Of a stretch of DNA of 64,000 nt, positions 1 to 64,000 are shown piece after piece; position 1 is the stretch's first letter, and every line of letters begins with the position of its first letter. The translations under genes and the position numbers were made by a program. The stretch covers positions 620,001 to 684,000 of the forward strand of contig NZ_FNFE01000002.1 of the NCBI RefSeq assembly GCF_900100335.1, read 5' to 3'. This stretch comes from Natronorubrum texcoconense (GTDB lineage Archaea; Halobacteriota; Halobacteria; Halobacteriales; Natrialbaceae). Below the pieces are notes generated by a model. It worked only from the letters and a program-made list of their open reading frames with translations. It was not told where the DNA came from and made no database searches.

Positions 1-510
1 GCCCCCGACGGACTCGAGGGAACGATCGACGACGAAACCGGCGAGATGACGATCGAAGGGGCGCTCGACGTCGCCATCGAGGGCGACGACGACCGGCAGT
101 TCACGTTCGAGATCGCGACGACGACCGGCGAGAGCGGATCGCTCAGCGGCGCGGAAGCGGCCGACGAGGACGGCGGCGCGGTGACCGTCGTCGACAACGA
201 GTTCCTCGTCGACGATACGACCGGCGACAGCATCATCGATTCCGAACTCGACCTGCCGGCGACCGACGAGGGGACGAACTGGTTCGAACTCGAACTCGAG
301 ACCGAACTCGACGTCGACGAGGAGACCGCTGCGGAGGCGAGCGAGACCGACGAGGAGGCCAGCGAAGACGAGGAAGACGAGGCCGACGACGGGACGGCCG
401 GTGCCGGATCCGGAATCGTGACCGGAATCGGACTGGTCGTCGGACTCCTGGGCGTCGTCTCGGTCGGTGGGCTCCTCCTGGCGGGTGGGATCGGACGGCT
501 CGGTTCGTAA
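1..510 (+). CDS. Acidic membrane-anchored surface protein, C-terminal part
   Basis: The reading frame is open from the first base, so the start lies outside the window. The visible 169 residues are acidic, with repeated Asp/Glu/Thr runs. They end in a Glu/Asp-rich stalk, a Gly-rich spacer and one hydrophobic segment of about 25 residues (GIVTGIGLVVGLLGVV and on) followed by a short tail. This is the layout of a protein exported to the outside and held by a C-terminal membrane anchor. I do not recognise the family. The stop is followed at once by a strong hairpin and T-run. Confidence 0.7.
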   Translation, partial: APDGLEGTIDDETGEMTIEGALDVAIEGDDDRQFTFEIATTTGESGSLSGAEAADEDGGAVTVVDNEFLVDDTTGDSIIDSELDLPATDEGTNWFELELETELDVDEETAAEASETDEEASEDEEDEADDGTAGAGSGIVTGIGLVVGLLGVVSVGGLLLAGGIGRLGS

Positions 511-519
511 ACTGCGTTC

Positions 520-570
520 GTCTCGCGGGAACCGAAACGCGGACGACGTGTCTCCCGCGAGACTTTTTTT
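520..570 (+). terminator. Hairpin plus T-run terminator
   Basis: A perfect 11-bp inverted repeat (GTCTCGCGGGA at 520-530, TCCCGCGAGAC at 553-563) with a 22-base loop is followed directly by seven T (564-570). It begins ten bases after the stop of the acidic membrane protein. Archaeal termination usually needs only the T-run, so the hairpin is more than expected. Confidence 0.7.
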
Positions 571-907
571 ACCACGTTCTCGCAACCCGCGCGTTCCCGT
601 GGACGATCCTCGAACACGGACGAGACGTGTACGGAACGGAGTGATGGTTCCCCGGGCTCGTTCGTTCGACGACGTCGGACGGCGTTCGACCAGCGGTCGC
701 GCACTCGACAGTCGACGGCGAAGCCACGCTCGTGTGTCTTCCGTGATCCCTCGAGCGCCCGATACACTCCGAGACGGGATTAGCTCGAAGTCGTAGCCGA
801 CGACGCCGCGACGATCCCGTTCGAGATGGGACGTGAGAACGGCGTATCGAATCGATACTGTGCCCGGGGAGAACAGCGTACGGCGTGTGTCACACGATAT
901 CGAACCG
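571..907. other. Gene-free stretch
   Basis: I see no supported gene here. An open frame crosses it on the plus strand but has Arg-rich composition typical of a GC-rich non-coding frame. The stretch separates two convergently oriented genes. Confidence 0.5.
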
Positions 908-1513
908 TTACGTGCCGCCGACGGCCGACGTGACGGCGCCGACGATCGCACTGACGAGACCGCTCAGGCCCGCGAGCGCGACGAGGTCGGCCGGACCGGG
1001 CCCGCCGCCGCCGCCGGCCCCCGACGCACCGATGAAGAGACCCGAGACGAGAACCAGCAGCGTCGCACCGATCAAACAGCCCACCCCGATCACGATCGCC
1101 TCGCTCCGCGTCGAGAGCAGTCGTCCTTCGAAGAGGCCCACGATACTGGAGACCACCGGCGTCGCGAGGGCAGTAACGATGAGAAACACCAGCGGCGTGT
1201 ACCCCTCGACGATGAGGGCTTCCGTCCCCTCCTGTTCCGGCAGGATCGCCGATTCGATCCAGAGCCACGTCAGCAGACAGAGCAGTCCGATCCCGACGCC
1301 GACGACGAACATCGAGACCGTGATTCGTCTGAGTATGTGGAACGAACGCCCCGGGATCGTGAGCTGTATCGTCGGTTCCGAGGGAGAGTCCCGGAGCGGT
1401 TCCCCGGACACGGGTTCCGGGGAAGACGGGAGCAACTGTCGCGTCGAATCGTTCTGTCCGGCTTGTTGTGACGAGTCACCGGTCGCTGATTGTTGTGAGT
1501 TACTTTCTGTCAT
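908..1513 (-). CDS. Haloarchaeal multi-pass membrane protein
   Basis: A 201-residue protein with a hydrophilic Ser/Gln-rich N-terminal 55 residues, then four hydrophobic segments (about residues 65-87, 102-124, 137-160, 175-198), the last rich in Gly and Ala. It has no signal peptide or catalytic motif that I recognise. The start ATG at 1511-1513 has an AT-rich tract with CTATAATG upstream at about 1530-1537 (minus strand). The function is unknown. Confidence 0.75.
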   Translation of the reverse strand: MTESNSQQSATGDSSQQAGQNDSTRQLLPSSPEPVSGEPLRDSPSEPTIQLTIPGRSFHILRRITVSMFVVGVGIGLLCLLTWLWIESAILPEQEGTEALIVEGYTPLVFLIVTALATPVVSSIVGLFEGRLLSTRSEAIVIGVGCLIGATLLVLVSGLFIGASGAGGGGGPGPADLVALAGLSGLVSAIVGAVTSAVGGT

Positions 1514-1713
1514 GTAGGTGATTCACATTCATTATAGACCATTATCAAAGTAAGGATTATGAGATGAACAGGCGCAAAACCTCGCCCTTCAGGACTGGGA
1601 TACGCGCCGTCACTGGATGACACTATCCACGGGTAACTGCATTGGTGGATATTTCACGCTCAATCAGTATCTTTAATACGGGAAATTCTATAAATCCTTA
1701 TAAACACAGTCCG

Positions 1714-2982
1714 ATGCTGGAGACGACCCGCACCTATCGAGCGAAAATCGTCAACCAGACCCAAGTGAGTGACGACCTCGATGACTGCGGGCACTCAGCA
1801 TCGAAACTGTGGAACGTCGCCCGCTACCACACCCAGCAAGAATGGGACGAAACCGGAAATATTCCATCGGAAGCCGACCTCAAGCGTGAGCTAAAAGACC
1901 ACGAACGGTATAGTGACCTACATTCTCAGTCAAGTCAGCGAGTTCTAGAAGAGCTTGCTGAGTCGTTCAACGGCTGGTTCAAAAAGCGCAAGAACGGCGA
2001 CACCGACGCGAATCCACCCGGCTACAGAAAGCGTGGCGACAACCACCCACGCACCACCGTGACGTGGAAACAAAACGGTATCAAACACGACTCTAAGCAC
2101 AACAAACTCCGCCTGAGCAAGGGCTTTAACCTCAAGAACCACCGCTCAGATTTCATCCTCGTCGAGTACGAAACCCGACCGGACGTAACCGTGGAGAACA
2201 TCCAGCAAGTCAGAGCCGTCTGGAACGGCGACCAGTGGGAACTCCACCTTGTCTGCAACGTCGAAATACCTGTGGAAGACGCACCCGGCGACAACACGGC
2301 AGGTATCGACCTCGGAATTAAGAACTACCTCGCCATCGCCTACGACAATGGAGACGCCGAGTTGTATCCGGGGAACGTTCTGAAGCAAGACAAGCACTAC
2401 TTCACCCGCGACGAGTACGATACCGAAGGCGAGAACGGCCCGTCACGTCGTGCGCTCCGCGCTCGTCAGAAGTTGTCTCGGCGGAAAGACCACTTCTTAC
2501 ACGCACTCGCCAAACACATCGTTGAGCAATGCATCGATCACGAGGTCGAACATATCGTCATCGGTGACTTAAGCAAGATTCGAGAGGATGAGAACGGTGA
2601 CGCTCGAAACTGGGGAAAGCGTGGCAACAAGAAACTCCACGGGTGGGAGTTCGACCGCTTCACGGACTTACTTGAATACAAGGCCGAAGAACACGGTATC
2701 CTCGTAGACCGAAAGAGTGAGCGAGACACATCGAAGACGTGTTCGTGTTGTGGGCGGAAGCTAAACGCGAACCGCGTGGAGCGTGGCCTGTACGTCTGTG
2801 AGTCGTGTGGTGTGACGATGAACGCTGACATAAATGGTGCAGTCAACATTCGCAGAAAGATAACTCAGAATCCTCCTACGGGGGATATGAGTAACGGTCG
2901 TTTGGCACGGCCAGTAGCCTACCTGTTCAATCAAACCTCGGGGCGTTTCGCACCGAGCGAACGGGTGGGTTGCAAACCGTAA
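1714..2982 (+). CDS. tnpB: TnpB-family RNA-guided nuclease (IS1341 OrfB)
   Basis: A full-length 422-residue OrfB/TnpB with an N-terminal helical OrfB domain, a RuvC-like core and a zinc ribbon (C343, C345/C346, C362, C365). RuvC Asp residues are visible in GIDLG (D199) and NADINGAVNI (D372). The usual Glu before DL is Gly here (IVIGDL, G284). The C-terminus SGRFAPSERVGCKP is typical of haloarchaeal copies. I chose the ATG at 1714 because MLETTRTYRAKI is the family start and TATAAAT sits at 1690-1696; the frame opens further upstream but without family similarity. TnpB proteins cut DNA guided by an RNA from the element's right end. Whether this copy can cut is doubtful. Confidence 0.88.
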   Translation: MLETTRTYRAKIVNQTQVSDDLDDCGHSASKLWNVARYHTQQEWDETGNIPSEADLKRELKDHERYSDLHSQSSQRVLEELAESFNGWFKKRKNGDTDANPPGYRKRGDNHPRTTVTWKQNGIKHDSKHNKLRLSKGFNLKNHRSDFILVEYETRPDVTVENIQQVRAVWNGDQWELHLVCNVEIPVEDAPGDNTAGIDLGIKNYLAIAYDNGDAELYPGNVLKQDKHYFTRDEYDTEGENGPSRRALRARQKLSRRKDHFLHALAKHIVEQCIDHEVEHIVIGDLSKIREDENGDARNWGKRGNKKLHGWEFDRFTDLLEYKAEEHGILVDRKSERDTSKTCSCCGRKLNANRVERGLYVCESCGVTMNADINGAVNIRRKITQNPPTGDMSNGRLARPVAYLFNQTSGRFAPSERVGCKP

Positions 2983-3033
2983 TATCCCAACGCTCGGGAA
3001 TTTTCGCGCTTTAGCGCGGGGAGGATGTCAAAG
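2860..3033 (+). ncRNA. Candidate omega-RNA/sotRNA at the tnpB 3' end
   Basis: In IS1341-type elements a sense-overlapping RNA covers the last part of tnpB and the right-end hairpin, and acts as the guide scaffold. The expected right-end hairpin is present (CGCGC-TTTA-GCGCG, 3005-3018) just before GGGGAGGATGTCAA. The 5' boundary is inferred from family knowledge and not from a visible promoter. The guide would be the sequence after about 3033. Confidence 0.4.
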
Positions 3034-3174
3034 AAACGGTTCGATAGTCTCGATTCTTCGCGGGAGGGCGAGCGACGTACTGGTTCTCGAACGCCCTGTA
3101 TTCCGCCCCTAAACGTCACGATAGCGGGGCTGTTCGGTGGATAACAATCCCCCGTCCGCACTAACCGTATCCGC

Positions 3175-4425
3175 ATGAAACGCCGGACCTATCTCGCGAC
3201 GGCAACGGGGGCGACTGCAGCGACCGTAGCAGGCTGCATCGGACTCGGTGGTTCCGACACCGACGAGGAGGCGGACGACGACGATGAGACCACCGACGAC
3301 GGGCCGCCGGAACTCGAGGGACCCGACGAGGACGGGACGCTCGACGATTTCGACGATCTCGGCGCGTGGACGGTGGTCAGCGGCTCCATGTCCGCCGAAT
3401 CTGATCAGGCCGTGGCAGGAGATCAGTCCGTGCTGCTCGAGACCGACGCAGACGACCAGCAGGCCCGGATCGTCCGCGAACTTCCCGAACCCGTCAACTG
3501 CTCGACCGTGAATCTCGGGCTGGCCGTCGCGAGCGAGGAGACGATTACGCCGATAATCCAGCTGTTCGACGACGATGGTAATGTGATCGACTACCGCGCG
3601 ACGATCCATCCCGGCGGCCTGCAGCGCTGTAACTTCGGCGTCGCGAGGATGGACAGCGGCGTTGAGCTAACCGAAATCACCGACATTCACATCGCGTTTC
3701 TCTCCGCTGAGGACTCCGAAGACAGACTGTTGCTCGACGATCTCTACGCGGTCCCCAGACCCGAGGACGGGCAGGTGATGCTCCAGTTCGACGGCGGTCA
3801 CGAGTCGATCGAGTCGGAGGGGCTGCCGATTCTCGAGGCGTACGACTTCCCCGCCACGGTGTTCGTTCCGACGGATTTGGTCCGCGAGGACGACGACGCC
3901 GAAGGCGACTATCTCACCGAGGATCAGGTCGAGGAACTCGACGACGCTGGCTGCATGATCGCGAGCTACGCGGCGAACGGACAGATACTCGACAACTACG
4001 ACGAAGACGATCAGGCCGCTCAGCTCGTCGATGCACAGGAGTGGCTCGAAGACGAGGGCTACGAGAACGGGGCCCGCTACTTCTCGTATCCGGCCGGCCA
4101 GTACGACGAGGACACCCTCGATCTCGTCGCAGACACTTACGACGTCGGGTTTGCCGGACACCATCCCGTGCAGGGCCACGTCGTCAACGCGGCTCGCTAT
4201 CCCCGCCTCCTCAACCCAGACGTCGAAGACGCCGAGGAGGACCTCGAGCGAACGGCGAAACTCGGCGGGATCACCACGCTCTGTTACTACTCGCTCGAAG
4301 AGGACGACACGGTCGATCGGCTCGAGGAGACGATGGATCTCCTCGAGGACTACGTCGACGAGGGTGAACTCGAGGTCATCATGCCGGACGACCTCGAGAC
4401 CGAGTACGTGTTCGACGGCGAGTAG
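3175..4425 (+). CDS. Tat-exported lipoprotein with degenerate polysaccharide deacetylase domain
   Basis: A 416-residue protein with a twin-Arg start (MKRRTYLATA) and lipobox AGC (lipidated C21), then an acidic linker, a beta-rich region at about 60-195 that resembles a carbohydrate-binding module, and a NodB-like polysaccharide deacetylase fold at about 200-410. The catalytic motifs are altered: QFDGG (204-208) replaces TFDDG, ASYAANG replaces the His-x3-His metal motif, and FSYPAGQYD replaces RPPYG. It is therefore probably anchored outside the cell and binds, but may not de-N-acetylate, polysaccharide. The start is backed by the signal sequence. It stands alone between the IS element and the next gene. 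Confidence 0.75.
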   Translation: MKRRTYLATATGATAATVAGCIGLGGSDTDEEADDDDETTDDGPPELEGPDEDGTLDDFDDLGAWTVVSGSMSAESDQAVAGDQSVLLETDADDQQARIVRELPEPVNCSTVNLGLAVASEETITPIIQLFDDDGNVIDYRATIHPGGLQRCNFGVARMDSGVELTEITDIHIAFLSAEDSEDRLLLDDLYAVPRPEDGQVMLQFDGGHESIESEGLPILEAYDFPATVFVPTDLVREDDDAEGDYLTEDQVEELDDAGCMIASYAANGQILDNYDEDDQAAQLVDAQEWLEDEGYENGARYFSYPAGQYDEDTLDLVADTYDVGFAGHHPVQGHVVNAARYPRLLNPDVEDAEEDLERTAKLGGITTLCYYSLEEDDTVDRLEETMDLLEDYVDEGELEVIMPDDLETEYVFDGE

Positions 4426-4586
4426 CCGGGGTCCATCGCTGACGGACTACCGGTCCGCAAGCGCTCACATCGGCGACCGAGCCCCTCGAGAACGAGTCTA
4501 CGAACGAGACACACTGGGCCGCGGTGTTTCGGTCTCGAGAGTCGCGAGGCGCAACGGGTATTGACGTCCAGCACCACCTTCGGGTA

Positions 4587-5315
4587 ATGACCGAGGGACT
4601 CGACGCGGACGTCGACGGCATGGACGAGGTCGCCGAACGGCGCGACGAACTGGCTGCTCGCGTCCGGACGCACGCCGGCCAGATCGCGCGCGAACTCGCC
4701 GTCTTACAGGGTGGCGACTACGGCCAGGAGGAGTTCGACACGGACGGCGGTAGCTGGACGGTCAAGTACGAAGCCGGCGACGTCCAGTACCTGCGATTCG
4801 ACCCCAAATCGGGGTCCGAGACGTACGTCGTCTCGAGCAAGCAGCCGCCCGAACCCGGCCCGCTCGAGACGGCGATGGCCGACTACGGGAACTTCGTCGC
4901 GGCCTACAACGAGTACGTTCGGTCGTTCGACGGCCTGCTCGCGGACGTGCCCGACGAGTTTCCCGAGGTCGAGTCGACGGCGGAACTGGTCGCCGAACGC
5001 GACCGGATCGTTCAGCGAATTCGTGAGGTTGGGACCGCGATGGCTGGCGAGCTGTACCGGTACGAGGGCGAGTACGGTACCTACTCCACGACGGTGTCGG
5101 GAACGCGTTGGGAACTCAAGTGGGACGGCGACACGGTCTCCTATCTCCGAGTCGGCGGCTCGGACGGGACGTACCTTCTCTCGCAGTACGGTCCACCGTC
5201 CGCACCCGAAGTCCGTCGGCTCGCCGGCGACGTCGGTGCGTTCGTCGAGGCGTTCAACGAGCACGTCGACGAGCTCGAGGCGGATCTGTCACAGCTGTCG
5301 CTCGGCGAAGACTGA
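4587..5315 (+). CDS. Internally duplicated hypothetical protein
   Basis: A 242-residue, soluble, acidic protein that I cannot assign to a named family. It contains two copies of one unit of roughly 100 residues. Copy 1 runs GGDYGQEEFDTDGGSWTVKY, then YLRF, YVVS, YGNFVAAYNEYV. Copy 2 runs EGEYGTYSTTVSGTRWELKW, then YLRV, YLLSQYG, VGAFVEAFNEHV. Each unit is helix, beta-sheet, helix, with helices rich in charged residues. I chose the ATG at 4587 (MTEGLDADV) because TATTG lies about 28 bases upstream and the longer frame is not acidic. Confidence 0.65.
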   Translation: MTEGLDADVDGMDEVAERRDELAARVRTHAGQIARELAVLQGGDYGQEEFDTDGGSWTVKYEAGDVQYLRFDPKSGSETYVVSSKQPPEPGPLETAMADYGNFVAAYNEYVRSFDGLLADVPDEFPEVESTAELVAERDRIVQRIREVGTAMAGELYRYEGEYGTYSTTVSGTRWELKWDGDTVSYLRVGGSDGTYLLSQYGPPSAPEVRRLAGDVGAFVEAFNEHVDELEADLSQLSLGED

Positions 5316-5473
5316 AAAGCGTCTCGGTGTTCGGAGCCGCTACCTGCGCTGTAGGAGGACGTTTCGATCCGTTACGAGCGTTCTACACCGATCCCTGTAG
5401 AGTAAACGCGTCGACAATCAGGGTAACTGACTGACCGGTTTTTCCCCATTTCGCCCGCCGGTTTAGTCGTAGC

Positions 5474-6796
5474 ATGACTCTATCACGACGCTCGACAATC
5501 AAGGCGATCGGTATAGTTGGTGGCGGTTCGGCACTAAGCGGAACTGCACTTGCCATCAACGAGCACGAAGACGACGAGCGAGACGCCGACGAGGTACCGG
5601 ACGACGAAGAGGTGGGAGCGATTCGCGTCGGTCACTTCTCACCGGACGCCCCAAACGTCGACGTCTACGTCGACGACGAGCAGATCCTCACAGACCTCGC
5701 GTACGACGAACTCTCGCCGTATCTGGAGATCGCACCGGGAACCTACAACCTGACGATCACGGCTGCCGGCGACGATGAACCGGTCTACGAGGATACCCTC
5801 CCTGTCGACACGGATTACTACACGGCCGCGGCGATCGGCGAAATCGAAGGTGACGACGCTGACGACGAGCTGGAAGGGGCGGAAACCGCCTCGGCCATCC
5901 AGGACGACGAGTTCGACGACACTGACGACGTCGAGCCGGACGACGACGAAGACGTCCTCGACGACGAGGCGCCCGAGGAAGACGACGCGGCTGCTGAAGA
6001 AGACGAGGCAGTTGCCGAGGAAGACGACGAAGACGGACCCGGAACGTTCGACGTCCTCCTGCTGCTCGACCGAGAAGAGGTCGAACAGGAAGGCACGTCA
6101 CAGCTTCGACTGGTCCACGCCTCCCCCGACGCGCCCGTGCTCGACATCACGGACGACCAGGGACTCCCGCTCTACGAGGACGTCGGCTTCGGCGAGCCGT
6201 CTGGCTACGTTTCGTTCGAGCCCGGAGAGCAGACGCTCGAGTTGTTCGAAGCCGGCGAGAACGAGTTCGACGCGGAGTTCGACGAAGACGACGAGGAAAC
6301 CGAACAGCCGGACACCGCAGCGTCCATCCAGGAGGACGATGACGATGGCCCCGACCTGGATGATGAGGACGACGAAGACGAGGACGATGACCTCGAACTA
6401 GACGACGAGGATGATCTCGATGAGGACGACGAAGACGAAGTCATCGATCAGGCCGAACCCCTCGTCTCCATCGACGTCGAGCTCGAGGACGACACGGTGT
6501 ACACGGCGTTTGCAATCGGCTACTTCGAGGCCGAGGACGACGATGACGACCGACCCTTCGAGCTGCGCGTCGCCGTCGACGGTCGCGAAGAAGAAGACAC
6601 CGACCACGACGAGGCGCCCGACGAAGCGGAACCGGACGAAGAAGAAGTCGAAAACGGCGATGACGACGACTACGACGATGACGACGACTACGACGACGAT
6701 GAGGACGAGTACGGCGATGACGATGATGACGGGTACGACGACTACGACGATGACGACGAGCACGAGGAAGAAGAGCCGGTGACGGCCGACGACTGA
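5474..6796 (+). CDS. Tat-exported DUF4397 protein with long acidic inserts
   Basis: A 440-residue protein with a Tat signal (LSRRSTIKAIGIVGGG, cleavage after about residue 27). It has two DUF4397 domains, visible as VGHFSPDAPNVDVYVDD (about 52-68) and RLVHASPDAPVLDI (212-225). Each domain is interrupted in a loop by an Asp/Glu-rich insert, at about 124-190 and 264-325. Near the start of each insert is the motif TASAIQDD (138-145) or TAASIQED (281-288), which also occurs in the two secreted proteins at 8.2-11.4 kb. The C-terminal 60 residues are almost only Asp, Glu and Tyr. It is probably secreted. DUF4397 domains are extracellular beta-sandwiches of unknown binding role. Confidence 0.85.
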   Translation: MTLSRRSTIKAIGIVGGGSALSGTALAINEHEDDERDADEVPDDEEVGAIRVGHFSPDAPNVDVYVDDEQILTDLAYDELSPYLEIAPGTYNLTITAAGDDEPVYEDTLPVDTDYYTAAAIGEIEGDDADDELEGAETASAIQDDEFDDTDDVEPDDDEDVLDDEAPEEDDAAAEEDEAVAEEDDEDGPGTFDVLLLLDREEVEQEGTSQLRLVHASPDAPVLDITDDQGLPLYEDVGFGEPSGYVSFEPGEQTLELFEAGENEFDAEFDEDDEETEQPDTAASIQEDDDDGPDLDDEDDEDEDDDLELDDEDDLDEDDEDEVIDQAEPLVSIDVELEDDTVYTAFAIGYFEAEDDDDDRPFELRVAVDGREEEDTDHDEAPDEAEPDEEEVENGDDDDYDDDDDYDDDEDEYGDDDDDGYDDYDDDDEHEEEEPVTADD

Positions 6797-6834
6797 TCAC
6801 GGACGATCTTTCCGGGGAACCCCGGTTCGAGCGG

Positions 6835-6939
6835 TCATTTTTGGAGCGCGATTCGCCGTTTGAGGTCGGCCATCGCACGCACGAACAGCCACTGTTCAGA
6901 CTCCTGCACCCGGTGACAGCGGATCGTTCGTCGCACCAC
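6835..6939 (-). CDS. Possible 34-residue small protein
   Basis: A minus-strand frame with a GTG start encodes a basic, helix-prone 34-residue peptide ending ESEQWLFVRAMADLKRRIAL. Codon third positions are fairly GC-rich but not decisive. It could be a real small protein or the tail of a lost gene. Nothing else coding is visible between 6797 and 7185. Confidence 0.25.
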   Translation of the reverse strand: MVRRTIRCHRVQESEQWLFVRAMADLKRRIALQK

Positions 6940-7185
6940 TCCGACAGGAGCACTCTCCTGCCGTAGGAATTCGCTGTGCGGGCGCGAACGACGCTTTTGA
7001 CAGATGGTCGGTCGGGAAGCGACACGGACCGTTCACGGACGCCGCGGCCGGAACGGCCGGCAGACTGGCTTCCTGCCGCTGGCCGCGGGTCGCCGACCGA
7101 TACGAGATCGCGGACTCGGCGAGTACGACGTAGCCGTGGCTCGTCGGGCTGCAGCACACGATACGCTCGAGAAGAGCCAGGAGTG

Positions 7186-7461
7186 TTAGACGTCGACGTA
7201 CTGGTCGACCCACTCCTGACGGCGCTGCAGGACACGTCGCCCCTTCGGGGTCAGTGCGTAGTAGTTCGTCCGCCGATCGAGTTGGCCTTTCTCGACGAGT
7301 TCCTTCTCGACCAGCGTGTCGAGATTGGGATACAGCCGGCCGTGGGTGACCGGCTGATCGATGTACCGATTGATGTCGTCGAGTATCTCCTGTCCGGACG
7401 GACGGTCTTTACCTGCGATCACGTACAGCAAGTCACGTTGGAAGCCAGTTAACTGATCCAT
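7186..7461 (-). CDS. PadR-family transcriptional regulator
   Basis: A 91-residue winged-helix protein that matches the PadR N-terminal domain along its whole length. It starts FQRDLLYVIAGKDRPSGQEI; the recognition-helix region is VTHGRLYPNLDTLVEKELVEK and the wing is TNYYALTPKGRRVL. The long C-terminal dimerisation domain of larger PadR proteins is absent, as is usual for haloarchaeal members. TATAAC at about 7506-7511 lies some 45 bases upstream of the start, so a short leader is likely. The target genes are unknown; the divergent neighbour is a Nudix gene. Confidence 0.88.
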   Translation of the reverse strand: MDQLTGFQRDLLYVIAGKDRPSGQEILDDINRYIDQPVTHGRLYPNLDTLVEKELVEKGQLDRRTNYYALTPKGRRVLQRRQEWVDQYVDV

Positions 7462-7608
7462 GGATCACCCTCTGAATGACGACGTTCACCGATCTGTGGC
7501 TTTGTTATAGAGCAGGTACGATCGTCGGAGCGTCCGGAACGCACCGCGTAGGACCGCTGCTGTGCGTCACGCCGCACGCAGCGACGACGGTACCAGCGTG
7601 ACGCGGCG

Positions 7609-7615
7609 TTTTTGA
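7609..7615 (+). promoter_or_regulatory. TATA box of the Nudix gene
   Basis: TTTTTGA begins 30 bases before the ATG at 7639, which fits a leaderless transcript and decides this start over the one at 7612. Confidence 0.45.
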
Positions 7616-7638
7616 CGGTTACCGCCGTACAGCCCGGT

Positions 7639-8193
7639 ATGCCTCCGGATCCGCTCGCGTGGGAGACCCGAGATCGCCAGGTAGCCTATTCCTGCCCGGG
7701 CTTCGACGTCGTTAACGAGACCGTTCAGCTGCCAGATGGCATCGAAACCGAGTTCGACTACCTCTCCGAGCCGGCGAGCGTCTGCGTGCTCCCGTTCGCC
7801 CCCGACGGCGACGTCGTCTGCATCGAGGAGTGGCGCCAGGCCGTCGGTCGGATCAACCGCGGTCTCCCCGTGGGCGGGACCGAACCGGCTGACGACGACC
7901 TCGAGGCGGCGGCCCGACGCGAACTCGCCGAAGAAACCGGCCACGAGGCCGAGCGACTCGAGCCGCTGGTGACCGTCGAGCCGGCAAACGGCATCGCTGA
8001 TTCGGTGTTACACTTCTTCGTCGCCCACAGCTGTCGACCGACGGCCGAACAACGGCTCGACCACAACGAGAGTATCCGAGTGACCCGACGGCCCTACGGG
8101 GAGTTGCTCGAGGCCATCCGTGAGGGCGAAATCCGCGACGGGCGGACGGTGCTCGCCGTCTCGTACTATCAGCTGTTCGAGGCGGTGCCCTAA
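7639..8193 (+). CDS. Nudix hydrolase, ADP-ribose pyrophosphatase-like
   Basis: A 184-residue protein with a complete Nudix box: GG at the front, then AAARRELAEETGHEAE, carrying the metal-binding RELxEETG core. The region before the box (CIEEWRQAVGRINRGLPVGG) resembles NudF/ADP-ribose pyrophosphatases, where the Arg and Pro-x-Gly residues contact the nucleotide sugar. The likely reaction is hydrolysis of ADP-ribose or a similar nucleoside diphosphate derivative in the cytoplasm. The exact substrate cannot be read from the sequence. Confidence 0.88.
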   Translation: MPPDPLAWETRDRQVAYSCPGFDVVNETVQLPDGIETEFDYLSEPASVCVLPFAPDGDVVCIEEWRQAVGRINRGLPVGGTEPADDDLEAAARRELAEETGHEAERLEPLVTVEPANGIADSVLHFFVAHSCRPTAEQRLDHNESIRVTRRPYGELLEAIREGEIRDGRTVLAVSYYQLFEAVP

Positions 8194-8249
8194 AAAATCG
8201 CAACGGAGTGCGATCGGTCGGTCGACCGATCGGCGGTCACGGTCGGTCC

Positions 8250-9593
8250 TCAGTTCAGTACTGCGACCGAGGGCTGTTCGTCGTTCTCGTCTTCGTCGGC
8301 GTCGTCATCGGTGTCCGTGTCCGCTTCGTCGTCTTCCATTTCGTCGTCCTCGTCGTCAGCGACGTCCTCGAGATCGGCCGTATCGCCGAGGGTAACGGTA
8401 TCGGCGTTCATGGTGTCGACCGACATCGCCGACGCGGAGGCCTCGGAGACGACGACCTCGTCTTCTTCGTCAGTCGCTTCGTCGTCGGCCTCATCGTCCA
8501 TCTCGTCCTCGTCGTTAGCATCGTCGTCCTGGATTGCTGCGTCGGTCGCTGCCTCGTCGTTCTGGTCGTCGGCAGCGCCGTTCTCGTCGTCAGCTTCCTC
8601 GAGCGAGTCGATCGTCATCGAGTCGATCGAGACGCTTTCGACGTCGAACTGCTCGATGGTGAGGGATTCGACTTCGTCGCCGTTCGCGTCGTCAGTTTCT
8701 TCGTCTTCGTCGTTGGCGTCGGTCTCGTCTTCATCATCGGCATCGGTCTCGTCTTCGTCAGCCTCATCGTCCTCGTCGTCGCCATCGAGGAGACCGCCGA
8801 AGAAGTCGCTGACCTGATCGATGATGCCGTCGTCCTCCTCGATCTCGAGGTCGTCGACCGTCATCTGTTCGACGTCCATGGACTCGATGGTGAGCTCCTG
8901 GACGGTGAGTGAGTCAGTGTCCTCATCGAGGAAGTCGGCTTCGCCGTTCTCGTCAGTTTCGTCGTCTTCCTCGTCGACGCCGGCAGCGTCCTCGTCGGTC
9001 TCGTCTTCATCGTCCTGGACGGCAGCAGCGGTTTCCGCCTCGTCGTCCTCGTCAGCGTTCGCGTCGTCCTCAGCCTCGTCTTCGTCAACCGCTTCGTCCT
9101 CGTCGGCATCCGCAACCGGCTCGCCGTCGAGTTCGAGATCGGTGAACGAAACGTTCTCGAGTTCGAGTTGCTCGATCTCGATATCGGAGATCGTCACCTG
9201 CTCATCGGTGTCGGCGTCGTCGTCCATCTCGTCGTCAGCCTCCTCCTCGTCCTGCTGGATGGCTGCGCCGGTCTCCGTTTCTTCGTCATTGTCGTCAGCA
9301 CCGTTCTCCTCGCTCTCGTTCGCCTCGTCTTCGTCGTCAGCCTCGTCGATCTCCTCCTCGAGTGCCTCGTCGTCGACGTCGAACTGATCGACGTTCAACT
9401 CTTCGATCGTCGCGTTCTCGACGGTGACGTCCTCGAGGTCGAGGGTTTCGACCTGTACGTTTTCGAGTGATGCGCTCGTGTCTCCGGCGTCGTCGTTCGC
9501 CCCTGCGGATGCGCCAGCGAGGGCGGGACCCCCCGAGAGGGCGACCAGCAGCGCCACGAACACCACACCGACTGTCTGCAATCGTGAACTCAT
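8250..9593 (-). CDS. Secreted acidic period-5 solenoid protein A
   Basis: A 447-residue protein with a Sec-type signal peptide (VVFVALLVALSGGPALA, cleavage near 26-30) and no membrane anchor. Five hydrophobic-polar cassettes (about 46-73, 133-155, 228-252, 310-331, 379-405) each show a strict five-residue period, for example LTI-EQ-FDV-ES-VSI-DS-MTI, as in pentapeptide-repeat right-handed beta-helices. They are joined by linkers of nearly pure Asp/Glu. Three linkers carry T-x-A-x-I/V-Q-D/Q-D (108-115, 188-195, 350-357). It ends in SVAVLN. It is a paralogue of the gene directly upstream. Likely outside the cell; the binding role is unknown. Confidence 0.8.
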   Translation of the reverse strand: MSSRLQTVGVVFVALLVALSGGPALAGASAGANDDAGDTSASLENVQVETLDLEDVTVENATIEELNVDQFDVDDEALEEEIDEADDEDEANESEENGADDNDEETETGAAIQQDEEEADDEMDDDADTDEQVTISDIEIEQLELENVSFTDLELDGEPVADADEDEAVDEDEAEDDANADEDDEAETAAAVQDDEDETDEDAAGVDEEDDETDENGEADFLDEDTDSLTVQELTIESMDVEQMTVDDLEIEEDDGIIDQVSDFFGGLLDGDDEDDEADEDETDADDEDETDANDEDEETDDANGDEVESLTIEQFDVESVSIDSMTIDSLEEADDENGAADDQNDEAATDAAIQDDDANDEDEMDDEADDEATDEEDEVVVSEASASAMSVDTMNADTVTLGDTADLEDVADDEDDEMEDDEADTDTDDDADEDENDEQPSVAVLN

Positions 9594-9668
9594 GCACTCG
9601 CTGTTACCGTCCAGTGACGGCTAAAACGAGCCGACTGTTACGGCGTTGTCCCGGAGAAACGCACAGTT
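9594..9668 (-). repeat. Conserved upstream block, copy A
   Basis: The 75 bases before the start of solenoid protein A align without gaps to 11402-11476 before its paralogue. A nearly identical core (TGACGGCTAAAACGAG-x-CGACTGTTACG on the plus strand) lies at the same distance from each ATG. It contains the TATA box. Weaker similarity continues to about 9800. I see no gene between 9594 and 9940. Confidence 0.8.
9621..9628 (-). promoter_or_regulatory. TATA box of solenoid gene A
   Basis: CGTTTTAG on the minus strand, about 28-35 bases before the ATG, conserved exactly before the paralogue. CGTAACAGTCG directly upstream is also conserved and could be a BRE or operator. Confidence 0.55.
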
Positions 9669-9940
9669 AGCAATCACGACGAGAGCGCTAATCTCGCGTT
9701 CATCGTTATCGGTTCGATGACGGTCTTCAGCGGGCGTCAATCGGCCGAAATCGGCCTTCTGCCTGCGATCGCCACCGGCTTATCTCACTCGGCGAAGAAC
9801 GAATCGTTACCGGGTCCGGTCGACGGTTCGAATCGCTGAGACGGGTATAGAACACTCTCTCGAGCGAACGTGGTCACAAAAAGAACGGCAACCGATAACG
9901 CGGTCAGCACCGCGCTGACCGGCGTGTTACGTCGCGTCGA

Positions 9941-11401
9941 TCAGTTCAGGACGCCGAGGATTCCGTCGTCATCCTCCTCTTCGTCGTTCTCGTCATCCTC
10001 GTCTTCATCGTCGTCGAGGAGGTCATCGTCTTCCTCGTCGTCGTCCATCTCGTCGTCATCGGCTTCCTCGTCGTCGATGTCCTCGAGGTCGGCAGCGTCG
10101 CCGAACGTCAGGGTCTCGGCGGTTGCGTCACCGACGTCGATCGTGGATGCGGAGACGTGTGCGATGGTCTCCTCGTCAGCGTCGTCGTCCTCGTCGAGTG
10201 CGTCGTCGTCAGCCTCGTCGTCTTCGTCGTCGAGGCCGACGTCGTCGTCATCGTCGTCTTGGATTGCAGCGTCGGTCGCTGCCTCGTCGTCATCGTCGTT
10301 GAGGAGGTCATCGTCGTCGTCAGCTTCGGCGTCGTCAGCCTCATCGTCTGCCTCCTCGTCGTCAGCTTCCTCGACCGTCTCGACCGTCATCGAGTCGACG
10401 GTGATCTCGTCAACGTCGAACTGCTCGATGGTGAGTTCGTCGATCTCTTCGGCTTCGGCGTCGTCAGCGTCGTCCATCTCGTCTTCGTCGTCAGCCTCAT
10501 CATCTTCGTCGTCGACGCCGACATCGTCGTCATTGTCGTCCTGGATGGCGGCGTTAGTTTCTGCCTCGTCTTCGTCGTCAGCGTCGGCATCGTCAGCATC
10601 AGCGTCGTCCATCTCGTCGTCTTCATCCATGGCGTCGTCAGCGTCTTCACCGACGGTCAGCTCGTCGATGGTCAGCGTTTCGACATCCATGGTTTCGATG
10701 GTGAGCTCTTCGACGGTGACCTCGTCAGCGTCCTCGTCGATGAAGTCGAGCTCGTCGTCGGCCTCATCGTCCATCTCGTCTTCGTCGTCGACGCCGACGT
10801 CATCGTCCTCGTCGTCGACACCGACGTCGTCATCGTCGTCCTGGATGACTGCGTCAGTTTCCGCCTCGTCGGCGTCGTCGTCGAGGGCGTCATCCTCGTC
10901 GTCCGCGTCAGCGTCCTCGAGTTCCTCGTCCTCACCGACTTCGAGGTCCTCGATGGAGACGTCCTCGAGTTCGAGGTGCTCGATCTCGATGTCCGAGATC
11001 GTCACTGCTTCCTCGTCAGCGTCGTCGTCGACGCCGACGTCATCCGCTTCGTCGTCGTCAGCCGCGGCGTCGTCATCGTCCTGAATTGCAGCGTCGGTTG
11101 CTGCCTCGTCAGTGTCGTCGTCTTCGTCGTCAGCCGCGTCGTCGTCAGCTTCGTCGAGTTCGTCCTCGAGCGCTTGCGTGTCAGCGTCGAGTTCCTCGAC
11201 GTTCAGCTCTTCGATCGTCGCATTCTCGATGGTAACGTTGTCGAGTTCGAGCGTTTCGACCTCAGTATCCTGAAGCGTTACACTCATTTCTGCGCCGTCG
11301 TCGGTCGCTCCTGATGTTGCGCCCGCGAGGGCGGGGCCCCCTGAAAGGGCGACCATCAGCGCGACGAACACTACACCGAGTTTCTGCGATCGTGAATCCA
11401 T
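9941..11401 (-). CDS. Secreted acidic period-5 solenoid protein B
   Basis: A 486-residue paralogue of the next gene (protein A), with a near-identical signal peptide (VVFVALMVALSGGPALAGA) and the same five cassettes in the same order (about 47-75, 143-165, 227-251, 331-353, 421-445), for example LTI-ET-MDV-ET-LTI-DE-LTV. All four linkers carry the T-[DN]-A-[AV]-I-Q-D-D motif (from 102, 182, 282, 376), and three are followed by DVG[VL]DDEDD. It ends in ILGVLN. The protein is about half Asp plus Glu. No membrane anchor is visible, so it is probably released or bound to the S-layer by charge. The function is unknown. Confidence 0.8.
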   Translation of the reverse strand: MDSRSQKLGVVFVALMVALSGGPALAGATSGATDDGAEMSVTLQDTEVETLELDNVTIENATIEELNVEELDADTQALEDELDEADDDAADDEDDDTDEAATDAAIQDDDDAAADDDEADDVGVDDDADEEAVTISDIEIEHLELEDVSIEDLEVGEDEELEDADADDEDDALDDDADEAETDAVIQDDDDDVGVDDEDDDVGVDDEDEMDDEADDELDFIDEDADEVTVEELTIETMDVETLTIDELTVGEDADDAMDEDDEMDDADADDADADDEDEAETNAAIQDDNDDDVGVDDEDDEADDEDEMDDADDAEAEEIDELTIEQFDVDEITVDSMTVETVEEADDEEADDEADDAEADDDDDLLNDDDDEAATDAAIQDDDDDDVGLDDEDDEADDDALDEDDDADEETIAHVSASTIDVGDATAETLTFGDAADLEDIDDEEADDDEMDDDEEDDDLLDDDEDEDDENDEEEDDDGILGVLN

Positions 11402-11476
11402 GCACTCGATGCTACTGGCGGATGACGGCTAAAACGAGGCGACTGTTACGAGATTGTCTCGGGTAAAGTCACAGTT
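11402..11476 (-). repeat. Conserved upstream block, copy B
   Basis: The partner of 9594-9668. The two blocks end in the same CACAGTT and have the TATA box at the same spacing, which shows that the promoter was duplicated together with the gene. The stretch 11477-11693 holds no gene that I can support; scattered similarity to 9669-9800 remains. Confidence 0.8.
11429..11436 (-). promoter_or_regulatory. TATA box of solenoid gene B
   Basis: CGTTTTAG on the minus strand, at the same distance from the ATG as in the paralogue, consistent with a leaderless transcript. Confidence 0.55.
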
Positions 11477-11726
11477 TGAAACCGTGCAACAGTCCCTAAT
11501 CCGTGGTTCATCCTGTCGTCTGAAAGGACAGTATTGATGCGGGTCTGGCTACCGGTCGCTGAGAAATTTCCCTTGTGCCTGCGCTCGCCACCATCTTATC
11601 GTAACCAACCGTGAGACGCCTTCTTCCTATCCGTTCGTATGTCAGGAGACGATCGAATTACAACTCCCCGACAGCCGGCCGTCGAAAACCGTCATGACTT
11701 ACGTCGGACGGTCCAACAGCCGACCA

Positions 11727-13202
11727 ATGCGCGAGTGCTTCGAAGTCCGGGACACCGACGCCGCCGGGCGGATCGGCGAACTCACCGTCCCGAGAGCAGA
11801 CGTCACCGTCGAGACACCGGCGCTCCTGCCGGTGATCAATCCGAATCTGGATACGATCGCCCCCCGTCGACTCGCCACGGAGTTCGGGGCCGAAATTCTC
11901 ATCACGAACTCGTATATCATCCACGAGACCGAAGACGTTCGCGAGCGAGCCCTCGAGGACGGCCTGCACGACTTACTCGAGTTCCCCGGCGCGATCATGA
12001 CTGACTCGGGCTCATTCCAGCTCTCCGAGTACGGCGACATCGGCGTGACGACCGAAGAGATCCTCGAGTTCCAACGCGAGATCGGCTCCGACATCGCCAC
12101 GCCCGTCGACATCCCGACCCCGCCGGACGTCGACCGCGAGCGCGCCGAGACCGAACTCGAGACGACCCAGGAACGTCTCGAACTCGCCGAAGGCGTCGAG
12201 ACGGGTGACATGCTCGTGTCGGCGCCGGTTCAGGGCTCGACGTATCCGGACCTCCGCGAGGCCGCCGGTCGCCACGCCGATTCCACCTCGCTCGACGTCT
12301 TCCCCGTCGGCGCGGTCGTTCCGTTGATGAACGACTACCGCTACGACGACATGATCGACGTCGTCGCCGCCGCCAAGCGCGGGCTGGGTGCCGACGCGCC
12401 GGTCCACCTCTTCGGCGCCGGCCACCCCATGATGTTCGCACTCGCGGCCGCGATGGGCTGTGACCTATTCGACTCCGCCGCCTACGCGCTCTACGCCCGC
12501 GACGACCGCTACCTCACGGTTCGAGGCACTCGTCACCTCGACGACCTCGACTACTTGCCCTGTTCGTGTCCCGTCTGTACCGAACACTCGCCCGACGACC
12601 TTCGTGCGCTCCCCGACGACGAGCGCGAGTCCGAACTCGGCGCGCACAACCTCCACGTGACTTTCGAGGAGATCCGCCGGATCAAGCAGGCCATCCGCGC
12701 CGGCAACCTGCTCGAACTCGTCGAGCAGCGCGCTCGCGCCCACCCGACGATGCTCGACGGCTACCGCACCCTGCTCGATCACGCCGCCCAACTCGAGCGG
12801 AGCGACCCCGTCTCCAAGGGTTCCTTTTTCTACACCTCCGCCGAGAGCGCCCGGCGGCCCGAAGTTCTGCGCCACCACCGTCGCCTCGAGCGACTCGCCG
12901 TCCCCGACTCGCTGCTCGTCACCGAAGGGAGTTCCCCGCGCGGCGACGAGTTCGACGACTCCTGGCGCGTCGAGCCGCCGTTCGGTCCGTTCCCGCGCTC
13001 GCTCTCGAAGAGCTACCCGCTCACCGCCGAGGTGCCCGACCGAACGGATCGCGCGGCGCTCGAGGCCGCAGCGGACGGCGTCGCTCGACTCGCGGCGGCG
13101 AATCCGGACGCCGACATTACCCTCGGTCACCGCGGCTGGCCCGACGGGGTCCTCGAGCGAGTCGCGGATGCCGTCGACGTCGTCGATCTGAGTCGGGAGT
13201 AG
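11727..13202 (+). CDS. tgtA: Archaeal tRNA-guanine(15) transglycosylase
   Basis: A 491-residue TgtA. It exchanges guanine-15 in the D-loop of tRNA for preQ0, the first tRNA-level step to archaeosine. Visible marks are the TIM-barrel start [20 protein letters not shown], the substrate-pocket motif [14 protein letters not shown] with the catalytic Asp region, the zinc site CSCPVC plus a later His, and a C-terminal extension with [13 protein letters not shown] chose MRECFEVRD at 11727 because family members begin there; the frame opens 33 bases earlier. arcS lies 2.2 kb downstream and the RaSEA gene at 49.4 kb. Confidence 0.93.
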
Positions 13203-13314
13203 CCGCCTGCGTGCCGCTGACGGACGGTAGAAATAGCAAAACATCGGTCGAGCCACCGACTGACACGAGTTCGCGGGCACGGCGTCGGACGTGGCGGTCC
13301 GCTTCAGCCGTCGA

Positions 13315-13635
13315 TCACCGAGTCGCCTGTCGACCCGACGTCTGGGCGGGCATCGGTTCGGCCATCGGCGTTCCGTCGACCGTGATCTCGAGACCGTCGC
13401 CGCACTCGATGGCGATGTCGTGGCCGTCGTAGGTGAACTCGAGTTTGCCGCGTCGCGGGCCGCCGCGTCGCGTCGGCTTGAACAGCGCGTCCAGTGCGTC
13501 GGGATCGATCCACTCGTAGAGCGGCGGGAGTTCGGTCGGAGAGACATCGCGTCGGGTCGAAACCGCGGTGACGACGGCGATGCTCACGGACTCGTCGAAC
13601 CCGTTGTCAGTGGAACCGATGAATGTGTTGTTCAC
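13315..13635 (-). CDS. HalOD1 output-domain protein
   Basis: A 106-residue protein made of one HalOD1 domain. The family signature is SVSIAVVTAVSTRRDVSPTE, then LPPLYEWIDPDALDALF and LEFTYDGHDIAIECGDGLEI. HalOD1 is a haloarchaeal output domain often fused to or encoded near signalling proteins; its biochemical role is not known. A second HalOD1 protein lies at 48972-49238. It is convergent with tgtA. Confidence 0.88.
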   Translation of the reverse strand: MNNTFIGSTDNGFDESVSIAVVTAVSTRRDVSPTELPPLYEWIDPDALDALFKPTRRGGPRRGKLEFTYDGHDIAIECGDGLEITVDGTPMAEPMPAQTSGRQATR

Positions 13636-13931
13636 GCCGTACCCAAACGGACCGGCGGATAAAAGGGTAGCGTCGATACGGCGACAGTGACTGAATTATT
13701 CGAGCGATAGTTTCGTACTTCGAACATTCGTTCCGGTTCAAGATTCGTATCTATTCATTTGTCCACCTCAAATTCTCGTTACGACGGTCTCCACCGGGCA
13801 AACGAGCGTCGCGACGGTGTCGCGAGCAGTACCTGTCGAGGCGGCCGCGTTAATCTGGGACGACCACCGGCGTCGGCACCGATCGATCGAACATCAGAAC
13901 AGCAAAGGTGTCGGCGGCGGCTGGTTCGCGT

Positions 13932-14294
13932 ATGCTCGGGGTCACGTCGCTCGTGCTCGGTCTGATCGTCGTCGTGCTGTTCGGCTCGTGGCTGGTCAGG
14001 CGGTTCCGGGGCGGGAGCCAGTCGACAGCACAACGGGAGTCGTACGAACGCCACAAGGACGCCCAGCAGCGCGAGCCCCCGGTCGATATCGGCGACGTCC
14101 GGGAGGTCGGCGTCCAGGAGTTCTCCGAACACCACTCCGGCGAGCGACAGGCCGTCTGCAAGATCGAGGGGTTCGTCGTCTTCGTCGAGGATCTCCCGAA
14201 CGACGTCGCGGTCGGCGACGTCCTCGAGATCAAAGTCCTCTCGTTCAACCGCGGCCACACCTCCGCGACGGCGACGTTCGTCGCTCGAGCCTGA
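13932..14294 (+). CDS. Membrane-tethered TRAM-domain protein
   Basis: A 120-residue protein with one N-terminal transmembrane segment (MLGVTSLVLGLIVVVLFGSW), a short charged linker and a TRAM domain at about 64-119 (VGVQEFSEHHSGERQAVCKI, then VGDVLEIKVLSFNRGHTSAT). TRAM domains bind RNA, and small archaeal TRAM proteins have been proposed to act as RNA chaperones. Here the domain would face the cytoplasm at the membrane. I chose the ATG at 13932 so that the protein begins with the membrane helix. 13636-13931 holds no gene I can support. Confidence 0.8.
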   Translation: MLGVTSLVLGLIVVVLFGSWLVRRFRGGSQSTAQRESYERHKDAQQREPPVDIGDVREVGVQEFSEHHSGERQAVCKIEGFVVFVEDLPNDVAVGDVLEIKVLSFNRGHTSATATFVARA

Positions 14295-14339
14295 GCGGCG
14301 ACGCGGTTCGATCCGCTTTTGCCGGACCACGTATCGGTC

Positions 14340-15257
14340 TCAGCCCGACAGCGAGACGAGCGTCGCGCCGACCACGACGACCAGCGCCGCGACGACGACC
14401 GGCCAGGTAACTCGCTCGAGGCGTCGCGGCAGGAACAGCACCGAGAGAACCACCACGAGCAGCGGCGTCAGCTGTAGTAGGGGCATGACGACGACCACGG
14501 GGGCGATCTCGAGGGCCGCGAAGTAGGCGACGAAGCCGACGGTCGTGGAGACGCCGCCCGCGACGAACCAGCCGGTGGACGCGGCGCGGATCGGTATCCG
14601 CCGTAACGAGTCGGTCAACCGGAGGTAGCCGACGAAACCGATAGTCGCGACACCCGCCATGACCACGATTCCGGGCAGCGTCGGCGTTCCCGCGGCGAGT
14701 CCCATCGAGATAAAGATCGGCTCGATTCCGATGCAGGCGGCGGCGACCAGCGGGACGACGAGCGTCGCGCCGGTCTCCCGAATCGACTGCTCGGGACCCG
14801 TGGCGGCCGCGGTCTCCCACGAGACGACGGCGATGCCCGCGACGATCAGGACGATTCCCGCGAAGTGGACGGCCGTCAGTCGCTCCTCGAGGAAGACCAC
14901 GGCGAACACCGTCGCGAAGAAGACGTTCGAGGCGATCACGGGCGAGGTGAGGTTCGCGCCGATCTCCTGGATGCTCTTGAACGTCAGTAAGCGGGCGACG
15001 AACATCCCGGCGAGGCCGGCCGCGCCGAACGAGGCGACCGAGTAGGGCGTGAACAGATCGACGTAGGGCGGCGAGTACAGTACCAGCACCGGTGGCGTGA
15101 GCAGTGCGATGTTACAGCCTAAGACGACGAGTACTCCGTCGGTGACCTCGCCGGTCTCCGTCCCGAGCCGTGCGAAGAGAAACTGCCCCGCAAAGCCCGC
15201 GGCGGCGACGCTCGCCAACAGCACGCCGAGCAGCGAGTCCGACACCTCGAGGACCAT
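14340..15257 (-). CDS. EamA/DMT-family transporter
   Basis: A 305-residue protein with about ten transmembrane helices in two homologous EamA halves (boundary near residue 150). Typical features are the short N-terminus, VFFATVFAVVFLEERLTAVHFAGIVLI in the first half and the matching LSVLFLPRRLERVTWPVVVAALVVV in the second. Family members export amino acids, nucleobases or other metabolites; the substrate cannot be predicted. It is convergent with the TRAM gene and divergent from arcS. Confidence 0.88.
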   Translation of the reverse strand: MVLEVSDSLLGVLLASVAAAGFAGQFLFARLGTETGEVTDGVLVVLGCNIALLTPPVLVLYSPPYVDLFTPYSVASFGAAGLAGMFVARLLTFKSIQEIGANLTSPVIASNVFFATVFAVVFLEERLTAVHFAGIVLIVAGIAVVSWETAAATGPEQSIRETGATLVVPLVAAACIGIEPIFISMGLAAGTPTLPGIVVMAGVATIGFVGYLRLTDSLRRIPIRAASTGWFVAGGVSTTVGFVAYFAALEIAPVVVVMPLLQLTPLLVVVLSVLFLPRRLERVTWPVVVAALVVVVGATLVSLSG

Positions 15258-15430
15258 ATCCCCCGGTTTCGCCGGCGACTGGATAACGGCACCGAACCAC
15301 CGATTCGGCTCGCGCGCTCGATCCGCCGGCCGCTCGGACCACCTGCACCGTCGTTCGGAACGCGTACTCGAGCCCGCGGGGCGAACCGCGACCGACAGCC
15401 TCTTTCACCCTCCCGCTCGCAGGTTCAGGT

Positions 15431-17188
15431 ATGACCGATTACTTCGAAGTCCACGAGCGCGACGGGGCCGCTCGCGTGGGCGAACTCCGTCTCGAGTCGC
15501 CCGTGACGACCCCAGCGCTCGTCGACGACGTCCTCGAGGACGCGGGATCGCTCTGGAGCGCCGACCGGACCGTCCCCGAGGGCGACGAGTCGACGCTCAC
15601 CGTCCTCCCCCACCGGGCGTTCCCCGGCGGCACCGCCGCGGAAGTCCAGGACTCCTTCGCCGTCGACTCGCCCGACGTCGACTACCCGAGCGTCGCGGTC
15701 GTCTCGAGCGAGAGCGCGACTGACCAGGGGACGGACGCCTACGCCGTCTCCGACGTCCAGTCGATCACGGGCCACGGCGCGGCGCTCGTCGAGGCCGTCG
15801 TGAACGTTCGCGAGGCGATTCCCGCCGACACTGCGCTCTACTTCTCCGGCGTCGCCACGCCGCGCAACGTCGCCGTACTCGCCTACGCCGGCGTCGATCT
15901 CTTCGACGAGACCGCGGCCGTCGTGAAGGGCACTGAGGGCCGGTACCTGACGACCGACGAGGCGTACTTCCTCGAGGACCTCGAGGAACTCCCCTGCTCG
16001 TGTCCGGCCTGTCAACAGCCTCGCGAGGAGTTCACCCGCGAGGACTGTGCGGAACACAACGCCAACGCCCTGCAAGCGGAACTCGCCATCGTGCGCCGTC
16101 GTATTCGGGACGGACGACTCCGCGATTACGTCGAGGGTCAGGCCCGCCAGGACCAGTGGCTCACCGCCGCGATGCGCGAACTCGACTCGCAGTGGGGCTA
16201 CCTCGAGGAGCGCACGCCCATCCTGCGCGACGCGCAGATCAACGCCGCGACGTCGGATACGATCCGGCGCGTCGAGATCCAGCGCTACGCGGACCGAGTG
16301 ACCTCGCGCTACCGGAATCGATTCAAGAATCCGCTCGTGCTGGTCCCCTGCTCGGCGGCGAAACCCTACAGCGAGTCCCAGAGCCACCGCCAGTTCCACG
16401 ACGCCATCCAGTGGCGCGGCCACCTCGTCTCGATGACGAGTCCGATCGGGGTCGTGCCCCAGGAACTCGAGACGACCTACCCGGCCCAACACTACGACAC
16501 CGTCGTCACGGGCCGCTGGTCCGAAGAGGAGAAGCGGTTCGTCAGCGACGTCCTGCAGCGGTATCTCGAGCGTAACGACTACCCCGAAATCATCGCTCAC
16601 GTCCCCGACGAGGGCTACCGCGACATCGTCGGCCGGGTCGAGGACGAACTGGGTCTCGATGTCACCTACACCGTCCCCGAGGGCGGCCACCCCACCGGCG
16701 AGCAGTCGCTCGCGAACCTCTCCTCGGCGCTGTCGGGCCAGCTGAAGTACTCCAAGCGGGAGCGAGAGCACAACACGGTCCGCGCCATCGCGGACTTCCT
16801 GCTCGGCGACGGCGCGGGCGACGACCTCTTCGCCGACATGCAGACGACGAGTCGCTACCCGAAGATTCAGGTCCGCGACGAGGAAGATACCCAGCTCGCG
16901 ACGATGGTCCCTCAGTACGGAACGCTTTCGTTCACCCTCGAGGGGGCGAAACGTTGGGTTGACAGCGACGTGCCGACGAAGCGCGTCGAAATCGACGGCT
17001 TCGTTCCGCACGGAAGCGTCCTCGCGCCGGGGATCGTCGACGCCGACGAGGAGATCCGCGTCGGCGACGAGGTCGTCGTCGAGGGGCCGAAGGCGTTCGG
17101 TATCGGCCGCGCGGAGATGTTCGGCCGCGAGATGCGCGAGAGTACGCGGGGCATCGCCGCCGAAATTCGCCACGTCGAAGAGAAGTGA
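15431..17188 (+). CDS. arcS: Archaeosine synthase subunit ArcS (TgtA2)
   Basis: A 585-residue protein related to TgtA. It converts preQ0-15 in tRNA towards archaeosine by adding lysine to the nitrile; RaSEA then releases the product. The visible order is a degenerate TGT barrel (FEVHERDGAARVGELRLES), a retained zinc site CSCPAC, the ArcS-specific core VPCSAAKPYSESQSHRQFHD at about 312-331, and a C-terminal PUA RNA-binding domain (KRVEIDGFVPHGSVLAPGIV, GDEVVVEGPKAFGIGRAEM). The length and domain order fit ArcS. TTTCA about 28 bases before the ATG is a possible TATA box. Confidence 0.93.
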   Translation: MTDYFEVHERDGAARVGELRLESPVTTPALVDDVLEDAGSLWSADRTVPEGDESTLTVLPHRAFPGGTAAEVQDSFAVDSPDVDYPSVAVVSSESATDQGTDAYAVSDVQSITGHGAALVEAVVNVREAIPADTALYFSGVATPRNVAVLAYAGVDLFDETAAVVKGTEGRYLTTDEAYFLEDLEELPCSCPACQQPREEFTREDCAEHNANALQAELAIVRRRIRDGRLRDYVEGQARQDQWLTAAMRELDSQWGYLEERTPILRDAQINAATSDTIRRVEIQRYADRVTSRYRNRFKNPLVLVPCSAAKPYSESQSHRQFHDAIQWRGHLVSMTSPIGVVPQELETTYPAQHYDTVVTGRWSEEEKRFVSDVLQRYLERNDYPEIIAHVPDEGYRDIVGRVEDELGLDVTYTVPEGGHPTGEQSLANLSSALSGQLKYSKREREHNTVRAIADFLLGDGAGDDLFADMQTTSRYPKIQVRDEEDTQLATMVPQYGTLSFTLEGAKRWVDSDVPTKRVEIDGFVPHGSVLAPGIVDADEEIRVGDEVVVEGPKAFGIGRAEMFGREMRESTRGIAAEIRHVEEK

Positions 17189-17221
17189 CGACGGCGTTGC
17201 GATCACCGTCTCGCTCGAGGG

Positions 17222-17389
17222 TCACCGGCCCGGACACGATTTGAGCAGGTGCTCGCGATAGACGGCCGCGGGAACGGTCTCGCCGCAGAGTTCGCACTCG
17301 CGGTCGGCGCACCGATCGTCGACTGCTTCGTCGGCCTCGTGGCCTTCGGATCGGCGATCGTCGGTCACGGCGATGCGTTCAGTCGGCAC
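17222..17389 (-). CDS. Small zinc-finger protein (55 residues)
   Basis: A short minus-strand frame with a GTG start whose translation ends CELCGETVPAAVYREHLLKS followed by CPGR. The Cys-x2-Cys, His and Cys spacing (C32, C35, H47, C52) is that of a treble-clef or C2HC-type zinc finger. The N-terminal 25 residues are acidic, as in other haloarchaeal proteins. It lies convergent to arcS with a 33-base gap. Small zinc fingers are abundant in haloarchaea and mostly uncharacterised. The start codon is uncertain, since no ATG is in frame nearby. 17390-17571 holds only AT-rich promoter-like sequence. Confidence 0.6.
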   Translation of the reverse strand: MPTERIAVTDDRRSEGHEADEAVDDRCADRECELCGETVPAAVYREHLLKSCPGR

Positions 17390-17571
17390 GTCCCTGACGG
17401 TTTCGGGTGCGGACCACGGTCTGTGTCGTACTTGTTGAAGAGTACGTGAACGAATACGGTGCTAATAACGGATTATTCGGACATAAATCCGTTTTATCGA
17501 GTTGTTCTCCGTTGCATATCCACCGATCATGGACCTGGTAACTAACGTCTCAAGTGTTATCCCATTGCCAC

Positions 17572-18483
17572 ATGTCCTCGTCAGTGACGGTCGGTATTCT
17601 GGCCGAACCCTTTCTTTATCAGTGGCAAGCCCGCGCGATCGAACGGCTCGAGCAGAGGTCCGACGTGACGGTGTCGCTGGTCGTCTCCAACGCGGCCAAC
17701 ACGAACGCCGAAGCCGAGTCGTGGAACAGGAAGGCGCGAATCGAACTCGACGACGTCGTCCAGTTCGCCGACGTTATCCAGCGAGAACGCGCGTGGACGT
17801 TCGTCCTCGCCGAACGAACGCTCGGTCGAGTACTCGGCGACGAGCACCACCTCTGGCACCGTCACTCCCTCGAGAACGTCGACTGTCTCGCCGACGCCGA
17901 GTTCGTTCCCTGTGAACCGCGAACCGAGGACGGCTGGACCGAGTTCCCCGACGACATCGTCTCGCGACTCGCCGCCGACTGCGACGTCGCGATCCGCTTC
18001 GGGTTCGGTCTCGTTCGCGGTGACGTGCTGACCGCACCGGAATACGGCGTCCTGAGCTTCCATCCCGCGGATATCCGGCGCTATCGAGGCATGGGTCCTC
18101 CAGTACTCTATCGCGACGGACGGGATCGTGCCGGCGCGACGCTCCAACAACTCGACGAGTCGATCGACGGTGGCGCGATCGTCGCGTACGACGAGGTCTC
18201 GCTCGACGGCTGTTACACGCTCTGGGACGTCTTCGATCGACTGGCGGAGCTTCAGATCCGGCTCCTGACCGAAGGAGTTTCGAACGCGTGCGACCCCGAG
18301 TTCGATCCCGAGACCGTCCCCGACGATCAGCTCGGCGAGTTCTACTCCCGCGACCAACGACGGACGCTCGGCTTTTCGGGCCGGGTGCTGACGAAGAACA
18401 GTATCGGGCGCTTTCGACGGCGACTCGAGCACGTACGATCCTCGACGGAGACGGTAGATCGGCCGACCCAGTCGTCTAACTGA
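17572..18483 (+). CDS. Formyltransferase-fold enzyme
   Basis: A 303-residue protein with a formyl_trans_N-type core: GVLSFHPADIRRYRGMGPPV holds the catalytic His, and GATLQQLDESIDGGAIVA matches the Asp-containing loop of 10-formyl-tetrahydrofolate-dependent transferases. The usual upstream Asn is not obvious, so the activity is uncertain. Possible relatives are sugar N-formyltransferases acting on nucleotide sugars for surface glycans, or methionyl-tRNA formyltransferase, which archaea do not use. I chose MSSSVTVGIL at 17572; the frame opens 18 bases earlier. It is convergent with the regulator at 18495. Confidence 0.75.
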   Translation: MSSSVTVGILAEPFLYQWQARAIERLEQRSDVTVSLVVSNAANTNAEAESWNRKARIELDDVVQFADVIQRERAWTFVLAERTLGRVLGDEHHLWHRHSLENVDCLADAEFVPCEPRTEDGWTEFPDDIVSRLAADCDVAIRFGFGLVRGDVLTAPEYGVLSFHPADIRRYRGMGPPVLYRDGRDRAGATLQQLDESIDGGAIVAYDEVSLDGCYTLWDVFDRLAELQIRLLTEGVSNACDPEFDPETVPDDQLGEFYSRDQRRTLGFSGRVLTKNSIGRFRRRLEHVRSSTETVDRPTQSSN

Positions 18484-18494
18484 CTACCCGGCCG

Positions 18495-20183
18495 TCACTC
18501 CCCGAGCACCGAATCGAAGAACTTCCGCTCGGCCGTCCGAAGGTGTTGGTTGAAGGTCGCGGGCGCGATGCCGAGTCGCTCCGAGATCTCCTCGCCGGTA
18601 CTCTCGCGGGGCCAGTCGAAGTAACCCGCGAAGTAGGCAGTCTCGAGGGCCGCGCGTTGTTTTTCGGTGAGATCGTCCTCGAGCACCGAGTTCGACCCCG
18701 ACTCGCTGCGCTCGCTGCGTTCGCTGGTGCGCTGGGCGAGGTAGGTGACGTCGTCGCGCTGTTCTTTGATGAGTTCGATCATCTGGCGGGTGTCCCGGCC
18801 GCGGGAGAGTTCGACGACGAAGCGGAACTCGCCGTCGTCGATCGTCGCGGACTGCACCCGGCCCCCGTGGGTCGCGATCGTCTCGAACAGCGAGACCGCG
18901 GCCGGCGCCACGAGTTCGAACTGGAACTCGTCGCGTCTGGCAGCGAGGAAGCGAACGTCACTGAACCCCTCGGTCTCCGCGATCGTCTCCTCGAACGTCT
19001 CCTGATCGACGCCGTGAGCCGAGCCGTAGGCGAGCAGCGTCTCGTCGCCCCGGATCAACTGCTCGAGCTCGATCCGACAGGAGTCCTCGGTCGAGAGCCG
19101 GATCAGCGGTTTGGCGAGGTCGTCGACGCGGAACTCGAGTTCGATGACGGCGTCGCTGACGAGCGCGTCCTTGCGCTCGATGGCCGTGATCGCGTGGGCG
19201 ACGACGTCGCCGATCCGGGCGAGGATCGTCGTCTCCGGCCCCTCGAACGCACGCGGCGACGACGAGTAGACGTTCAACACGCCGTAGACGAGGTCCTCGT
19301 GGGTGATCGGGATCGCCGCGGAGGACTGGTAGCCGCGCTCGAGCGCTGCTTCGCGCCACGGTCCGAACGAGGGATCGTCCGAAACGTTGTTCGCAACCTG
19401 GACCGAGCCGGTTCGGATAGCCGTTCCGGACGGCCCCTGCCCGGTTTCGTCGTCTTCGTCGACGCTGATCTCGACCGAATCGAGGTAGCCGTCTTCGACG
19501 CCGGCCGCCGCCTTCGGAACCACTTCGTCGCTACCCGGGTTGACGCCGCCGATCCACGCGAATCGGTAGGCGTCGGACTCGGCGAGTCGGTCGCAGACGC
19601 GCTGTTCGAGATCCGCTCGGGTCTCGGTCGTGATCACCGCGTGAGTGATGTCGTGACCGATCCGGTTGAGTCGGTTGAGCGCCTCGAGTTGCTGGCGCTG
19701 GCGCTGGCGTTCGTGTTCCTGTCGGGCGCGCTCGATCGCGTGATGGATCGTTCGGACGAGGAGCTCGCTCGTCACCTCGTCTTTGACGAGGAAGTCCTGT
19801 GCGCCCCGTTGGATCGCCTGCACGCCGACCTGTTGGTCGCGGACGCCGGTCAGGACGACGATCGGCGTCTCCGCGGTCGCCGCGTGGACCGACTCGAGCG
19901 TCTGGAGCCCCTCGCTGTCGGGGAGGTTCAGGTCGAGCAGGACGACATCGGTGTCCAACTCCTCGAGGGTCTCGAGGCCGTCCTCGAGTCGGGTCTCGCG
20001 GGTGATCTCCGGCGTTCGGCCCGCCGACTCGTCCGGGCTGACGCGTTGGGCGAGCTCTTCGGTGCCCCGCAGCATCTCCTGGATCAGTCGCGCGTCGCCG
20101 GGATTGTCCTCGATCAGGAGGACCTCCAGCGTCTCGGTCTCGGCGTCGGAGTCGGTTTCGGTCTGCGCGTCGGTCTCGCTCAT
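18495..20183 (-). CDS. Receiver-GAF-Bat-type HTH regulator
   Basis: A 562-residue protein with a receiver domain at about 20-145 (D26, phospho-acceptor D84 in [11 protein letters not shown]134), a coiled segment, a GAF domain at about 185-335, the bacterio-opsin-activator-type domain and a C-terminal HTH10 at about 505-555 ([33 protein letters not shown]). It should take a phosphate signal and control transcription. Its ATG overlaps the stop of the preceding receiver gene by four bases, which suggests translational coupling in the three-gene operon 23156-18495. Confidence 0.9.
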
Positions 20184-20644
20184 GCCTGATCACCCTCCGG
20201 CGGCAATCGAACGACCGAGAACCAGAACTTCTCGAAGGCGCGGACGGTCTCGATGAAGTCGTCCGGATCGACCGGCTTCGTGAGATAGGCGTTGGCGTGG
20301 AGTTCGTACGATCTGACGACGTCCTCTTCGGCCCGGGAGCTCGTCAGGACGATCACCGGAATCGATCGCAGCTCCGAATCCCCCTTGAGCTCCTCGAGGA
20401 CCTCCTCGCCGTCCTTTCGAGGCAAGTTGAGGTCCAGCAGGATGAGATCCGGCCGCGGGGCGTCGTCGTACTCGCCCCGACCGTAGAGGAACTCGAGGGC
20501 CTCGTTCCCGTCGGAGACGACGTGAAGATCGTTTTCGATGCGGCCCTGTTTGAACGCCTCCTCGGTCAGTCGAACGTCCCCCGGGTTATCCTCTACCAGG
20601 AGAATCTGTGCTGGTTCCGGCCTGAATTGTCTCGAATTACTCAT
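20180..20644 (-). CDS. Single-domain response regulator
   Basis: A 154-residue receiver-only protein of the Rcp1 type. The acidic pocket is E18-D19, the phospho-acceptor is D71 in LILLDLNLP, the Thr/Ser switch is in VIVLTSSR, and the conserved Lys is in AYLTKPVDP. It has no output domain, so it probably relays phosphate between the kinase encoded just upstream (8-base overlap) and other partners, such as the downstream receiver-HTH protein (4-base overlap). Confidence 0.92.
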
Positions 20645-23156
20645 TGGTGGTTGATGTGCCCGTCGGTTCAGTCGTCGCCTCGGATTCCCGCGGTGTCGGA
20701 AGCGTTACGGTAAACGTCGCCCCCTCGTCCGTCGTCGAGGAGACGCGAATGTCGCCGTCGTGTCGCTCGACGATGCGCTGACAGAGGGCGAGTCCGATCC
20801 CGGTCCCAGCGTACTCCTCGACGCTGTGCAGCCGGTCGAACACCTGGAAGATGCGCTCCGTATCGGCCGGGTCGATCCCGATCCCCCGATCGCGAACTGA
20901 AAGACGCCACTCTTGTCCCTCTTTCTCGGCGAACACGGATATACGTGGGGCCTCATCGCCAGAATATGTGATCGCGTTGTCCAGTAGATTCTGGAACACC
21001 TGTCGAAGCTGACCGGGATCGCCGTACACCTCGGGAAGCGACTCCACCGTGATGTCGGCGTCGGTTTCCTCGATCCGCACCTCGAGATCCGTTAGCACGT
21101 TCTCGAGGACATCCTCGCAGTCGACGACCTCGAAGGGGTCGCCCTGCGTGTCGACCCGTGAATAGGCGAGCAAGCCGTCGATCATCTCCTGCATCCGTTT
21201 TGCGCCGTCAACCGCGTACGCGATAAACTCCTGTCCGTCCTCGTCGAGCTCGTCGGCGTAGCGCTGATCGACGAGCGTCAGATAGCTCGCGACCATCCGT
21301 AGCGGCTCCTGGAGGTCGTGGCTGGCCGCGTAGGCGAACTGCTCTAACCGTTCGTTGGACGCCTCGAGTTCGTCTACGAGCTCCTCGAGGCGGGCCTCTC
21401 GCTCGCGGAGTTGCCGCTGTTGCTCGTTGCGCTCGGTGACGTCTTGGACCATGATCATCCCGGCGAACACCTCGCCGCGGTCGTCCTCGACCGGCACCGT
21501 GTGCGCGAGCCACTCGCGGCCGTGAATGTCGTACTCGAAGCTGGTCCGCTCACCCGACAGCGCGGCTCGAAAGTTCGACTCGAACGTCTCGAGCGTCTCG
21601 CCGTCGTACCGGTCGTAAATCGTCTGTCCGACGAAGTCGTCGATCGAGATGTCGATCTCCTCGAGGATCTGCCCGCCACCGAGCGTGTATCGAAGCTCCT
21701 CGTCGAACAGCGCCACGATCCCGTTGGGGAACTGTTCGACCAGCGTTCGGTAGCGCCGTTCGCTCTCCTCGAGTTCGCGCTGGTGGTGTTCGCGCTCGAG
21801 TTCGTAGCTGAGCCACTGGGTGAGTAGTTCGACGAAGCTCCGTTCGGCGGGCGTAAACGAGACCGAACGGGGGGCGTCGTCGACGAAACACAGCGTGCCG
21901 TACGGTTGGCCGTCGACGCGAAGCTGCCCGCCCAGATAGCTGTCGAACTCCCACTTCTCGTAGGCGTGATCGTCGCCCCACCCCTCGACGGGCGCGTTGG
22001 TGAGCACGAGCAGCTCGTCTTCTTCGATCGTCCGCCGACAGTAGGTGTCGGACAGCTGCGTCACCGATCCGGGCTGTAACCGCTCGTCGTCACCGCTGGA
22101 GTGGACGACCTCGAACCGGTCGTTACGCTCGTCGATATCGGCCATGAACCCGACCTCGAGCCCGAGCCGTTCGCGGCCGAGGTCGAGCAGTTGCCGCGTC
22201 TTCTCGTCGAAACTCAGCTCGCGGTCCGCCGTGATCGCGTACAACCGCTGGAGCGTTCGATTGTTCGCCTGCAGCTCGCGCTGTGTGGCCTCGTGGTCGC
22301 TGACGTCCCGAAAGGAGATCGACAGCCCCGTCTCGGAGGGGGAGGCGGTGACCTCGAACCAGGTCTCGAGCGGCGGGTAGTACTCTTCGAAGACGATCGG
22401 CTCCTGCGTCGCCATCGCCCGGCGGTACTCTCGTTCGAACGCCGATTCGACGGTCGCGGGGAACGCTTCCCAAAGGGTCGCACCGACGAGTTCGTCGGCC
22501 TCGCGGTCGGTCAGCTCCCGCCCCCGATCGTTGACGTAGGTGACTCGCCAGTCGGCATCGACACCGATGAATGCGTCCGTGAACCGATCGATCGTCGTCT
22601 CGAGTCCGGTCTCGAGGCCCCGACGCATCCGCAGGTTCTCGATCGCGGACGCGAGGACGTTCGCGACGTTCCGGACGAACGACAGCTCGTGGTCGGCAAA
22701 CTCCCGGCGCTCGGTCGTATATACGCTGAGAACACCCCACAGCTCGTCTCCGTCGGCGTCGATACCGATGCTGACGGTGCTCGTGACGTCGTGGCTGGCG
22801 AACAACGTCGGCGTCGAGAACCGGTCGCTCGCCTCGACGTCGGTGGCGACGACCACCTCGTCGGTCTTGAGCGCACATCCCACCGAGTTGGTCGAACGGG
22901 CGGGGACCGTCGCCGAACCGATCGCGCCGTCTCGCCAGCCGACGCCGTATCCGAGCGCGACCGCGTCGCTATCGGGGATCACCTCGAAAATCCCGCAGCA
23001 ATCCGCCCCGAGCGCCTCCTGGACGGCGGCGACAGCGTCTGTGAGAAACCGGTCGAGATCGGACGACTCGAGCGCTCGTTTTCCGAGTTCGGCGACGACC
23101 TCCTGTTGCCGGATACGCGATTGAAGTGTCCCTGTCGGCGGGTCGGAGGTTGCCAT
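20637..23156 (-). CDS. GAF-PAS-GAF-PAS sensor histidine kinase
   Basis: An 839-residue soluble kinase with GAF at about 25-175, PAS at 185-290, GAF at 305-450 and PAS at 465-575, then a HisKA domain with the phospho-acceptor in [11 protein letters not shown] (H613) and a HATPase_c domain at about 715-820 (N box [11 protein letters not shown]1 [11 protein letters not shown]2 GTGIGLALC). The QEP motif after the His is typical of phytochrome-like kinases whose partners are Rcp1-type single receivers, which fits the next gene. No membrane segment is visible, so it senses a cytoplasmic or diffusible signal. Confidence 0.93.
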
Positions 23157-23300
23157 AATCGATTGCTATGCACAAGTCGACTGACGTGTATAAATGTAGT
23201 GCTCGAACTCACCGTCTACCGTCAGAGTCATCGGACCTGGACAGTCTCGAACGACGACGACTGGGCGGGACCGACGGTCGGACCTGCAGAGCCGTCTCGG

Positions 23301-25547
23301 TTAGTCGACGAAGGCGGACAGTTCCAGAAGCCGACCGTCGTGTAGGGCGCGTCGAATCCGCGACCGGTCCCAGCCGAGCGGCGAGAGGACGCTCTCGCAG
23401 GCCCGGACGAGTTGGGTCGCGTAGTAGTCGACATCGTATTCGCCCCCCGCTTCGAAGGAGAGCCGAACCCGCTCGGGCCCGCTGGCGTCGTCGTCCGCGA
23501 CGACGTACCGGACCGACTGCCCGGGCTGGCGGTCGATTCCGCGGCGCTCGTATCGCTCGAGCGCCGCCACGGTCCGCGTCCGTTTTCGGTACGCCGACAG
23601 CGGCTTCGACACTCGAGTCGTGATCTCGAGGGCGCTCGGATCGACGTCGCCGCCTCGAAGCGAGCTAAGCCGCCGCTCGAGGACGTCACAGACGGCTTCG
23701 GGGTCGCGTTCGCGGTCGAGTGCCTCGACGAACGCACGCTGGCTCTCGGCGACGAACGCCGGGGTGCTCCGCTGGCGGAGCTCGATGCCGCGGAACTTGT
23801 ACGCGCCGGCCTCTCGCTTGCCGAAGTACTTCGTGAGCGCCCCCGCCGATCCGGATTCGAACGCTCCCGCCCCCTCGTCTGGCCCGTCCGGAATCGAATC
23901 GCGCAGCGGGACGAAACAGACCCACTCGTAGCTGCCGTCGTGCTCGAGTGGAATCCCGACGTCTGCGGAGATCTCGTCGATGACGGCCTCGAGCGGCTCC
24001 GGCTCGACGCCCTCGCGCGGCGTCACCCAGAGGCTGTCGACGATCCCGTGGACGATTCGCCAGCCCGCGTCCTCGAGTCGGCGTTTGGCCGTCAGCGCGA
24101 CGTCGCGCGCGTAGGCGTTGATAGCCTCGTGACACTCGATCCGGCCGTACTTGGCGTTTCGGTAGCCCTGATAGCCGAAGCAGGAGACGAGGACCCACTT
24201 GATCGCGCCCGATTCGGCCCGAAGCCGGCTGGCCTCCGGTTCGGCCGGATCGTCGGCGAGTCGAGCCTTGATATCGCCCCGATCCGAAAGCAGGGGCTCG
24301 AGAACGGTGGGGAGAAACGCCGCGTCGCCGTCGGTCGCTTCGGGAACGTGCTCGCAGACCTCGTACCCGAGCTCCGGCACGCGGTGGCTGTCGTGGACGA
24401 AATCGCCCGCATCGTGGGCGCAGTCGACCGTCTCCGGGCTGATCCCGTGCTCGCAGATGATCCGCGGGTAGAGCGACGCGAAGTCGATTTCGTGGACGTC
24501 CTCGTGGAAGCCGACTTTGGGTTCGAACGTGAACCCGCCCCGGTCCGCCGCGTGCAGCGTCCGAAGGTCCGAAAAGCGTTCGGGCTCCCACTTGTTCTGG
24601 GGCGCGAGGACCGCCCACTCGCGGCGAGCGAGCCGAATCTGGCGCGAGGTCAACAGCGTGCCGATGCTCCCCCAGGCGGCCTCCTGCAGGGGACGGCCCG
24701 TTTGCTCGACCATGTACTCGAGCCCCGCCAGCCCCGACTGGTTCCAGAGAAAGCTGTTCGAGGTGTCGACGATCGCCCGACCCGGAGCCCGATACCGCGC
24801 CGGGGAGTGGCCGACCCGGCCGTAGCTCTCGTAGGTATTTTCGCCCGCCAACTGCGTCCAGCCCGGTACTCGGCCGAGGTGGAACTCGTCCTCCTCGAAT
24901 CCCAGCTCCGTCGCATGTTCGGAGAGCAGCGGAATCAGCTCGCCGTGGCTGACGACGAGCACGTCCGGATCCTCGCGCTCGAGGCGGGTTCGAAGCGTCT
25001 CGAGCGCCGATCGCGGATCACCGCCACCGTCCTCACCAGCGACCGGTTCATCCTCGATTCGGAGCCCGGAAACGTCACCGTCAGCCAGCTCGCGATCCTC
25101 GAGTTCGAGCCGGAGCGTCCGCAACTCCCGCGTCGGCGCGGGGTCGATCCCGCGGTCGAGGCAGTACCGAAAACCGGGCTCGAGATCGACGTCGAACAGC
25201 CGGAACGTGCCCGGCGCGTGAGTGCCCGACTCGTGGACGCCGCGGATCTCGCGGGCGAGTTGGCGAACGTCGTCGACGCGATCGCAGCCGACTCGCAGCA
25301 ACTCGCTTCGCTCGCCGACGTGGGCCTCGTGGAGGTCCGTCGCCCACCGCTCGACTCGCGTCTCGACGGTCTTGGGATCGGACTCGAGGCGCGCTCGCAG
25401 ATCCGCGAGCGCGTCGTCGGGTCCCGAGACGAACAGCGCGGGCGTGTAGTCCTCCACGAGCGTCGGTTCGGCTCCCCTATCGGTCAGTCGCCACTCCCGG
25501 ACGGTGCCGTCATCGAACTCGAACGCGTAGGGGTCAGTTCGGCTCAT
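23301..25547 (-). CDS. Family-B DNA polymerase homologue (PolB2 type), catalytic motifs degenerate
   Basis: A 748-residue family-B polymerase. Motif A is DFASLYPRIICEHG (355-368), with Arg in place of the usual Ser; motif B is IKWVLVSCFGYQGY (from 449) without the usual Asn; motif C is HGIVDS (500-505) instead of YGDTDS, so one of its two catalytic Asp residues is Ile. The later thumb-side motif (TKYFGKREAGAYKFRGIEL) is intact. The 3'-5' exonuclease motifs are also eroded (LRLELE for the DIE motif). Inactivated archaeal PolB2 proteins are known from comparative genomics. A role as a non-catalytic partner in repair or translesion replication is inference. The ATG overlaps the preceding gene by four bases. 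Confidence 0.88.
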   Translation of the reverse strand: MSRTDPYAFEFDDGTVREWRLTDRGAEPTLVEDYTPALFVSGPDDALADLRARLESDPKTVETRVERWATDLHEAHVGERSELLRVGCDRVDDVRQLAREIRGVHESGTHAPGTFRLFDVDLEPGFRYCLDRGIDPAPTRELRTLRLELEDRELADGDVSGLRIEDEPVAGEDGGGDPRSALETLRTRLEREDPDVLVVSHGELIPLLSEHATELGFEEDEFHLGRVPGWTQLAGENTYESYGRVGHSPARYRAPGRAIVDTSNSFLWNQSGLAGLEYMVEQTGRPLQEAAWGSIGTLLTSRQIRLARREWAVLAPQNKWEPERFSDLRTLHAADRGGFTFEPKVGFHEDVHEIDFASLYPRIICEHGISPETVDCAHDAGDFVHDSHRVPELGYEVCEHVPEATDGDAAFLPTVLEPLLSDRGDIKARLADDPAEPEASRLRAESGAIKWVLVSCFGYQGYRNAKYGRIECHEAINAYARDVALTAKRRLEDAGWRIVHGIVDSLWVTPREGVEPEPLEAVIDEISADVGIPLEHDGSYEWVCFVPLRDSIPDGPDEGAGAFESGSAGALTKYFGKREAGAYKFRGIELRQRSTPAFVAESQRAFVEALDRERDPEAVCDVLERRLSSLRGGDVDPSALEITTRVSKPLSAYRKRTRTVAALERYERRGIDRQPGQSVRYVVADDDASGPERVRLSFEAGGEYDVDYYATQLVRACESVLSPLGWDRSRIRRALHDGRLLELSAFVD

Positions 25548-25864
25548 TCGCGCTCGTCACCCCCTGCCGTCGTCCGTCCGTCTCGTTCCTCGGGTGCCGT
25601 CCGATCGTTGCACTGCTCGCGTTCCTCGAGCTCCGCCCGCAGTCGCCGCAGTTCGACCTCGTGGGCCAGCGCCAGCGACAGCAACAGCGCCCGCTCGGGA
25701 TCCGTCGGGTTCGCGTAGCCCGCCGCGTCGGCGAACGTACGGCCTCGGTCGAACAGCCGATCGAAGTCGGCCTGGTACTCCCGGCGGAGCGCGCGGCGCA
25801 TCGGTTTCCACTCGCTCTCGAGTCCGCGGAGCGCGTCGCGGTAGGTCGGATTCGTTCGGCCCAT
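25544..25864 (-). CDS. Helical protein of the PolB2 operon
   Basis: A 106-residue protein, mostly alpha-helical and charged (YRDALRGLESEWKPMRRALR, then ALLLSLALAHEVELRRLRAE), with a disordered Glu/Arg-rich tail. I do not recognise a named domain. It overlaps the RecA-like gene by one base and the polymerase gene by four, so the three proteins are almost surely made together. A small adaptor or scaffold role is likely but inferred only from the context. Confidence 0.75.
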   Translation of the reverse strand: MGRTNPTYRDALRGLESEWKPMRRALRREYQADFDRLFDRGRTFADAAGYANPTDPERALLLSLALAHEVELRRLRAELEEREQCNDRTAPEERDGRTTAGGDERE

Positions 25865-26598
25865 CAGGCGGTCACCTCGAGGAGCCCACGGTCGTAGGCC
25901 TCGACGATTGACTGCCCCTCCGCGACAGCACCGTAGAGGTCGACCCAGTAGGGGATCGTCGTCTGCCAGTGGGTTCCGTGCCAGTAGCCCGCCGTGTCGT
26001 CGATTGCGCTTCCCATTTCGCCGTCGTCGTCCGTCGGTTCCTCGCCCGAACGCACGAGTCGAATCCCCTCACGCGTGCGGACGCACTCGAGAGTCGTGGC
26101 TGCGTACTCCGCGACCGTGTCAGCGCGGTTCTCGTCGGCGCTCGTTACCAGGATGGGACAGGAAAGCACGCGGCCCAACTCCGCGAGCGTCTCGAGGGCG
26201 GCCGCGAGGAGGCCTTCCCGTTCCCACTCGGGTAGATCGGCGTCGTGGTAGAGGCTGGCGACGTTCGGCGCGACGATTAGCTCCGTCTCCGGCCCCGCCT
26301 GGCGGGTTACCCGCCGGACCAGCGAGTGGTGCTGGTAGGCCGTAAACGCCCGAGCGACCCGCAAGGACTCGAGCGTTCGGTCGCTCGAGACGCAGTCGTA
26401 GAGCACCTGCGTCGCGGCCGTGTTCCGGGCGTCGATCCAGTACGCCGTGGCGTTCGTTTCGGGATCGTGCTCGGTCGCTGATTCGGTCAGGCGGGCGCCA
26501 ACCAGTCGGTGGAGGATCGTCGATCGCGGTGACGGCACCTCGAGCAGCGTCAGTCCCGACTCGAACTCGAGTCCCAACGTGGGGGTGTGAGTGTCCAT
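25864..26598 (-). CDS. RecA/RadA-like protein lacking the P-loop
   Basis: A 244-residue protein whose pattern follows the RadA core. AYWIDARNTA (52-61) matches the strand after Walker A, VARAFTAYQHHSLVRRV (81-97) matches the RadA ARAYNSNHQ segment, and LIVAPNVASLYHDADLPEWE (107-126) matches Walker B, but without its Asp. The Walker A position reads EVPSPRSTILHRL, with no GKT. It therefore probably does not hydrolyse ATP. As first gene of the operon with PolB2 it recalls bacterial ImuA, a RecA-like partner of a mutagenic polymerase complex. This comparison is inference. Confidence 0.7.
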   Translation of the reverse strand: MDTHTPTLGLEFESGLTLLEVPSPRSTILHRLVGARLTESATEHDPETNATAYWIDARNTAATQVLYDCVSSDRTLESLRVARAFTAYQHHSLVRRVTRQAGPETELIVAPNVASLYHDADLPEWEREGLLAAALETLAELGRVLSCPILVTSADENRADTVAEYAATTLECVRTREGIRLVRSGEEPTDDDGEMGSAIDDTAGYWHGTHWQTTIPYWVDLYGAVAEGQSIVEAYDRGLLEVTA

Positions 26599-26621
26599 GG
26601 ACGGAGACTCGAGCGAGAGGC

Positions 26622-26629
26622 AGATAAGC
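26622..26629 (-). promoter_or_regulatory. TATA box of the PolB2 operon
   Basis: GCTTATCT (minus strand) begins about 31 bases before the ATG at 26598, fitting a leaderless transcript. A TTCCGAAAG copy at 26651-26659 lies just upstream, within TTTCCGGAATTCCGAAAG, whose core CGGAATTCCG is a perfect palindrome. TTCCGAAA recurs at 26733-26740. Confidence 0.5.
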
Positions 26630-26801
26630 GACGGAGCACCGTTTCCGGAATTCCGAAAGCGAGTAGGAATCGGTTAGCCGGTCCGAGCGTACCGTTTCGA
26701 GCGGTGTAACGGCAATCGGAGACGATTCCGATTTCCGAAACGGTTGTCGGTTCGGCGACGCTGTGTCGTTTTCGTCACTATACTTGTTACCGGTAACGTG
26801 G

Positions 26802-26900
26802 GTGGAAGGAGTGCCCGCGGAGCGTCGGTCGAAGCCCAACCACCACCATACACTCCGCGGGCGCTGTTCGAGTACGGATGGGTTCCGTGAGAACCAGCGC
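26802..26900 (+). ncRNA. Candidate structured small RNA
   Basis: A 15-bp near-perfect stem (26810-26824 with 26851-26865, one G-U and one mismatch, 26-base loop) is followed by a second hairpin GGTTC-CGTGA-GAACC (26881-26895). CACTATACTTG at 26777-26787 would place a plus-strand start near 26806, just before the stem. No reading frame explains it. The palindrome GTTACCGGTAAC (26786-26797) lies between the TATA-like box and the stem. The strand is not certain, because the stem is symmetrical. Confidence 0.35.
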
Positions 26901-26928
26901 CGCTACTGAACGCAGTCGTCGAGAGGTC

Positions 26929-27951
26929 TCACTCCCGGCCGACCGCGTCGTCGTCGATGATCCGGTAGGTCCGCCCGCGGCGTTCGCCGACGGCCTCGAT
27001 CAGGTCGTAGTGGACCATCTTCGTCAGGTAATTCCGTAGCGTCCGGTTCGTCTTCGGGTCGTCGACCCGCCGCTCGTACTCGTCGTAGAGGTCGCCGGGT
27101 TCGACCTCGCCGACGTCCGCGACGATATCGTACAGCACCCGCTGGTGTTCGATCAGCCCCTCGACGGTCTTTCGCCGGATCGCCGTCCGCGCGTCCGGAA
27201 TCGCCGCCTCGAGTACGTCGTCGGTCACGCGTTCGCGTCCCTGCTGGGTCGCTCGCCGAGCGGCCGACCGGAGGATCCCGATGCCAACTCTGGCGTCCCC
27301 CGACGCGGCGTCGGCGATCGTCCGCAGCTGCTCGCCGCTGATACAGCCCGGCTCGAGCGCTTTGTCCGCTCGTTCCGCGAGAATGGCCGTGAGTTCGTCG
27401 GTGCCGTAGCGATCGAACCGAACGCGGGTTCCCGCGCGGAGCCGCGACCGCACCCGGTCGTCGAAGCTCGCGAACAGTTCCTCTTCGCGGTTAGCGATCA
27501 ACACGAGCGAGACGTGCCCGAGTCGGTGGAGATCGTACAGCGCCGCGGTCTCCTCCAACTGATCGACCTCGTCCAGGATAACGACGATCGGGCGGTCGTC
27601 GGTCTCACGCAGTCGCCCGAACAGTTCGTCCTTCGGCGTCGATCGATGGATGTCGATCGTTCGTCCGACGGCCTCGAGAACGCTGTAGAGCACTCGAAAC
27701 CGGGTGTACTCCTGCCAGCAGTTGACGTATGCGACCTCGACCGCGGGCTCCTGTTCGCGGAGCTGGGCGAGCGTGTAGCGGGCGATGCAGGTCTTTCCGA
27801 CGCCCGTCGGTCCGAAGCAGAAGGCCGGATCAGCTCGCCGGCCGTACAGCAGCGGCTCGAGGGACTCAGAGAGGAGGTTCACCTCGTCGTGGCGGTGGAC
27901 CACCTCGCTGGGCACGAAATCCTCGCGCAAGACCCGGTCGTCGACGATCAC
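26929..27951 (-). CDS. Orc1/Cdc6-family replication initiator
   Basis: A 340-residue AAA+ protein. Walker A is GPTGVGKT (47-54), Walker B is IVVILDEVDQ, sensor 1 is VSLVLIANREEE and sensor 2 is GDARVGIGILRSA; a winged-helix DNA-binding domain lies at about 270-335. It is shorter than the 400-residue initiators found at main haloarchaeal origins, so it is likely one of the accessory Orc paralogues. The start is GTG (IVDDRVLREDFVPSE). A TATA box with a tandem TTCCGAAAG repeat lies upstream, next to a gene-free stretch bounded by inverted repeats. Confidence 0.92.
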   Translation of the reverse strand: MIVDDRVLREDFVPSEVVHRHDEVNLLSESLEPLLYGRRADPAFCFGPTGVGKTCIARYTLAQLREQEPAVEVAYVNCWQEYTRFRVLYSVLEAVGRTIDIHRSTPKDELFGRLRETDDRPIVVILDEVDQLEETAALYDLHRLGHVSLVLIANREEELFASFDDRVRSRLRAGTRVRFDRYGTDELTAILAERADKALEPGCISGEQLRTIADAASGDARVGIGILRSAARRATQQGRERVTDDVLEAAIPDARTAIRRKTVEGLIEHQRVLYDIVADVGEVEPGDLYDEYERRVDDPKTNRTLRNYLTKMVHYDLIEAVGERRGRTYRIIDDDAVGRE

Positions 27952-27996
27952 AGCCGCTCTGTTCTCCGTCGACCGTTGTAAACGGTGGCGTCCCGG

Positions 27997-28024
27997 TTCC
28001 GAAAGTTCCGAAAGTGATTTTATA
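27997..28024 (-). promoter_or_regulatory. orc promoter with tandem TTCCGAAAG operator
   Basis: Two exact 9-bp direct repeats, TTCCGAAAG at 27997-28005 and 28006-28014, adjoin a TATA box (TATAAAAT on the minus strand, 28017-28024). They would lie between the TATA box and the transcription start of the orc gene, a typical repressor position. The same motif occurs upstream of the PolB2 operon. Confidence 0.5.
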
Positions 28025-28047
28025 TCGCATTATAAGATTTATTGACC
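28017..28047 (+). repeat. 31-bp inverted repeat, left arm
   Basis: ATTTTATATCGCATTATAAG and on; matches the reverse complement of 28894-28924 at 25 of 31 positions without gaps. It overlaps the TATA box of the orc gene. Confidence 0.65.
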
Positions 28048-28893
28048 GTTGTTCGGACCGATTCGGATCGAATTTCGACCTCGACGGCGGACGGGACGAA
28101 GCGATCGAACCGTCGTTCGGCGAACGCAGCCTCGAGTATCAGTTCGTATCGGATCGGCAGAACGGGAACGATGCGATGGGGCGCCGCCGACACCGACGGC
28201 ACGGCTCGCGATCGGCGACTCCGCGACCGCCACGGGACCGAGCCCAGACGAGCGATCCGCTTCTCGAGTCGGAACCGGCGGCAGCCGTCGCTCGCGAATC
28301 CCAACACCGCAATCAGTAGCAGTACCCCAATCGAGTCAATCCACGTGCCGAGAATGGTATCGTGTCGCCCCGACTCGAGTGGTCTCCGTCGGTGGGAGAC
28401 GGCGGAGTGTCCAACGAGCCCCTCGAACCCCGGAGTTGAGGCGTTCGAACGGGGTCGAAAAGTGCCGATCGTGTTGAGTTTGATTTTCCCAATCTGCGTC
28501 GAACGTTCTACGCGCGCACGAGACGTCCACGTTGAGTATCACGAGCCCACGTTGGATACCACGAGTTCTACCGGCGGACGAACCACCGGATAGTTTGATT
28601 CTCAAGTCGGCTCCGAACGGACGAATCGAGCTGTGATCCTCCCAACCATCAAGGCTGTTCCGACTGCCGGAGTCGTTTGACGCCCTCGAACAGTTTCGAG
28701 GTGGACGGCTCGGCCGAGCGGAACTCGCGCGGCGAACCGATCGACCGGCGTCTGACTTCGAGGCGTTCGTCCCGACTGCAGTCGTGTGCGTTCGGACTCG
28801 AAATGAGGCGCGATCGACACCACGATTCGAGGATCGAGACGGCGACTCGATCGGGCTGAGAGGCTGTTCTTCGTAAACGAGGGTACCCACCCC
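28048..28893. other. Gene-free segment between inverted repeats; candidate origin or element remnant
   Basis: This 846-bp stretch has several open frames on both strands, but all have the Arg/Ser-rich make-up of non-coding GC-rich DNA and none resembles a known family. It holds an imperfect tandem repeat CACGTTGAGTATCACGAG (28528-28545) and CACGTTGGATACCACGAG (28548-28565). Long gene-free DNA beside an orc1/cdc6 gene, with AT-rich tracts at both edges, is how haloarchaeal replication origins look. A decayed insertion element is the main alternative. Confidence 0.4.
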
Positions 28894-28924
28894 AGTATAT
28901 AAATCTAATAATGCTATACAAAAT
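28894..28924 (-). repeat. 31-bp inverted repeat, right arm
   Basis: Reads AGTATATAAATCTAATAATG and on, on the plus strand. It is the inverted partner of 28017-28047 and, like it, contains an outward-facing TATA-like box (TATATAAAT, 28897-28905). 28925-29156 holds no well-supported gene; a weak Cys-rich frame begins with GTG at 28930. Confidence 0.65.
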
Positions 28925-29156
28925 GTGGCGTGTGCGGCTACGCTGGACAATGCAGCAAAGGCCACTGCCGTGGCTGTCTCGTCGGAAATCGATCGAAGCG
29001 CGCGATACGACGCTGTGCGTGTGAGTCGCCGCGACCGTTCGGAGAACGAGATAGTCGGTCGACGGACGCGACGAGCACGGCTCTCGAGTCGGTCACCGAT
29101 CGCTGCCGGACGATACAGGCACCATACTAATACGGTCGCTCGGCGGTCATCAGCCT

Positions 29157-30008
29157 ATGAGCGTCCACCCGACGTTTTCGTTCGACGACGAGATCCAGCG
29201 AACCGTCTACGAGTACGTCGAGCGAAACGGTGCCGTCGACCCCAACGAGCTCGCCCGATCGATTCGCGTCGATTCGGGAACCACACACTCCAAACCGGCC
29301 CGGTCCGGCACGTACACCGAATCGGTCTGTCCACCGACGGCGGACCTCGAGGCCTGTCTCGAATCGCTGAAAGACCGGGGCTACCTGACCGAATCGAACG
29401 GGAAGGTCCGCGTCGACTTCTCGGCGACGCCGACCGAATTCGACTGCGAGGCCGGCACCGTAACCCTCAGACTGGCCCGCGAGGAGGACCGCACCGGAAT
29501 CGTCGAGACGATGCGCGAGGTCGCCGACGGCGGAACGTACATCGTCGCCGAAAACGTCGCGACGCAACTCGAGCGCGAGTCCGCGCTCGTCCGGGCGAAC
29601 GAGGAGCGCTCGCGGGTGTTCTTCGTCGCGGTCCTCGAACCCGAGGACGATGTCGGCGAGTCCGACGGCGACGAATCGACGACCGACGCCGGAGGCGAGT
29701 CGCAGGTGATCGGCTGGCTCCACGTCGACGCCCACGAACTACCCTCGCTGCGCCACACCGCCGAACTGACCGTCGGCGTCGACCCCGAGTTCCGCCGTGC
29801 GGGCGTCGGATCGAACCTCCTCGAGTACGGCCTCGAGTGGGCCGGCGAAGCCGAGTACCACAAAATCTACCAGCACATTCCCGCGACGAACGAGGCCGCG
29901 ATCGAGTTCTTGGAGGACAACGGCTGGCAACGCGAGGGCGAACACGTCGACCAGTACCGAATCGACGACGCCTACGTCGACGAAGTGATGCTGGCGACGT
30001 GGCCGTAG
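29157..30008 (+). CDS. GNAT N-acetyltransferase with N-terminal helical domain
   Basis: A 283-residue protein. Residues 1-90 form a winged-helix-like domain (DEIQRTVYEYVERNGAVDPN, CLESLKDRGYLTES). Residues 100-283 are a GNAT domain: TLRLAREEDRTGIVETMREV at the front, AELTVGVDPEFRRAGVGSNL with the acetyl-CoA pyrophosphate loop (R-R-A-G-V-G), and ATNEAAIEFLEDNGWQREGE. It should transfer an acetyl group from acetyl-CoA to an amine; the substrate is unknown. A small acidic insert (about 165-182) is haloarchaeal decoration. Confidence 0.88.
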   Translation: MSVHPTFSFDDEIQRTVYEYVERNGAVDPNELARSIRVDSGTTHSKPARSGTYTESVCPPTADLEACLESLKDRGYLTESNGKVRVDFSATPTEFDCEAGTVTLRLAREEDRTGIVETMREVADGGTYIVAENVATQLERESALVRANEERSRVFFVAVLEPEDDVGESDGDESTTDAGGESQVIGWLHVDAHELPSLRHTAELTVGVDPEFRRAGVGSNLLEYGLEWAGEAEYHKIYQHIPATNEAAIEFLEDNGWQREGEHVDQYRIDDAYVDEVMLATWP

Positions 30009-30090
30009 TCGGTCGTCGGAGCGAGGGACGACTCACCGAGGTCGCGTGTCGGAGCCGTAGTTTCTTGCCAGCCCATTGTGTACGTCCGGT

Positions 30091-30477
30091 ATGGACGAAC
30101 TCTCACTCGGCGTGCCGAAACCGGTACTGGAGCGACTACCCGATGATGACGAGACCGCCGCCGCGGACATGCAGGAAGCGGTCGCCGGCTGGGAACAGCG
30201 ACTGAATCGCGCGATCGAGGACGCGGAAGACGACCGCGAGGCCGCGGCTCGAGTCCTCGAGGCGATCGATCGCTTCGAGCAGCGCCACGAGACCTACGAC
30301 GACCTCGTGCCGGAGCTGCGAGCGTGGGGCCAGTCGCCGATCTACGCGATCGCGTGGCGGACGCTCTACGCGGACGTGATCGCACAACTGCACGCGCACG
30401 ACGAACTCGGCGAGCGCCTCGATCAGGAGCGAAACGCCCGTCTGGTCGAGGATGGGATTCGATTGCAGGATCTGTAG
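30091..30477 (+). CDS. Conserved helical haloarchaeal protein
   Basis: A 128-residue, acidic, nearly all-helical soluble protein (EAVAGWEQRLNRAIEDAEDD, ARVLEAIDRFEQRHETYDDL). I do not recognise a domain. I chose the ATG at 30091 (MDELSLGVPKPVLERL) because the five codons before it add nothing. The next gene in the same direction follows after 81 bases. Confidence 0.65.
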   Translation: MDELSLGVPKPVLERLPDDDETAAADMQEAVAGWEQRLNRAIEDAEDDREAAARVLEAIDRFEQRHETYDDLVPELRAWGQSPIYAIAWRTLYADVIAQLHAHDELGERLDQERNARLVEDGIRLQDL

Positions 30478-30558
30478 CGACCGGTCGGGAGAGCGGGTGG
30501 AACGTTCCGGGAGCGGAAGCCACAATGGCTATGCCGTCATACTCGAATACGAACTTCC

Positions 30559-31080
30559 GTGGCATCGATCGACGATTCACCGATTGACGACCGTGATGGT
30601 GGACACGAGGTTGCGGACGGGACCGCGATCGACCTGACGACGCGCGTTCGCCGTCGCGTCCTGCCGACGCTCCACCGAATCAAGGAGCCACTCGGCGGCT
30701 TCGCGCAGTGTATTCAACACCCAGACGAGTACGTGGGGACGGTCCAGTACGGGCTCGGCGAGTTTCGTTCGGACCTCGAGGCGATGTCGTTCGCGCCGGA
30801 GCCGGTCGCCTCCCTGAAGGTCCACCGGGACGGCCGGCTCTCCGCGGGCAGTTGGGCCAGACGACCGTCGCCGCTTTCGACCTGGCAACTACACGTCGCC
30901 CTCTTCGTTGACGGTACCGACACTGTCGACGTCTTCGCCCACCGGGAGTACTCGTGGCTCCGCCACCCGTACAAACACTACACCGCCGAGGGCTGGGACA
31001 CGACCGGCGGCGTCGACCGGATGCGATCGCTACTCTCGAGACACGACGTCGCGTTTCGAATCGATCGGCCGGACCGGTGA
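30559..31080 (+). CDS. Conserved haloarchaeal protein, unknown function
   Basis: A 173-residue soluble protein with a GTG start. Apart from an acidic N-terminus of about 25 residues it is rich in aromatic and His residues (HVALFVDGTDTVDVFAHREY, SWLRHPYKHYTAEGW), which suggests a compact alpha/beta domain. I recognise no catalytic motif. GC-rich third positions and protein-like composition support it as a real gene. Another GTG further in is possible as the start. Confidence 0.65.
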   Translation: MASIDDSPIDDRDGGHEVADGTAIDLTTRVRRRVLPTLHRIKEPLGGFAQCIQHPDEYVGTVQYGLGEFRSDLEAMSFAPEPVASLKVHRDGRLSAGSWARRPSPLSTWQLHVALFVDGTDTVDVFAHREYSWLRHPYKHYTAEGWDTTGGVDRMRSLLSRHDVAFRIDRPDR

Positions 31081-31157
31081 GGTCGACAGCACAATCGGGC
31101 GAGCAGACCTGTCGACGTTCGGAACAGATTTGATCGTGGCCGATGGATCGTCGATCA

Positions 31158-32270
31158 ATGGTCGATACGGACGACGTCGCCGCGTTCACCGATCTCTACC
31201 TCCCGACGGTCAACGGGGTCACCTACACGATCGCGCTCTGGCGCGACCGGTGGCAGCGCTGCCGAGGCGGGACGATGGAGATCGTCTTCCCCGAAATGGA
31301 CGGCTACGAGGCCGGCGACGGCGAGTATCCCCTGCCGAGCGTCGGTGCGCCGCTGTACCCGCGCTACCGGCTGGGGCTGCCGGCGATCCCCGACGGCCTC
31401 GAGACGCCCGACGTCGTCCACGTTCACACGCCCTTCACCGTCGGGGCGGCGGGCGTCCGGTTCGCCCGCAAACGGGACGTTCCCGTCGTCGCCTCCTACC
31501 ACACCCTGCTCGAAGATCGCGTCCACCAGCACGTTCCAGAGTCGCTCGTTCCGAGCTTCAAACGGACGTGCAGGGCGTACGAACAGGGCTTTTTCGAGCG
31601 CGTCGATCACGTCACCGCGCCGACCTCGTTCGCCCGCCGGCACCTCCTGGAGCACATCGGCGCGGACGTCGAGGCGACGGTCGTCTCGAACGGCATCGAT
31701 ACCGAGTTCTTCCGATCGGTCGATCCGGAACCGTTCCGAAATCGCCACGACCTTCCCGATGGCCCACTGCTCGGCTACACCGGCCGTCACGGTCCCGAAA
31801 AGAACCTCGAGGAAGCGATCGACGCCGTCGACGGCACCGACTACGTGCTCGTCCTCGCGGGCGACGGTCCCGCGCGGGAATCGCTCGAGGACCGCGCCGA
31901 GGCGGTCGACGCCGACGTTCGGTTCCTGGGCTTTCTCGAGCGCGAGGAGCTGCCCGAATTCTACTCGGCGCTCAACGCGTTCGTCTTCCCGAGCCCGGTC
32001 GAAACCCAGGGGCTGGTCGCGCTCGAGGCGACCGCCTGCGGAACGCCGGTCGTCGCGGTCGACGCGGGAGCGCTCGTCGACAGCGTCATCGAAGGCGAGA
32101 CGGGCTATCGCTACGATTCCGGCGACCTCGAGGAGTTCCGCTGGGCGATCCGGCGGACGCTGGCCGAAGGCGACCGACTCGCGGATCTCTGTCGCAGGCG
32201 GCGGCGCATGCTTTCTGTCGACCACTCGCTCGAACAGTTGGGACGGATCTACGACGACCTCGAGGGGTAA
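31158..32270 (+). CDS. GT4-family glycosyltransferase
   Basis: A 370-residue GT-B enzyme of the GT4 family. The acceptor domain opens AAFTDLYLPTVNGVTYTIAL and contains PDVVHVHTPFTVGAAGVRFA. The donor-binding half has GYTGRHGPEKNLEEAIDA, then VFPSPVETQGLVALEATACG with the E-x7-E nucleotide-sugar site. The best-known relatives transfer sugars to lipids or surface glycans at the inner membrane face. I chose MVDTDDVAAFTD at 31158 since family members start so, with GATTTGATC about 30 bases upstream. Confidence 0.88.
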   Translation: MVDTDDVAAFTDLYLPTVNGVTYTIALWRDRWQRCRGGTMEIVFPEMDGYEAGDGEYPLPSVGAPLYPRYRLGLPAIPDGLETPDVVHVHTPFTVGAAGVRFARKRDVPVVASYHTLLEDRVHQHVPESLVPSFKRTCRAYEQGFFERVDHVTAPTSFARRHLLEHIGADVEATVVSNGIDTEFFRSVDPEPFRNRHDLPDGPLLGYTGRHGPEKNLEEAIDAVDGTDYVLVLAGDGPARESLEDRAEAVDADVRFLGFLEREELPEFYSALNAFVFPSPVETQGLVALEATACGTPVVAVDAGALVDSVIEGETGYRYDSGDLEEFRWAIRRTLAEGDRLADLCRRRRRMLSVDHSLEQLGRIYDDLEG

Positions 32271-32363
32271 CCGTCGCATTCGTCGAGGACGAGCCGCCGG
32301 ATCCGGTCGGCAGCGTGTGCGTACAGACCAAGCGTTCAAACCCTCGCGGTCGGTAGAGAGCGT

Positions 32364-32714
32364 ATGGAGTTTGCAGTCTCGCGGACGGGAACGACGCTCG
32401 TGACCCTCCACGGTGGAAGCGACACGACGGCCTGCGACGGAGCGACCGAGGAACTCGCGTCGACGCTCGAGGCGCTCGAGGCCGACGGAACGATCGCGGA
32501 CTGGGCGGTCGACGACGCCGACGTCTACGAACACCCCACCGGTCCGTTCGACCCGTACACGGTCAGCGTCGAGTTCGCCGTCACCGTCGTTGTCGAGGCG
32601 GACGACAGCGACGCGGCGGCGGAGGTGGGTGTCAGTGCGATCGACGAGGCCCTCGAGCGCGGTGACGTCGACTCGGTCACGTACACGTCCTCGCCGGTGG
32701 CATCTCCCGCCTGA
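32364..32714 (+). CDS. Conserved haloarchaeal protein, unknown function
   Basis: A 116-residue acidic protein with a clear alternation of beta strands and helices (MEFAVSRTGTTLVTLHGGSD, YTVSVEFAVTVVVEADDSD, VGVSAIDEALERGDVDSVTY). It looks like a small alpha/beta sandwich. No family is recognised. It is transcribed with the genes on either side, 93 bases after the glycosyltransferase. Confidence 0.7.
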   Translation: MEFAVSRTGTTLVTLHGGSDTTACDGATEELASTLEALEADGTIADWAVDDADVYEHPTGPFDPYTVSVEFAVTVVVEADDSDAAAEVGVSAIDEALERGDVDSVTYTSSPVASPA

Positions 32715-32860
32715 TATCTCCCGGCGTTCTGCCGACAAACCCGCGACGATTTCGTCGGTTTCGTCGATCTTGTTGGTCTCGCGCGCGAATCGGACAGTCG
32801 GCCCCGGACGGACGACCGTCTGGCACCCGGACTTATGACGGGCGCACACGACCATCCGCT

Positions 32861-33151
32861 ATGGAGATCGAACTGCGGTTTTTCGCCACCTTTCGTGAGG
32901 CCGTCGGACAGAAAGAGCGAGTGGAGACGTTCGACGACGGCGCCTCGGTCGGCGACGTGCTGGCCAGCCTCGAATCGACGTACGACGGGCTCGAGGGACA
33001 GCTACTCGAGGACGGCGACGACGGCGTCGCGATCAGACCGCAGCTGAGCGTGCTCAAAAACGGCCGCGACGTGACCCACATGGCGGGCGTCGAGACGGAG
33101 CTCAAGGACGGCGATCGGCTGTCGGTGTTTCCGCCGGTCGCCGGCGGCTGA
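32861..33151 (+). CDS. MoaD/ThiS-like ubiquitin-fold protein (SAMP type)
   Basis: A 96-residue beta-grasp protein with the family C-terminus DRLSVFPPVAGG ending in the Gly-Gly used for adenylation and thiocarboxylation. It starts MEIELRFFATFREAVGQKE and has VLKNGRDVTHMAG in the middle, as in MoaD. In haloarchaea such proteins act as molybdopterin-synthase sulfur carriers and also as ubiquitin-like modifiers (SAMPs) attached by the E1 enzyme UbaA. Which role this one has cannot be read from sequence alone. Confidence 0.9.
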   Translation: MEIELRFFATFREAVGQKERVETFDDGASVGDVLASLESTYDGLEGQLLEDGDDGVAIRPQLSVLKNGRDVTHMAGVETELKDGDRLSVFPPVAGG

Positions 33152-33374
33152 GCCGTCCGGGGCCGTCGACCGTATGAAAGCACTCGTACGGTGGTGCAAA
33201 CGATAACGCGGTCGAGTCCGGCTGAGCGAAGGCGCGACGGCGTCCGAGTCCGCGACGTCTCCGGACCGAATCGGCGCGCTCGAAACGGTCCTCCGACAGG
33301 GTGTCGTACTTGCAGTTTCAGGCCGGTCCGCTATGATGCGAGCTGGTGAAAATCGACATCAGTTCCTGAAATAC

Positions 33375-34721
33375 ATGTCTGTGTTAGATACATTCTACTC
33401 GGGTAACAGTGGCGACCGAAGCGGATCGATCGTCGTCCCGGCCGTCTCCGTCCCGAGTACCGACGCCTGTCTCCGCTCCCTGTCCCCGCGCGGTGTCCGC
33501 ACGATCGTCGTCTCCGAGGATCCGACCGCGAAATCGTTCTGCTCGAGGTACTGCGACGAAGCAGTCCTGGTTCCCGACCCGACGACGAACCTCGAGGCGT
33601 ACGCCGACGCGCTGCTCGCCCTCGCTCGGCGCGACGACGTCCGGACGATCGTCCCGGTGCGCGAACCGGACATCTTCGTCCTCTCGACGTACCGGGAGGC
33701 GTTCGCCGAACACATCGCAACACCGTGGCCGACGCTCGAGACGTTGCGGCGCGTCCACGATCGAGTGCGTCTGGCGGAGGCTGCGGACGCCGCCGGCGTC
33801 CCGGTCCCCGAAACGCGCCCGCTCGAGGACGCCGAAACGATCGAGACGCCGTCGATCGTCAAATCCCGGTACAACCTCCTCGTCGACGAGTACGTCGACT
33901 CGGTGCCGCCGGATCAGGTGCGACAGAGCAAGACCGTCGAACACCTTCAGGCGGGAACGACGCCAGACGTCGCGGGGCTCCGGGAGACGTTCGGCCACGA
34001 TCCCATCGTCCAGGAGTTCGTCCCGATCGAGGAGGAGTACATGGTCGGCGCGCTCTACGATCGCGGCGAGCTGCTGGCGTCGGTCCAACACAGACAGCTT
34101 CGGGGGGCGTCGTACACCGGCGGCGGCGGCGTCTACCGTGAGTCCGTCTACGACGACGACCTTCAGGAGGCCGCACAGGCGTTGCTCGAGGAACTCGAGT
34201 GGCACGGGCTCGCCTGCATCGAGTACATGCGCCACCCCGAGACGGGCGAGTTCTACCTAACCGAGATCAACCCGCGAATGTGGACCTCGCTTTCGGCGAA
34301 CGTTCAGATGGGCGCGGACTTCCCCCACTACTACTGGCAGCTGGCGACCGATCGCGCCGACGGGATCGAAGCCGGCTACGACCTCGGTGTCGGTTGTCAC
34401 TACCTGAAAGGCGAACTGACCTACCTCCTCAGTCTCCTGCACGAAGAATCAGATCTCGTCGACCGACCGTCGCTTCCGAACACGATTCGAGAGATCGCTC
34501 GCTCCTGTTACGAACAGCCCAACTTCGACGTGCTGAGTCGCGACGATCCCTGGCCGTTCCTGCAGGACGCGCTCACCACGCTCGACAGGAGCGTTCTCGA
34601 GGGACGCGGGCTGTCCGAGTTCGGCCAGCGAGCCAGCGGTACGGCGCGACCCGTCGACTGGCGCGAGGCCGCAGACGTCGCTGAGACTCGAAGCGGGCGG
34701 TCGCAGCCGGTCGAACAGTAG
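33375..34721 (+). CDS. ATP-grasp enzyme
   Basis: A 448-residue ATP-grasp protein. The preATP domain is at about 15-110 (VPAVSVPSTDACLRSLSPRG, TIVPVREPDIFVLSTYREAF). The ATP-grasp fold follows, with the lysine-bearing strand TPSIVKSRYNLL, the acidic hinge PIVQEFVPIEEEYMVGALYD, and the metal-binding end YLTEINPRMWTSLSANVQMG with the Glu-Asn pair. Similar enzymes join a carboxylate to an amine or thiol; the substrate is unknown. The frame opens at 33333; I prefer the ATG at 33375 (MSVLDTFYSGN), but the choice is open. Confidence 0.82.
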   Translation: MSVLDTFYSGNSGDRSGSIVVPAVSVPSTDACLRSLSPRGVRTIVVSEDPTAKSFCSRYCDEAVLVPDPTTNLEAYADALLALARRDDVRTIVPVREPDIFVLSTYREAFAEHIATPWPTLETLRRVHDRVRLAEAADAAGVPVPETRPLEDAETIETPSIVKSRYNLLVDEYVDSVPPDQVRQSKTVEHLQAGTTPDVAGLRETFGHDPIVQEFVPIEEEYMVGALYDRGELLASVQHRQLRGASYTGGGGVYRESVYDDDLQEAAQALLEELEWHGLACIEYMRHPETGEFYLTEINPRMWTSLSANVQMGADFPHYYWQLATDRADGIEAGYDLGVGCHYLKGELTYLLSLLHEESDLVDRPSLPNTIREIARSCYEQPNFDVLSRDDPWPFLQDALTTLDRSVLEGRGLSEFGQRASGTARPVDWREAADVAETRSGRSQPVEQ

Positions 34722-34829
34722 CCGATCGGCCGGACCGGTCGAACTGAGACGGACCTAATAAGTGATAGCACCGACCGTTCCGATTCCGAGAACGCTTTAC
34801 GCGCCGGCGGTCGCAGAGTGAGATACGCA

Positions 34830-35606
34830 ATGGCGATGGATTCGGAGTCGAGCACGGACGCCCCTCGAGAGTCGAATCCATCCGTCGACGACGCGGGGCC
34901 GGAACGAGCGCCGGATACTGACGAGGTCACGTTCGGCTGGGAGGGGATCCGCGCCGGTTTTCTCACCGGCATTCCGATCGCGATCGGCGTCGGCGGGTAC
35001 GGAATCGCCTTCGGCGTCCTCGCCAATCAGGCCGGGCTGAGCGTCGCGGAAGCGGCCCTGATGAGCGCGACGGTGCTGGCCGGGGCCTCCCAGATCATCG
35101 CCGTCGAACTCTGGGCGGACCCGATCCCGATCGCCGCGATCGTCGCCACGACGTTCGCGGTCAACCTCCGGTACTCGCTGATGGGCGCGGCGCTCCAGCC
35201 CTGGTTTCGCCACCTCTCGCCGACCCAGATCTACGGGAGCCTCGTGATGATGGCCGACGAGAACTGGGCGCTGACGATGCGCGAGTTCCAATCGGGCGGC
35301 GGCCGCGGCGCGTTTCTGCTCGGGAGCGGGATCGTGCTCTGGCTGTTCTGGGTCGGTTCGACGATTCTGGGCGTCCTCGCGGGCGAGTCTGTCGGCGACC
35401 CGGACCAGTACGGCTTCGACTTCATCCTCGCCGCGGTCTTCGTCGCGCTCGCGGCCGAACTCTGGGAGGGGCGATCGACGCTGGTGCCGTGGCTCGTCGC
35501 GCTGGGGACGAGCGTCGTCGCCGCGAACGTGCTCCCGGGCCGGTGGTACATCCTGATCGGCGGACTGGCCGCCGCCGCGGTCGAGGTGATGCGACACGAT
35601 GGTTGA
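34830..35606 (+). CDS. azlC: AzlC-family branched-chain amino acid exporter, large subunit
   Basis: A 258-residue membrane protein with an acidic cytoplasmic N-terminus of about 40 residues, then several hydrophobic helices. AzlC hallmarks are GYGIAFGVLANQAGLSVAEA, LAGASQIIAVELWADPIPIA and VNLRYSLMGAALQPWFRHLS. Together with AzlD (next gene, 8-base overlap) it is expected to export branched-chain amino acids or related solutes. I chose the ATG at 34830 over the GTG at 34818. Confidence 0.9.
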   Translation: MAMDSESSTDAPRESNPSVDDAGPERAPDTDEVTFGWEGIRAGFLTGIPIAIGVGGYGIAFGVLANQAGLSVAEAALMSATVLAGASQIIAVELWADPIPIAAIVATTFAVNLRYSLMGAALQPWFRHLSPTQIYGSLVMMADENWALTMREFQSGGGRGAFLLGSGIVLWLFWVGSTILGVLAGESVGDPDQYGFDFILAAVFVALAAELWEGRSTLVPWLVALGTSVVAANVLPGRWYILIGGLAAAAVEVMRHDG

Positions 35607-35913
35607 GGTACTGTCGCTCGACCCGCTCGTCGTCGGGGTCATTCTCGCGATGACCGTCGTCACGGTGATCGCGAAAGTCGGCGGTATCTGGCTCGTCCGT
35701 CGATTCGACGTGAGCGAGCGAGTCGAGGCCGGACTCGATATCCTGCCGGGTGCGATCGTGATCGCCGTCCTGGGCCCGGAGCTCGCGGCCGGCGGTCCTG
35801 CCGAGTGGGCCGCCGCGGGGATCGTCCTCGCCGTGATGTGGCGAACCGAGAACATCCTGCTGGCGCTGTGTGCGGGCGTCCTCGCCGTGGTGGCGTTCAG
35901 AGCGGTCGTCTGA
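35599..35913 (+). CDS. azlD: AzlD-family exporter, small subunit
   Basis: A 104-residue, four-helix membrane protein typical of AzlD (VVGVILAMTVVTVIAKVGGI, AGLDILPGAIVIAVLGPELA). The start overlaps the end of azlC by eight bases, so the two subunits are translationally coupled and presumably form one transporter. Confidence 0.9.
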   Translation: MVEVLSLDPLVVGVILAMTVVTVIAKVGGIWLVRRFDVSERVEAGLDILPGAIVIAVLGPELAAGGPAEWAAAGIVLAVMWRTENILLALCAGVLAVVAFRAVV

Positions 35914-35997
35914 CTGCGCGCGATCGCTCGTCGTCCCGCGTCTCGCCGAGTATCGCCGCCGGGTCGGATTTATCTGGATCGCCCTCGAAAGACGGCT

Positions 35998-36300
35998 ATG
36001 GGAACGCAGGTCGAACGATCTTTTCGCGGCATCTCCGAACGGCTCGCCGTTCGGTATCTGACGAATTTGGGCGGCGAGCAGGTCGCCGACGATACCGTCG
36101 CGGGCGACGACTGGACGGCGACGCTCTCCTCGGAAACGGTCGGCATCGGCCCGTCGTTGACGCTCACCGAAGTGACGGTCGTCTTCGAGGGAGCAGAAAA
36201 CCGGAGCGATGGTAACGGCGAGAGCGACGGGGCCGAAGCGGATCCCCTCGAGCCGTTGATCGAGGAGTTCGCCCAGAAGGCGATGCGAGCGGGGGGCTGA
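35998..36300 (+). CDS. Conserved small haloarchaeal protein
   Basis: A 100-residue protein with a basic N-terminal half (FRGISERLAVRYLTNLGGEQ) and a beta-rich middle (WTATLSSETVGIGPSLTLTE) with an acidic loop. No known domain is recognised. Its TGA stop shares bases with the next ATG (TGATG), so the two genes are translationally coupled and may encode partners. Confidence 0.7.
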   Translation: MGTQVERSFRGISERLAVRYLTNLGGEQVADDTVAGDDWTATLSSETVGIGPSLTLTEVTVVFEGAENRSDGNGESDGAEADPLEPLIEEFAQKAMRAGG

Positions 36301-36686
36301 TGGCCGGCGACCCGATCGAGGGACAGGTGCTCGTACTGACGGCCGCGAAGGCGAGCGTGCCCCCGGAGCGACTGCCGACGCTCGTCGACCGGGCACAGGC
36401 GCTGCTGGGGCCGGCCCTCGAGCGCTACCGTCGCGAGTACGAGCGCTGCTACGCCGACGAGGAGCTCGAGGTGTTTCTGGTGGAGTGGGGCCACTGGGAG
36501 GAATTGGCCACCGATCTCGACCTGAGCGAGCGCGAGCGGTCGGCGGTCCGCCGCGCACACGAGGAACAACTGCTGCGGATCGGCCGTCGAACCGATCGCG
36601 AAGCGGCGCTCGAGACGGCACTCGAGATCAGAGAGCCGGTCTGTATCGGGACGGGCGACGTTCGCGACGATCGGGTGGAGAACTAA
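36300..36686 (+). CDS. Conserved helical haloarchaeal protein
   Basis: A 128-residue, mostly helical protein (LPTLVDRAQALLGPALERYR, DLSERERSAVRRAHEEQLLR). It is coupled by a one-base overlap to the preceding gene. I do not recognise a family. The pair 35998-36686 lies between the AzlCD exporter and a PPOX-family gene without an evident functional link. Confidence 0.7.
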   Translation: MAGDPIEGQVLVLTAAKASVPPERLPTLVDRAQALLGPALERYRREYERCYADEELEVFLVEWGHWEELATDLDLSERERSAVRRAHEEQLLRIGRRTDREAALETALEIREPVCIGTGDVRDDRVEN

Positions 36687-36727
36687 CCGCAAACGAGAGG
36701 GCGAGTGCGGTTCGACGACGATGGCAA

Positions 36728-36735
36728 CTATAAAG
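36728..36735 (+). promoter_or_regulatory. TATA box of the PPOX gene
   Basis: CTATAAAG lies 34-41 bases before the ATG at 36769 and inside the longer frame that begins at 36721, which argues for the downstream start and a leader of about 10 bases. Confidence 0.5.
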
Positions 36736-36768
36736 ACCGTGTTCCTCCTTGCTCGAGACACTGAGACG

Positions 36769-37221
36769 ATGGCTATCGATCAGGAGACCGAAATGAGCGA
36801 CGCGGAGATCGACGACTTCCTCGGTCAGCACGAGACGGGGGTGCTCTCGCTCGCGCGCACCGACGATCCCTACGCGATCCCGATTTCGTACGGATACGAC
36901 GGCGACGAGCGGGAGTTCTACATGCGGCTGGTGTCGACGCCGGAGAGCGAGAAACGGCAGTTCCTCGAGTCCTCGCCGGGGGCGCGACTCGTCGTCTACG
37001 ACGAGGTAGCGTCGACCTACCGGAGCGTCATCGCCACGGGGAGCTTAGAGAACATCCCGCCGGCGGAGCTGACGCCCGAACAGATCGCCCAGTACGGCGA
37101 CGCGAAGCGCCCGCTGTTCGAAATCTGGGCACAGGGGAAGCAGGACCTCGATATCGAACTCTACCGACTCGAGCCGACATCGCTCAGCGGGCGTCGGACC
37201 GACGTCGATCGCGAAGAGTAG
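36769..37221 (+). CDS. Pyridoxamine-phosphate-oxidase-family flavin-binding protein
   Basis: A 150-residue split-barrel protein. It reads LGQHETGVLSLARTDDPYAI, then PISYGYDGDEREFYMRLVST and ESSPGARLVVYDEVASTYRS, the usual order of strands in haloarchaeal PPOX-like proteins that bind FMN or F420. True pyridoxamine-phosphate oxidase residues are not evident, so it is more likely a general flavin-dependent reductase or a binding protein. The start at 36769 is set by the TATA box at 36728. Confidence 0.88.
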   Translation: MAIDQETEMSDAEIDDFLGQHETGVLSLARTDDPYAIPISYGYDGDEREFYMRLVSTPESEKRQFLESSPGARLVVYDEVASTYRSVIATGSLENIPPAELTPEQIAQYGDAKRPLFEIWAQGKQDLDIELYRLEPTSLSGRRTDVDREE

Positions 37222-37252
37222 GAGAGCGCCGTAGCCATCGAGAATCGACCGG

Positions 37253-37402
37253 TCAGTTCGTCTGCTGTTCGGCGGCAAAATCCGCCGCCGTAACGTCGCT
37301 CCCACAGACCGGACAGCCGTGTTCTAACGTGGCCTCGCGCATCTCCTCGTTGACCTCGATCGCTTGGCCGCAGTCGGGACAGGTAAATTCGTATCTGCTC
37401 AT
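37253..37402 (-). CDS. Small zinc-ribbon protein (49 residues)
   Basis: A minus-strand gene beginning MSRYEFTCPDCGQAIEVNEE and containing a second knuckle HGCPVCGSDV; the four Cys (8, 11, 30, 33) form a standard zinc ribbon. It ends FAAEQQTN. Such proteins of 45-60 residues are common in haloarchaea; several were shown to affect biofilm formation or motility, but this one is not assigned. It is convergent with the PPOX gene. The promoter candidate lies at 37460-37469. Confidence 0.82.
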   Translation of the reverse strand: MSRYEFTCPDCGQAIEVNEEMREATLEHGCPVCGSDVTAADFAAEQQTN

Positions 37403-37459
37403 GAGATGGTCGGTAGTCGTCTGAGACGTGTGTTGTCTACGTTGATAGCTGTGCGTCCA

Positions 37460-37469
37460 CTATATATAG
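37460..37469 (-). promoter_or_regulatory. TATA box upstream of the zinc-ribbon gene
   Basis: The perfect palindrome CTATATATAG stands in GC-rich DNA about 60 bases before the zinc-ribbon start, implying a leader of about 30 bases. Being symmetrical, it gives no strand by itself. Confidence 0.4.
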
Positions 37470-37540
37470 GGTTGCGGTTCACCGCCGAATCGCAGTAGGT
37501 CCCGAAGGATTCTTGATCGATGCGGACGGCGCGTCGGTGT

Positions 37541-38203
37541 TCAATCATCGTACTCGAGGATCGCGTCGAGGAGTTTCGTCTGTGCGGCCGCGAGGTGTTC
37601 GGTGAACGTCGTGCTCGTGATCTCGAGCGCCTTGGCGACCTCGCCGGCGTTGGCCCGTTTGGGGTGTTCGAAGTAGCCCATTCGATGGGCCGTCTCGAGG
37701 ACCTCCAACTGCCGCGCGGTCAGCGTGCTCCGGTCGACGAAGACGAGGTTCGTCTCGGCGTGGTCCTGCTGGGACTGGAGGAGCCGCTGGACGTCGAGGT
37801 TCGAAAACTGCGTCTTGAGGTCGCCGATGATCGCCTGCAGCCCCTCCATATCCGGTGCGTGGAAGGTGAGAAACAGGGCCGACCCCCTCGTTCGAACGTC
37901 GGTCACTGGCGAGTCGTGGCGCTCGATCCACTCGCAGGGACAGCCGCGACCGAGCTCGCGAGTGAATCGGTACACCTCGCTCGTGCCGTAGGAGAAGATC
38001 GACGTCAGTTCGACGTCGGTGTCGAACGCGTCGGGGTACTCCTCGGCCTCGAGCATGAACTCCTCGGAGACGCGCTCCGGCGCGTCCGGGTTGGTGCTCT
38101 TCGAGACGGACTGAACGTTGCCGCTCGCCGCCCCGGCGGCCTGCGTGACGACGCAGCCGGCCGGATCGTCGATCTTGATCTCCGCGCGAATCCCCGAGGG
38201 CAT
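37541..38203 (-). CDS. Bat-type HTH regulator
   Basis: A 220-residue protein with an N-terminal bacterio-opsin-activator-like ligand domain (MPSGIRAEIKIDDPAGCVVT at the start; GCPCEWIERHDSPVTDV in the middle) and a C-terminal HTH10 domain (LTARQLEVLETAHRMGYFEH, then ITSTTFTEHLAAAQTKLLDA). It should bind DNA and control metabolic genes. I chose the ATG at 38203, since family members start MPSGIRAE; the frame opens 156 bases upstream across the promoter region. It is divergent from the winged-helix gene at 38397, which it might control. Confidence 0.87.
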   Translation of the reverse strand: MPSGIRAEIKIDDPAGCVVTQAAGAASGNVQSVSKSTNPDAPERVSEEFMLEAEEYPDAFDTDVELTSIFSYGTSEVYRFTRELGRGCPCEWIERHDSPVTDVRTRGSALFLTFHAPDMEGLQAIIGDLKTQFSNLDVQRLLQSQQDHAETNLVFVDRSTLTARQLEVLETAHRMGYFEHPKRANAGEVAKALEITSTTFTEHLAAAQTKLLDAILEYDD

Positions 38204-38396
38204 CGAGTGCAGATGTGGCTGGAAGCCTCCTAAACCCTGCGTCCGCACCCGTTCGTTGGGAACCCACCATTCGGCCCCCGAGCAAACGGACTCGAAACCG
38301 CCTCGAGCGTCCGAGTTTCGCCACCCCATATAAAGCACCCTGTATTTAGTGGGACTCAATTGGAGGTGAACCGACCGTTACTACGAACTGAAGACA

Positions 38397-38783
38397 ATGT
38401 CCGCTACGAACCCCACCACGAAGCGAGGATGGCCAGCAACCGACGACGCGGTCGACGCCGGCGCGGTGCTCGGTGCGCTGGACGACGACGCCTGCCGGGC
38501 CATCCTCGAGGCGACGGACGACGAGTCGTTGACCGCAACCGAACTCTCCGAGCAGTGCGAGATTCCGATGTCGACGGCCTACCGAAAGGTCGAGAAGTTG
38601 ACCGAAGCCGACCTCGTCGAGGAGCGGGTTCGCATCAACACCTCCGGCAAGCACGCGACGGAGTACCGCAAGTGCTTCGACGACGTCCTCGTCTCGGTCG
38701 ACGACGGCGACATCGCGATCGAGATGACGAAGCCCGAGGCCGACACCGACGCCAGCGCACCCTACGCCGTCGCCGACGACTGA
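38397..38783 (+). CDS. Winged-helix (ArsR-like) transcriptional regulator
   Basis: A 128-residue protein. A DNA-binding domain at about 20-95 is clear: AVLGALDDDACRAILEATDD, the helix-turn-helix LTATELSEQCEIPMSTAYRK and the wing LVEERVRINTSGKHATEYRK. A short acidic tail follows. TATAAAGC at 38327-38334 lies in the 193-base divergent space, whose two genes are both regulators and could control one another. Confidence 0.87.
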   Translation: MSATNPTTKRGWPATDDAVDAGAVLGALDDDACRAILEATDDESLTATELSEQCEIPMSTAYRKVEKLTEADLVEERVRINTSGKHATEYRKCFDDVLVSVDDGDIAIEMTKPEADTDASAPYAVADD

Positions 38784-38941
38784 TCGTCCCGCCGCATCCC
38801 CACACTGCTCGCGGGTCGTAGCGGACGGCGAACCGGTTGTCAGTCCGATCCGCTCGAGCATCACCCCCGTTCGTTTTCCTCGTTTCCAGTACGCCGCAAC
38901 CGCTCGGTCTCGGCGGTCGACGGGAGAGCGACGGCACCGCG

Positions 38942-39577
38942 TCAGTTGACGCGCCCGTCGTATTCCTCGTCGATCATCGCGAGAAACCGATCCGGCACGG
39001 CCGAGAGTACGGGCTCGGGAGCCCGGTCGAGGAGCCACTCTCCCGCGCTCGCAAGCGGTTTCCTGATCAGCGTGTAGCCGACCGACACCACGAGCAACGC
39101 GGCCGCGACCGTCCGAATCGTGCCGTCGAAGACGACCAGCGCGGGGAGGGCCAGCGCGGCCGCGAGCGCGAGGTCCTCCGGCGCGCCGTCGTAGCGGATC
39201 CAGCGTCGCGGCTCGAGCCATCGGTCGTGATAGTGACTGTAGACGGCCCGCTCGGAGGTGGCCAGCCAGGGTTTCGGCTCGAGGCCGCCGCCGACGTGAT
39301 CCGAGAGCGAGTGGAGCGCAGCGGCGAGGAGGAAGACGGCGAGACCGACGGTCGCCGCTGTCGGGACGGCGAGGGCGATGACACTCACGGGCGCAGCGAC
39401 GAGCCAGTAGTAGACCGGAAAGTGGAGCGTTCGGCGGTGGGCCCCGACGAGATCGAGATCCGGGAAGATCCCCCCGAGAATTGCCGCGAGGGCGACGACG
39501 ACGGCGAACTGCGGCGCGACGAGGGCGACGATCGCGGCGAGAACGAGCCCCGCGAAGGCGTGGGTCGTGGCCATCAT
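38942..39577 (-). CDS. YdjM/DUF457-type membrane-bound metal-dependent hydrolase
   Basis: A 211-residue protein with about five membrane helices. It contains the family's metal-ligand pattern: TTHAFAGLV near the start, GGIFPDLDLVGAHRRTLHFP, and LHSLSDHVGGGLEPKPW. The exact substrate of this family is unknown, with links to phospholipid or membrane stress in bacteria. It lies divergent from the large membrane protein at 39750. Confidence 0.85.
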   Translation of the reverse strand: MMATTHAFAGLVLAAIVALVAPQFAVVVALAAILGGIFPDLDLVGAHRRTLHFPVYYWLVAAPVSVIALAVPTAATVGLAVFLLAAALHSLSDHVGGGLEPKPWLATSERAVYSHYHDRWLEPRRWIRYDGAPEDLALAAALALPALVVFDGTIRTVAAALLVVSVGYTLIRKPLASAGEWLLDRAPEPVLSAVPDRFLAMIDEEYDGRVN

Positions 39578-39749
39578 GAACTCGAGGTAAGGCCGACGAT
39601 CGGATACGTTCGGTGGCAGAATACGACGGCTCGAGCGGAGGACTGCGGCCCGTCGACTCGCGAACGCGGGGTGTGAGCGCCACGCGACGGGCGCTGCAAG
39701 CCCCGCGTTTTAGCGAACGTCCGTCGTACGTGACGACGAACGATCTCTC

Positions 39750-41021
39750 GTGCCGACACGCGCATTTCACGGGCAGCGAACGAACGCCCTCCTCTCGTGG
39801 GTCGCCGTCGCCATCGTGCTCGCCGTCGGCGGCTGGGCGCTCCTCGAGGGACTCGTCCACGAAACGTTGTTCGCCGCGACCGTCGTGGTGATCGCCCTCG
39901 TCCCGGCGGCCGTACTCGGGTCGAAACGCGCCGCACTCCCCTGGGAGGTGACGGTCGTGGCGGTCGTGCCGCTGCTCGCGGCGACGATCGCACCGGACCT
40001 CTGGACCCGACAGATCGTCCTGTACGCCGGCGCAGCCGCGCTCGCGCTGGCGCTCACGCTCGAGATTCACGGCCTCACCGAGGTCCAGTTCGAGCGGTGG
40101 CTCGCCGTCGCGTTCGTCACGATGCTCGCGGCCGCCATCGCGGCGACGTGGGCGACGCTCACCTGGGCGCAGGATCTCGTCGCGGGAACCAGCATCATCG
40201 CGAGCAACGCGGAGGTAATGTGGCTGCTGATCGCCGCGACCGCCGCAGGACTGTTCGCCGGCGTCTGCTTCGATCTCTACTATCGAGGGTTCCCCGGCGA
40301 GGAACTCGTCTCGGCGCCGGTCGACGGGGTCGACGAGGAACAGTTCGCGATTCGATCGGATATCGACGGCTATCCCTCGCTCGAGGAGCGACTGCCGGTT
40401 TCGGCGACGGTCCAGTGGTGGCTCGTCCAGATCCTCCGAGCGGGACTGGCGGCGATGGTCGCGTACGCGTTGCTCACCTTCGACACCGGGACGGTCACGA
40501 ACGTCGCACCGATGCTCGCGATCACGTTCGTGCCGACGCTGCTGCGTCGGCGGTACGGACTGCCGTTCGATTCGGGGCTCGTCCTCTGGATCACGCTGGT
40601 GGTCACCCTCCACGCCGCGGGCTCGTTCTACATCTACGAGCGCTCGTTCTGGTGGCACAACGTCACCCATCCGCTCTCGGCCACGCTCGTCGGTGCTGTC
40701 GGCTACGTCGTGATCCGATCGCTGGACGAACTGCGCGAGGAGATCCACCTCCCGCCGGTGCTCGTTCCGAGCTTCGTCGTGCTCTTCGTGCTCTCCTTCG
40801 GCGTCTTCTGGGAGATCGGCGAGTTCGCCCAGGACATCGTCGCCGACTACGCCGGCGTCCAGATGCCCCTGGCCCAGCACGGCCTCGACGACACGATGAC
40901 CGACATCGTCTTCAACACGCTCGGTGCGATCGTCGTCGCGGCGTGGGGACTGCCGTACCTCACGGACCTCACCGACGCCGTGACGGATCGACTCGGGGAA
41001 TGGGGCGGGCTCGAGCGGTGA
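39750..41021 (+). CDS. Large multi-pass membrane protein (DUF2238/YjdF-like C-terminus)
   Basis: A 423-residue protein with at least ten hydrophobic segments in two blocks. The C-terminal half carries WWHNVTHPLSATLVGAVGYV, FGVFWEIGEFAQDIVADYAG and LDDTMTDIVFNTLGAIVVAA, which matches the Trp-Glu and Asp-Thr-x-x-Asp pattern of DUF2238 (YjdF) proteins. The N-terminal half is not recognised. The start is GTG; TTTTAGC at about 39706-39712 is a possible TATA box. The function is unknown. Confidence 0.8.
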   Translation: MPTRAFHGQRTNALLSWVAVAIVLAVGGWALLEGLVHETLFAATVVVIALVPAAVLGSKRAALPWEVTVVAVVPLLAATIAPDLWTRQIVLYAGAAALALALTLEIHGLTEVQFERWLAVAFVTMLAAAIAATWATLTWAQDLVAGTSIIASNAEVMWLLIAATAAGLFAGVCFDLYYRGFPGEELVSAPVDGVDEEQFAIRSDIDGYPSLEERLPVSATVQWWLVQILRAGLAAMVAYALLTFDTGTVTNVAPMLAITFVPTLLRRRYGLPFDSGLVLWITLVVTLHAAGSFYIYERSFWWHNVTHPLSATLVGAVGYVVIRSLDELREEIHLPPVLVPSFVVLFVLSFGVFWEIGEFAQDIVADYAGVQMPLAQHGLDDTMTDIVFNTLGAIVVAAWGLPYLTDLTDAVTDRLGEWGGLER

Positions 41022-41022
41022 G

Positions 41023-41874
41023 CTACCACGCGAGAGCCCACAGGAGAACCGCGAGGATAAGGGAGAGACACCCGAGGCTAGCGAAGGCGATTCCCCGCCG
41101 GAGACGGGACCACGCGGCAGTGGAGGCGTCGCCGCTCGTAATCAGATAGCGGGATTCGTCGTCGCCACCGACGGTGACGTTGGTCTCGGCTCCCCACTCG
41201 GTCGACCGCGACTCGATCCGTCCGCCGTAGACGTAGACTGGATCGCCGGGCTCGAGTCGCCGCTCCTGAACTCGGAGGCGGTGTTCGATATCGATCGACG
41301 TTGGCCGGTTCGGAGACGACGGATCGGTCTCGGTTTCGGTCTCAGCCGTCTCCTCGAGTTCGTCTTCGCTTCCAGTATCGTCGGCCAGCTTCAGGAGCCA
41401 CAGCTCCGTGGAGATCATCGCCAGCGGCAGATCCGAATCGGAGGTCGACGGCTCGACGGATCCTCGTTTCGTCGTTTCGGTTTGCCACTCGCCCAGACTG
41501 AGCGTCGCGGTTTCGGGATCGACCTCGGCGCGAACGGACCCGCAGTCGACGACGAACGGCCGCCCCTGTGCGTCGGTGTCGACGGTCTCCCACTGACTGT
41601 CCGGTCGGCCGTAGTTGCGGGTTGCCCGATAGCGCTGGAGGCGGGACTCCCAGAGCAGCGACGGCTCGTTCGAAACCGGCGTTGTGACCGGGTCGCTGCC
41701 GGCTACCGGGTGAGCGGTTCCCTCGAGATCGACCGGTCCGGTCGTCGGCGCGGCGCCACCGGAAAGCGAACTGCCAGTCCCGATCCGATAGGCGTCCCGT
41801 ATCGCTCCGCCGCCCCGCCACAGGAGATACAGGCCGAGAACGCCGAAAACGGCACCGAGCGCGAGGAGGGACAT
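41023..41874 (-). CDS. GIDE-domain-like membrane protein
   Basis: A 283-residue protein with one membrane helix at each end (residues 2-20 and about 262-282) and a soluble beta-rich middle. The middle (PVDLEGTAHPVAGSDPVTTP, SLLWESRLQRYRATRN, RVQERRLEPGDPVYVYGGRI) matches the GIDE domain found in the eukaryotic ligase MUL1 and in haloarchaeal proteins lacking the RING finger. No RING is present, so a ligase role is not expected. It is convergent with the previous gene, with a one-base gap. Confidence 0.75.
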   Translation of the reverse strand: MSLLALGAVFGVLGLYLLWRGGGAIRDAYRIGTGSSLSGGAAPTTGPVDLEGTAHPVAGSDPVTTPVSNEPSLLWESRLQRYRATRNYGRPDSQWETVDTDAQGRPFVVDCGSVRAEVDPETATLSLGEWQTETTKRGSVEPSTSDSDLPLAMISTELWLLKLADDTGSEDELEETAETETETDPSSPNRPTSIDIEHRLRVQERRLEPGDPVYVYGGRIESRSTEWGAETNVTVGGDDESRYLITSGDASTAAWSRLRRGIAFASLGCLSLILAVLLWALAW

Positions 41875-42129
41875 TTATTCGATAAGTATCGCTCTCGGTC
41901 GAAAATAAACATTTGGGTGCCGTCGAAGTGACCGGACGTCCCATCGTTGCTGTCGTTCTGGCGGTCGTGCGTCGTTCTGATACCCGCCAGGTGTAGCGGT
42001 CGCGGTCTCTCGAACGATTCTCGACGGATCGCCGTCCGGGAGAGAAGCAACGTTCATCACGCTCCTGGAAAAACGACCCGTCGGTGACTACTGGTACGTT
42101 TGCAGCCACTACAATCTATCAACCAACAG

Positions 42130-43398
42130 GTGGACGCGCTTCGAGGCGACGGCCGCGGCACGGTGCTGGTTGCGGTCGCCTGCGGCTGGGGGCTCTCGAT
42201 GGGCGTTCGGATGATCTATCCCGTGTTACTCCCGCACTTACAGGTCGCCTACGACCTCGACTACACGAGCGCGGGACTGTTGTTGACCGTCCTCTTCCTC
42301 GCGTACGCGTTCGGACAGCTTCCCGGCGGACTGCTCGCCGACCGGTTCGCGGAGCGGTACGTTCTGGCGGGGAGCGTCGCCCTCTGTGCGGCGACGATAC
42401 TGCTGGTCGTCACGGCCGGCACGCCGGCCCTGCTGTTCCTCGCGACGATCCTGTTCGGCTTCGGCGCGGCGCTGTACGCCGTCGCGCGGTACACGACCCT
42501 CGCGAGACTCTACCCCGACACGATCGGCTCCGCGAACGGCGTGACGGCGGCCGCACAGGACGCCGGCCAGTCGCTGCTGCCGCCGCTCGCGGGATCGCTC
42601 GCGGGCGTCCTCGCCTGGCAGTACGGCTTCGGCTTCGCGATTCCGCTCTTCGTGCTCGTCGCCCTCCTGCTCTGGTGGGTCGTCCCCGAAAGCGACGACG
42701 ACGGCTCGAGCGTCGATAGCGACGCGACCGACGATTCCGGGTCCGAAACCGATGCCGGCGGTGCGCTTTCGCTCGAGACGGCACGACTGGTCGCCTCGGA
42801 GCTCCGAAATCCGTCGATCCTGTACGGGACGGCGATCTTCACGCTCGGGCTCTGCATCTGGCAGGCGTTTACGGGCTTTTATCCGACGTACGTGATCGAA
42901 GTGAAGGGGCTGTCCTCGACGGTCGCGTCGATCCTGTTCGGGACGTTCTTCGCGCTCGGCGTCGTGATCAAGCCGATCGCGGGCGGCGCCTACGATCGGA
43001 TCGGGCTGCGACGATCGCTGCTCGTCCTGCTTGGCGTCTCCGGAAGCGCGCTCGCCGTCCTCCCGTTCGTCGAGGGGCTGGTGCCGATCGCCGCGATCAC
43101 CGTGCTCGTGAGCTTCCTGCTCGGATTCGGCGTGGTCACGGAGGCGTACCTCATCCTCGAACTCCCCGAAGAAATCCGTGGCACCGGCTTCGGACTCCTT
43201 CGAACGATCGCGTTCGGCGTCGGGGCGCTGAGCCCGGTCGTCTTCGGCGCCGCCGCCGACCGCGGCCTGTTCGATTACGCCTTCTTCGCGCTGGCGGCGA
43301 TCGCGGGCGTGATGATCCTCCTCGCGCTGCGAGTTCCGGCCGCGACGAGGAACGAATCGAACGCCACCGGCCCGTCCCGCGGCGACCCATCGGAGTAG
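42130..43398 (+). CDS. MFS transporter
   Basis: A 422-residue protein with 12 predicted helices and a hydrophilic, Asp/Ser-rich central loop (about 195-220). The MFS motif A appears between helices 2 and 3 as GQLPGGLLADRFAERY, and a related GAYDRIGLRRSLLVL follows in the second half. Motifs of sugar-, nitrate- or drug-specific subfamilies are not evident, so the substrate is open. I chose the GTG at 42130; a TTG at 42100 would add ten residues. Confidence 0.85.
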   Translation: MDALRGDGRGTVLVAVACGWGLSMGVRMIYPVLLPHLQVAYDLDYTSAGLLLTVLFLAYAFGQLPGGLLADRFAERYVLAGSVALCAATILLVVTAGTPALLFLATILFGFGAALYAVARYTTLARLYPDTIGSANGVTAAAQDAGQSLLPPLAGSLAGVLAWQYGFGFAIPLFVLVALLLWWVVPESDDDGSSVDSDATDDSGSETDAGGALSLETARLVASELRNPSILYGTAIFTLGLCIWQAFTGFYPTYVIEVKGLSSTVASILFGTFFALGVVIKPIAGGAYDRIGLRRSLLVLLGVSGSALAVLPFVEGLVPIAAITVLVSFLLGFGVVTEAYLILELPEEIRGTGFGLLRTIAFGVGALSPVVFGAAADRGLFDYAFFALAAIAGVMILLALRVPAATRNESNATGPSRGDPSE

Positions 43399-43474
43399 TC
43401 CAGCCGGTCGTCGGGTCCGTAACGAGCCGTCGAAATACGGATCGAAATCTTGCAGCTCCGTACAGCAGACCGCC

Positions 43475-45397
43475 TCAGTCGTCCGCCGGTGCCGCCGAGT
43501 CGCCCGCGGAGACGCCCGTTCCGGGACCGAGGTCGATGCCGAGTTCGTCGAGCTTCTCGTCCGGCACGACGCCGTCGACCCAGCCGCGGTGGTCGTAGTA
43601 CTCCGCTTTCATCTCCTCGAGTTCGCAGTACTCGCCCTCGCTGGCGCCCTGTCCGGGGATGCCGTCCTCGAGGAATCGTGCGGGAAGCGAGTCGTCGTCG
43701 CCGTCGAAGCCGACGAGGTTGTTGTAGTAGCGCTCGAGGTTGTAGATCCGCTCGCCGGTCTCGAGCAGGTCCTCCTCACTGACATCGAGTCCGGTCATGC
43801 CGTTGTACTGGAGGACGTACTCCTCGATACCCTCCGCGAAGGCGTTGAACTTGCAGATGTCGAACGAGTCGCTGATAGCGTGAAGGTCCTGGAAGGCAGC
43901 GGTGAGTTCACCTTTGCCCTCGTACTCGTAGGGATCGACCTTCTCCGGGATGCCCAGGATTTCGGCGGCGGGGGTGTACCCGCGCAGGTGGCAGGCCCCG
44001 CGGTTCGAGGTGGCGTAGCCGATGCCCATCCCCTTCATGCAGCGGGGGTCGTAGGCCGCGATCGTCTGGCCCTTGACCGCCAGCGAGTTGTCGTGGGCGT
44101 CTTTCGCCTCGGAGACGCGGCGCGGCCCTTCGGCCAGCAGATCCGCGAGATCGTTCTCGCGGTGGGCGATCTGTTCGATCATGTCGATCATCGTTTCGGT
44201 GTCGCCCCAGTCGAGTTCGCCGACGCCCTCGAGTTTGCCCTCCTCGGTCATCTCCATCGCCATCGCCATCATGTTGCCCGCCTCGATGGTGTCGAGACCC
44301 ATGTCGTTACAGCGGTCGAGCATGAGCGCGATGGCGTCGCGGTCGGTGTGCCCGGAGTTCGGCCCGAGCGCGTAGGCCGACTCGTACTCGTAGGACTCCG
44401 TGCGGACGTTCATCTCCTCGCCCTTGTGCATCGCCGTCACCTCGACTTCCTTCTTGCAGGCGACCGGACAGGAGTGACAGGTCGGTTCGTCGACGAGGAT
44501 GTTCTCGCGAACGTTCTCGCCGGAGACGCGCTCGGCGTCGATGTCGGCGCCCTCGGCGTCGCGCATGGCTTCGGTCGAGGTGTACCGGCCGTTCTTCGTC
44601 GGCAGCCCGTCCATCTCCTCGCCGATGTTCATCAGGACGTTCGTCCCGTACATCGAGAGCCCGCCCTCGTTTGGCGCGGTGACGTCGGACTCCGTGATAG
44701 CTTGCATGGCCTGCTGGTGGCCCTCCTTGAACGTCTCCGGGTCCGCCGGTTTCGGCATCCTGGTGTTGGACTTGACGACGATGGCCTTGAGGTTCTTCGA
44801 CCCCATCACACAGCCCGTGCCGCCGCGACCGGAGGCCCGGTCGTCCTCGTTCATGATACAAGCGTACTTGACGCCGTTCTCGCCGCCGGGACCGATCCCC
44901 ATAACGCTGAGGTTCTTCCCGTAGGATCCGTCTACTTCCTCCTCGAGCGCGTCACGGGTGTCGTGGAACCCCTCGCCCCAGAGGTGGGAGGCGTCTCGAA
45001 GTTCGATCTCGCCGTCCTCGACGACGGCGTACACCGGCTCGTCGGCTTCGCCCTCGAACAGCAGGCCGTCGAAACCGGCCCACTTGAGCCGCGCGCCGGA
45101 CCAGCCGCCGTGGTGGCTGTCGGTGACGGTACCGGTCAGCGGTGACTTCGTACAGACGGCGATCCGACCGCTCATCGTCACCTGCGTGCCCGACAGCGGC
45201 CCGTTCATAAAGGCGAGCAGGTTGTCGGGACCGAGCGGGTCGACGTCTACCCCTTGTTCGAAGACGTACTTTACGCCGAGCCCCCGTGCGCCGATATACT
45301 TCTTCGCGTCCTCCTCGTCGATCGATTCGTACGCGACCTCCCCGTCCGAAAGATCCACACGGGCGACCCTATCTTGAAATCCGCCGAGTTCAGTCAT
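43475..45397 (-). CDS. aor: Aldehyde ferredoxin oxidoreductase, tungsten-dependent family
   Basis: A 640-residue AOR-family enzyme. The N-terminal domain (YIGARGLGVKYVFEQG, GPLSGTQVTMSGRIAVCTKS, GGWSGARLKWAGFDGLL) binds the tungsten- or molybdopterin cofactor. The 4Fe-4S cluster ligands are in CHSCPVACKK and a later Cys in DICKFNAF. MGIGPGGENGVKYACIMNED and RASGRGGTGCVMGSKNLKAI are family hallmarks. It oxidises aldehydes (or a related substrate) to acids and passes the electrons to ferredoxin in the cytoplasm. No dedicated MoaD lies next to it; the nearest is 10 kb away. Confidence 0.93.
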   Translation of the reverse strand: MTELGGFQDRVARVDLSDGEVAYESIDEEDAKKYIGARGLGVKYVFEQGVDVDPLGPDNLLAFMNGPLSGTQVTMSGRIAVCTKSPLTGTVTDSHHGGWSGARLKWAGFDGLLFEGEADEPVYAVVEDGEIELRDASHLWGEGFHDTRDALEEEVDGSYGKNLSVMGIGPGGENGVKYACIMNEDDRASGRGGTGCVMGSKNLKAIVVKSNTRMPKPADPETFKEGHQQAMQAITESDVTAPNEGGLSMYGTNVLMNIGEEMDGLPTKNGRYTSTEAMRDAEGADIDAERVSGENVRENILVDEPTCHSCPVACKKEVEVTAMHKGEEMNVRTESYEYESAYALGPNSGHTDRDAIALMLDRCNDMGLDTIEAGNMMAMAMEMTEEGKLEGVGELDWGDTETMIDMIEQIAHRENDLADLLAEGPRRVSEAKDAHDNSLAVKGQTIAAYDPRCMKGMGIGYATSNRGACHLRGYTPAAEILGIPEKVDPYEYEGKGELTAAFQDLHAISDSFDICKFNAFAEGIEEYVLQYNGMTGLDVSEEDLLETGERIYNLERYYNNLVGFDGDDDSLPARFLEDGIPGQGASEGEYCELEEMKAEYYDHRGWVDGVVPDEKLDELGIDLGPGTGVSAGDSAAPADD

Positions 45398-45631
45398 GAT
45401 AACTCCTCACCGTTCACTTCGACGCCTATGCTGTTAGTCGTTCTCACCCAGACGTAACCAGAATACATTACGTCCCGTATTCGATCCGATCGCGGCTAGG
45501 TGAGAGAGTCAGTCAACACGTGCTGAATGAGTGGCTGACCGCTGGCTAACAAATACTGCCAGATCGTAACTGATGGTGGTCTCGAGTCGATCTCGAAACG
45601 AGACGAAACAGGGGACTCGAGACGGCGGCCG

Positions 45632-45826
45632 CTACAGGAGGAGCGCGACGATCGCGAGGATGATGAAGATCAGCACGAAGATGCGGGCGATCTCCATCGA
45701 GATTCCGGCGACGCCGCGAGCGCCGACCGCCGCGGCGACGATCGCGAGCACGAAGAAGATTAGCGCCCAGTACAGGAAGCCGCCACCGCCCATCTGCAGT
45801 GGTACCGACGTTGCGATATCGAGCAT
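45632..45826 (-). CDS. DUF1328-family small membrane protein
   Basis: A 64-residue, two-helix membrane protein (FLYWALIFFVLAIVAAAVGA, ISMEIARIFVLIFIILAIVA) that fits DUF1328 closely. The function of the family is unknown; in bacteria it is often induced by stress. I chose the ATG at 45826 because TTTATC lies about 28 bases upstream, giving a leaderless transcript; the GTG at 45841 is less likely. Confidence 0.88.
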   Translation of the reverse strand: MLDIATSVPLQMGGGGFLYWALIFFVLAIVAAAVGARGVAGISMEIARIFVLIFIILAIVALLL

Positions 45827-45850
45827 AGCCCGAGCTATCACGACCTGATA

Positions 45851-45857
45851 GATAAAC
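45851..45857 (-). promoter_or_regulatory. TATA box of the DUF1328 gene
   Basis: GTTTATC on the minus strand, centred 28 bases before the ATG at 45826. Confidence 0.5.
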
Positions 45858-45924
45858 CTCGGCGACCGTGCAGATACCTAAGTCTCGACTATAATCGGGT
45901 AAGCATGGCATTCAGCCGTCGGCC

Positions 45925-47865
45925 TCAACCCGAGAGTGTCCCCTCGTCGAAGAGCGCTCGGCAGAGCTTCGCTTCGGCCGTTCGCAGGTGTTCGTGGAAC
46001 GTCGGCCGCGAGACGCCCATCGTCTGGGCGAGTTCCTCGCCGGTCGTCGGCCGGGGCCACTCGAAGTAGCCGCTGAGATACGCGCGCTGCAACGCGGCGA
46101 ACTGCCGATCGGTAAGGTCACGTTCGAGTCGCGCCGCGAACTCCTGGCGCGTCTCCGGGTCGCGGTCGCGCTGCTGGAACGAGACGACGTCCGTTCCCTC
46201 GTACCGATCCTCGATGGCTTCGACGATCGAGCGGACGTTTGCCGAGCGAGGGATCTCGAGCGTGAGGCTGGCGCGCCCGTCCTCGCTCTCGATCGCATCG
46301 GTGCGGACGCCGCGCTCGGAGAGCCAGCCGACGAGGTTGTCCCCGCCGGCGAGTTCGATCAGACACTCCGACTCGCGCTCGACGACGATCCGGCAGTCGA
46401 GACCGGCGTCGGCCGCGGCCGTCTCGAGGGCTTCGGCAGTGGCGTCGGGCCCGGTGACGGTAAACAGCGACATCGTCTCGTCGTCGGTGCGGTGGATCGA
46501 GCGACGGTACTCGAGCCGACAGTCCGCGGCGGTCGAGAGGGCGACGGGAGCGACGGCCGTGTCGGCGAGCGTGAGTTCGACGGCAACGACGGCGTCGGTC
46601 TCGAGGACGCGACTGGTTTCCCTGGCGTTGATCCCGCTCGCGACCGCGCGCGCCAGCGCGGAGAGGATCACCGTCTCGCGGTCGTCGATCGACCGGTCGC
46701 GATCGGTTCGAACGGTGAGGACGCCGTACTCGATCCCATTGTACGACAGCGGGAACGACGCGTGGGCCGTTCCCTCGAGCGTCCCGGTGGCCGCCGCAGT
46801 CTCGGCGAGTGCGGTGGCCGCAGGGTGGTCGCCGTCGGTGGCGACGCCGTCCGTCGTGTCGCCGCAGTCGCCGGCGCTCGACCGGACGTCGATCGTCCCC
46901 GTCGCGGGGTTTCGCTCGCCGATCCACGCGCCGTCGTAGCCCGCCTCCGCGACGATCCGCTCGCAGACGTCGGTCTCGAGTCCGGAGCGATCGGTCGCAC
47001 CGGCGACGACGTCCGTCACGTCCTGGATCAGCCCTTCGATCCGCTCGAGGAGGTACTCGAGTTCCTCGGTCCGGGTTTCGAGCGCGAGTTCGGCTTCCTT
47101 TCGAGCCGTGATGTTGTTCTGGAATCCGACGTAATTGGTGACCGTGCCCGCCTCGTTGCGGACGGGAGCGATCGTCACCTCGTTCCAGAACTCGGTCCCG
47201 TCCTTGCGGTAGTTCTTCAGTTCGACCGTGACCGGCCGATCCTCGTCGATCGCGGCCGCCATCTCCGCGATCGCGTCCTCGCTCGAGTCCTCGCCCTGCA
47301 GGAATCGACAGTTGCGGCCGACGACGTCGTCGTAGTCGTAGCCGGTGATCTCCTGATAGGCGTCGTTGACGTAGACGAGCGGGTTGTCCTCGCGGTCCGG
47401 ATCGGAGATCGTGATCCCGACCGGCGCCTCGTTGATCGCCCGGTCTTTGACCGCGCGGTCGCTGTCGGCCGGCGACGGAGTCTCGTCGTTCTCTTCAGTC
47501 GCTCGATCGAACGTGATCGTCGCGCTGTCGGTCGATCGATGGATCCGGGCGTTGTACCGATCGCCAGCGATCTCGTCACCGCTGTCGCCGGCGGTTTCGA
47601 GGGTTACGTGGCGAACCGTCCCGGCCGTCGTCTCGTGGATCTCGTCCTCGAGTCGCGGCCACGACGCGAACACGGTCGCCGCCTCCCACTCGCCCGCACC
47701 GGTTCCGGCGTCGTCGTCCAGTCCGAACGCGTCCCGCGCTGCGCCGTTGGCGTACGTGATTGTCCCACTCGTCACGGCAACGACGGGATCAACGACGGCC
47801 TCGAGCGCTACGGCCGCCGATGTAGCCCGTCCCCCGCCACCGTACTCCGCGTTGGCGTTCTCCAT
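45925..47865 (-). CDS. LOV-GAF Bat-type regulator (bacterio-opsin activator homologue)
   Basis: A 646-residue protein: a degenerate PAS at about 15-125, a PAS/LOV domain at about 140-255 with GRNCRFLQG (photoactive C186), VELKNYRKDGTEFWNEV and YVGFQNNIT, a GAF domain at about 285-415, the Bat-type domain and a C-terminal HTH10 at about 585-640 (LTDRQFAALQRAYLSGYFEW). All hallmark flavin-pocket residues of LOV domains (Cys, Arg, Gln, two Asn) are visible, so blue-light sensing is expected. Bat of Halobacterium has this layout and controls bacterio-opsin; no rhodopsin gene is in the window. I chose the ATG at 47865; upstream codons are not family-like. Confidence 0.9.
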   Translation of the reverse strand: MENANAEYGGGGRATSAAVALEAVVDPVVAVTSGTITYANGAARDAFGLDDDAGTGAGEWEAATVFASWPRLEDEIHETTAGTVRHVTLETAGDSGDEIAGDRYNARIHRSTDSATITFDRATEENDETPSPADSDRAVKDRAINEAPVGITISDPDREDNPLVYVNDAYQEITGYDYDDVVGRNCRFLQGEDSSEDAIAEMAAAIDEDRPVTVELKNYRKDGTEFWNEVTIAPVRNEAGTVTNYVGFQNNITARKEAELALETRTEELEYLLERIEGLIQDVTDVVAGATDRSGLETDVCERIVAEAGYDGAWIGERNPATGTIDVRSSAGDCGDTTDGVATDGDHPAATALAETAAATGTLEGTAHASFPLSYNGIEYGVLTVRTDRDRSIDDRETVILSALARAVASGINARETSRVLETDAVVAVELTLADTAVAPVALSTAADCRLEYRRSIHRTDDETMSLFTVTGPDATAEALETAAADAGLDCRIVVERESECLIELAGGDNLVGWLSERGVRTDAIESEDGRASLTLEIPRSANVRSIVEAIEDRYEGTDVVSFQQRDRDPETRQEFAARLERDLTDRQFAALQRAYLSGYFEWPRPTTGEELAQTMGVSRPTFHEHLRTAEAKLCRALFDEGTLSG

Positions 47866-47974
47866 ACACGTCCTTGGAGGGGGAACTCCTAAGAACCTCG
47901 GTGATGGGACGAACGGGTTACTCGACGAACAAGAACCCCCGAATGTTATGAGGTACCGTGACATAGTGTGACAC

Positions 47975-48163
47975 ATGTCTGCGTACAGATCACCGTTCGA
48001 ACAACTCCGAGCGAAATTCGACGAGTCGAACCCAGAATGCCCGGCGTGTGGGTACCACGACAGCGACGGCAGCTGGCGTGTTACGACCACTGGAAGTCGC
48101 GTTACGTACCAGTTCGTCTGTCCCACCTGCGACGCGATCGAGACGCGGGAGATGCGTCTGTAA
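47975..48163 (+). CDS. HVO_0649-type small zinc-finger protein
   Basis: A 62-residue protein with two Cys pairs, ECPACGYHDSDGSW and FVCPTCDAIETREM, the zinc-ribbon layout of HVO_0649-like haloarchaeal proteins. The N-terminus SPFEQLRAKFDE is short and helical. Divergent from the LOV regulator, with 109 bases between the starts, and followed after 38 bases by an HTH regulator in the same direction. The role is unknown. Confidence 0.85.
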   Translation: MSAYRSPFEQLRAKFDESNPECPACGYHDSDGSWRVTTTGSRVTYQFVCPTCDAIETREMRL

Positions 48164-48201
48164 CGAGCCCGATTCCAACTCTGTAAGCGTCACCTGATTC
48201 G

Positions 48202-48870
48202 ATGGGACAGCGTTTCATCGCCGAGTTAGTCGTCTCACACGACGATCTTCCGTTGATGCCGACCGTTCGGGACGTCTCCAGTGCGACGATCACGGTCGAG
48301 TCGCAGCCGCTCTCGTACCCGGAGCAACCCGGCCCGATCATCTTCTACTCGGTATCCGATACCGACTTCTCGACGTTCGAATCCCTGCTCGAGACCGATC
48401 ACACGGTGGCCAAGTGGGAGGTGGCGATGGAGTTTACCGACTGTCGAATCTATCAGATCTACGTGAGTTCGGACGCTAAGTTCACGACCCCCGAAATAGC
48501 CGATCTCGGACTGCAGATGCTCTCGATTCGGAACACGGATCGCGGGTGGCAGTTCCGGCTGCTAGCCCCGAACAGGGAGCGCCTCGGCGACTACTGGCAG
48601 TACTGCCGCGAGGAAGGCGTCCAGTTCCATCTCGAGAAACTGTACAGCACCGGTCCCCGGGCGGGACCCGCAACCGGCGACGGGCTCGAGGCGGCCTTCA
48701 CCGATCGCCAGCGAGAGGTCGCTCGCACCGCGGCTCGAATGGGCTACTTCGAACCCGACGGCGCCGACGCGGCCGCGGTCGCCGACGAACTCGAGATCAC
48801 CCCGTCGACGTTGTCGACGCACCTGCGGCGAATCATGGCTAAAGTGCTCCGCCACACGTTCGACGACTGA
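48202..48870 (+). CDS. Bat-type HTH regulator
   Basis: A 222-residue protein with a beta-rich N-terminal sensor-like domain (RFIAELVVSHDDLPLMPTVR) and a C-terminal HTH10 (FTDRQREVARTAARMGYFEP, then EITPSTLSTHLRRIMAKVLR). It belongs with the regulators at 18495, 37541 and 45925 and is a transcription factor of unknown target. It may form an operon with the zinc-finger gene before it. Confidence 0.87.
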   Translation: MGQRFIAELVVSHDDLPLMPTVRDVSSATITVESQPLSYPEQPGPIIFYSVSDTDFSTFESLLETDHTVAKWEVAMEFTDCRIYQIYVSSDAKFTTPEIADLGLQMLSIRNTDRGWQFRLLAPNRERLGDYWQYCREEGVQFHLEKLYSTGPRAGPATGDGLEAAFTDRQREVARTAARMGYFEPDGADAAAVADELEITPSTLSTHLRRIMAKVLRHTFDD

Positions 48871-48971
48871 CTCGCTTCTCGAGAGGGACGGTGGAGGGTG
48901 TATCCGCCCCCATATAATAAGAAGAAGAATACGACAGTAGATACGAGGGTGCCACCGGCCGACGAAACGGT

Positions 48972-49238
48972 ATGACAGAAGAGCTGCTTTCGTTCGCTCC
49001 GGAGTCGACGGACAGCACGGCCAGCCGCTCCATCGTCGAGCGGATCGCCGCGCTCGAGGAAACGGATCCGGTAACGCTTCCGCCCCTGTACGACGCCATC
49101 GATCCCGAAGCGCTGAATTCGCTCGTGGACACCTCGGCGGCACGCGACTCGCGGTCGCCGGCGACGGTTCGGTTCACCTACTGCGGCTACGACGTGCTCG
49201 TTCGACGCGACGGCGAGATCACGATAGCGGCCGCGTGA
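48972..49238 (+). CDS. HalOD1 output-domain protein
   Basis: An 88-residue HalOD1 protein: SIVERIAALEETDPVTLPPL, then YDAIDPEALNSLVDTSA and VRFTYCGYDVLVRRDGEITI. It resembles the protein at 13315-13635 (LPPLY-x3-DP-[DE]-AL). It lies downstream of an HTH regulator, in a signalling neighbourhood. TATAATAAG at about 48914-48922 could belong to its promoter. Confidence 0.88.
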   Translation: MTEELLSFAPESTDSTASRSIVERIAALEETDPVTLPPLYDAIDPEALNSLVDTSAARDSRSPATVRFTYCGYDVLVRRDGEITIAAA

Positions 49239-49344
49239 TGGCCGACCGACTCGTTTGGCGGACCGAGTCGGTTCGGAGCCGGATCGAACGGTCTCGAGTC
49301 AGCCGCTCGAGAACGGGACGGACGACGACCCCAGACGAAGGCGC

Positions 49345-49349
49345 TTTAG
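49345..49349 (+). promoter_or_regulatory. TATA box of the RaSEA gene
   Basis: TTTAG centred 27 bases before the ATG at 49374; supports this start and a leaderless transcript. Confidence 0.45.
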
Positions 49350-49373
49350 GCGCTGGGCTGCTTGCCCCTGATA

Positions 49374-50474
49374 ATGAGTAAACCCACGCCCGACGTCTAC
49401 GAGCAGGGCAAGGGCATGGACGCCCACAACCAGGTGATGCGGGAGATTCGCTCGCGCAAGGAGGCGAGCTACGACCCCCACGAACCCACCCGAGTCTGGC
49501 TCGACGAGGACAACACCCCCGGCGGCGTCAAGACCAGTCTGACGATCATCCTCAACACGGGCGGCTGTCGCTGGGCCCGCGCCGGCGGCTGTACGATGTG
49601 TGGCTACGTCGCCGAGAGCGTCGACGGCGGCAGCGTCTCCCACGAGGCGCTGATGGACCAGATCGACGTCTGTCTCGCACACGAGGCGGAGAACGCCGAC
49701 GAACCCGCCGACCTCATCAAGATCTACACCTCCGGCTCCTTCCTCGACGAGCGCGAGGTCGGCGCCGAGACCCGGAAAGCGATCGGCGAGACGTTCGCGG
49801 ATCGGGAGCGAATCGTCCTCGAGTCCCTCCCCGACTTCGTCGACCGCGAGAAGATCGCCGACTTCGCGGGCCACGGCATCGACACCGACATCGCGATCGG
49901 CCTCGAGACGGCGACCGACCGCGTCCGTCACGACTGTGTGAACAAGTACTTCGACTTCGCGGACTTCGAGGACGCCTGCGCGGAAGCCGCCGCGGCCGAC
50001 GCCGAAGCGGGCGACGTCGCGGACGCGGGGATCAAGGCCTACCTGCTGATGAAGCCGCCGTTCCTCACGGAGTCCGAAGCGGTCGCCGACATGATCTCCT
50101 CGATCGAGCGCTGTGCCGACGTCTCCGGCTGCCACACCGTCTCGATGAACCCGTGTAACGTCCAGCGGTACACGATGGTCGACGAACTCTACTTCAACGA
50201 CGGCTACCGCCCGCCGTGGCTCTGGTCGGTGGCCCACGTCCTCGAGGAAACGGCCGACGTCGACGCCATCGTCGTCTCCGACCCCGTCGGTCACGGCTCC
50301 GATCGGGGGCCACACAACTGCACGGAGTGTGACGACCTGGTACAGAAGGCGATCAAGGATTTCGACCTCCGACAGGACCCGAGCGTCTTCGAGCAAGTTT
50401 CCTGTGAGTGTGAACTGACCTGGGACACCGTTATGGAGCGCGAACGGAGTTTCAATCAGCCGCTGACGCGATAG
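49374..50474 (+). CDS. RaSEA, radical-SAM archaeosine synthase subunit
   Basis: A 366-residue radical SAM enzyme. The cluster-binding Cys lie in GGCRWARAGGCTMCGYVAES, with the spacing of this family. Other marks are IKIYTSGSFLDEREV, DIAIGLETATDRVRHDCVNK, AYLLMKPPFLTESEAV and VSMNPCNVQRYTMVDELY. It cleaves the lysine-preQ0 adduct made by ArcS to leave archaeosine at position 15 of tRNA, using S-adenosylmethionine and a 4Fe-4S cluster. tgtA and arcS are in the same window at 11.7 and 15.4 kb. I chose MSKPTPDVYEQG at 49374, with TTTAG 27 bases upstream. Confidence 0.92.
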   Translation: MSKPTPDVYEQGKGMDAHNQVMREIRSRKEASYDPHEPTRVWLDEDNTPGGVKTSLTIILNTGGCRWARAGGCTMCGYVAESVDGGSVSHEALMDQIDVCLAHEAENADEPADLIKIYTSGSFLDEREVGAETRKAIGETFADRERIVLESLPDFVDREKIADFAGHGIDTDIAIGLETATDRVRHDCVNKYFDFADFEDACAEAAAADAEAGDVADAGIKAYLLMKPPFLTESEAVADMISSIERCADVSGCHTVSMNPCNVQRYTMVDELYFNDGYRPPWLWSVAHVLEETADVDAIVVSDPVGHGSDRGPHNCTECDDLVQKAIKDFDLRQDPSVFEQVSCECELTWDTVMERERSFNQPLTR

Positions 50475-50563
50475 TACCGACGCGCCGCGAGCGATCCCAC
50501 CAACGCTCCGCGAACCACCGACTCGAAATCCGATCCGATACGTCTCGTTTCTCCCGCAGTCCG

Positions 50564-53500
50564 TTAATCGCCGGTCGCCGCACTGTCACCCGTCGACTGG
50601 ACGAGTTCGGCGTCGGCCTGTGGAATCTCGATCGTGACGACCGTTCCTCGCGGCTCGTTCGACTCGAAGGTGAGTTGACCGCCCGACTGGGTGACGACGA
50701 GGGAAACCAGCCAGAGGCCGAGTCCGCTCGTGTGGCGGAGCTGCGTGATTTCCCGGTCGCCCTGCAACAGTTCGCGCTCTTCGTCGGGCATCCCGGGGCC
50801 GTCGTCGGCGACTGAGATCGCCAGCATCCCGTTGTCCGTCCGACCGCAGACCGAGATGTCGATCGTCGGCGACGACGAATCGTTGTGCTCGACGGCGTTC
50901 TCGAGGATCTGAAACAGCGCCGTCTGGAGCGACTCGTTGGTCCGCGCGAACGTTCGCTCGGGGATCGAGCTGGTGAGTTCGACGTCGGGATAGCTGCTCT
51001 CGAGTCGCGCGGTCGCCTCGGCGATAGCGTCTGCGACCTCGATCGGTCCCGCGGTGGTCGATTCGCGCTCGAGGACGCGTTCGACGGCGCGAGTTTGCTC
51101 GGCGAGTCCGATGAGTTCGCCCGCTCGCTCCTGGATCGTCGTCGCGTATTCGACGTCGTCGTCGTCGACGGCCTCGGCGAGCATCTCCGCACAGCCGTCG
51201 ATGATGTTCATCCCGTTTCGCATGTCGTGTCGCAGCACGCGATTCAGGATTTCGACGCGTTTCTGGCGCTGTTTCCGGTCGGTGATGTCGGTGTAGACGC
51301 CGAACGTACCGCTCGAAGACTCGTTCATCTCGACGGGAACGGCTCGGAGCATGAAATCGCGCAAGCCGTCGGCGGTTCGGCGTTTGACCTCCGCCTCGAC
51401 GATTTCACCCCGACTGCTGCGTTGCGTGATCGCTTCGGCCTCGGATTCCTCGTCGGCAGGGACGATAAACTGGTGCAACGGTTCGTCGACGAGCGACGAC
51501 TCCTCGTACCCGAAGAGGTGTTCGAACGCCGGGTTGACCGATTCGGTGATCGTGTCACCGCCAGACTGTCGCGCACTGACGACGGCGTCGGGGACGTTCT
51601 CGAACAGTGCGGCGAATCGGTCGCGTTCGGTCCGCAGCTGTTCCTCGAACGTGAGTCGCTCGAGCGCGTCGGTCACGTGAGAGAGCAGCAGCTCCGCCAG
51701 ATCCTCGTCCTCTTGCGTGAACGCACCGACCTCGGTCGAGACCGTCTGGAAGACGCCCCAGCCGTTGATCGGCACCGACAGCACCGAGCGGAACTCCTCG
51801 GACCCCGGCTCGGCGGCGGGAACCGATTGGATGTCGTCGAATCGGTAGGTCTCTCTGGTCCGGTAGGTCATGCCGGCGATCCCCTCGTCCACGCCGATAC
51901 GCTGGTGAAAGTCGCCGTCGAGCGACGACGTGACGGCCTCCTTGACGAGGTAGTCGCCCTCGGCGCGGTCGACGACGCAGACGTCGAACTCGAGGACGTC
52001 CGCGGCCGCCTCGACGGTGAGTTCGGCGATCTCCACCGTGCTCTCGCAGTCGTCGAGCTGTGAGGCGACTTCGTGCAGTCGCTCGATCTTCGCCTTGTGG
52101 TCGACGAGTTCCCGCTCCATCCGTTTGCGGTCGCTGACGTCGCGGACGACCCCGGCGGAGCCCTCGAGCGCGCCATCGCTCCGTAACAGCGTCGTGTTGA
52201 CCTCACACGGAACGCGGTCGCCGTCGCGCGTCACCAGCGTGATCTCGTAGGTCGCGAGTCGATCCTCGTCGGCCGAGACGAGCGCGCGAACCCGTTTGCG
52301 ACCGCGTTCGACGCTCTCGTCGGTGAGGACCGTCGAGGCGTGTTCGCCGACGAGTTCGTCTCGGTCGTAGCCCGTCGCCTCGGTCAATCGATCGTTGACC
52401 GTGATGAAGACGCCGTCCCGGTCGAGGGCGTAGACGCTGTCGCCGATCGTTTCGACGATCGTCTTCGTCTGTTCGAGCTCCCGATCGCGCGCCGCTCGAT
52501 CGAGGGCCGCTTCGGCCGTCGCGGCGAGTACGTGAACGAGATGAATCTCGGCGAGTTCGAGCTCGTCGTCGCCCGACGCAGCGACGGACAAGAGCCCGTG
52601 TTCGCCGAGCGGGTGGACGACGGCGGTACCGAACTCGATATCGATGTCGTAGGGGACCATCTCCCTCGAAGCGTCGTCGAGGATGACCGGGTCGCCGTCG
52701 CTGTAGGTCTGCCAGAGAATGTCGTTTCCGGGGCCGATCCTGTTGATATCGCCGGTGTTGGCCTCGAGCGCCGACGTCCCCGCGACGAGTTCGAGCGTTT
52801 CGGTCTCGTCGTCGTAGAATCGGAGTGCGGCGAGCGACCGGTCGAGGATGTGTTCGGTCGCGTCCACGACGATCGAGGCGATTTCGTCGACCGACTCGGC
52901 GCGCATCAGCTCGTGTGTCGTCTCTTGAAGCGCCTCGAGAGCGTTCGCGCGCTTCCGCTCGGCCGTGACGTCCTGGACGAACGAGCGGACCCCAACGACG
53001 TCCCCGTCGTCGAAGATCGGCGTGTTGTACCACTCACAGGAGAGTACCGAGCCGTCTCTGGAGACGTTCTGTGAGGTCTGCCAGCCGGCGTTGGCGGGGC
53101 CGTCCCCGACGAGCAACTGATTCCAGTGATCGATCACCGACTCCCGTTCCGACTCGGGAACGAGCAACTCGATCCCATGTTCGCCGTGCGCATCCGTCGC
53201 GGTGTAGCCGAACAGCTCCGTTGCGGCGGGGTTCCAGGACGCGACCTCGAACTCGGGGGTCCACTCGATGATCGCGAACGGCGATCGGTCGACGAGCGTC
53301 GCGAGTCGATCCACGGAGTCTATCTCCGGGCCGTCCTCGGGGGCAATTGCCGGTGTCCCAGGGTCACCATCCGTCTCGAGTGTAGCGCAACCGTCGGAAC
53401 GAGCGTGGCCGTCGGCGTCAGGACGGGTGGAGGAAGCGGCGTCCGCGTCAGTCGTGGCATTCGACCGCTCGAGCAGATCGTCGACTCGCGCGGCGAGGAG

Positions 53501-53818
53501 ATCGACTCCCTCAGATTGCGGGACGTAGCCGTCCGCACCGGCGGCGATCAGTTCGCCGGCGAGCGCTTCGCTCCCGTCGGTGGGAAAGACCACGATAGGG
53601 ACGTCGGGGCTACGCTCTCTGAGTTGCAGACAGCCGTCGACGAGGTCGGTATCGGGCACGTCCGACGTCAGAACGACGCAGTCGGCACTCGAGAGCTGTG
53701 CAAAACAGCCTGCCACAGTTCCGACGACGGTGACGCTCTTCGAGACGTTGCGGAGCCCCTGAACGACCTCGTCGCTCGCGTCGGGGTCGGCGTACACGAG
53801 ACGCGTATCTGATTCCAT
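50564..53818 (-). CDS. Large pseudo-receiver/PAS/GAF sensor histidine kinase
   Basis: A 1084-residue soluble kinase. The N-terminal 110 residues have a receiver fold in which the phospho-acceptor strand reads CVVLTSDVP, so it is probably a pseudo-receiver. Then follow PAS (about 170-290), GAF (300-440), PAS (445-570), GAF (580-730) and PAS (745-870) domains, a HisKA-type domain with NRVLRHDMRNGMNIIDG (the conserved His) and a HATPase_c (ENAVEHND, DDGPGMPDEE, SGLGLWLVSL). The RHDxRN motif is the common haloarchaeal type. No membrane segment is present. A partner receiver is not adjacent. Confidence 0.9.
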   Translation of the reverse strand: MESDTRLVYADPDASDEVVQGLRNVSKSVTVVGTVAGCFAQLSSADCVVLTSDVPDTDLVDGCLQLRERSPDVPIVVFPTDGSEALAGELIAAGADGYVPQSEGVDLLAARVDDLLERSNATTDADAASSTRPDADGHARSDGCATLETDGDPGTPAIAPEDGPEIDSVDRLATLVDRSPFAIIEWTPEFEVASWNPAATELFGYTATDAHGEHGIELLVPESERESVIDHWNQLLVGDGPANAGWQTSQNVSRDGSVLSCEWYNTPIFDDGDVVGVRSFVQDVTAERKRANALEALQETTHELMRAESVDEIASIVVDATEHILDRSLAALRFYDDETETLELVAGTSALEANTGDINRIGPGNDILWQTYSDGDPVILDDASREMVPYDIDIEFGTAVVHPLGEHGLLSVAASGDDELELAEIHLVHVLAATAEAALDRAARDRELEQTKTIVETIGDSVYALDRDGVFITVNDRLTEATGYDRDELVGEHASTVLTDESVERGRKRVRALVSADEDRLATYEITLVTRDGDRVPCEVNTTLLRSDGALEGSAGVVRDVSDRKRMERELVDHKAKIERLHEVASQLDDCESTVEIAELTVEAAADVLEFDVCVVDRAEGDYLVKEAVTSSLDGDFHQRIGVDEGIAGMTYRTRETYRFDDIQSVPAAEPGSEEFRSVLSVPINGWGVFQTVSTEVGAFTQEDEDLAELLLSHVTDALERLTFEEQLRTERDRFAALFENVPDAVVSARQSGGDTITESVNPAFEHLFGYEESSLVDEPLHQFIVPADEESEAEAITQRSSRGEIVEAEVKRRTADGLRDFMLRAVPVEMNESSSGTFGVYTDITDRKQRQKRVEILNRVLRHDMRNGMNIIDGCAEMLAEAVDDDDVEYATTIQERAGELIGLAEQTRAVERVLERESTTAGPIEVADAIAEATARLESSYPDVELTSSIPERTFARTNESLQTALFQILENAVEHNDSSSPTIDISVCGRTDNGMLAISVADDGPGMPDEERELLQGDREITQLRHTSGLGLWLVSLVVTQSGGQLTFESNEPRGTVVTIEIPQADAELVQSTGDSAATGD

Positions 53819-53958
53819 ACACCCATCCCCCTCCAGCAGGGTTCGTGCTCGTCAAGGAACCGCCACGTAATTACTCTTCGACTCGACTCAGAAACTGAGT
53901 CGTCGGACAGCCCGTCCGAATCGTCTCGAGAGTTCGCAAGAGAGAACGCCTCAGTCGG

Positions 53959-54654
53959 CTATTCGGCGCCGGTCGCGGCCGTTTCGAAGCCGCGGAGGAT
54001 CCCTTGTCCGTCGGTCCCGCCGACGTCGGGCAGCGTCGCCCGTTCGGGGTGTGGCATCAAGACGGCGACGTGCTCGCGTTCGCCGAGGACGCCCGCGACG
54101 TTGTGTTTCGAGCCGTTCGGATTCGCGTCCGGCCCGGTCTCGCCGTCCTCGTCGCAGTAGCGAAAGAGGACCCGCCCCTCGTCCTCGAGTTCGGCCAGTC
54201 GATCGTCGTCGACCTCGTAGCGACCCTCGCCGTGGGCGATGGGAACTTCGATAACGTCGCCCTCCTCGTACGCCGCCGTCCAGGGCGTATCGTCGCGCTC
54301 GATGCGGAGGTAGACGTGCTCGCACTGGAAGCGGGCGCTCTCGTTCGTCGTGAACGCCCCCTCGGTGAGCCCCGACTCGCAGCCGACCTGCGCGCCGTTA
54401 CAGACGCCGAGAACTGGCGTGCCGTCGGCCGCCGCCTCGCGGACTTCGTTCATGATCGGCGACCGCGCCGCCATCGCGCCGGCGCGCAGGTAGTCGCCGT
54501 AGGAGAACCCGCCCGGCAGGACGATTCCGGACGTCTCCGCCGGCAGGCCGTCCTCGTGCCAGACGATTTCGGCGTCGATTCCGAGGTGCGCGAGGGCGCG
54601 CTCGGCGTCCCGGTCGCAGTTCGAGCCGCCGAATCGAATGATGGAAACGGTCAT
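53959..54654 (-). CDS. purQ: Phosphoribosylformylglycinamidine synthase, glutaminase subunit
   Basis: A 231-residue class-I glutamine amidotransferase. The nucleophile Cys is in PVLGVCNGAQVGCESGLTEG and the His-x-Glu pair in LMPHPERATLPDVG. It starts VSIIRFGGSNCDRDAERALA, as PurQ does. It supplies ammonia to PurL in the fourth step of purine synthesis. It begins directly after the purS stop codon. purL is not in the window, which is usual for archaea. Confidence 0.95.
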   Translation of the reverse strand: MTVSIIRFGGSNCDRDAERALAHLGIDAEIVWHEDGLPAETSGIVLPGGFSYGDYLRAGAMAARSPIMNEVREAAADGTPVLGVCNGAQVGCESGLTEGAFTTNESARFQCEHVYLRIERDDTPWTAAYEEGDVIEVPIAHGEGRYEVDDDRLAELEDEGRVLFRYCDEDGETGPDANPNGSKHNVAGVLGEREHVAVLMPHPERATLPDVGGTDGQGILRGFETAATGAE

Positions 54655-54906
54655 CTACCGCTCGTCGACCTCCACGTCGTAGTCGTGGATGGTCGGGTTC
54701 GCCAGCAGGCGTTCGGCCATCTCGCTCGCGCGCTCGCTCGCGGCGTCGGCCGACTCGGCCTCGAGGTCGACCTCGAACCGGTCCGCCGAGCGCAGCCCCT
54801 CGAGATCGAAGCCCAGACGCTCGAGGGCCTGTTTCGTGGTTTCGGCCTCGGGGTCGAGCACGCCGTGTTTGAGTCGAACGGTCACCGTCGCGGTGTAGGC
54901 GGTCAT
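54655..54906 (-). CDS. purS: Phosphoribosylformylglycinamidine synthase, PurS subunit
   Basis: An 83-residue PurS: MTAYTATVTVRLKHGVLDPE at the start, KQALERLGFDLEGLRSADRF in the middle, and a C-terminal strand ending DYDVEVDER. PurS bridges PurQ and PurL in the complex. I chose the ATG at 54906; the longer frame to 54963 adds residues not found in the family. The TAG stop touches the purQ ATG, so the two are one operon. Confidence 0.95.
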   Translation of the reverse strand: MTAYTATVTVRLKHGVLDPEAETTKQALERLGFDLEGLRSADRFEVDLEAESADAASERASEMAERLLANPTIHDYDVEVDER

Positions 54907-55023
54907 CACCTGAAACCCCGTAACCGTGCTCAAAAACGCTTTCGGGTTTGCGCTGTGATACACGTTCGTGAATATCTCGACGGAACGGGCCGACGGCGGC
55001 GCGGTTCGACGACCGAGGGATCG

Positions 55024-56289
55024 TCAGACGTCCGTTCGAGCGACTCTGACCGCGAGAAAGAGCGCGGCGGAGACCAATCCGATGACGGCGGCGCCGACGA
55101 ACGGTACCGCGTAGCCACCGAACTGGTCGATACCCATACCGACGCCGTACGGCACGAGGGTTCCGGCGATGGCGAACCCGATAGCCGTCACGCCGAACAG
55201 CGTGCTGAGGTTCCCCGTCCCGAAGAGGTTCGCGAGCAGCGGCGACATGAGCGTGGCGGTCCCGCCGTAGCCGAAGCCGAAGACCCCGGAGAGCACGAGC
55301 ACGGACGTCGACGTTGGAACGACGACGAGCAATAGTATCGGCACGCACATCAGGACGACGCAGACGGCCATCATTCGATCCGTTCCGATCACGTCGGCGG
55401 CCCAGCCGGCGGTAAACTTGGCGACGACGTTCATCCCGCCGATGATGCTGAGCGCGAGGACGCCGATTCGGCGGGTCACGCCGACGGCGTCGGCGAAGTC
55501 GACGAGGTAGACCAGGATGGCGTTCGCCGGAACGAACATCAACAGCATGGCGGCGAACACGACGGCGAACAGCGGCGTCTTCACCGTCGACAGCGCCGTA
55601 TCGATCTGTGCACGCATCGAGCGCAGTTCGCCGCCGTCGGCCGTCGGGGGCACCTCGAACTCGCCGGTCGTATCGGCGCCGACCGCGGACGGTCGGTCCG
55701 CGAGCAGGACGATGGCGACGACGAGCGCGACGAAAAACATGGCCGCGAGGGCGAGGTAGGTTCCCTGCCAGCCGAGCGAGCCGATGAGCACCTCTACGAA
55801 CGGCGGCATCGCGAGGATGCCGACGCCCCATCCCGACACGGCGACGCCGGTCGCCAGGCTTCGACGCCGCTCGAACCACCGCGGCGGCGTCGTGTACGCG
55901 ACGACGAACGTGATCCCCATCCCCGCCGCGGCGACAACGCTGTAGGAGGCGAGCACCCAGTAGAACGACGGCGACTGACTCGCGCCGAGCAGCCCGGCAC
56001 AGATCAACGCCGCGGCGAGAACCAGCAACCGCTGCAGCCCGTACCGATCGATCGCGAACCCGAGTACGGCGGCGCCGCTGAACGTGACGAGCGATTGGAT
56101 GCTGAACACCAGCGAGGTGTTCGCGTAGCTCTGGTCGAACTCCTCGAGAACCGGGCCGAGAAAGACGCTGAAAGAGAACATCGTCCCGGCCGTCATCAGC
56201 GACAGGGCGAAACAGCCGACGGCGACGAACCACCCGTAGTAGACGCCGGACTCGAGGAGTCGAGCCTGTAGTGGGTTGGCATCCGACAT
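55024..56289 (-). CDS. MFS transporter, OFA/monocarboxylate-like
   Basis: A 421-residue protein with 12 helices. GVYYGWFVAVGCFALSLMTA at the front, FSFSVFLGPVLEEF, GFAIDRYGLQRLLVLAA (motif A) and AYTTPPRWFERRRSLATGVA, a W-F signature between helices 4 and 5, are typical of the oxalate:formate antiporter (OFA) and monocarboxylate-like branch. The substrate is probably a small organic acid, but this is not certain. It is divergent from no gene; a T-rich tract lies just upstream. Confidence 0.87.
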   Translation of the reverse strand: MSDANPLQARLLESGVYYGWFVAVGCFALSLMTAGTMFSFSVFLGPVLEEFDQSYANTSLVFSIQSLVTFSGAAVLGFAIDRYGLQRLLVLAAALICAGLLGASQSPSFYWVLASYSVVAAAGMGITFVVAYTTPPRWFERRRSLATGVAVSGWGVGILAMPPFVEVLIGSLGWQGTYLALAAMFFVALVVAIVLLADRPSAVGADTTGEFEVPPTADGGELRSMRAQIDTALSTVKTPLFAVVFAAMLLMFVPANAILVYLVDFADAVGVTRRIGVLALSIIGGMNVVAKFTAGWAADVIGTDRMMAVCVVLMCVPILLLVVVPTSTSVLVLSGVFGFGYGGTATLMSPLLANLFGTGNLSTLFGVTAIGFAIAGTLVPYGVGMGIDQFGGYAVPFVGAAVIGLVSAALFLAVRVARTDV

Positions 56290-56437
56290 ACGCTACGGTA
56301 CCGGGTTCGGACAATAGTCGTCCACGAACCGTACGTTTTTGCCGCTTTTTCGATACGGGACCGTTCAGACGACGCTCGACAGTAAACGGACGGGCCGCTA
56401 ACAACAGTACTCGAACGAGCAGCGGTCGCCCGAACAC

Positions 56438-56809
56438 TCACCGGAGCAGTCGAGCGAGTGTCGACGACAGGCGGTAGCCGATCGAACCGTTTCGGTAGCC
56501 GTTCCAGCCTCGTATGCCGCCGGCGAGGGTGACGGCGTCGTAGCCTTCCTCCTCGAGGACCGCAGTCGCTTTTTTCGCGACGATTCCCGCTTTACAGACC
56601 GTGACCACCGTCTTTCCATCGGGAATAGCAGCGAGCGACTGCCGGAGTACGGTGTCGTCGCCGCGTCGAAGATCGTCGTAGACCGGGACGTTCTGACTGC
56701 CGTCGATGTTGCCGCGCTGGTAGCTCTCACGCGGACGGATATCGAGGACGTACGGTTCCACCCCGTTCGACAGTCTATCGTCCAGCTCCGGCGGCCTTAT
56801 CTTGTCCAT
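56438..56809 (-). CDS. Single-domain rhodanese-like protein
   Basis: A 123-residue rhodanese domain. The active-site Cys is C72 in TVVTVCKAGIVAKKATAVLE; CH2A and CH2B parts read EPYVLDIRPRESYQRGNIDG and LAGGIRGWNGYRNGSIGYRL. It should carry persulfide sulfur from thiosulfate or another donor. I chose the ATG at 56809 (MDKIRPPELDD). Just after its stop, a shifted frame continues with a Cys-rich tail (to 56398), discussed in the findings. Confidence 0.88.
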   Translation of the reverse strand: MDKIRPPELDDRLSNGVEPYVLDIRPRESYQRGNIDGSQNVPVYDDLRRGDDTVLRQSLAAIPDGKTVVTVCKAGIVAKKATAVLEEEGYDAVTLAGGIRGWNGYRNGSIGYRLSSTLARLLR

Positions 56810-56936
56810 GAGCCCCAATATTCTGCAGCCATACAAAACGATACGGATGCCGTCTTCGGTTGAGGGGGTGGTCTCGAATTCGGACTCGAGTCACCAGAGA
56901 CAGCTTAAGAGCGTCCCAATCGAACGGGTCGGAGAC

Positions 56937-58154
56937 TCAATCCGCCGAAAGCGGCGGACGCTCACGCTTTGCGATCGCCGTCGTCAGACGATCCGCCCCT
57001 CGCCGCGCTCCGGCGATATTCCCCGCGAGGGGACCGACAGAACCGGCCGCTAATGCGCCAGTGACGTACACCGACGATCCGCTTCCGTCCGTCCTGGACC
57101 ACGCCAGCGTCTCGTCGTCGAGGACCGGCATTCCCCGATGGCCGCGCTCGAGGTCGAGTGCCCCGGCGACGCGGTCGACGAACGGGTGCTCGAAGACGGG
57201 GGCGAAGCCCGTCGCCAACACGCCGCGCTCCGCCGAGAGACAGCCGCCGTCCTCGAGCAGGAGTCGAACCCGGCCGTCGACCTCGCGAGCGGAGCGGACG
57301 TCGCCGTAGCGGATCGATAGCGAGCCGTCGTCGACCGCCGTCTCGAGGCGCTCGAGCAGCATCGATGGGACCGTCGCGTCGTTGCGCGCCTCGCGGACGG
57401 TTTCGTACCGCTCGCGCGAGCCGGGCGGGTGTCGATGGAGGTGGCGACTGATGTGGTTCCAGTTGATCCAGCGCGGATCGGCCTCGGTGGTCGCCGTCTC
57501 GAGGTCGCGTCTCGCACAGAGCGTGACCGGTTCGCGGTCCCGTTCGGCGAGACAGGTCGCGAGTTGGGCGGCCGTGATCCCGCCGCCGACGACGACGGTC
57601 TCGTCGGCGGGCGTCTCGGGATCGAAGCCGTCCCAAACGTGGGTGATCGAGTCGATGCCGGCGGCCCACGGCGGCGTCCGGTACCGGCCACCGTGACCGA
57701 TCGCCAGCACGCAGGTTCGGGCCCGAATGCGAGAATCGGACGTCTCGAGGGCGAGCGAGTCCGACCCGTCCGTCGACCGTCGGATCGATTCCACGGCCGC
57801 CCGTCGGTGAAGTGCCTCGAGGTCGGCTCGGTCGATCACGTACTCCGCGTAGTCGAGAAACAGCGACAGCGTCGGCCGGCGCGGATAGCCGGGCGTCGGT
57901 CGGAGTTCGTCCGTCCGGTCGCGTCCCTCGGCGAAGCTCTCGAGACCGAACGGCTCGGTGCCGACGTGGTGGACGAACGTCGACCGCAGTTCGTCCATCT
58001 CGCACGCGCGGGCCTTCTGTCGGAACGAATCGAGCAGTCGGTCGTGTGGATCGACGATCAGGAGGTCGCCGCGCTCGAGGTCGGTCTCCTCGAGCAGTCG
58101 CTGACAGCAGTACGTGCCGTGGATTCCGCCGCCGACGATGACGCACTCGAGCAT
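56937..58154 (-). CDS. FAD/NAD(P)-binding oxidoreductase
   Basis: A 405-residue flavoprotein. The N-terminal dinucleotide fold begins LECVIVGGGIHGTYCCQRLL (G-x-G-x2-G variant), a second one lies at ETVVVGGGITAAQLATCLAE, and the flavin-domain ATG motif is GVLATGFAPVFEHP. This resembles the YpdA/CzcO and lysine N-hydroxylase-like monooxygenase branch. The substrate is unknown. A related flavoprotein lies at the end of the window (62951). Confidence 0.82.
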   Translation of the reverse strand: MLECVIVGGGIHGTYCCQRLLEETDLERGDLLIVDPHDRLLDSFRQKARACEMDELRSTFVHHVGTEPFGLESFAEGRDRTDELRPTPGYPRRPTLSLFLDYAEYVIDRADLEALHRRAAVESIRRSTDGSDSLALETSDSRIRARTCVLAIGHGGRYRTPPWAAGIDSITHVWDGFDPETPADETVVVGGGITAAQLATCLAERDREPVTLCARRDLETATTEADPRWINWNHISRHLHRHPPGSRERYETVREARNDATVPSMLLERLETAVDDGSLSIRYGDVRSAREVDGRVRLLLEDGGCLSAERGVLATGFAPVFEHPFVDRVAGALDLERGHRGMPVLDDETLAWSRTDGSGSSVYVTGALAAGSVGPLAGNIAGARRGADRLTTAIAKRERPPLSAD

Positions 58155-58297
58155 CGAGACACGGTATGCAGAGTTATTACTTTACTCCTTCGGATTATTA
58201 ATAGCTGTTATCGGTAGTTTGGATATTGCTACTCACGACAGGACTGCGACGATCGGTTCCGAGGGTTGGATTCGGCAGCTCGTCCCCGGAGGGGGAC

Positions 58298-58305
58298 TTT
58301 TTATG
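58298..58305 (+). promoter_or_regulatory. TATA box of the SHOCT gene
   Basis: TTTTTATG centred about 26 bases before the ATG at 58327, which rules out the longer frame from 58114. Confidence 0.5.
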
Positions 58306-58326
58306 TTTCCTCACGAACACGAGGGT

Positions 58327-58761
58327 ATGAGTGAAAACCGGCCACTCGTTCGGGGAGTGACGCCGTCGGTAGCCGTCGTCATCGTCGCCGTACTGGCGAC
58401 GTTCGTCGCGCTCACGGTGATCAACTCCTCGGTCGCGATCATTCTGGCCATCTTCGGCCTGCTGTTCGGCGGCGACCTGCTCAGGGAACTCGCCGAGGCG
58501 CTCGACGGCGAAACCGACCCAGCGGCCGACGACGAACCGACGACCGATCGCGACGCCGAAGACGCCCTCGAGCGGTTGCGCGTTCGCTACGCCGACGGCG
58601 AGCTATCCGACGCGGAGTTCGAGCGTCGGCTCGCCGTGCTCCTCGAGACGGAGACCGTCGCGGACGTCGAACGCTACCTCGAGGAAGGCGTCGCGACGCC
58701 ATCCGCGCAGGGAGCCGAGACCGAGGTCGACCGCGAGTTCGAGCGGTCGTCGGGGTCGTAA
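58327..58761 (+). CDS. SHOCT-domain membrane protein
   Basis: A 144-residue protein with two membrane helices (VAVVIVAVLATFVALTVI, VAIILAIFGLLFGGDLL), an acidic linker and a C-terminal SHOCT motif (ALERLRVRYADGELSDAEFE, then RRLAVLLETE). SHOCT motifs often end small membrane proteins and may mediate oligomerisation. The start is set by the TATA box. It is convergent with the FeoB-like gene. Confidence 0.85.
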   Translation: MSENRPLVRGVTPSVAVVIVAVLATFVALTVINSSVAIILAIFGLLFGGDLLRELAEALDGETDPAADDEPTTDRDAEDALERLRVRYADGELSDAEFERRLAVLLETETVADVERYLEEGVATPSAQGAETEVDREFERSSGS

Positions 58762-58767
58762 TCGAGA

Positions 58768-60489
58768 TCAGAACAGCAGCCGCCCGCCCCAGGCGATGAC
58801 GAGTGCGAATCCGATCGCCGCGACGGCCTGTCGAGCGAGCATCGTCGCGACGAACCGGGTCGAGACCTCCCGTGCGACCGTAATCGCGGTGACGAGACAG
58901 GGCAGAAGGACGCCCGCGAGGTAGACGGCGACCAGCACGTCGACGGGCGAGAGCGCGGCGACGCCGGCCGATTCCGACGTGAGGAGCGCGATACCGTCCT
59001 TTCGAATCGCGGCGAAGACGACCGGCAGGGCCGTTTCCGCGGGAAGGGCGAAGAGGGCCATCGCCGGCTCGAGAACGACGCCGAGTCGCTCGAGCGCCCC
59101 GAGATACTCGAGCAGTGCGGCGGCGACGCAGATCACGGCGAAGACGGGAAGCGCCGTCGTGACGAACCCCTCGAGCGACCGACGGGCCTCCCGCCAGATC
59201 GCGCGGGGACGGGGCCACTCGAGGAAGGTTCGGCGGTCGACCGCGAGAGCGGTGGTGCGGGCCTCGAGCGGGGCGATCAATCGGACGTAGAGCAACGTCG
59301 TCGCGACGAGCACGAAGAGGTAGGGGCCGACGAGCCACGGCATCCCCACGGCGGCGAAGACGGCGAGCGTGGCGGGGAACTGGTAGGAACACGCCGAACC
59401 GAACGAGATCGCGGAGATAGTCGTACAGCGGGTGCAGTCCGAACAGCCCCGGGTACTCGTGACCGCGGGGACGTTACAGCCGAATCCCATGACGACGCGG
59501 ACGAGATCCCGGCCGGTGAGGCCGACCCGTCGCATGACCGGGTGGAGCGCGGTCGTCACCCGCATCGTGAGCCCGCTGGCCGAGTACGCCCCCATAAAGA
59601 GCGCGAAGATGAGCATCGTCGGCAGCGCCCAGACGAACAGAAACGGTCCCATCGAGAGCAGACCGTAACTCCCGCCCAGCGCGGCCGCGAGCGGACCAGG
59701 AAGCGTTTCCGTCCAGGCGATCGCGGGCTCGAGTGCGGCCCCCACGAGCGGATCGAGTTCGCCCGCGACAGTGTTAGCGAACCAGACGGCGACGGCGGCG
59801 GGAGCCAGGAGCACGAGCGCGCTCACGACCGGGCCGAGAATCGATCGCTCGAAGATCCGTGCAGGTGGCTCGAGCTGCCAGCCCGTCCGAACGCCGGTTT
59901 CGCCGGGTAGTTCGCTGCCAGCAGACGGAGCAGACGGGCCACTCGTGTGTCGAATCGCGGCCAGCACGTCGCGGCCGTCGGCCGCCAGCGCCGAGTAGTC
60001 GATCCCCCTGCCGTCGGTCTCCGTTCGGATCCCGCCGTCCGCAGCGACGCGATCGAGGGCTCGCGCGTCGACGGGCATCACGGGGACGGCGAGGTCGGAC
60101 TCGAGGTCCGCGATCACCCCCCGGGCCTCGTCGACCGCCTCGATTCGATCCCAGTGCGTGACGACCACCGCACCCACTCGTCCCTCCACGAGCGGCAGGA
60201 GATCGTCGAGGTCCCGATCGAGATCGGTCGCCGGGACGACGAGCACGACCGTTTCGGCCCGCTCGAGGCTGTCCAGGGCCTCCCGCGTCGTCTCGGTATC
60301 CGCCTCGAGCGTGATCCCGGGGGTGTCGACGATCTCGAGGTCGTCGGTTCGGTAGACCTCGCTCGAGACCGTCGAGCCGCCGACGTTCTCGTCGGCCGGG
60401 GCTGCGCCCGTAAGGCCCGCCGCGAGCGCCGATTTCCCGACGCTCTCCTTGCCGATCAGCACGACCCGTTCGCGGTCCGTGTCAGTCAT
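58768..60489 (-). CDS. FeoB-like G-protein-coupled metal transporter, divergent
   Basis: A 573-residue protein with an N-terminal G domain (G1 GKESVGKS at 13-20, G3 DTPG at 55-58) and a membrane part with two Gate/nucleoside-recognition blocks. The FeoB core GFGCNVPAVTSTR (335-347) is present. Two oddities stand out: the G4 motif NKxD is replaced by THWD (111-114), and the loop after the core has GCSDCTRC (C349, C352, C355), not usual in FeoB. The canonical cargo is Fe(II), but the adjacent, divergently transcribed zinc-type chaperone gene makes other metals possible. Confidence 0.82.
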   Translation of the reverse strand: MTDTDRERVVLIGKESVGKSALAAGLTGAAPADENVGGSTVSSEVYRTDDLEIVDTPGITLEADTETTREALDSLERAETVVLVVPATDLDRDLDDLLPLVEGRVGAVVVTHWDRIEAVDEARGVIADLESDLAVPVMPVDARALDRVAADGGIRTETDGRGIDYSALAADGRDVLAAIRHTSGPSAPSAGSELPGETGVRTGWQLEPPARIFERSILGPVVSALVLLAPAAVAVWFANTVAGELDPLVGAALEPAIAWTETLPGPLAAALGGSYGLLSMGPFLFVWALPTMLIFALFMGAYSASGLTMRVTTALHPVMRRVGLTGRDLVRVVMGFGCNVPAVTSTRGCSDCTRCTTISAISFGSACSYQFPATLAVFAAVGMPWLVGPYLFVLVATTLLYVRLIAPLEARTTALAVDRRTFLEWPRPRAIWREARRSLEGFVTTALPVFAVICVAAALLEYLGALERLGVVLEPAMALFALPAETALPVVFAAIRKDGIALLTSESAGVAALSPVDVLVAVYLAGVLLPCLVTAITVAREVSTRFVATMLARQAVAAIGFALVIAWGGRLLF

Positions 60490-60559
60490 TCAGCGCTGTT
60501 CCTCGTTTCCGACGGCAGCAGCACGTGGTTCTCGATACATTCTCGACCGGGTATCGCCG

Positions 60560-60608
60560 CGTCGGTTTAATAATTCTATCGAATAAGATAATAACTACTA
60601 TTAGATTG
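60560..60608. promoter_or_regulatory. AT-rich divergent promoter region
   Basis: An AT-rich tract in GC-rich DNA separates the FeoB-like gene from the COG0523 gene. CTATTAGA (60597-60604) is about 28 bases before the ATG at 60629 and suits a leaderless transcript. Joint control of both metal genes is plausible, but no clear operator palindrome was identified. Confidence 0.4.
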
Positions 60609-60628
60609 GAGTTCGTCTTGTTAACTGA

Positions 60629-61930
60629 ATGCCCGACAACTCGATTCCCGTTACGGTACTGTCCGGGATCCTCGGCGCCGGCAAGACGACCGTCCTGAAC
60701 CACGTGCTCCGCGAGAGCGGCGATCGAGAGCTCGCCGTCCTCGTCAACGATATGGGCGAGGTGAACGTGGACGCCGAACTCGTCGCCGAGTCATCGGACA
60801 TCGCCGACGAAGACGAGGAGCTGATCGAACTCTCGAACGGCTGTATCTGCTGTGAACTGCGCGGGGATCTGCTCGACGCCATCGGCGAACTCTCCCGCGA
60901 GCGCGAGTTCGACGGTATCATCGTCGAGTCGACCGGCGTTGCCGAACCGCTGCCCGTCGCGCAAACGCTGACACTGGGCTTCGATCAGGCCGATCTCGAC
61001 CCGACCGAGTTCTACGAGGAGACCGGTATCGAACCGCTCGAGGGCTGTCACCTCGATACGACGGTCACGGTCGTCGACGCCCACCAGTTTCAGGCGGCGA
61101 TGCAGTCCGACGAACTGCTCGACGACGACGGCACCGAAAAACACCTCGGGGATCTCGTCGTCGAACAGGTGGAGTTCTGCGACGTCCTCCTGTTGAACAA
61201 GTGCGATCTCGTCGACGACGAGACGCTCGAGGAGATCGAAGCGACGCTCGAGGTGCTCCAGCCCCGCGCCGAAATCGTGCGCACCGAACACGGTCGAATC
61301 GATCCCGAGCGGATCGTCGACACCGACCGGTTCGACTTCGAAGCGGCCAGTCAGTCCGCCGGCTGGATCCGAGAGCTCGAGCAGCCCCACGCGTCGGCCG
61401 AGGAGGAACACGGCGTCACCTCGTTCGTCTTCGAGGCCCGACGGCCGTTCCACCCGGAGCGATTCGCCGACCTGCTCGACGAGTTCCCCGACGCGGTCGT
61501 GCGCGCGAAGGGGCACTTCTGGATCGCCAGCCGCGGGGACGACGCGTTCACGCTCAACGTCGCCGGCCAGTCGATTCGCGTCGGTCCCGGCGGGCAGTGG
61601 ATCGACTCCCTCCCGGCCGAGGAGCGCCGCGAGCAGCTCGAGGACAGTCCCGAACTCGAGGAGATCTGGCACGAGGAGTGGGGCGACCGCAGTATCAGAC
61701 TCGTCGTAATCGGCACCGAGATGGACCACGAGTCGCTGCAAAGCGACCTGGTCGATTGCCTGGTCACCGAGGCAGAACTCGACGCCGATCCGTCGACGTT
61801 CGAGGACCGATTCCCGACGTTCGAACCGCCGGAGGAAGCGGCGGCGGACGACGCAGTGGAGGGGGCAGAAGCGGACGGTGAGCACGACCACGACCACGAC
61901 GCGACGGAGGAACTGGGAATTGCAGACTGA
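60629..61930 (+). CDS. COG0523 GTP-dependent metallochaperone
   Basis: A 433-residue CobW/COG0523 G3E GTPase. Walker A is GILGAGKT (13-20); the metal site is GCICCELRGD (C72, C74, C75); NKCDLVDDE gives the base-specificity motif; the CobW_C domain begins near TSFVFEARRPFHPERFADLL. A His-Asp tail (GEHDHDHDATEE) closes the protein. Members of this group insert or supply zinc, cobalt or iron to target proteins under metal limitation. The CxCC motif and His tail make zinc the first guess. Three small genes follow in the same direction. Confidence 0.9.
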   Translation: MPDNSIPVTVLSGILGAGKTTVLNHVLRESGDRELAVLVNDMGEVNVDAELVAESSDIADEDEELIELSNGCICCELRGDLLDAIGELSREREFDGIIVESTGVAEPLPVAQTLTLGFDQADLDPTEFYEETGIEPLEGCHLDTTVTVVDAHQFQAAMQSDELLDDDGTEKHLGDLVVEQVEFCDVLLLNKCDLVDDETLEEIEATLEVLQPRAEIVRTEHGRIDPERIVDTDRFDFEAASQSAGWIRELEQPHASAEEEHGVTSFVFEARRPFHPERFADLLDEFPDAVVRAKGHFWIASRGDDAFTLNVAGQSIRVGPGGQWIDSLPAEERREQLEDSPELEEIWHEEWGDRSIRLVVIGTEMDHESLQSDLVDCLVTEAELDADPSTFEDRFPTFEPPEEAAADDAVEGAEADGEHDHDHDATEELGIAD

Positions 61931-61942
61931 GACGACCCCATC

Positions 61943-62179
61943 ATGAGCGACGGGAACACGGACTCGGACACCGACTCGAGTGCAGATACCGGCACGACGC
62001 CGCTCGGTCCGCAGTCGGACGACGGCGACGTTTCGCCGTGCTACCGGGCCTACATCGAACGCAACGACCACCGACCGGACGTCTGTACAATCTACTCGGC
62101 GGTAACGGCCGGTTCGATCGAGGAGACGTGGATCAGGGCGAACGGCTCGGCGTTCGTCTCTCGAGACGACGTCCGGTAA
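61943..62179 (+). CDS. Small acidic haloarchaeal protein
   Basis: A 78-residue protein with a disordered Ser/Asp/Thr N-terminus of about 30 residues and a short folded part (VSPCYRAYIERNDHRPDVCT, IEETWIRANGSAFVSRDDVR). Two Cys and one His could bind metal. It starts 12 bases after the COG0523 gene and is probably co-transcribed. The family is not recognised with certainty. Confidence 0.65.
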   Translation: MSDGNTDSDTDSSADTGTTPLGPQSDDGDVSPCYRAYIERNDHRPDVCTIYSAVTAGSIEETWIRANGSAFVSRDDVR

Positions 62180-62276
62180 CCGACCGAAGCCGTGATCGAA
62201 CTGCCACCACGCAGTTCGAGATTCGATCCGCACCGATCGCCGATCAACCGACACCACCAGCGACCACCCAAATTCA

Positions 62277-62534
62277 ATGTCAAACGCGTTCCAGACGGCC
62301 GTCAAACCGGCCGTCCACCACACCGAACGACACGACGCGATCGACCGACTGATCGACGAGAACGAACGGACGAACCTCTCGATAATCGTCCAGATGGGCG
62401 GCCTCCGCGCCAGCTTCCGGCGACAGGCACTCGAGGGGCTCGCGGACTGTAACGCGACCGACGAACTCGAGGAACTGGCCGAAGAGACGGCGATCGAGCC
62501 GTCACTGCGCCGCCGGGCGGCCGCCCTCCGCTAA
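62277..62534 (+). CDS. Small helical haloarchaeal protein
   Basis: An 85-residue helical protein (SNAFQTAVKPAVHHTERHDA, RTNLSIIVQMGGLRASFRRQ, ATDELEELAEETAIEPSLRR). HEAT-like helix pairs are possible. The His-His-x3-His cluster near the N-terminus fits a metal-related neighbourhood, but function is unknown. It lies 97 bases downstream of the preceding small gene. Confidence 0.65.
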   Translation: MSNAFQTAVKPAVHHTERHDAIDRLIDENERTNLSIIVQMGGLRASFRRQALEGLADCNATDELEELAEETAIEPSLRRRAAALR

Positions 62535-62669
62535 GAGCGGTGCTCGAAAGCTGTCCCGACGGCAGATGCCGACGGCGTGGTAATCCGCGTCGTCGGATCG
62601 CGCTCGACGAGTGCCGGCGAGAGACCGCTCGTGCTTTTTGTATCTGTGCATCGTGAGTCGATACTGGCT

Positions 62670-62822
62670 ATGTCCTACACCTGTTCCACCTGCGACGACT
62701 CGTTCAAGTCCGCGGCCGGCGTCACCCAGCACGTCGCGCTGCACCACAACACCTGTGCCGTCTGTGACGATTCGTTCGACGAGACCGACGAACTCCGCGA
62801 GCACATCCACGCGACGCACTGA
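62670..62822 (+). CDS. Small protein with two C2H2 zinc fingers
   Basis: A 50-residue protein made of two C2H2 fingers: YTCSTCDDSFKSAAGVTQHV with ALHH, then TCAVCDDSFDETDELREHIH with ATH. Both have Cys-x2-Cys-x12-His-x3-His spacing. I chose the ATG at 62670; the frame upstream is not similar to the family. Archaeal C2H2 proteins may bind nucleic acids or proteins. It follows the metallochaperone group in the same direction. Confidence 0.85.
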   Translation: MSYTCSTCDDSFKSAAGVTQHVALHHNTCAVCDDSFDETDELREHIHATH

Positions 62823-62950
62823 CGAGCGACCGACGCACCGAGGCCGGCGTCGGCGAGCGACTGCGGAACGACTCCATCGTCCATCTTTCTGCGGACGTCG
62901 AAATCGCTACTGGAGAGCGGACGGGCCGTCGCACGCTCGAGAACCGCTAC

Positions 62951-64000
62951 TCAACAGTCGCAGTACTCCGGCTCGCAGCACTCGAGATCGTCTAAGAGCA
63001 TCTGCTTCTCGCGATAGGCCTCGAGCGGTGCGGTGTCGACGCCGAGGCGCTCGCCGACGGTTTCGGCGACGACGGCGAACCGCTGGCGGAACTTGTAGAT
63101 GAAACAGAACTGCTGGCCGTTGTGAGCCACTTGTGGGCCGACGAGAAACAGTCCCGGCGTCTCGGTCGATTCGTCGCGATCGGTGAGGGCGGGAAATCCG
63201 CGGTCGTCGAACGCGAATAGGTCGTCGACGAGCGTGAGACTCCCCTCGAACCCCGTTGTGAGAATTGGCGGCGTACTCGAGTGAATCCGATCACCGTCCT
63301 CGGTGACGACGGCGAACCCGTCGCTATCGAGGTCGATATCGGCTTCACTCGCCGACTCGCGATCGATTCGTTCGACGCGAGCCTCGGTGACGAGATCGAT
63401 CGGTCGGCCGGCCTCGAGCGCCGTCTCGAGTCGTTCCGTCGTCCGGGGCGAGAGCACCTCGCTGGGATCGGGGCTGCGGTACTGCCACGGGCCGTCGTCG
63501 TCCAGCACGGTGACGGAGAGCCCGGCGTCGGCCAGTCCGAGTGCGGCATCGATACCGCTCTCCGCCCCGCCAACGATCACGGCGTCGTCCGCGGCGGGGA
63601 TCGCGACGCCGGCACCGTCGGCCGCGACCGGTGTCGACGATTCCGGTTCCTCCGGCTCCGTCTCGCAGTCGGGAGCTGGGTTTTCGGTGGCTGAATCGGT
63701 CGAGTGCTGATCGGCGTAGGCCGACCACGAGTCGATCGTCGAGACGTGAACCGCGTCGGACGCGCCCGGAATCGACCCGCTCGAGGGGTACTGGTACTGT
63801 CCTGCGGCCCAGACGACGTACTGTGCGGCGATGGTCCCTCCACTGGTCTCGAGCGTGAACCCGCCTCGATTCGCGTCGCCTTCGTCCCCGCTCCGTTCGT
63901 CGGCCGACTCGTCGCCGTCGGGAACGACGGCCTCGACGTCGACCCCGGTCTCGATCGGGAGCTCGTGGAACTCCGCGACTGCCTCGAGGTAGTCGGCGTA
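62951..64000 (-). CDS. FAD-dependent oxidoreductase with Cys-rich tail, C-terminal part
   Basis: The frame runs open to the window end, so the start is missing; 349 codons are visible. A dinucleotide fold VIVGGAESGIDAALGLADAG is in the middle, TPPILTTGFEGSLTLVDDLF gives the flavin-domain motif, and GLFLVGPQVAHNGQQFCFIY follows. The protein ends CCEPEYCDC, a likely metal- or thiol-active tail. An acidic insert lies before the second fold. It resembles the CzcO/YpdA branch. Its position beside the metallochaperone cluster suggests a part in metal or redox homeostasis. Confidence 0.82.
   Translation of the reverse strand, partial: YADYLEAVAEFHELPIETGVDVEAVVPDGDESADERSGDEGDANRGGFTLETSGGTIAAQYVVWAAGQYQYPSSGSIPGASDAVHVSTIDSWSAYADQHSTDSATENPAPDCETEPEEPESSTPVAADGAGVAIPAADDAVIVGGAESGIDAALGLADAGLSVTVLDDDGPWQYRSPDPSEVLSPRTTERLETALEAGRPIDLVTEARVERIDRESASEADIDLDSDGFAVVTEDGDRIHSSTPPILTTGFEGSLTLVDDLFAFDDRGFPALTDRDESTETPGLFLVGPQVAHNGQQFCFIYKFRQRFAVVAETVGERLGVDTAPLEAYREKQMLLDDLECCEPEYCDC

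Follow-up and report, generated by a model that had tools for sequence, protein, structure and literature searches.

Short linear motifs are a familiar feature of eukaryotic proteins, and the peptide analyzed here resembles them in several respects. It spans 8-9 residues (the class ranges from 3 to 12), recurs in unrelated proteins, lies in regions predicted to be disordered by models built on shallow alignments, and forms a conserved island whose key residues are kept above the level of a fast-evolving linker. Judged by these sequence-based features, it behaves like a short linear motif. It differs in that it occurs in archaeal exported proteins, is carried within linker cassettes instead of arising by point mutation, and comes without a known binding domain. 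Archaeosortase tags of the PGF-CTERM type, which are C-terminal and accompanied by a transmembrane segment, are likewise short tags common to unrelated exported haloarchaeal proteins, but the motif described here is internal and repeated. Indeed, no copy is C-terminal either in the window, that is, the whole 64,000-nucleotide stretch of Natronorubrum texcoconense DNA analyzed here, or in related genomes.

The Rickettsia palindromic elements (Ogata et al. 2000, 2002) are described as palindromic DNA of about 150 bp inserted in frame into unrelated genes, where it encodes a conserved peptide (PMC10969869). In-frame insertion into unrelated genes is also found here, whereas palindromic hairpin DNA of about 100-150 bp is not; moreover, the synonymous codons have diverged, the peptide is constrained, and only exported proteins act as hosts. 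PARCELs are repeat-coding units scattered among surface proteins with a punctate distribution; they are amphipathic, span 25 residues, lie in tandem, and possess dyad symmetry (PMC2996958). By contrast, the present motif comprises 9 residues, is usually single per linker and shows no symmetry. Finally, the extrachromosomal Borgs are reported to create disordered regions in archaeal proteins by repeat-driven, in-frame turnover (PMC9879509); their tandem repeats are, among archaea, the closest parallel to disordered linkers built from repeats. Here, in contrast, the repeats turn over around a persistent fixed word that is itself not a repeat.

Motif copies and host proteins in the window

Positions 5474..6796 of the forward strand encode a protein with a Tat-type signal peptide and a duplicated DUF4397 domain (Pfam PF14344, E 9.9e-31) that harbors two acidic inserts of approximate limits on the same strand. 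The first (5849..6040) lies between a strand ending in AAIGE and the strand TFDVLLL, and the second (6260..6439) was placed by the structure model and homologue comparison. The AlphaFold2 model predicts beta-strands broken at about residues 112-192 and 260-330, with pLDDT below 50 in the inserts, while in the DUF4397 homologue L175 of genome G095 the strands run on without an insert at the first site. The inserts thus interrupt the domain between predicted strands in the manner of cassettes, as the sequence-only reading had proposed. A search of this protein against PDB sequences yielded no match.

The other two hosts are encoded on the reverse strand. Solenoid A (8250..9593) is an exported protein with five beta-repeat segments separated by acidic linkers, and solenoid B (9941..11401) is its exported paralogue, with 59% identity over nearly the full length. 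The motif does join unrelated folds; however, because A and B are paralogous, the window alone links two unrelated families and not the three that had been claimed. Neither solenoid matched any Pfam or NCBIfam entry, a solenoid search of a plasmid collection gave no match, and no description of the solenoid family or of the motif was found in a literature search. Foldseek comparison of the solenoid B model with the PDB also returned nothing, at a model quality (pLDDT 49) that gives this result little weight. Within that model, the beta segments reach pLDDT values of up to 83, whereas nearly all linker residues, motifs included, fall below 50; the linkers carrying the motif are therefore predicted to be disordered. 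Both AlphaFold2 models rest on shallow alignments and are of low confidence; they placed no motif against its own protein, a type of docking that such models could not show reliably.

All nine copies listed by the sequence-only reading are present and in frame. Insert 1 of the DUF4397 protein contains TASAIQDD (5885..5908, forward strand) and insert 2 TAASIQED (6314..6337, forward strand). On the reverse strand, solenoid A carries TGAAIQQD (9249..9272), TAAAVQDD (9009..9032), and TDAAIQDD (8523..8546) in linkers 1, 2, and 4, respectively, and solenoid B carries TDAAIQDD (11075..11098), TDAVIQDD (10835..10858), TNAAIQDD (10535..10558), and again TDAAIQDD (10253..10276) in linkers 1 to 4. Eight of these copies fit the strict pattern first put forward, but that at 5885-5908 departs from it by a Ser at position 3. 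The motif had also been located at the front of acidic segments; it lies instead inside them, with Asp and Glu accounting for 45-70% of the 20 preceding residues and for 53-80% of the 30 residues from position 7 onward. In solenoid B, the motif glutamines make up half of all glutamines.

Composition-preserving shuffles predicted 5e-5 copies in the DUF4397 protein, 5.5e-4 in solenoid A, and 3e-4 in solenoid B, against 2, 3, and 4 observed, respectively, which adds up to an expectation of ~0.001 copies over the three proteins. The motif is thus far commoner than shuffles predict and, in addition, is found in orthologues of all three genes, so that neither a background rate nor absence from orthologues, the two outcomes named beforehand as fatal to the idea, applies.

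Further hosts, consensus, and distribution in Natrialbaceae

The haloarchaeal genome that contains the window measures 4.6 Mb, has Natronolimnohabitans innermongolicus in its family, and finds its closest named matches in Natrialbaceae. Pattern searches with reversed-pattern controls were extended to this entire genome and to its relatives. The whole-genome search uncovered two extra copies in two more unrelated exported proteins. One is a lipoprotein (G000:C4:190147) with ETDASIQDDD within an acidic insert that splits an Ig-like/CarboxypepD_reg domain, as evidenced by Pfam matches on both sides of the insert. This insert holds one motif copy in three genera, and the motif Gln is often the sole glutamine past the signal region. 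The other is a Tat-exported 4Fe-4S dicluster-domain protein (G000:C4:123258), which displays AETDSFIQDD in a linker close to its C-terminus. Four unrelated exported families therefore carry the motif, namely the DUF4397, solenoid, CarboxypepD_reg-type lipoprotein, and 4Fe-4S proteins.

The 65 copies gathered from 12 genomes refine the consensus to [ED][TV]x[AS][AVSF][IV]Q[DE][DE]. Position 1 is Thr in 61 copies and Val in the remaining four; position 2 accepts any of A/G/D, position 3 is A or S, position 4 is mostly A/S/V/F, and position 5 is I or V. The Gln at position 6, partly fixed by the search pattern itself, occurs in 65/65 copies and is followed by D/E and then by D. Reversed-pattern controls returned 0 matches to the strict pattern in every genome listed, and nearly always 0 to the looser ones.

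Linker copies of the motif were detected in 12 of 125 Natrialbaceae genomes, whereas 113 have none, and most of the latter still have the same genes and linkers. The solenoid family, hitherto undescribed yet widespread, is represented in 100 of the 125 genomes, and DUF4397 relatives in 95. Positive genomes comprise 5/10 in the genus of the window, 6/6 searched in genus g10, and G107. Each genome carries the motif in several proteins or in none, with the exception of one that has solenoid copies only; in the DUF4397 protein, the lipoprotein, or the 4Fe-4S protein, the motif appears only where the solenoids also carry it. This co-occurrence among hosts is confounded by the shared ancestry of the clustered positive genomes. 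The DUF4397 protein with long low-complexity linkers is present in the motif-negative genomes G001, G002, G004, G007, G008, and G108, most of which also keep the lipoprotein, again with long low-complexity linkers. In G001, G007, G008, and G108, no solenoids were found at the locus or, by search, elsewhere.

In trees of two neighboring genes, the 12 positive genomes cluster yet do not form one clade, and a single origin with later losses is the simplest history. Elsewhere in the order, the matches examined were single and located in ordinary proteins outside acidic linkers; similarly, look-alikes checked outside the four families fell mostly in ordinary proteins and not in acidic linkers. At the level of sequence, these searches show the motif to be lineage-restricted.

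Anchor residues amid linker turnover

The linkers themselves differ among genomes, consisting of Asp/Glu repeats in some and of N-E-S/N-E-T repeats, that is, N-glycosylation sequons, in G005 and g10. The flanks of the lipoprotein motif vary accordingly between pure D/E and N-E-S/N-E-T repeats, and G032 retains ETGSFVQED in its 4Fe-4S protein, inside a Gly/Ser-rich linker with G/S/N-E-T. The motif was taken by the sequence-only reading as part of the acidic chemistry of its surroundings, which does not agree with this persistence in N-x-S/T-rich or Gly/Ser linkers. Cation binding, another role considered there, likewise loses ground with the survival of the motif in linkers that are not acidic; the calcium-binding sequence Dx[DN]xDG (PMC3123361) is also not contained in the motif. 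From these sequence features, cation binding appears unlikely.

Whole copies also come and go. The G000 copy in the 4Fe-4S protein is absent from the 93% identical protein of G009, and the copy in linker 4 of solenoid B is equally missing in this closest relative. Since entire copies are gained and lost by indels together with the linker, plain identity among close relatives did not reveal the motif as clearly better conserved than its flanks. We therefore scored 25 aligned orthologous copy pairs from five genome pairs, with an alignable copy on either side. T1 and Q6 underwent 0/50 changes, compared with ~15% substitution in the flanking linker residues, at which rate the chance of such invariance is about 3e-4. 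Exchanges at position 3 were confined to A/S and at position 5 to I/V; positions 2 and 4 varied more freely. Of all the evidence for selection acting on the peptide, this retention of anchors, as deduced from aligned sequences, is the strongest. Together with the codon differences between copies, it bears out the earlier suggestion that the peptide itself is kept.

Candidate roles and origin of the motif

The searches and alignments show that the motif recurs far above chance in unrelated families, with the anchors T1, A/S3, I/V5, and Q6 kept amid linker turnover. The reading we favor, at a probability of roughly one half, is that of a lineage-specific short linear motif placed by in-frame cassettes in the linkers of exported proteins and putatively serving extracellular docking. 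Disordered linker cassettes bearing the motif would have entered loops of unrelated folds, spreading by long-ago DNA copying between genes, probably through recombination of GAC/GAG-rich linker DNA; selection would then keep the peptide while whole copies are gained or lost. The pattern of fixed positions 1, 3, and 5 and free positions 2 and 4 suggests an extended, strand-like peptide bound by a putative partner, either lying in a groove or extending a sheet. Such a shared partner would be extracellular, and unrelated proteins of the surface may thereby dock on the same receptor or matrix.

A processing site appears unlikely, but it is the first alternative to be weighed. An extracellular or membrane protease would cut, for instance, after the small residue 3 or 4 and free the domains joined by the linkers. 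The signal-peptidase-like arrangement at -3/-1 is indeed echoed by T-x-[AS] with a small residue 4, similar-looking mature N-termini occur in these genomes (TALA-IQEDD in the DUF4397 protein of G003), and the several copies in the solenoids occur one per linker. Other secreted proteins are reported to be cleaved by haloarchaeal extracellular serine proteases (PMC12893001). However, cutting at every copy would break the solenoids into fragments. Furthermore, the most fixed residues of the motif are T1 and Q6, and signal-peptidase-like protease sites rarely require a fixed Gln.

Self-assembly is a decidedly doubtful possibility. The motif, which is the chief aliphatic stretch of an otherwise heavily charged linker, would pair as a short beta-zipper and, at high salt, cross-link solenoids, the lipoprotein, and further surface proteins. 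The alternation of fixed and free positions, the multiple copies per solenoid, the joint occurrence of copies in exported proteins, and the acidic or glycosylated spacers around the motif are all in line with such a sticker. Nonetheless, the strict Gln and the acidic pair after it are more specific than pairing needs, and hosts with a single copy, such as the lipoprotein and the 4Fe-4S protein, would gain little by homotypic interaction.

The DNA of the copies bears on a selfish in-frame cassette akin to the Rickettsia elements, encoding a functionless peptide, to which we give little credence. In its favor, the host genes are unrelated, insertion into loops is in frame, the copy of the 4Fe-4S gene is gained or lost between G000 and G009, and unrelated genes share a codon signature. 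Codons differ between copies, with a common bias toward GAA-ACC/ACT across unrelated host genes. In 35/47 copies GAA precedes Thr, whereas comparable genes use it in 26% of their other E-T pairs; the motif Thr is encoded by ACG in 3/61 copies versus 44%. These counts are not independent, since the copies are related by descent. This shared bias suggests an old common DNA source or copying event, and the degenerate in-frame tandem repeats of the window linkers, with periods mostly of 9-42 bases, are a plausible substrate for exchange. On the other hand, folding z-scores of the motif DNA equal those of control linkers (Mann-Whitney p 0.81) and no dyad symmetry was detected around it, which argues against a palindromic element. 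Linker copies are moreover confined to exported proteins, their anchor residues are kept, and synonymous positions show no greater likeness within genomes than between them. Indeed, synonymous codons in unrelated genes of one genome showed no excess likeness (325/1000 genome-label shuffles as low), on which grounds recent gene conversion between host genes was also rejected. The amino acids at variable positions were more alike among the unrelated genes of one genome, a modest signal (11/1000 label shuffles as low).

A compositional artefact of haloarchaeal acidic linkers, conceivable given their low complexity and abundant slippage-type repeats, is refuted by the shuffles and the genome-wide controls, by the 113 family genomes without linker copies, and by the location of the checked stray matches in ordinary proteins.

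Returning to the docking motif, its genome-specific flavor without codon likeness fits a genome-specific partner, or co-change with it, rather than recent DNA copying. We tentatively extend this reading to a possible surface peptide-tag network in a subset of Natrialbaceae. One extracellular factor would recognize TxAxIQ(D/E)(D/E); exported proteins of unrelated families, among them an iron-sulfur protein of respiratory type, would be recruited by in-frame copying of small linker cassettes, and the tag flavor would change per genome along with the partner. No such motif network for archaeal surface proteins was found in the literature searched. The case is compact and testable, with a fixed word in freely rearranging linkers of at least four unrelated exported families that is missing from close relatives keeping the same genes. 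It illustrates how unrelated proteins may gain a motif through copying of linker cassettes, and the motif offers a way to a putative common partner in the envelope of these archaea.

The solenoid pair between NUDIX and tgtA

The interval between the NUDIX and tgtA genes of the window encodes a pair of exported beta-solenoid proteins (8250-9593 and 9941-11401), which is also found at loci L035-L041 and in many genomes of the family. This pair yielded zero Pfam or NCBIfam matches and is a family so far undescribed. Our search detected solenoid family members in 100 of the 125 Natrialbaceae genomes; the pair is cleanly absent from genomes G001, G007, G008 and G108, in which NUDIX adjoins tgtA.

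The DUF4397 neighbour and possible further motif hosts

Upstream of the DUF4397 gene lies a gene for a lipoprotein with an acidic linker and a polysaccharide deacetylase domain (3175-4425), and a similar protein likewise precedes DUF4397 in G009 and G107. Elsewhere in the window's own genome, ETEAAIQEN immediately follows the N-terminal hydrophobic segment of the L301 protein (G000:C2:1301608, minus strand), which is without a Pfam match and is possibly an additional motif host; the peptide also occurs at G009:C1:3778849. Immediately past the signal sequence, the DUF7345/DUF7343 protein at L043 (G000:C10:194044, plus strand) and L113 carries ATGATVQEDEE, which is motif-like but deviates at position 4.

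Changes in the linkers

An entire linker unit of ~30 residues, motif included, is tandemly duplicated in the G035 solenoid (L253; TAAAIQEDEDDGIGLEDNETEDNATEDNE). Linkers of orthologous exported proteins consist of Asp/Glu repeats in some genomes and have switched to repeated N-x-S/T sequons in others, or the reverse (L079, L112, L116, L117, L187-L201, L252-L254), a switch that hits several unrelated proteins simultaneously.
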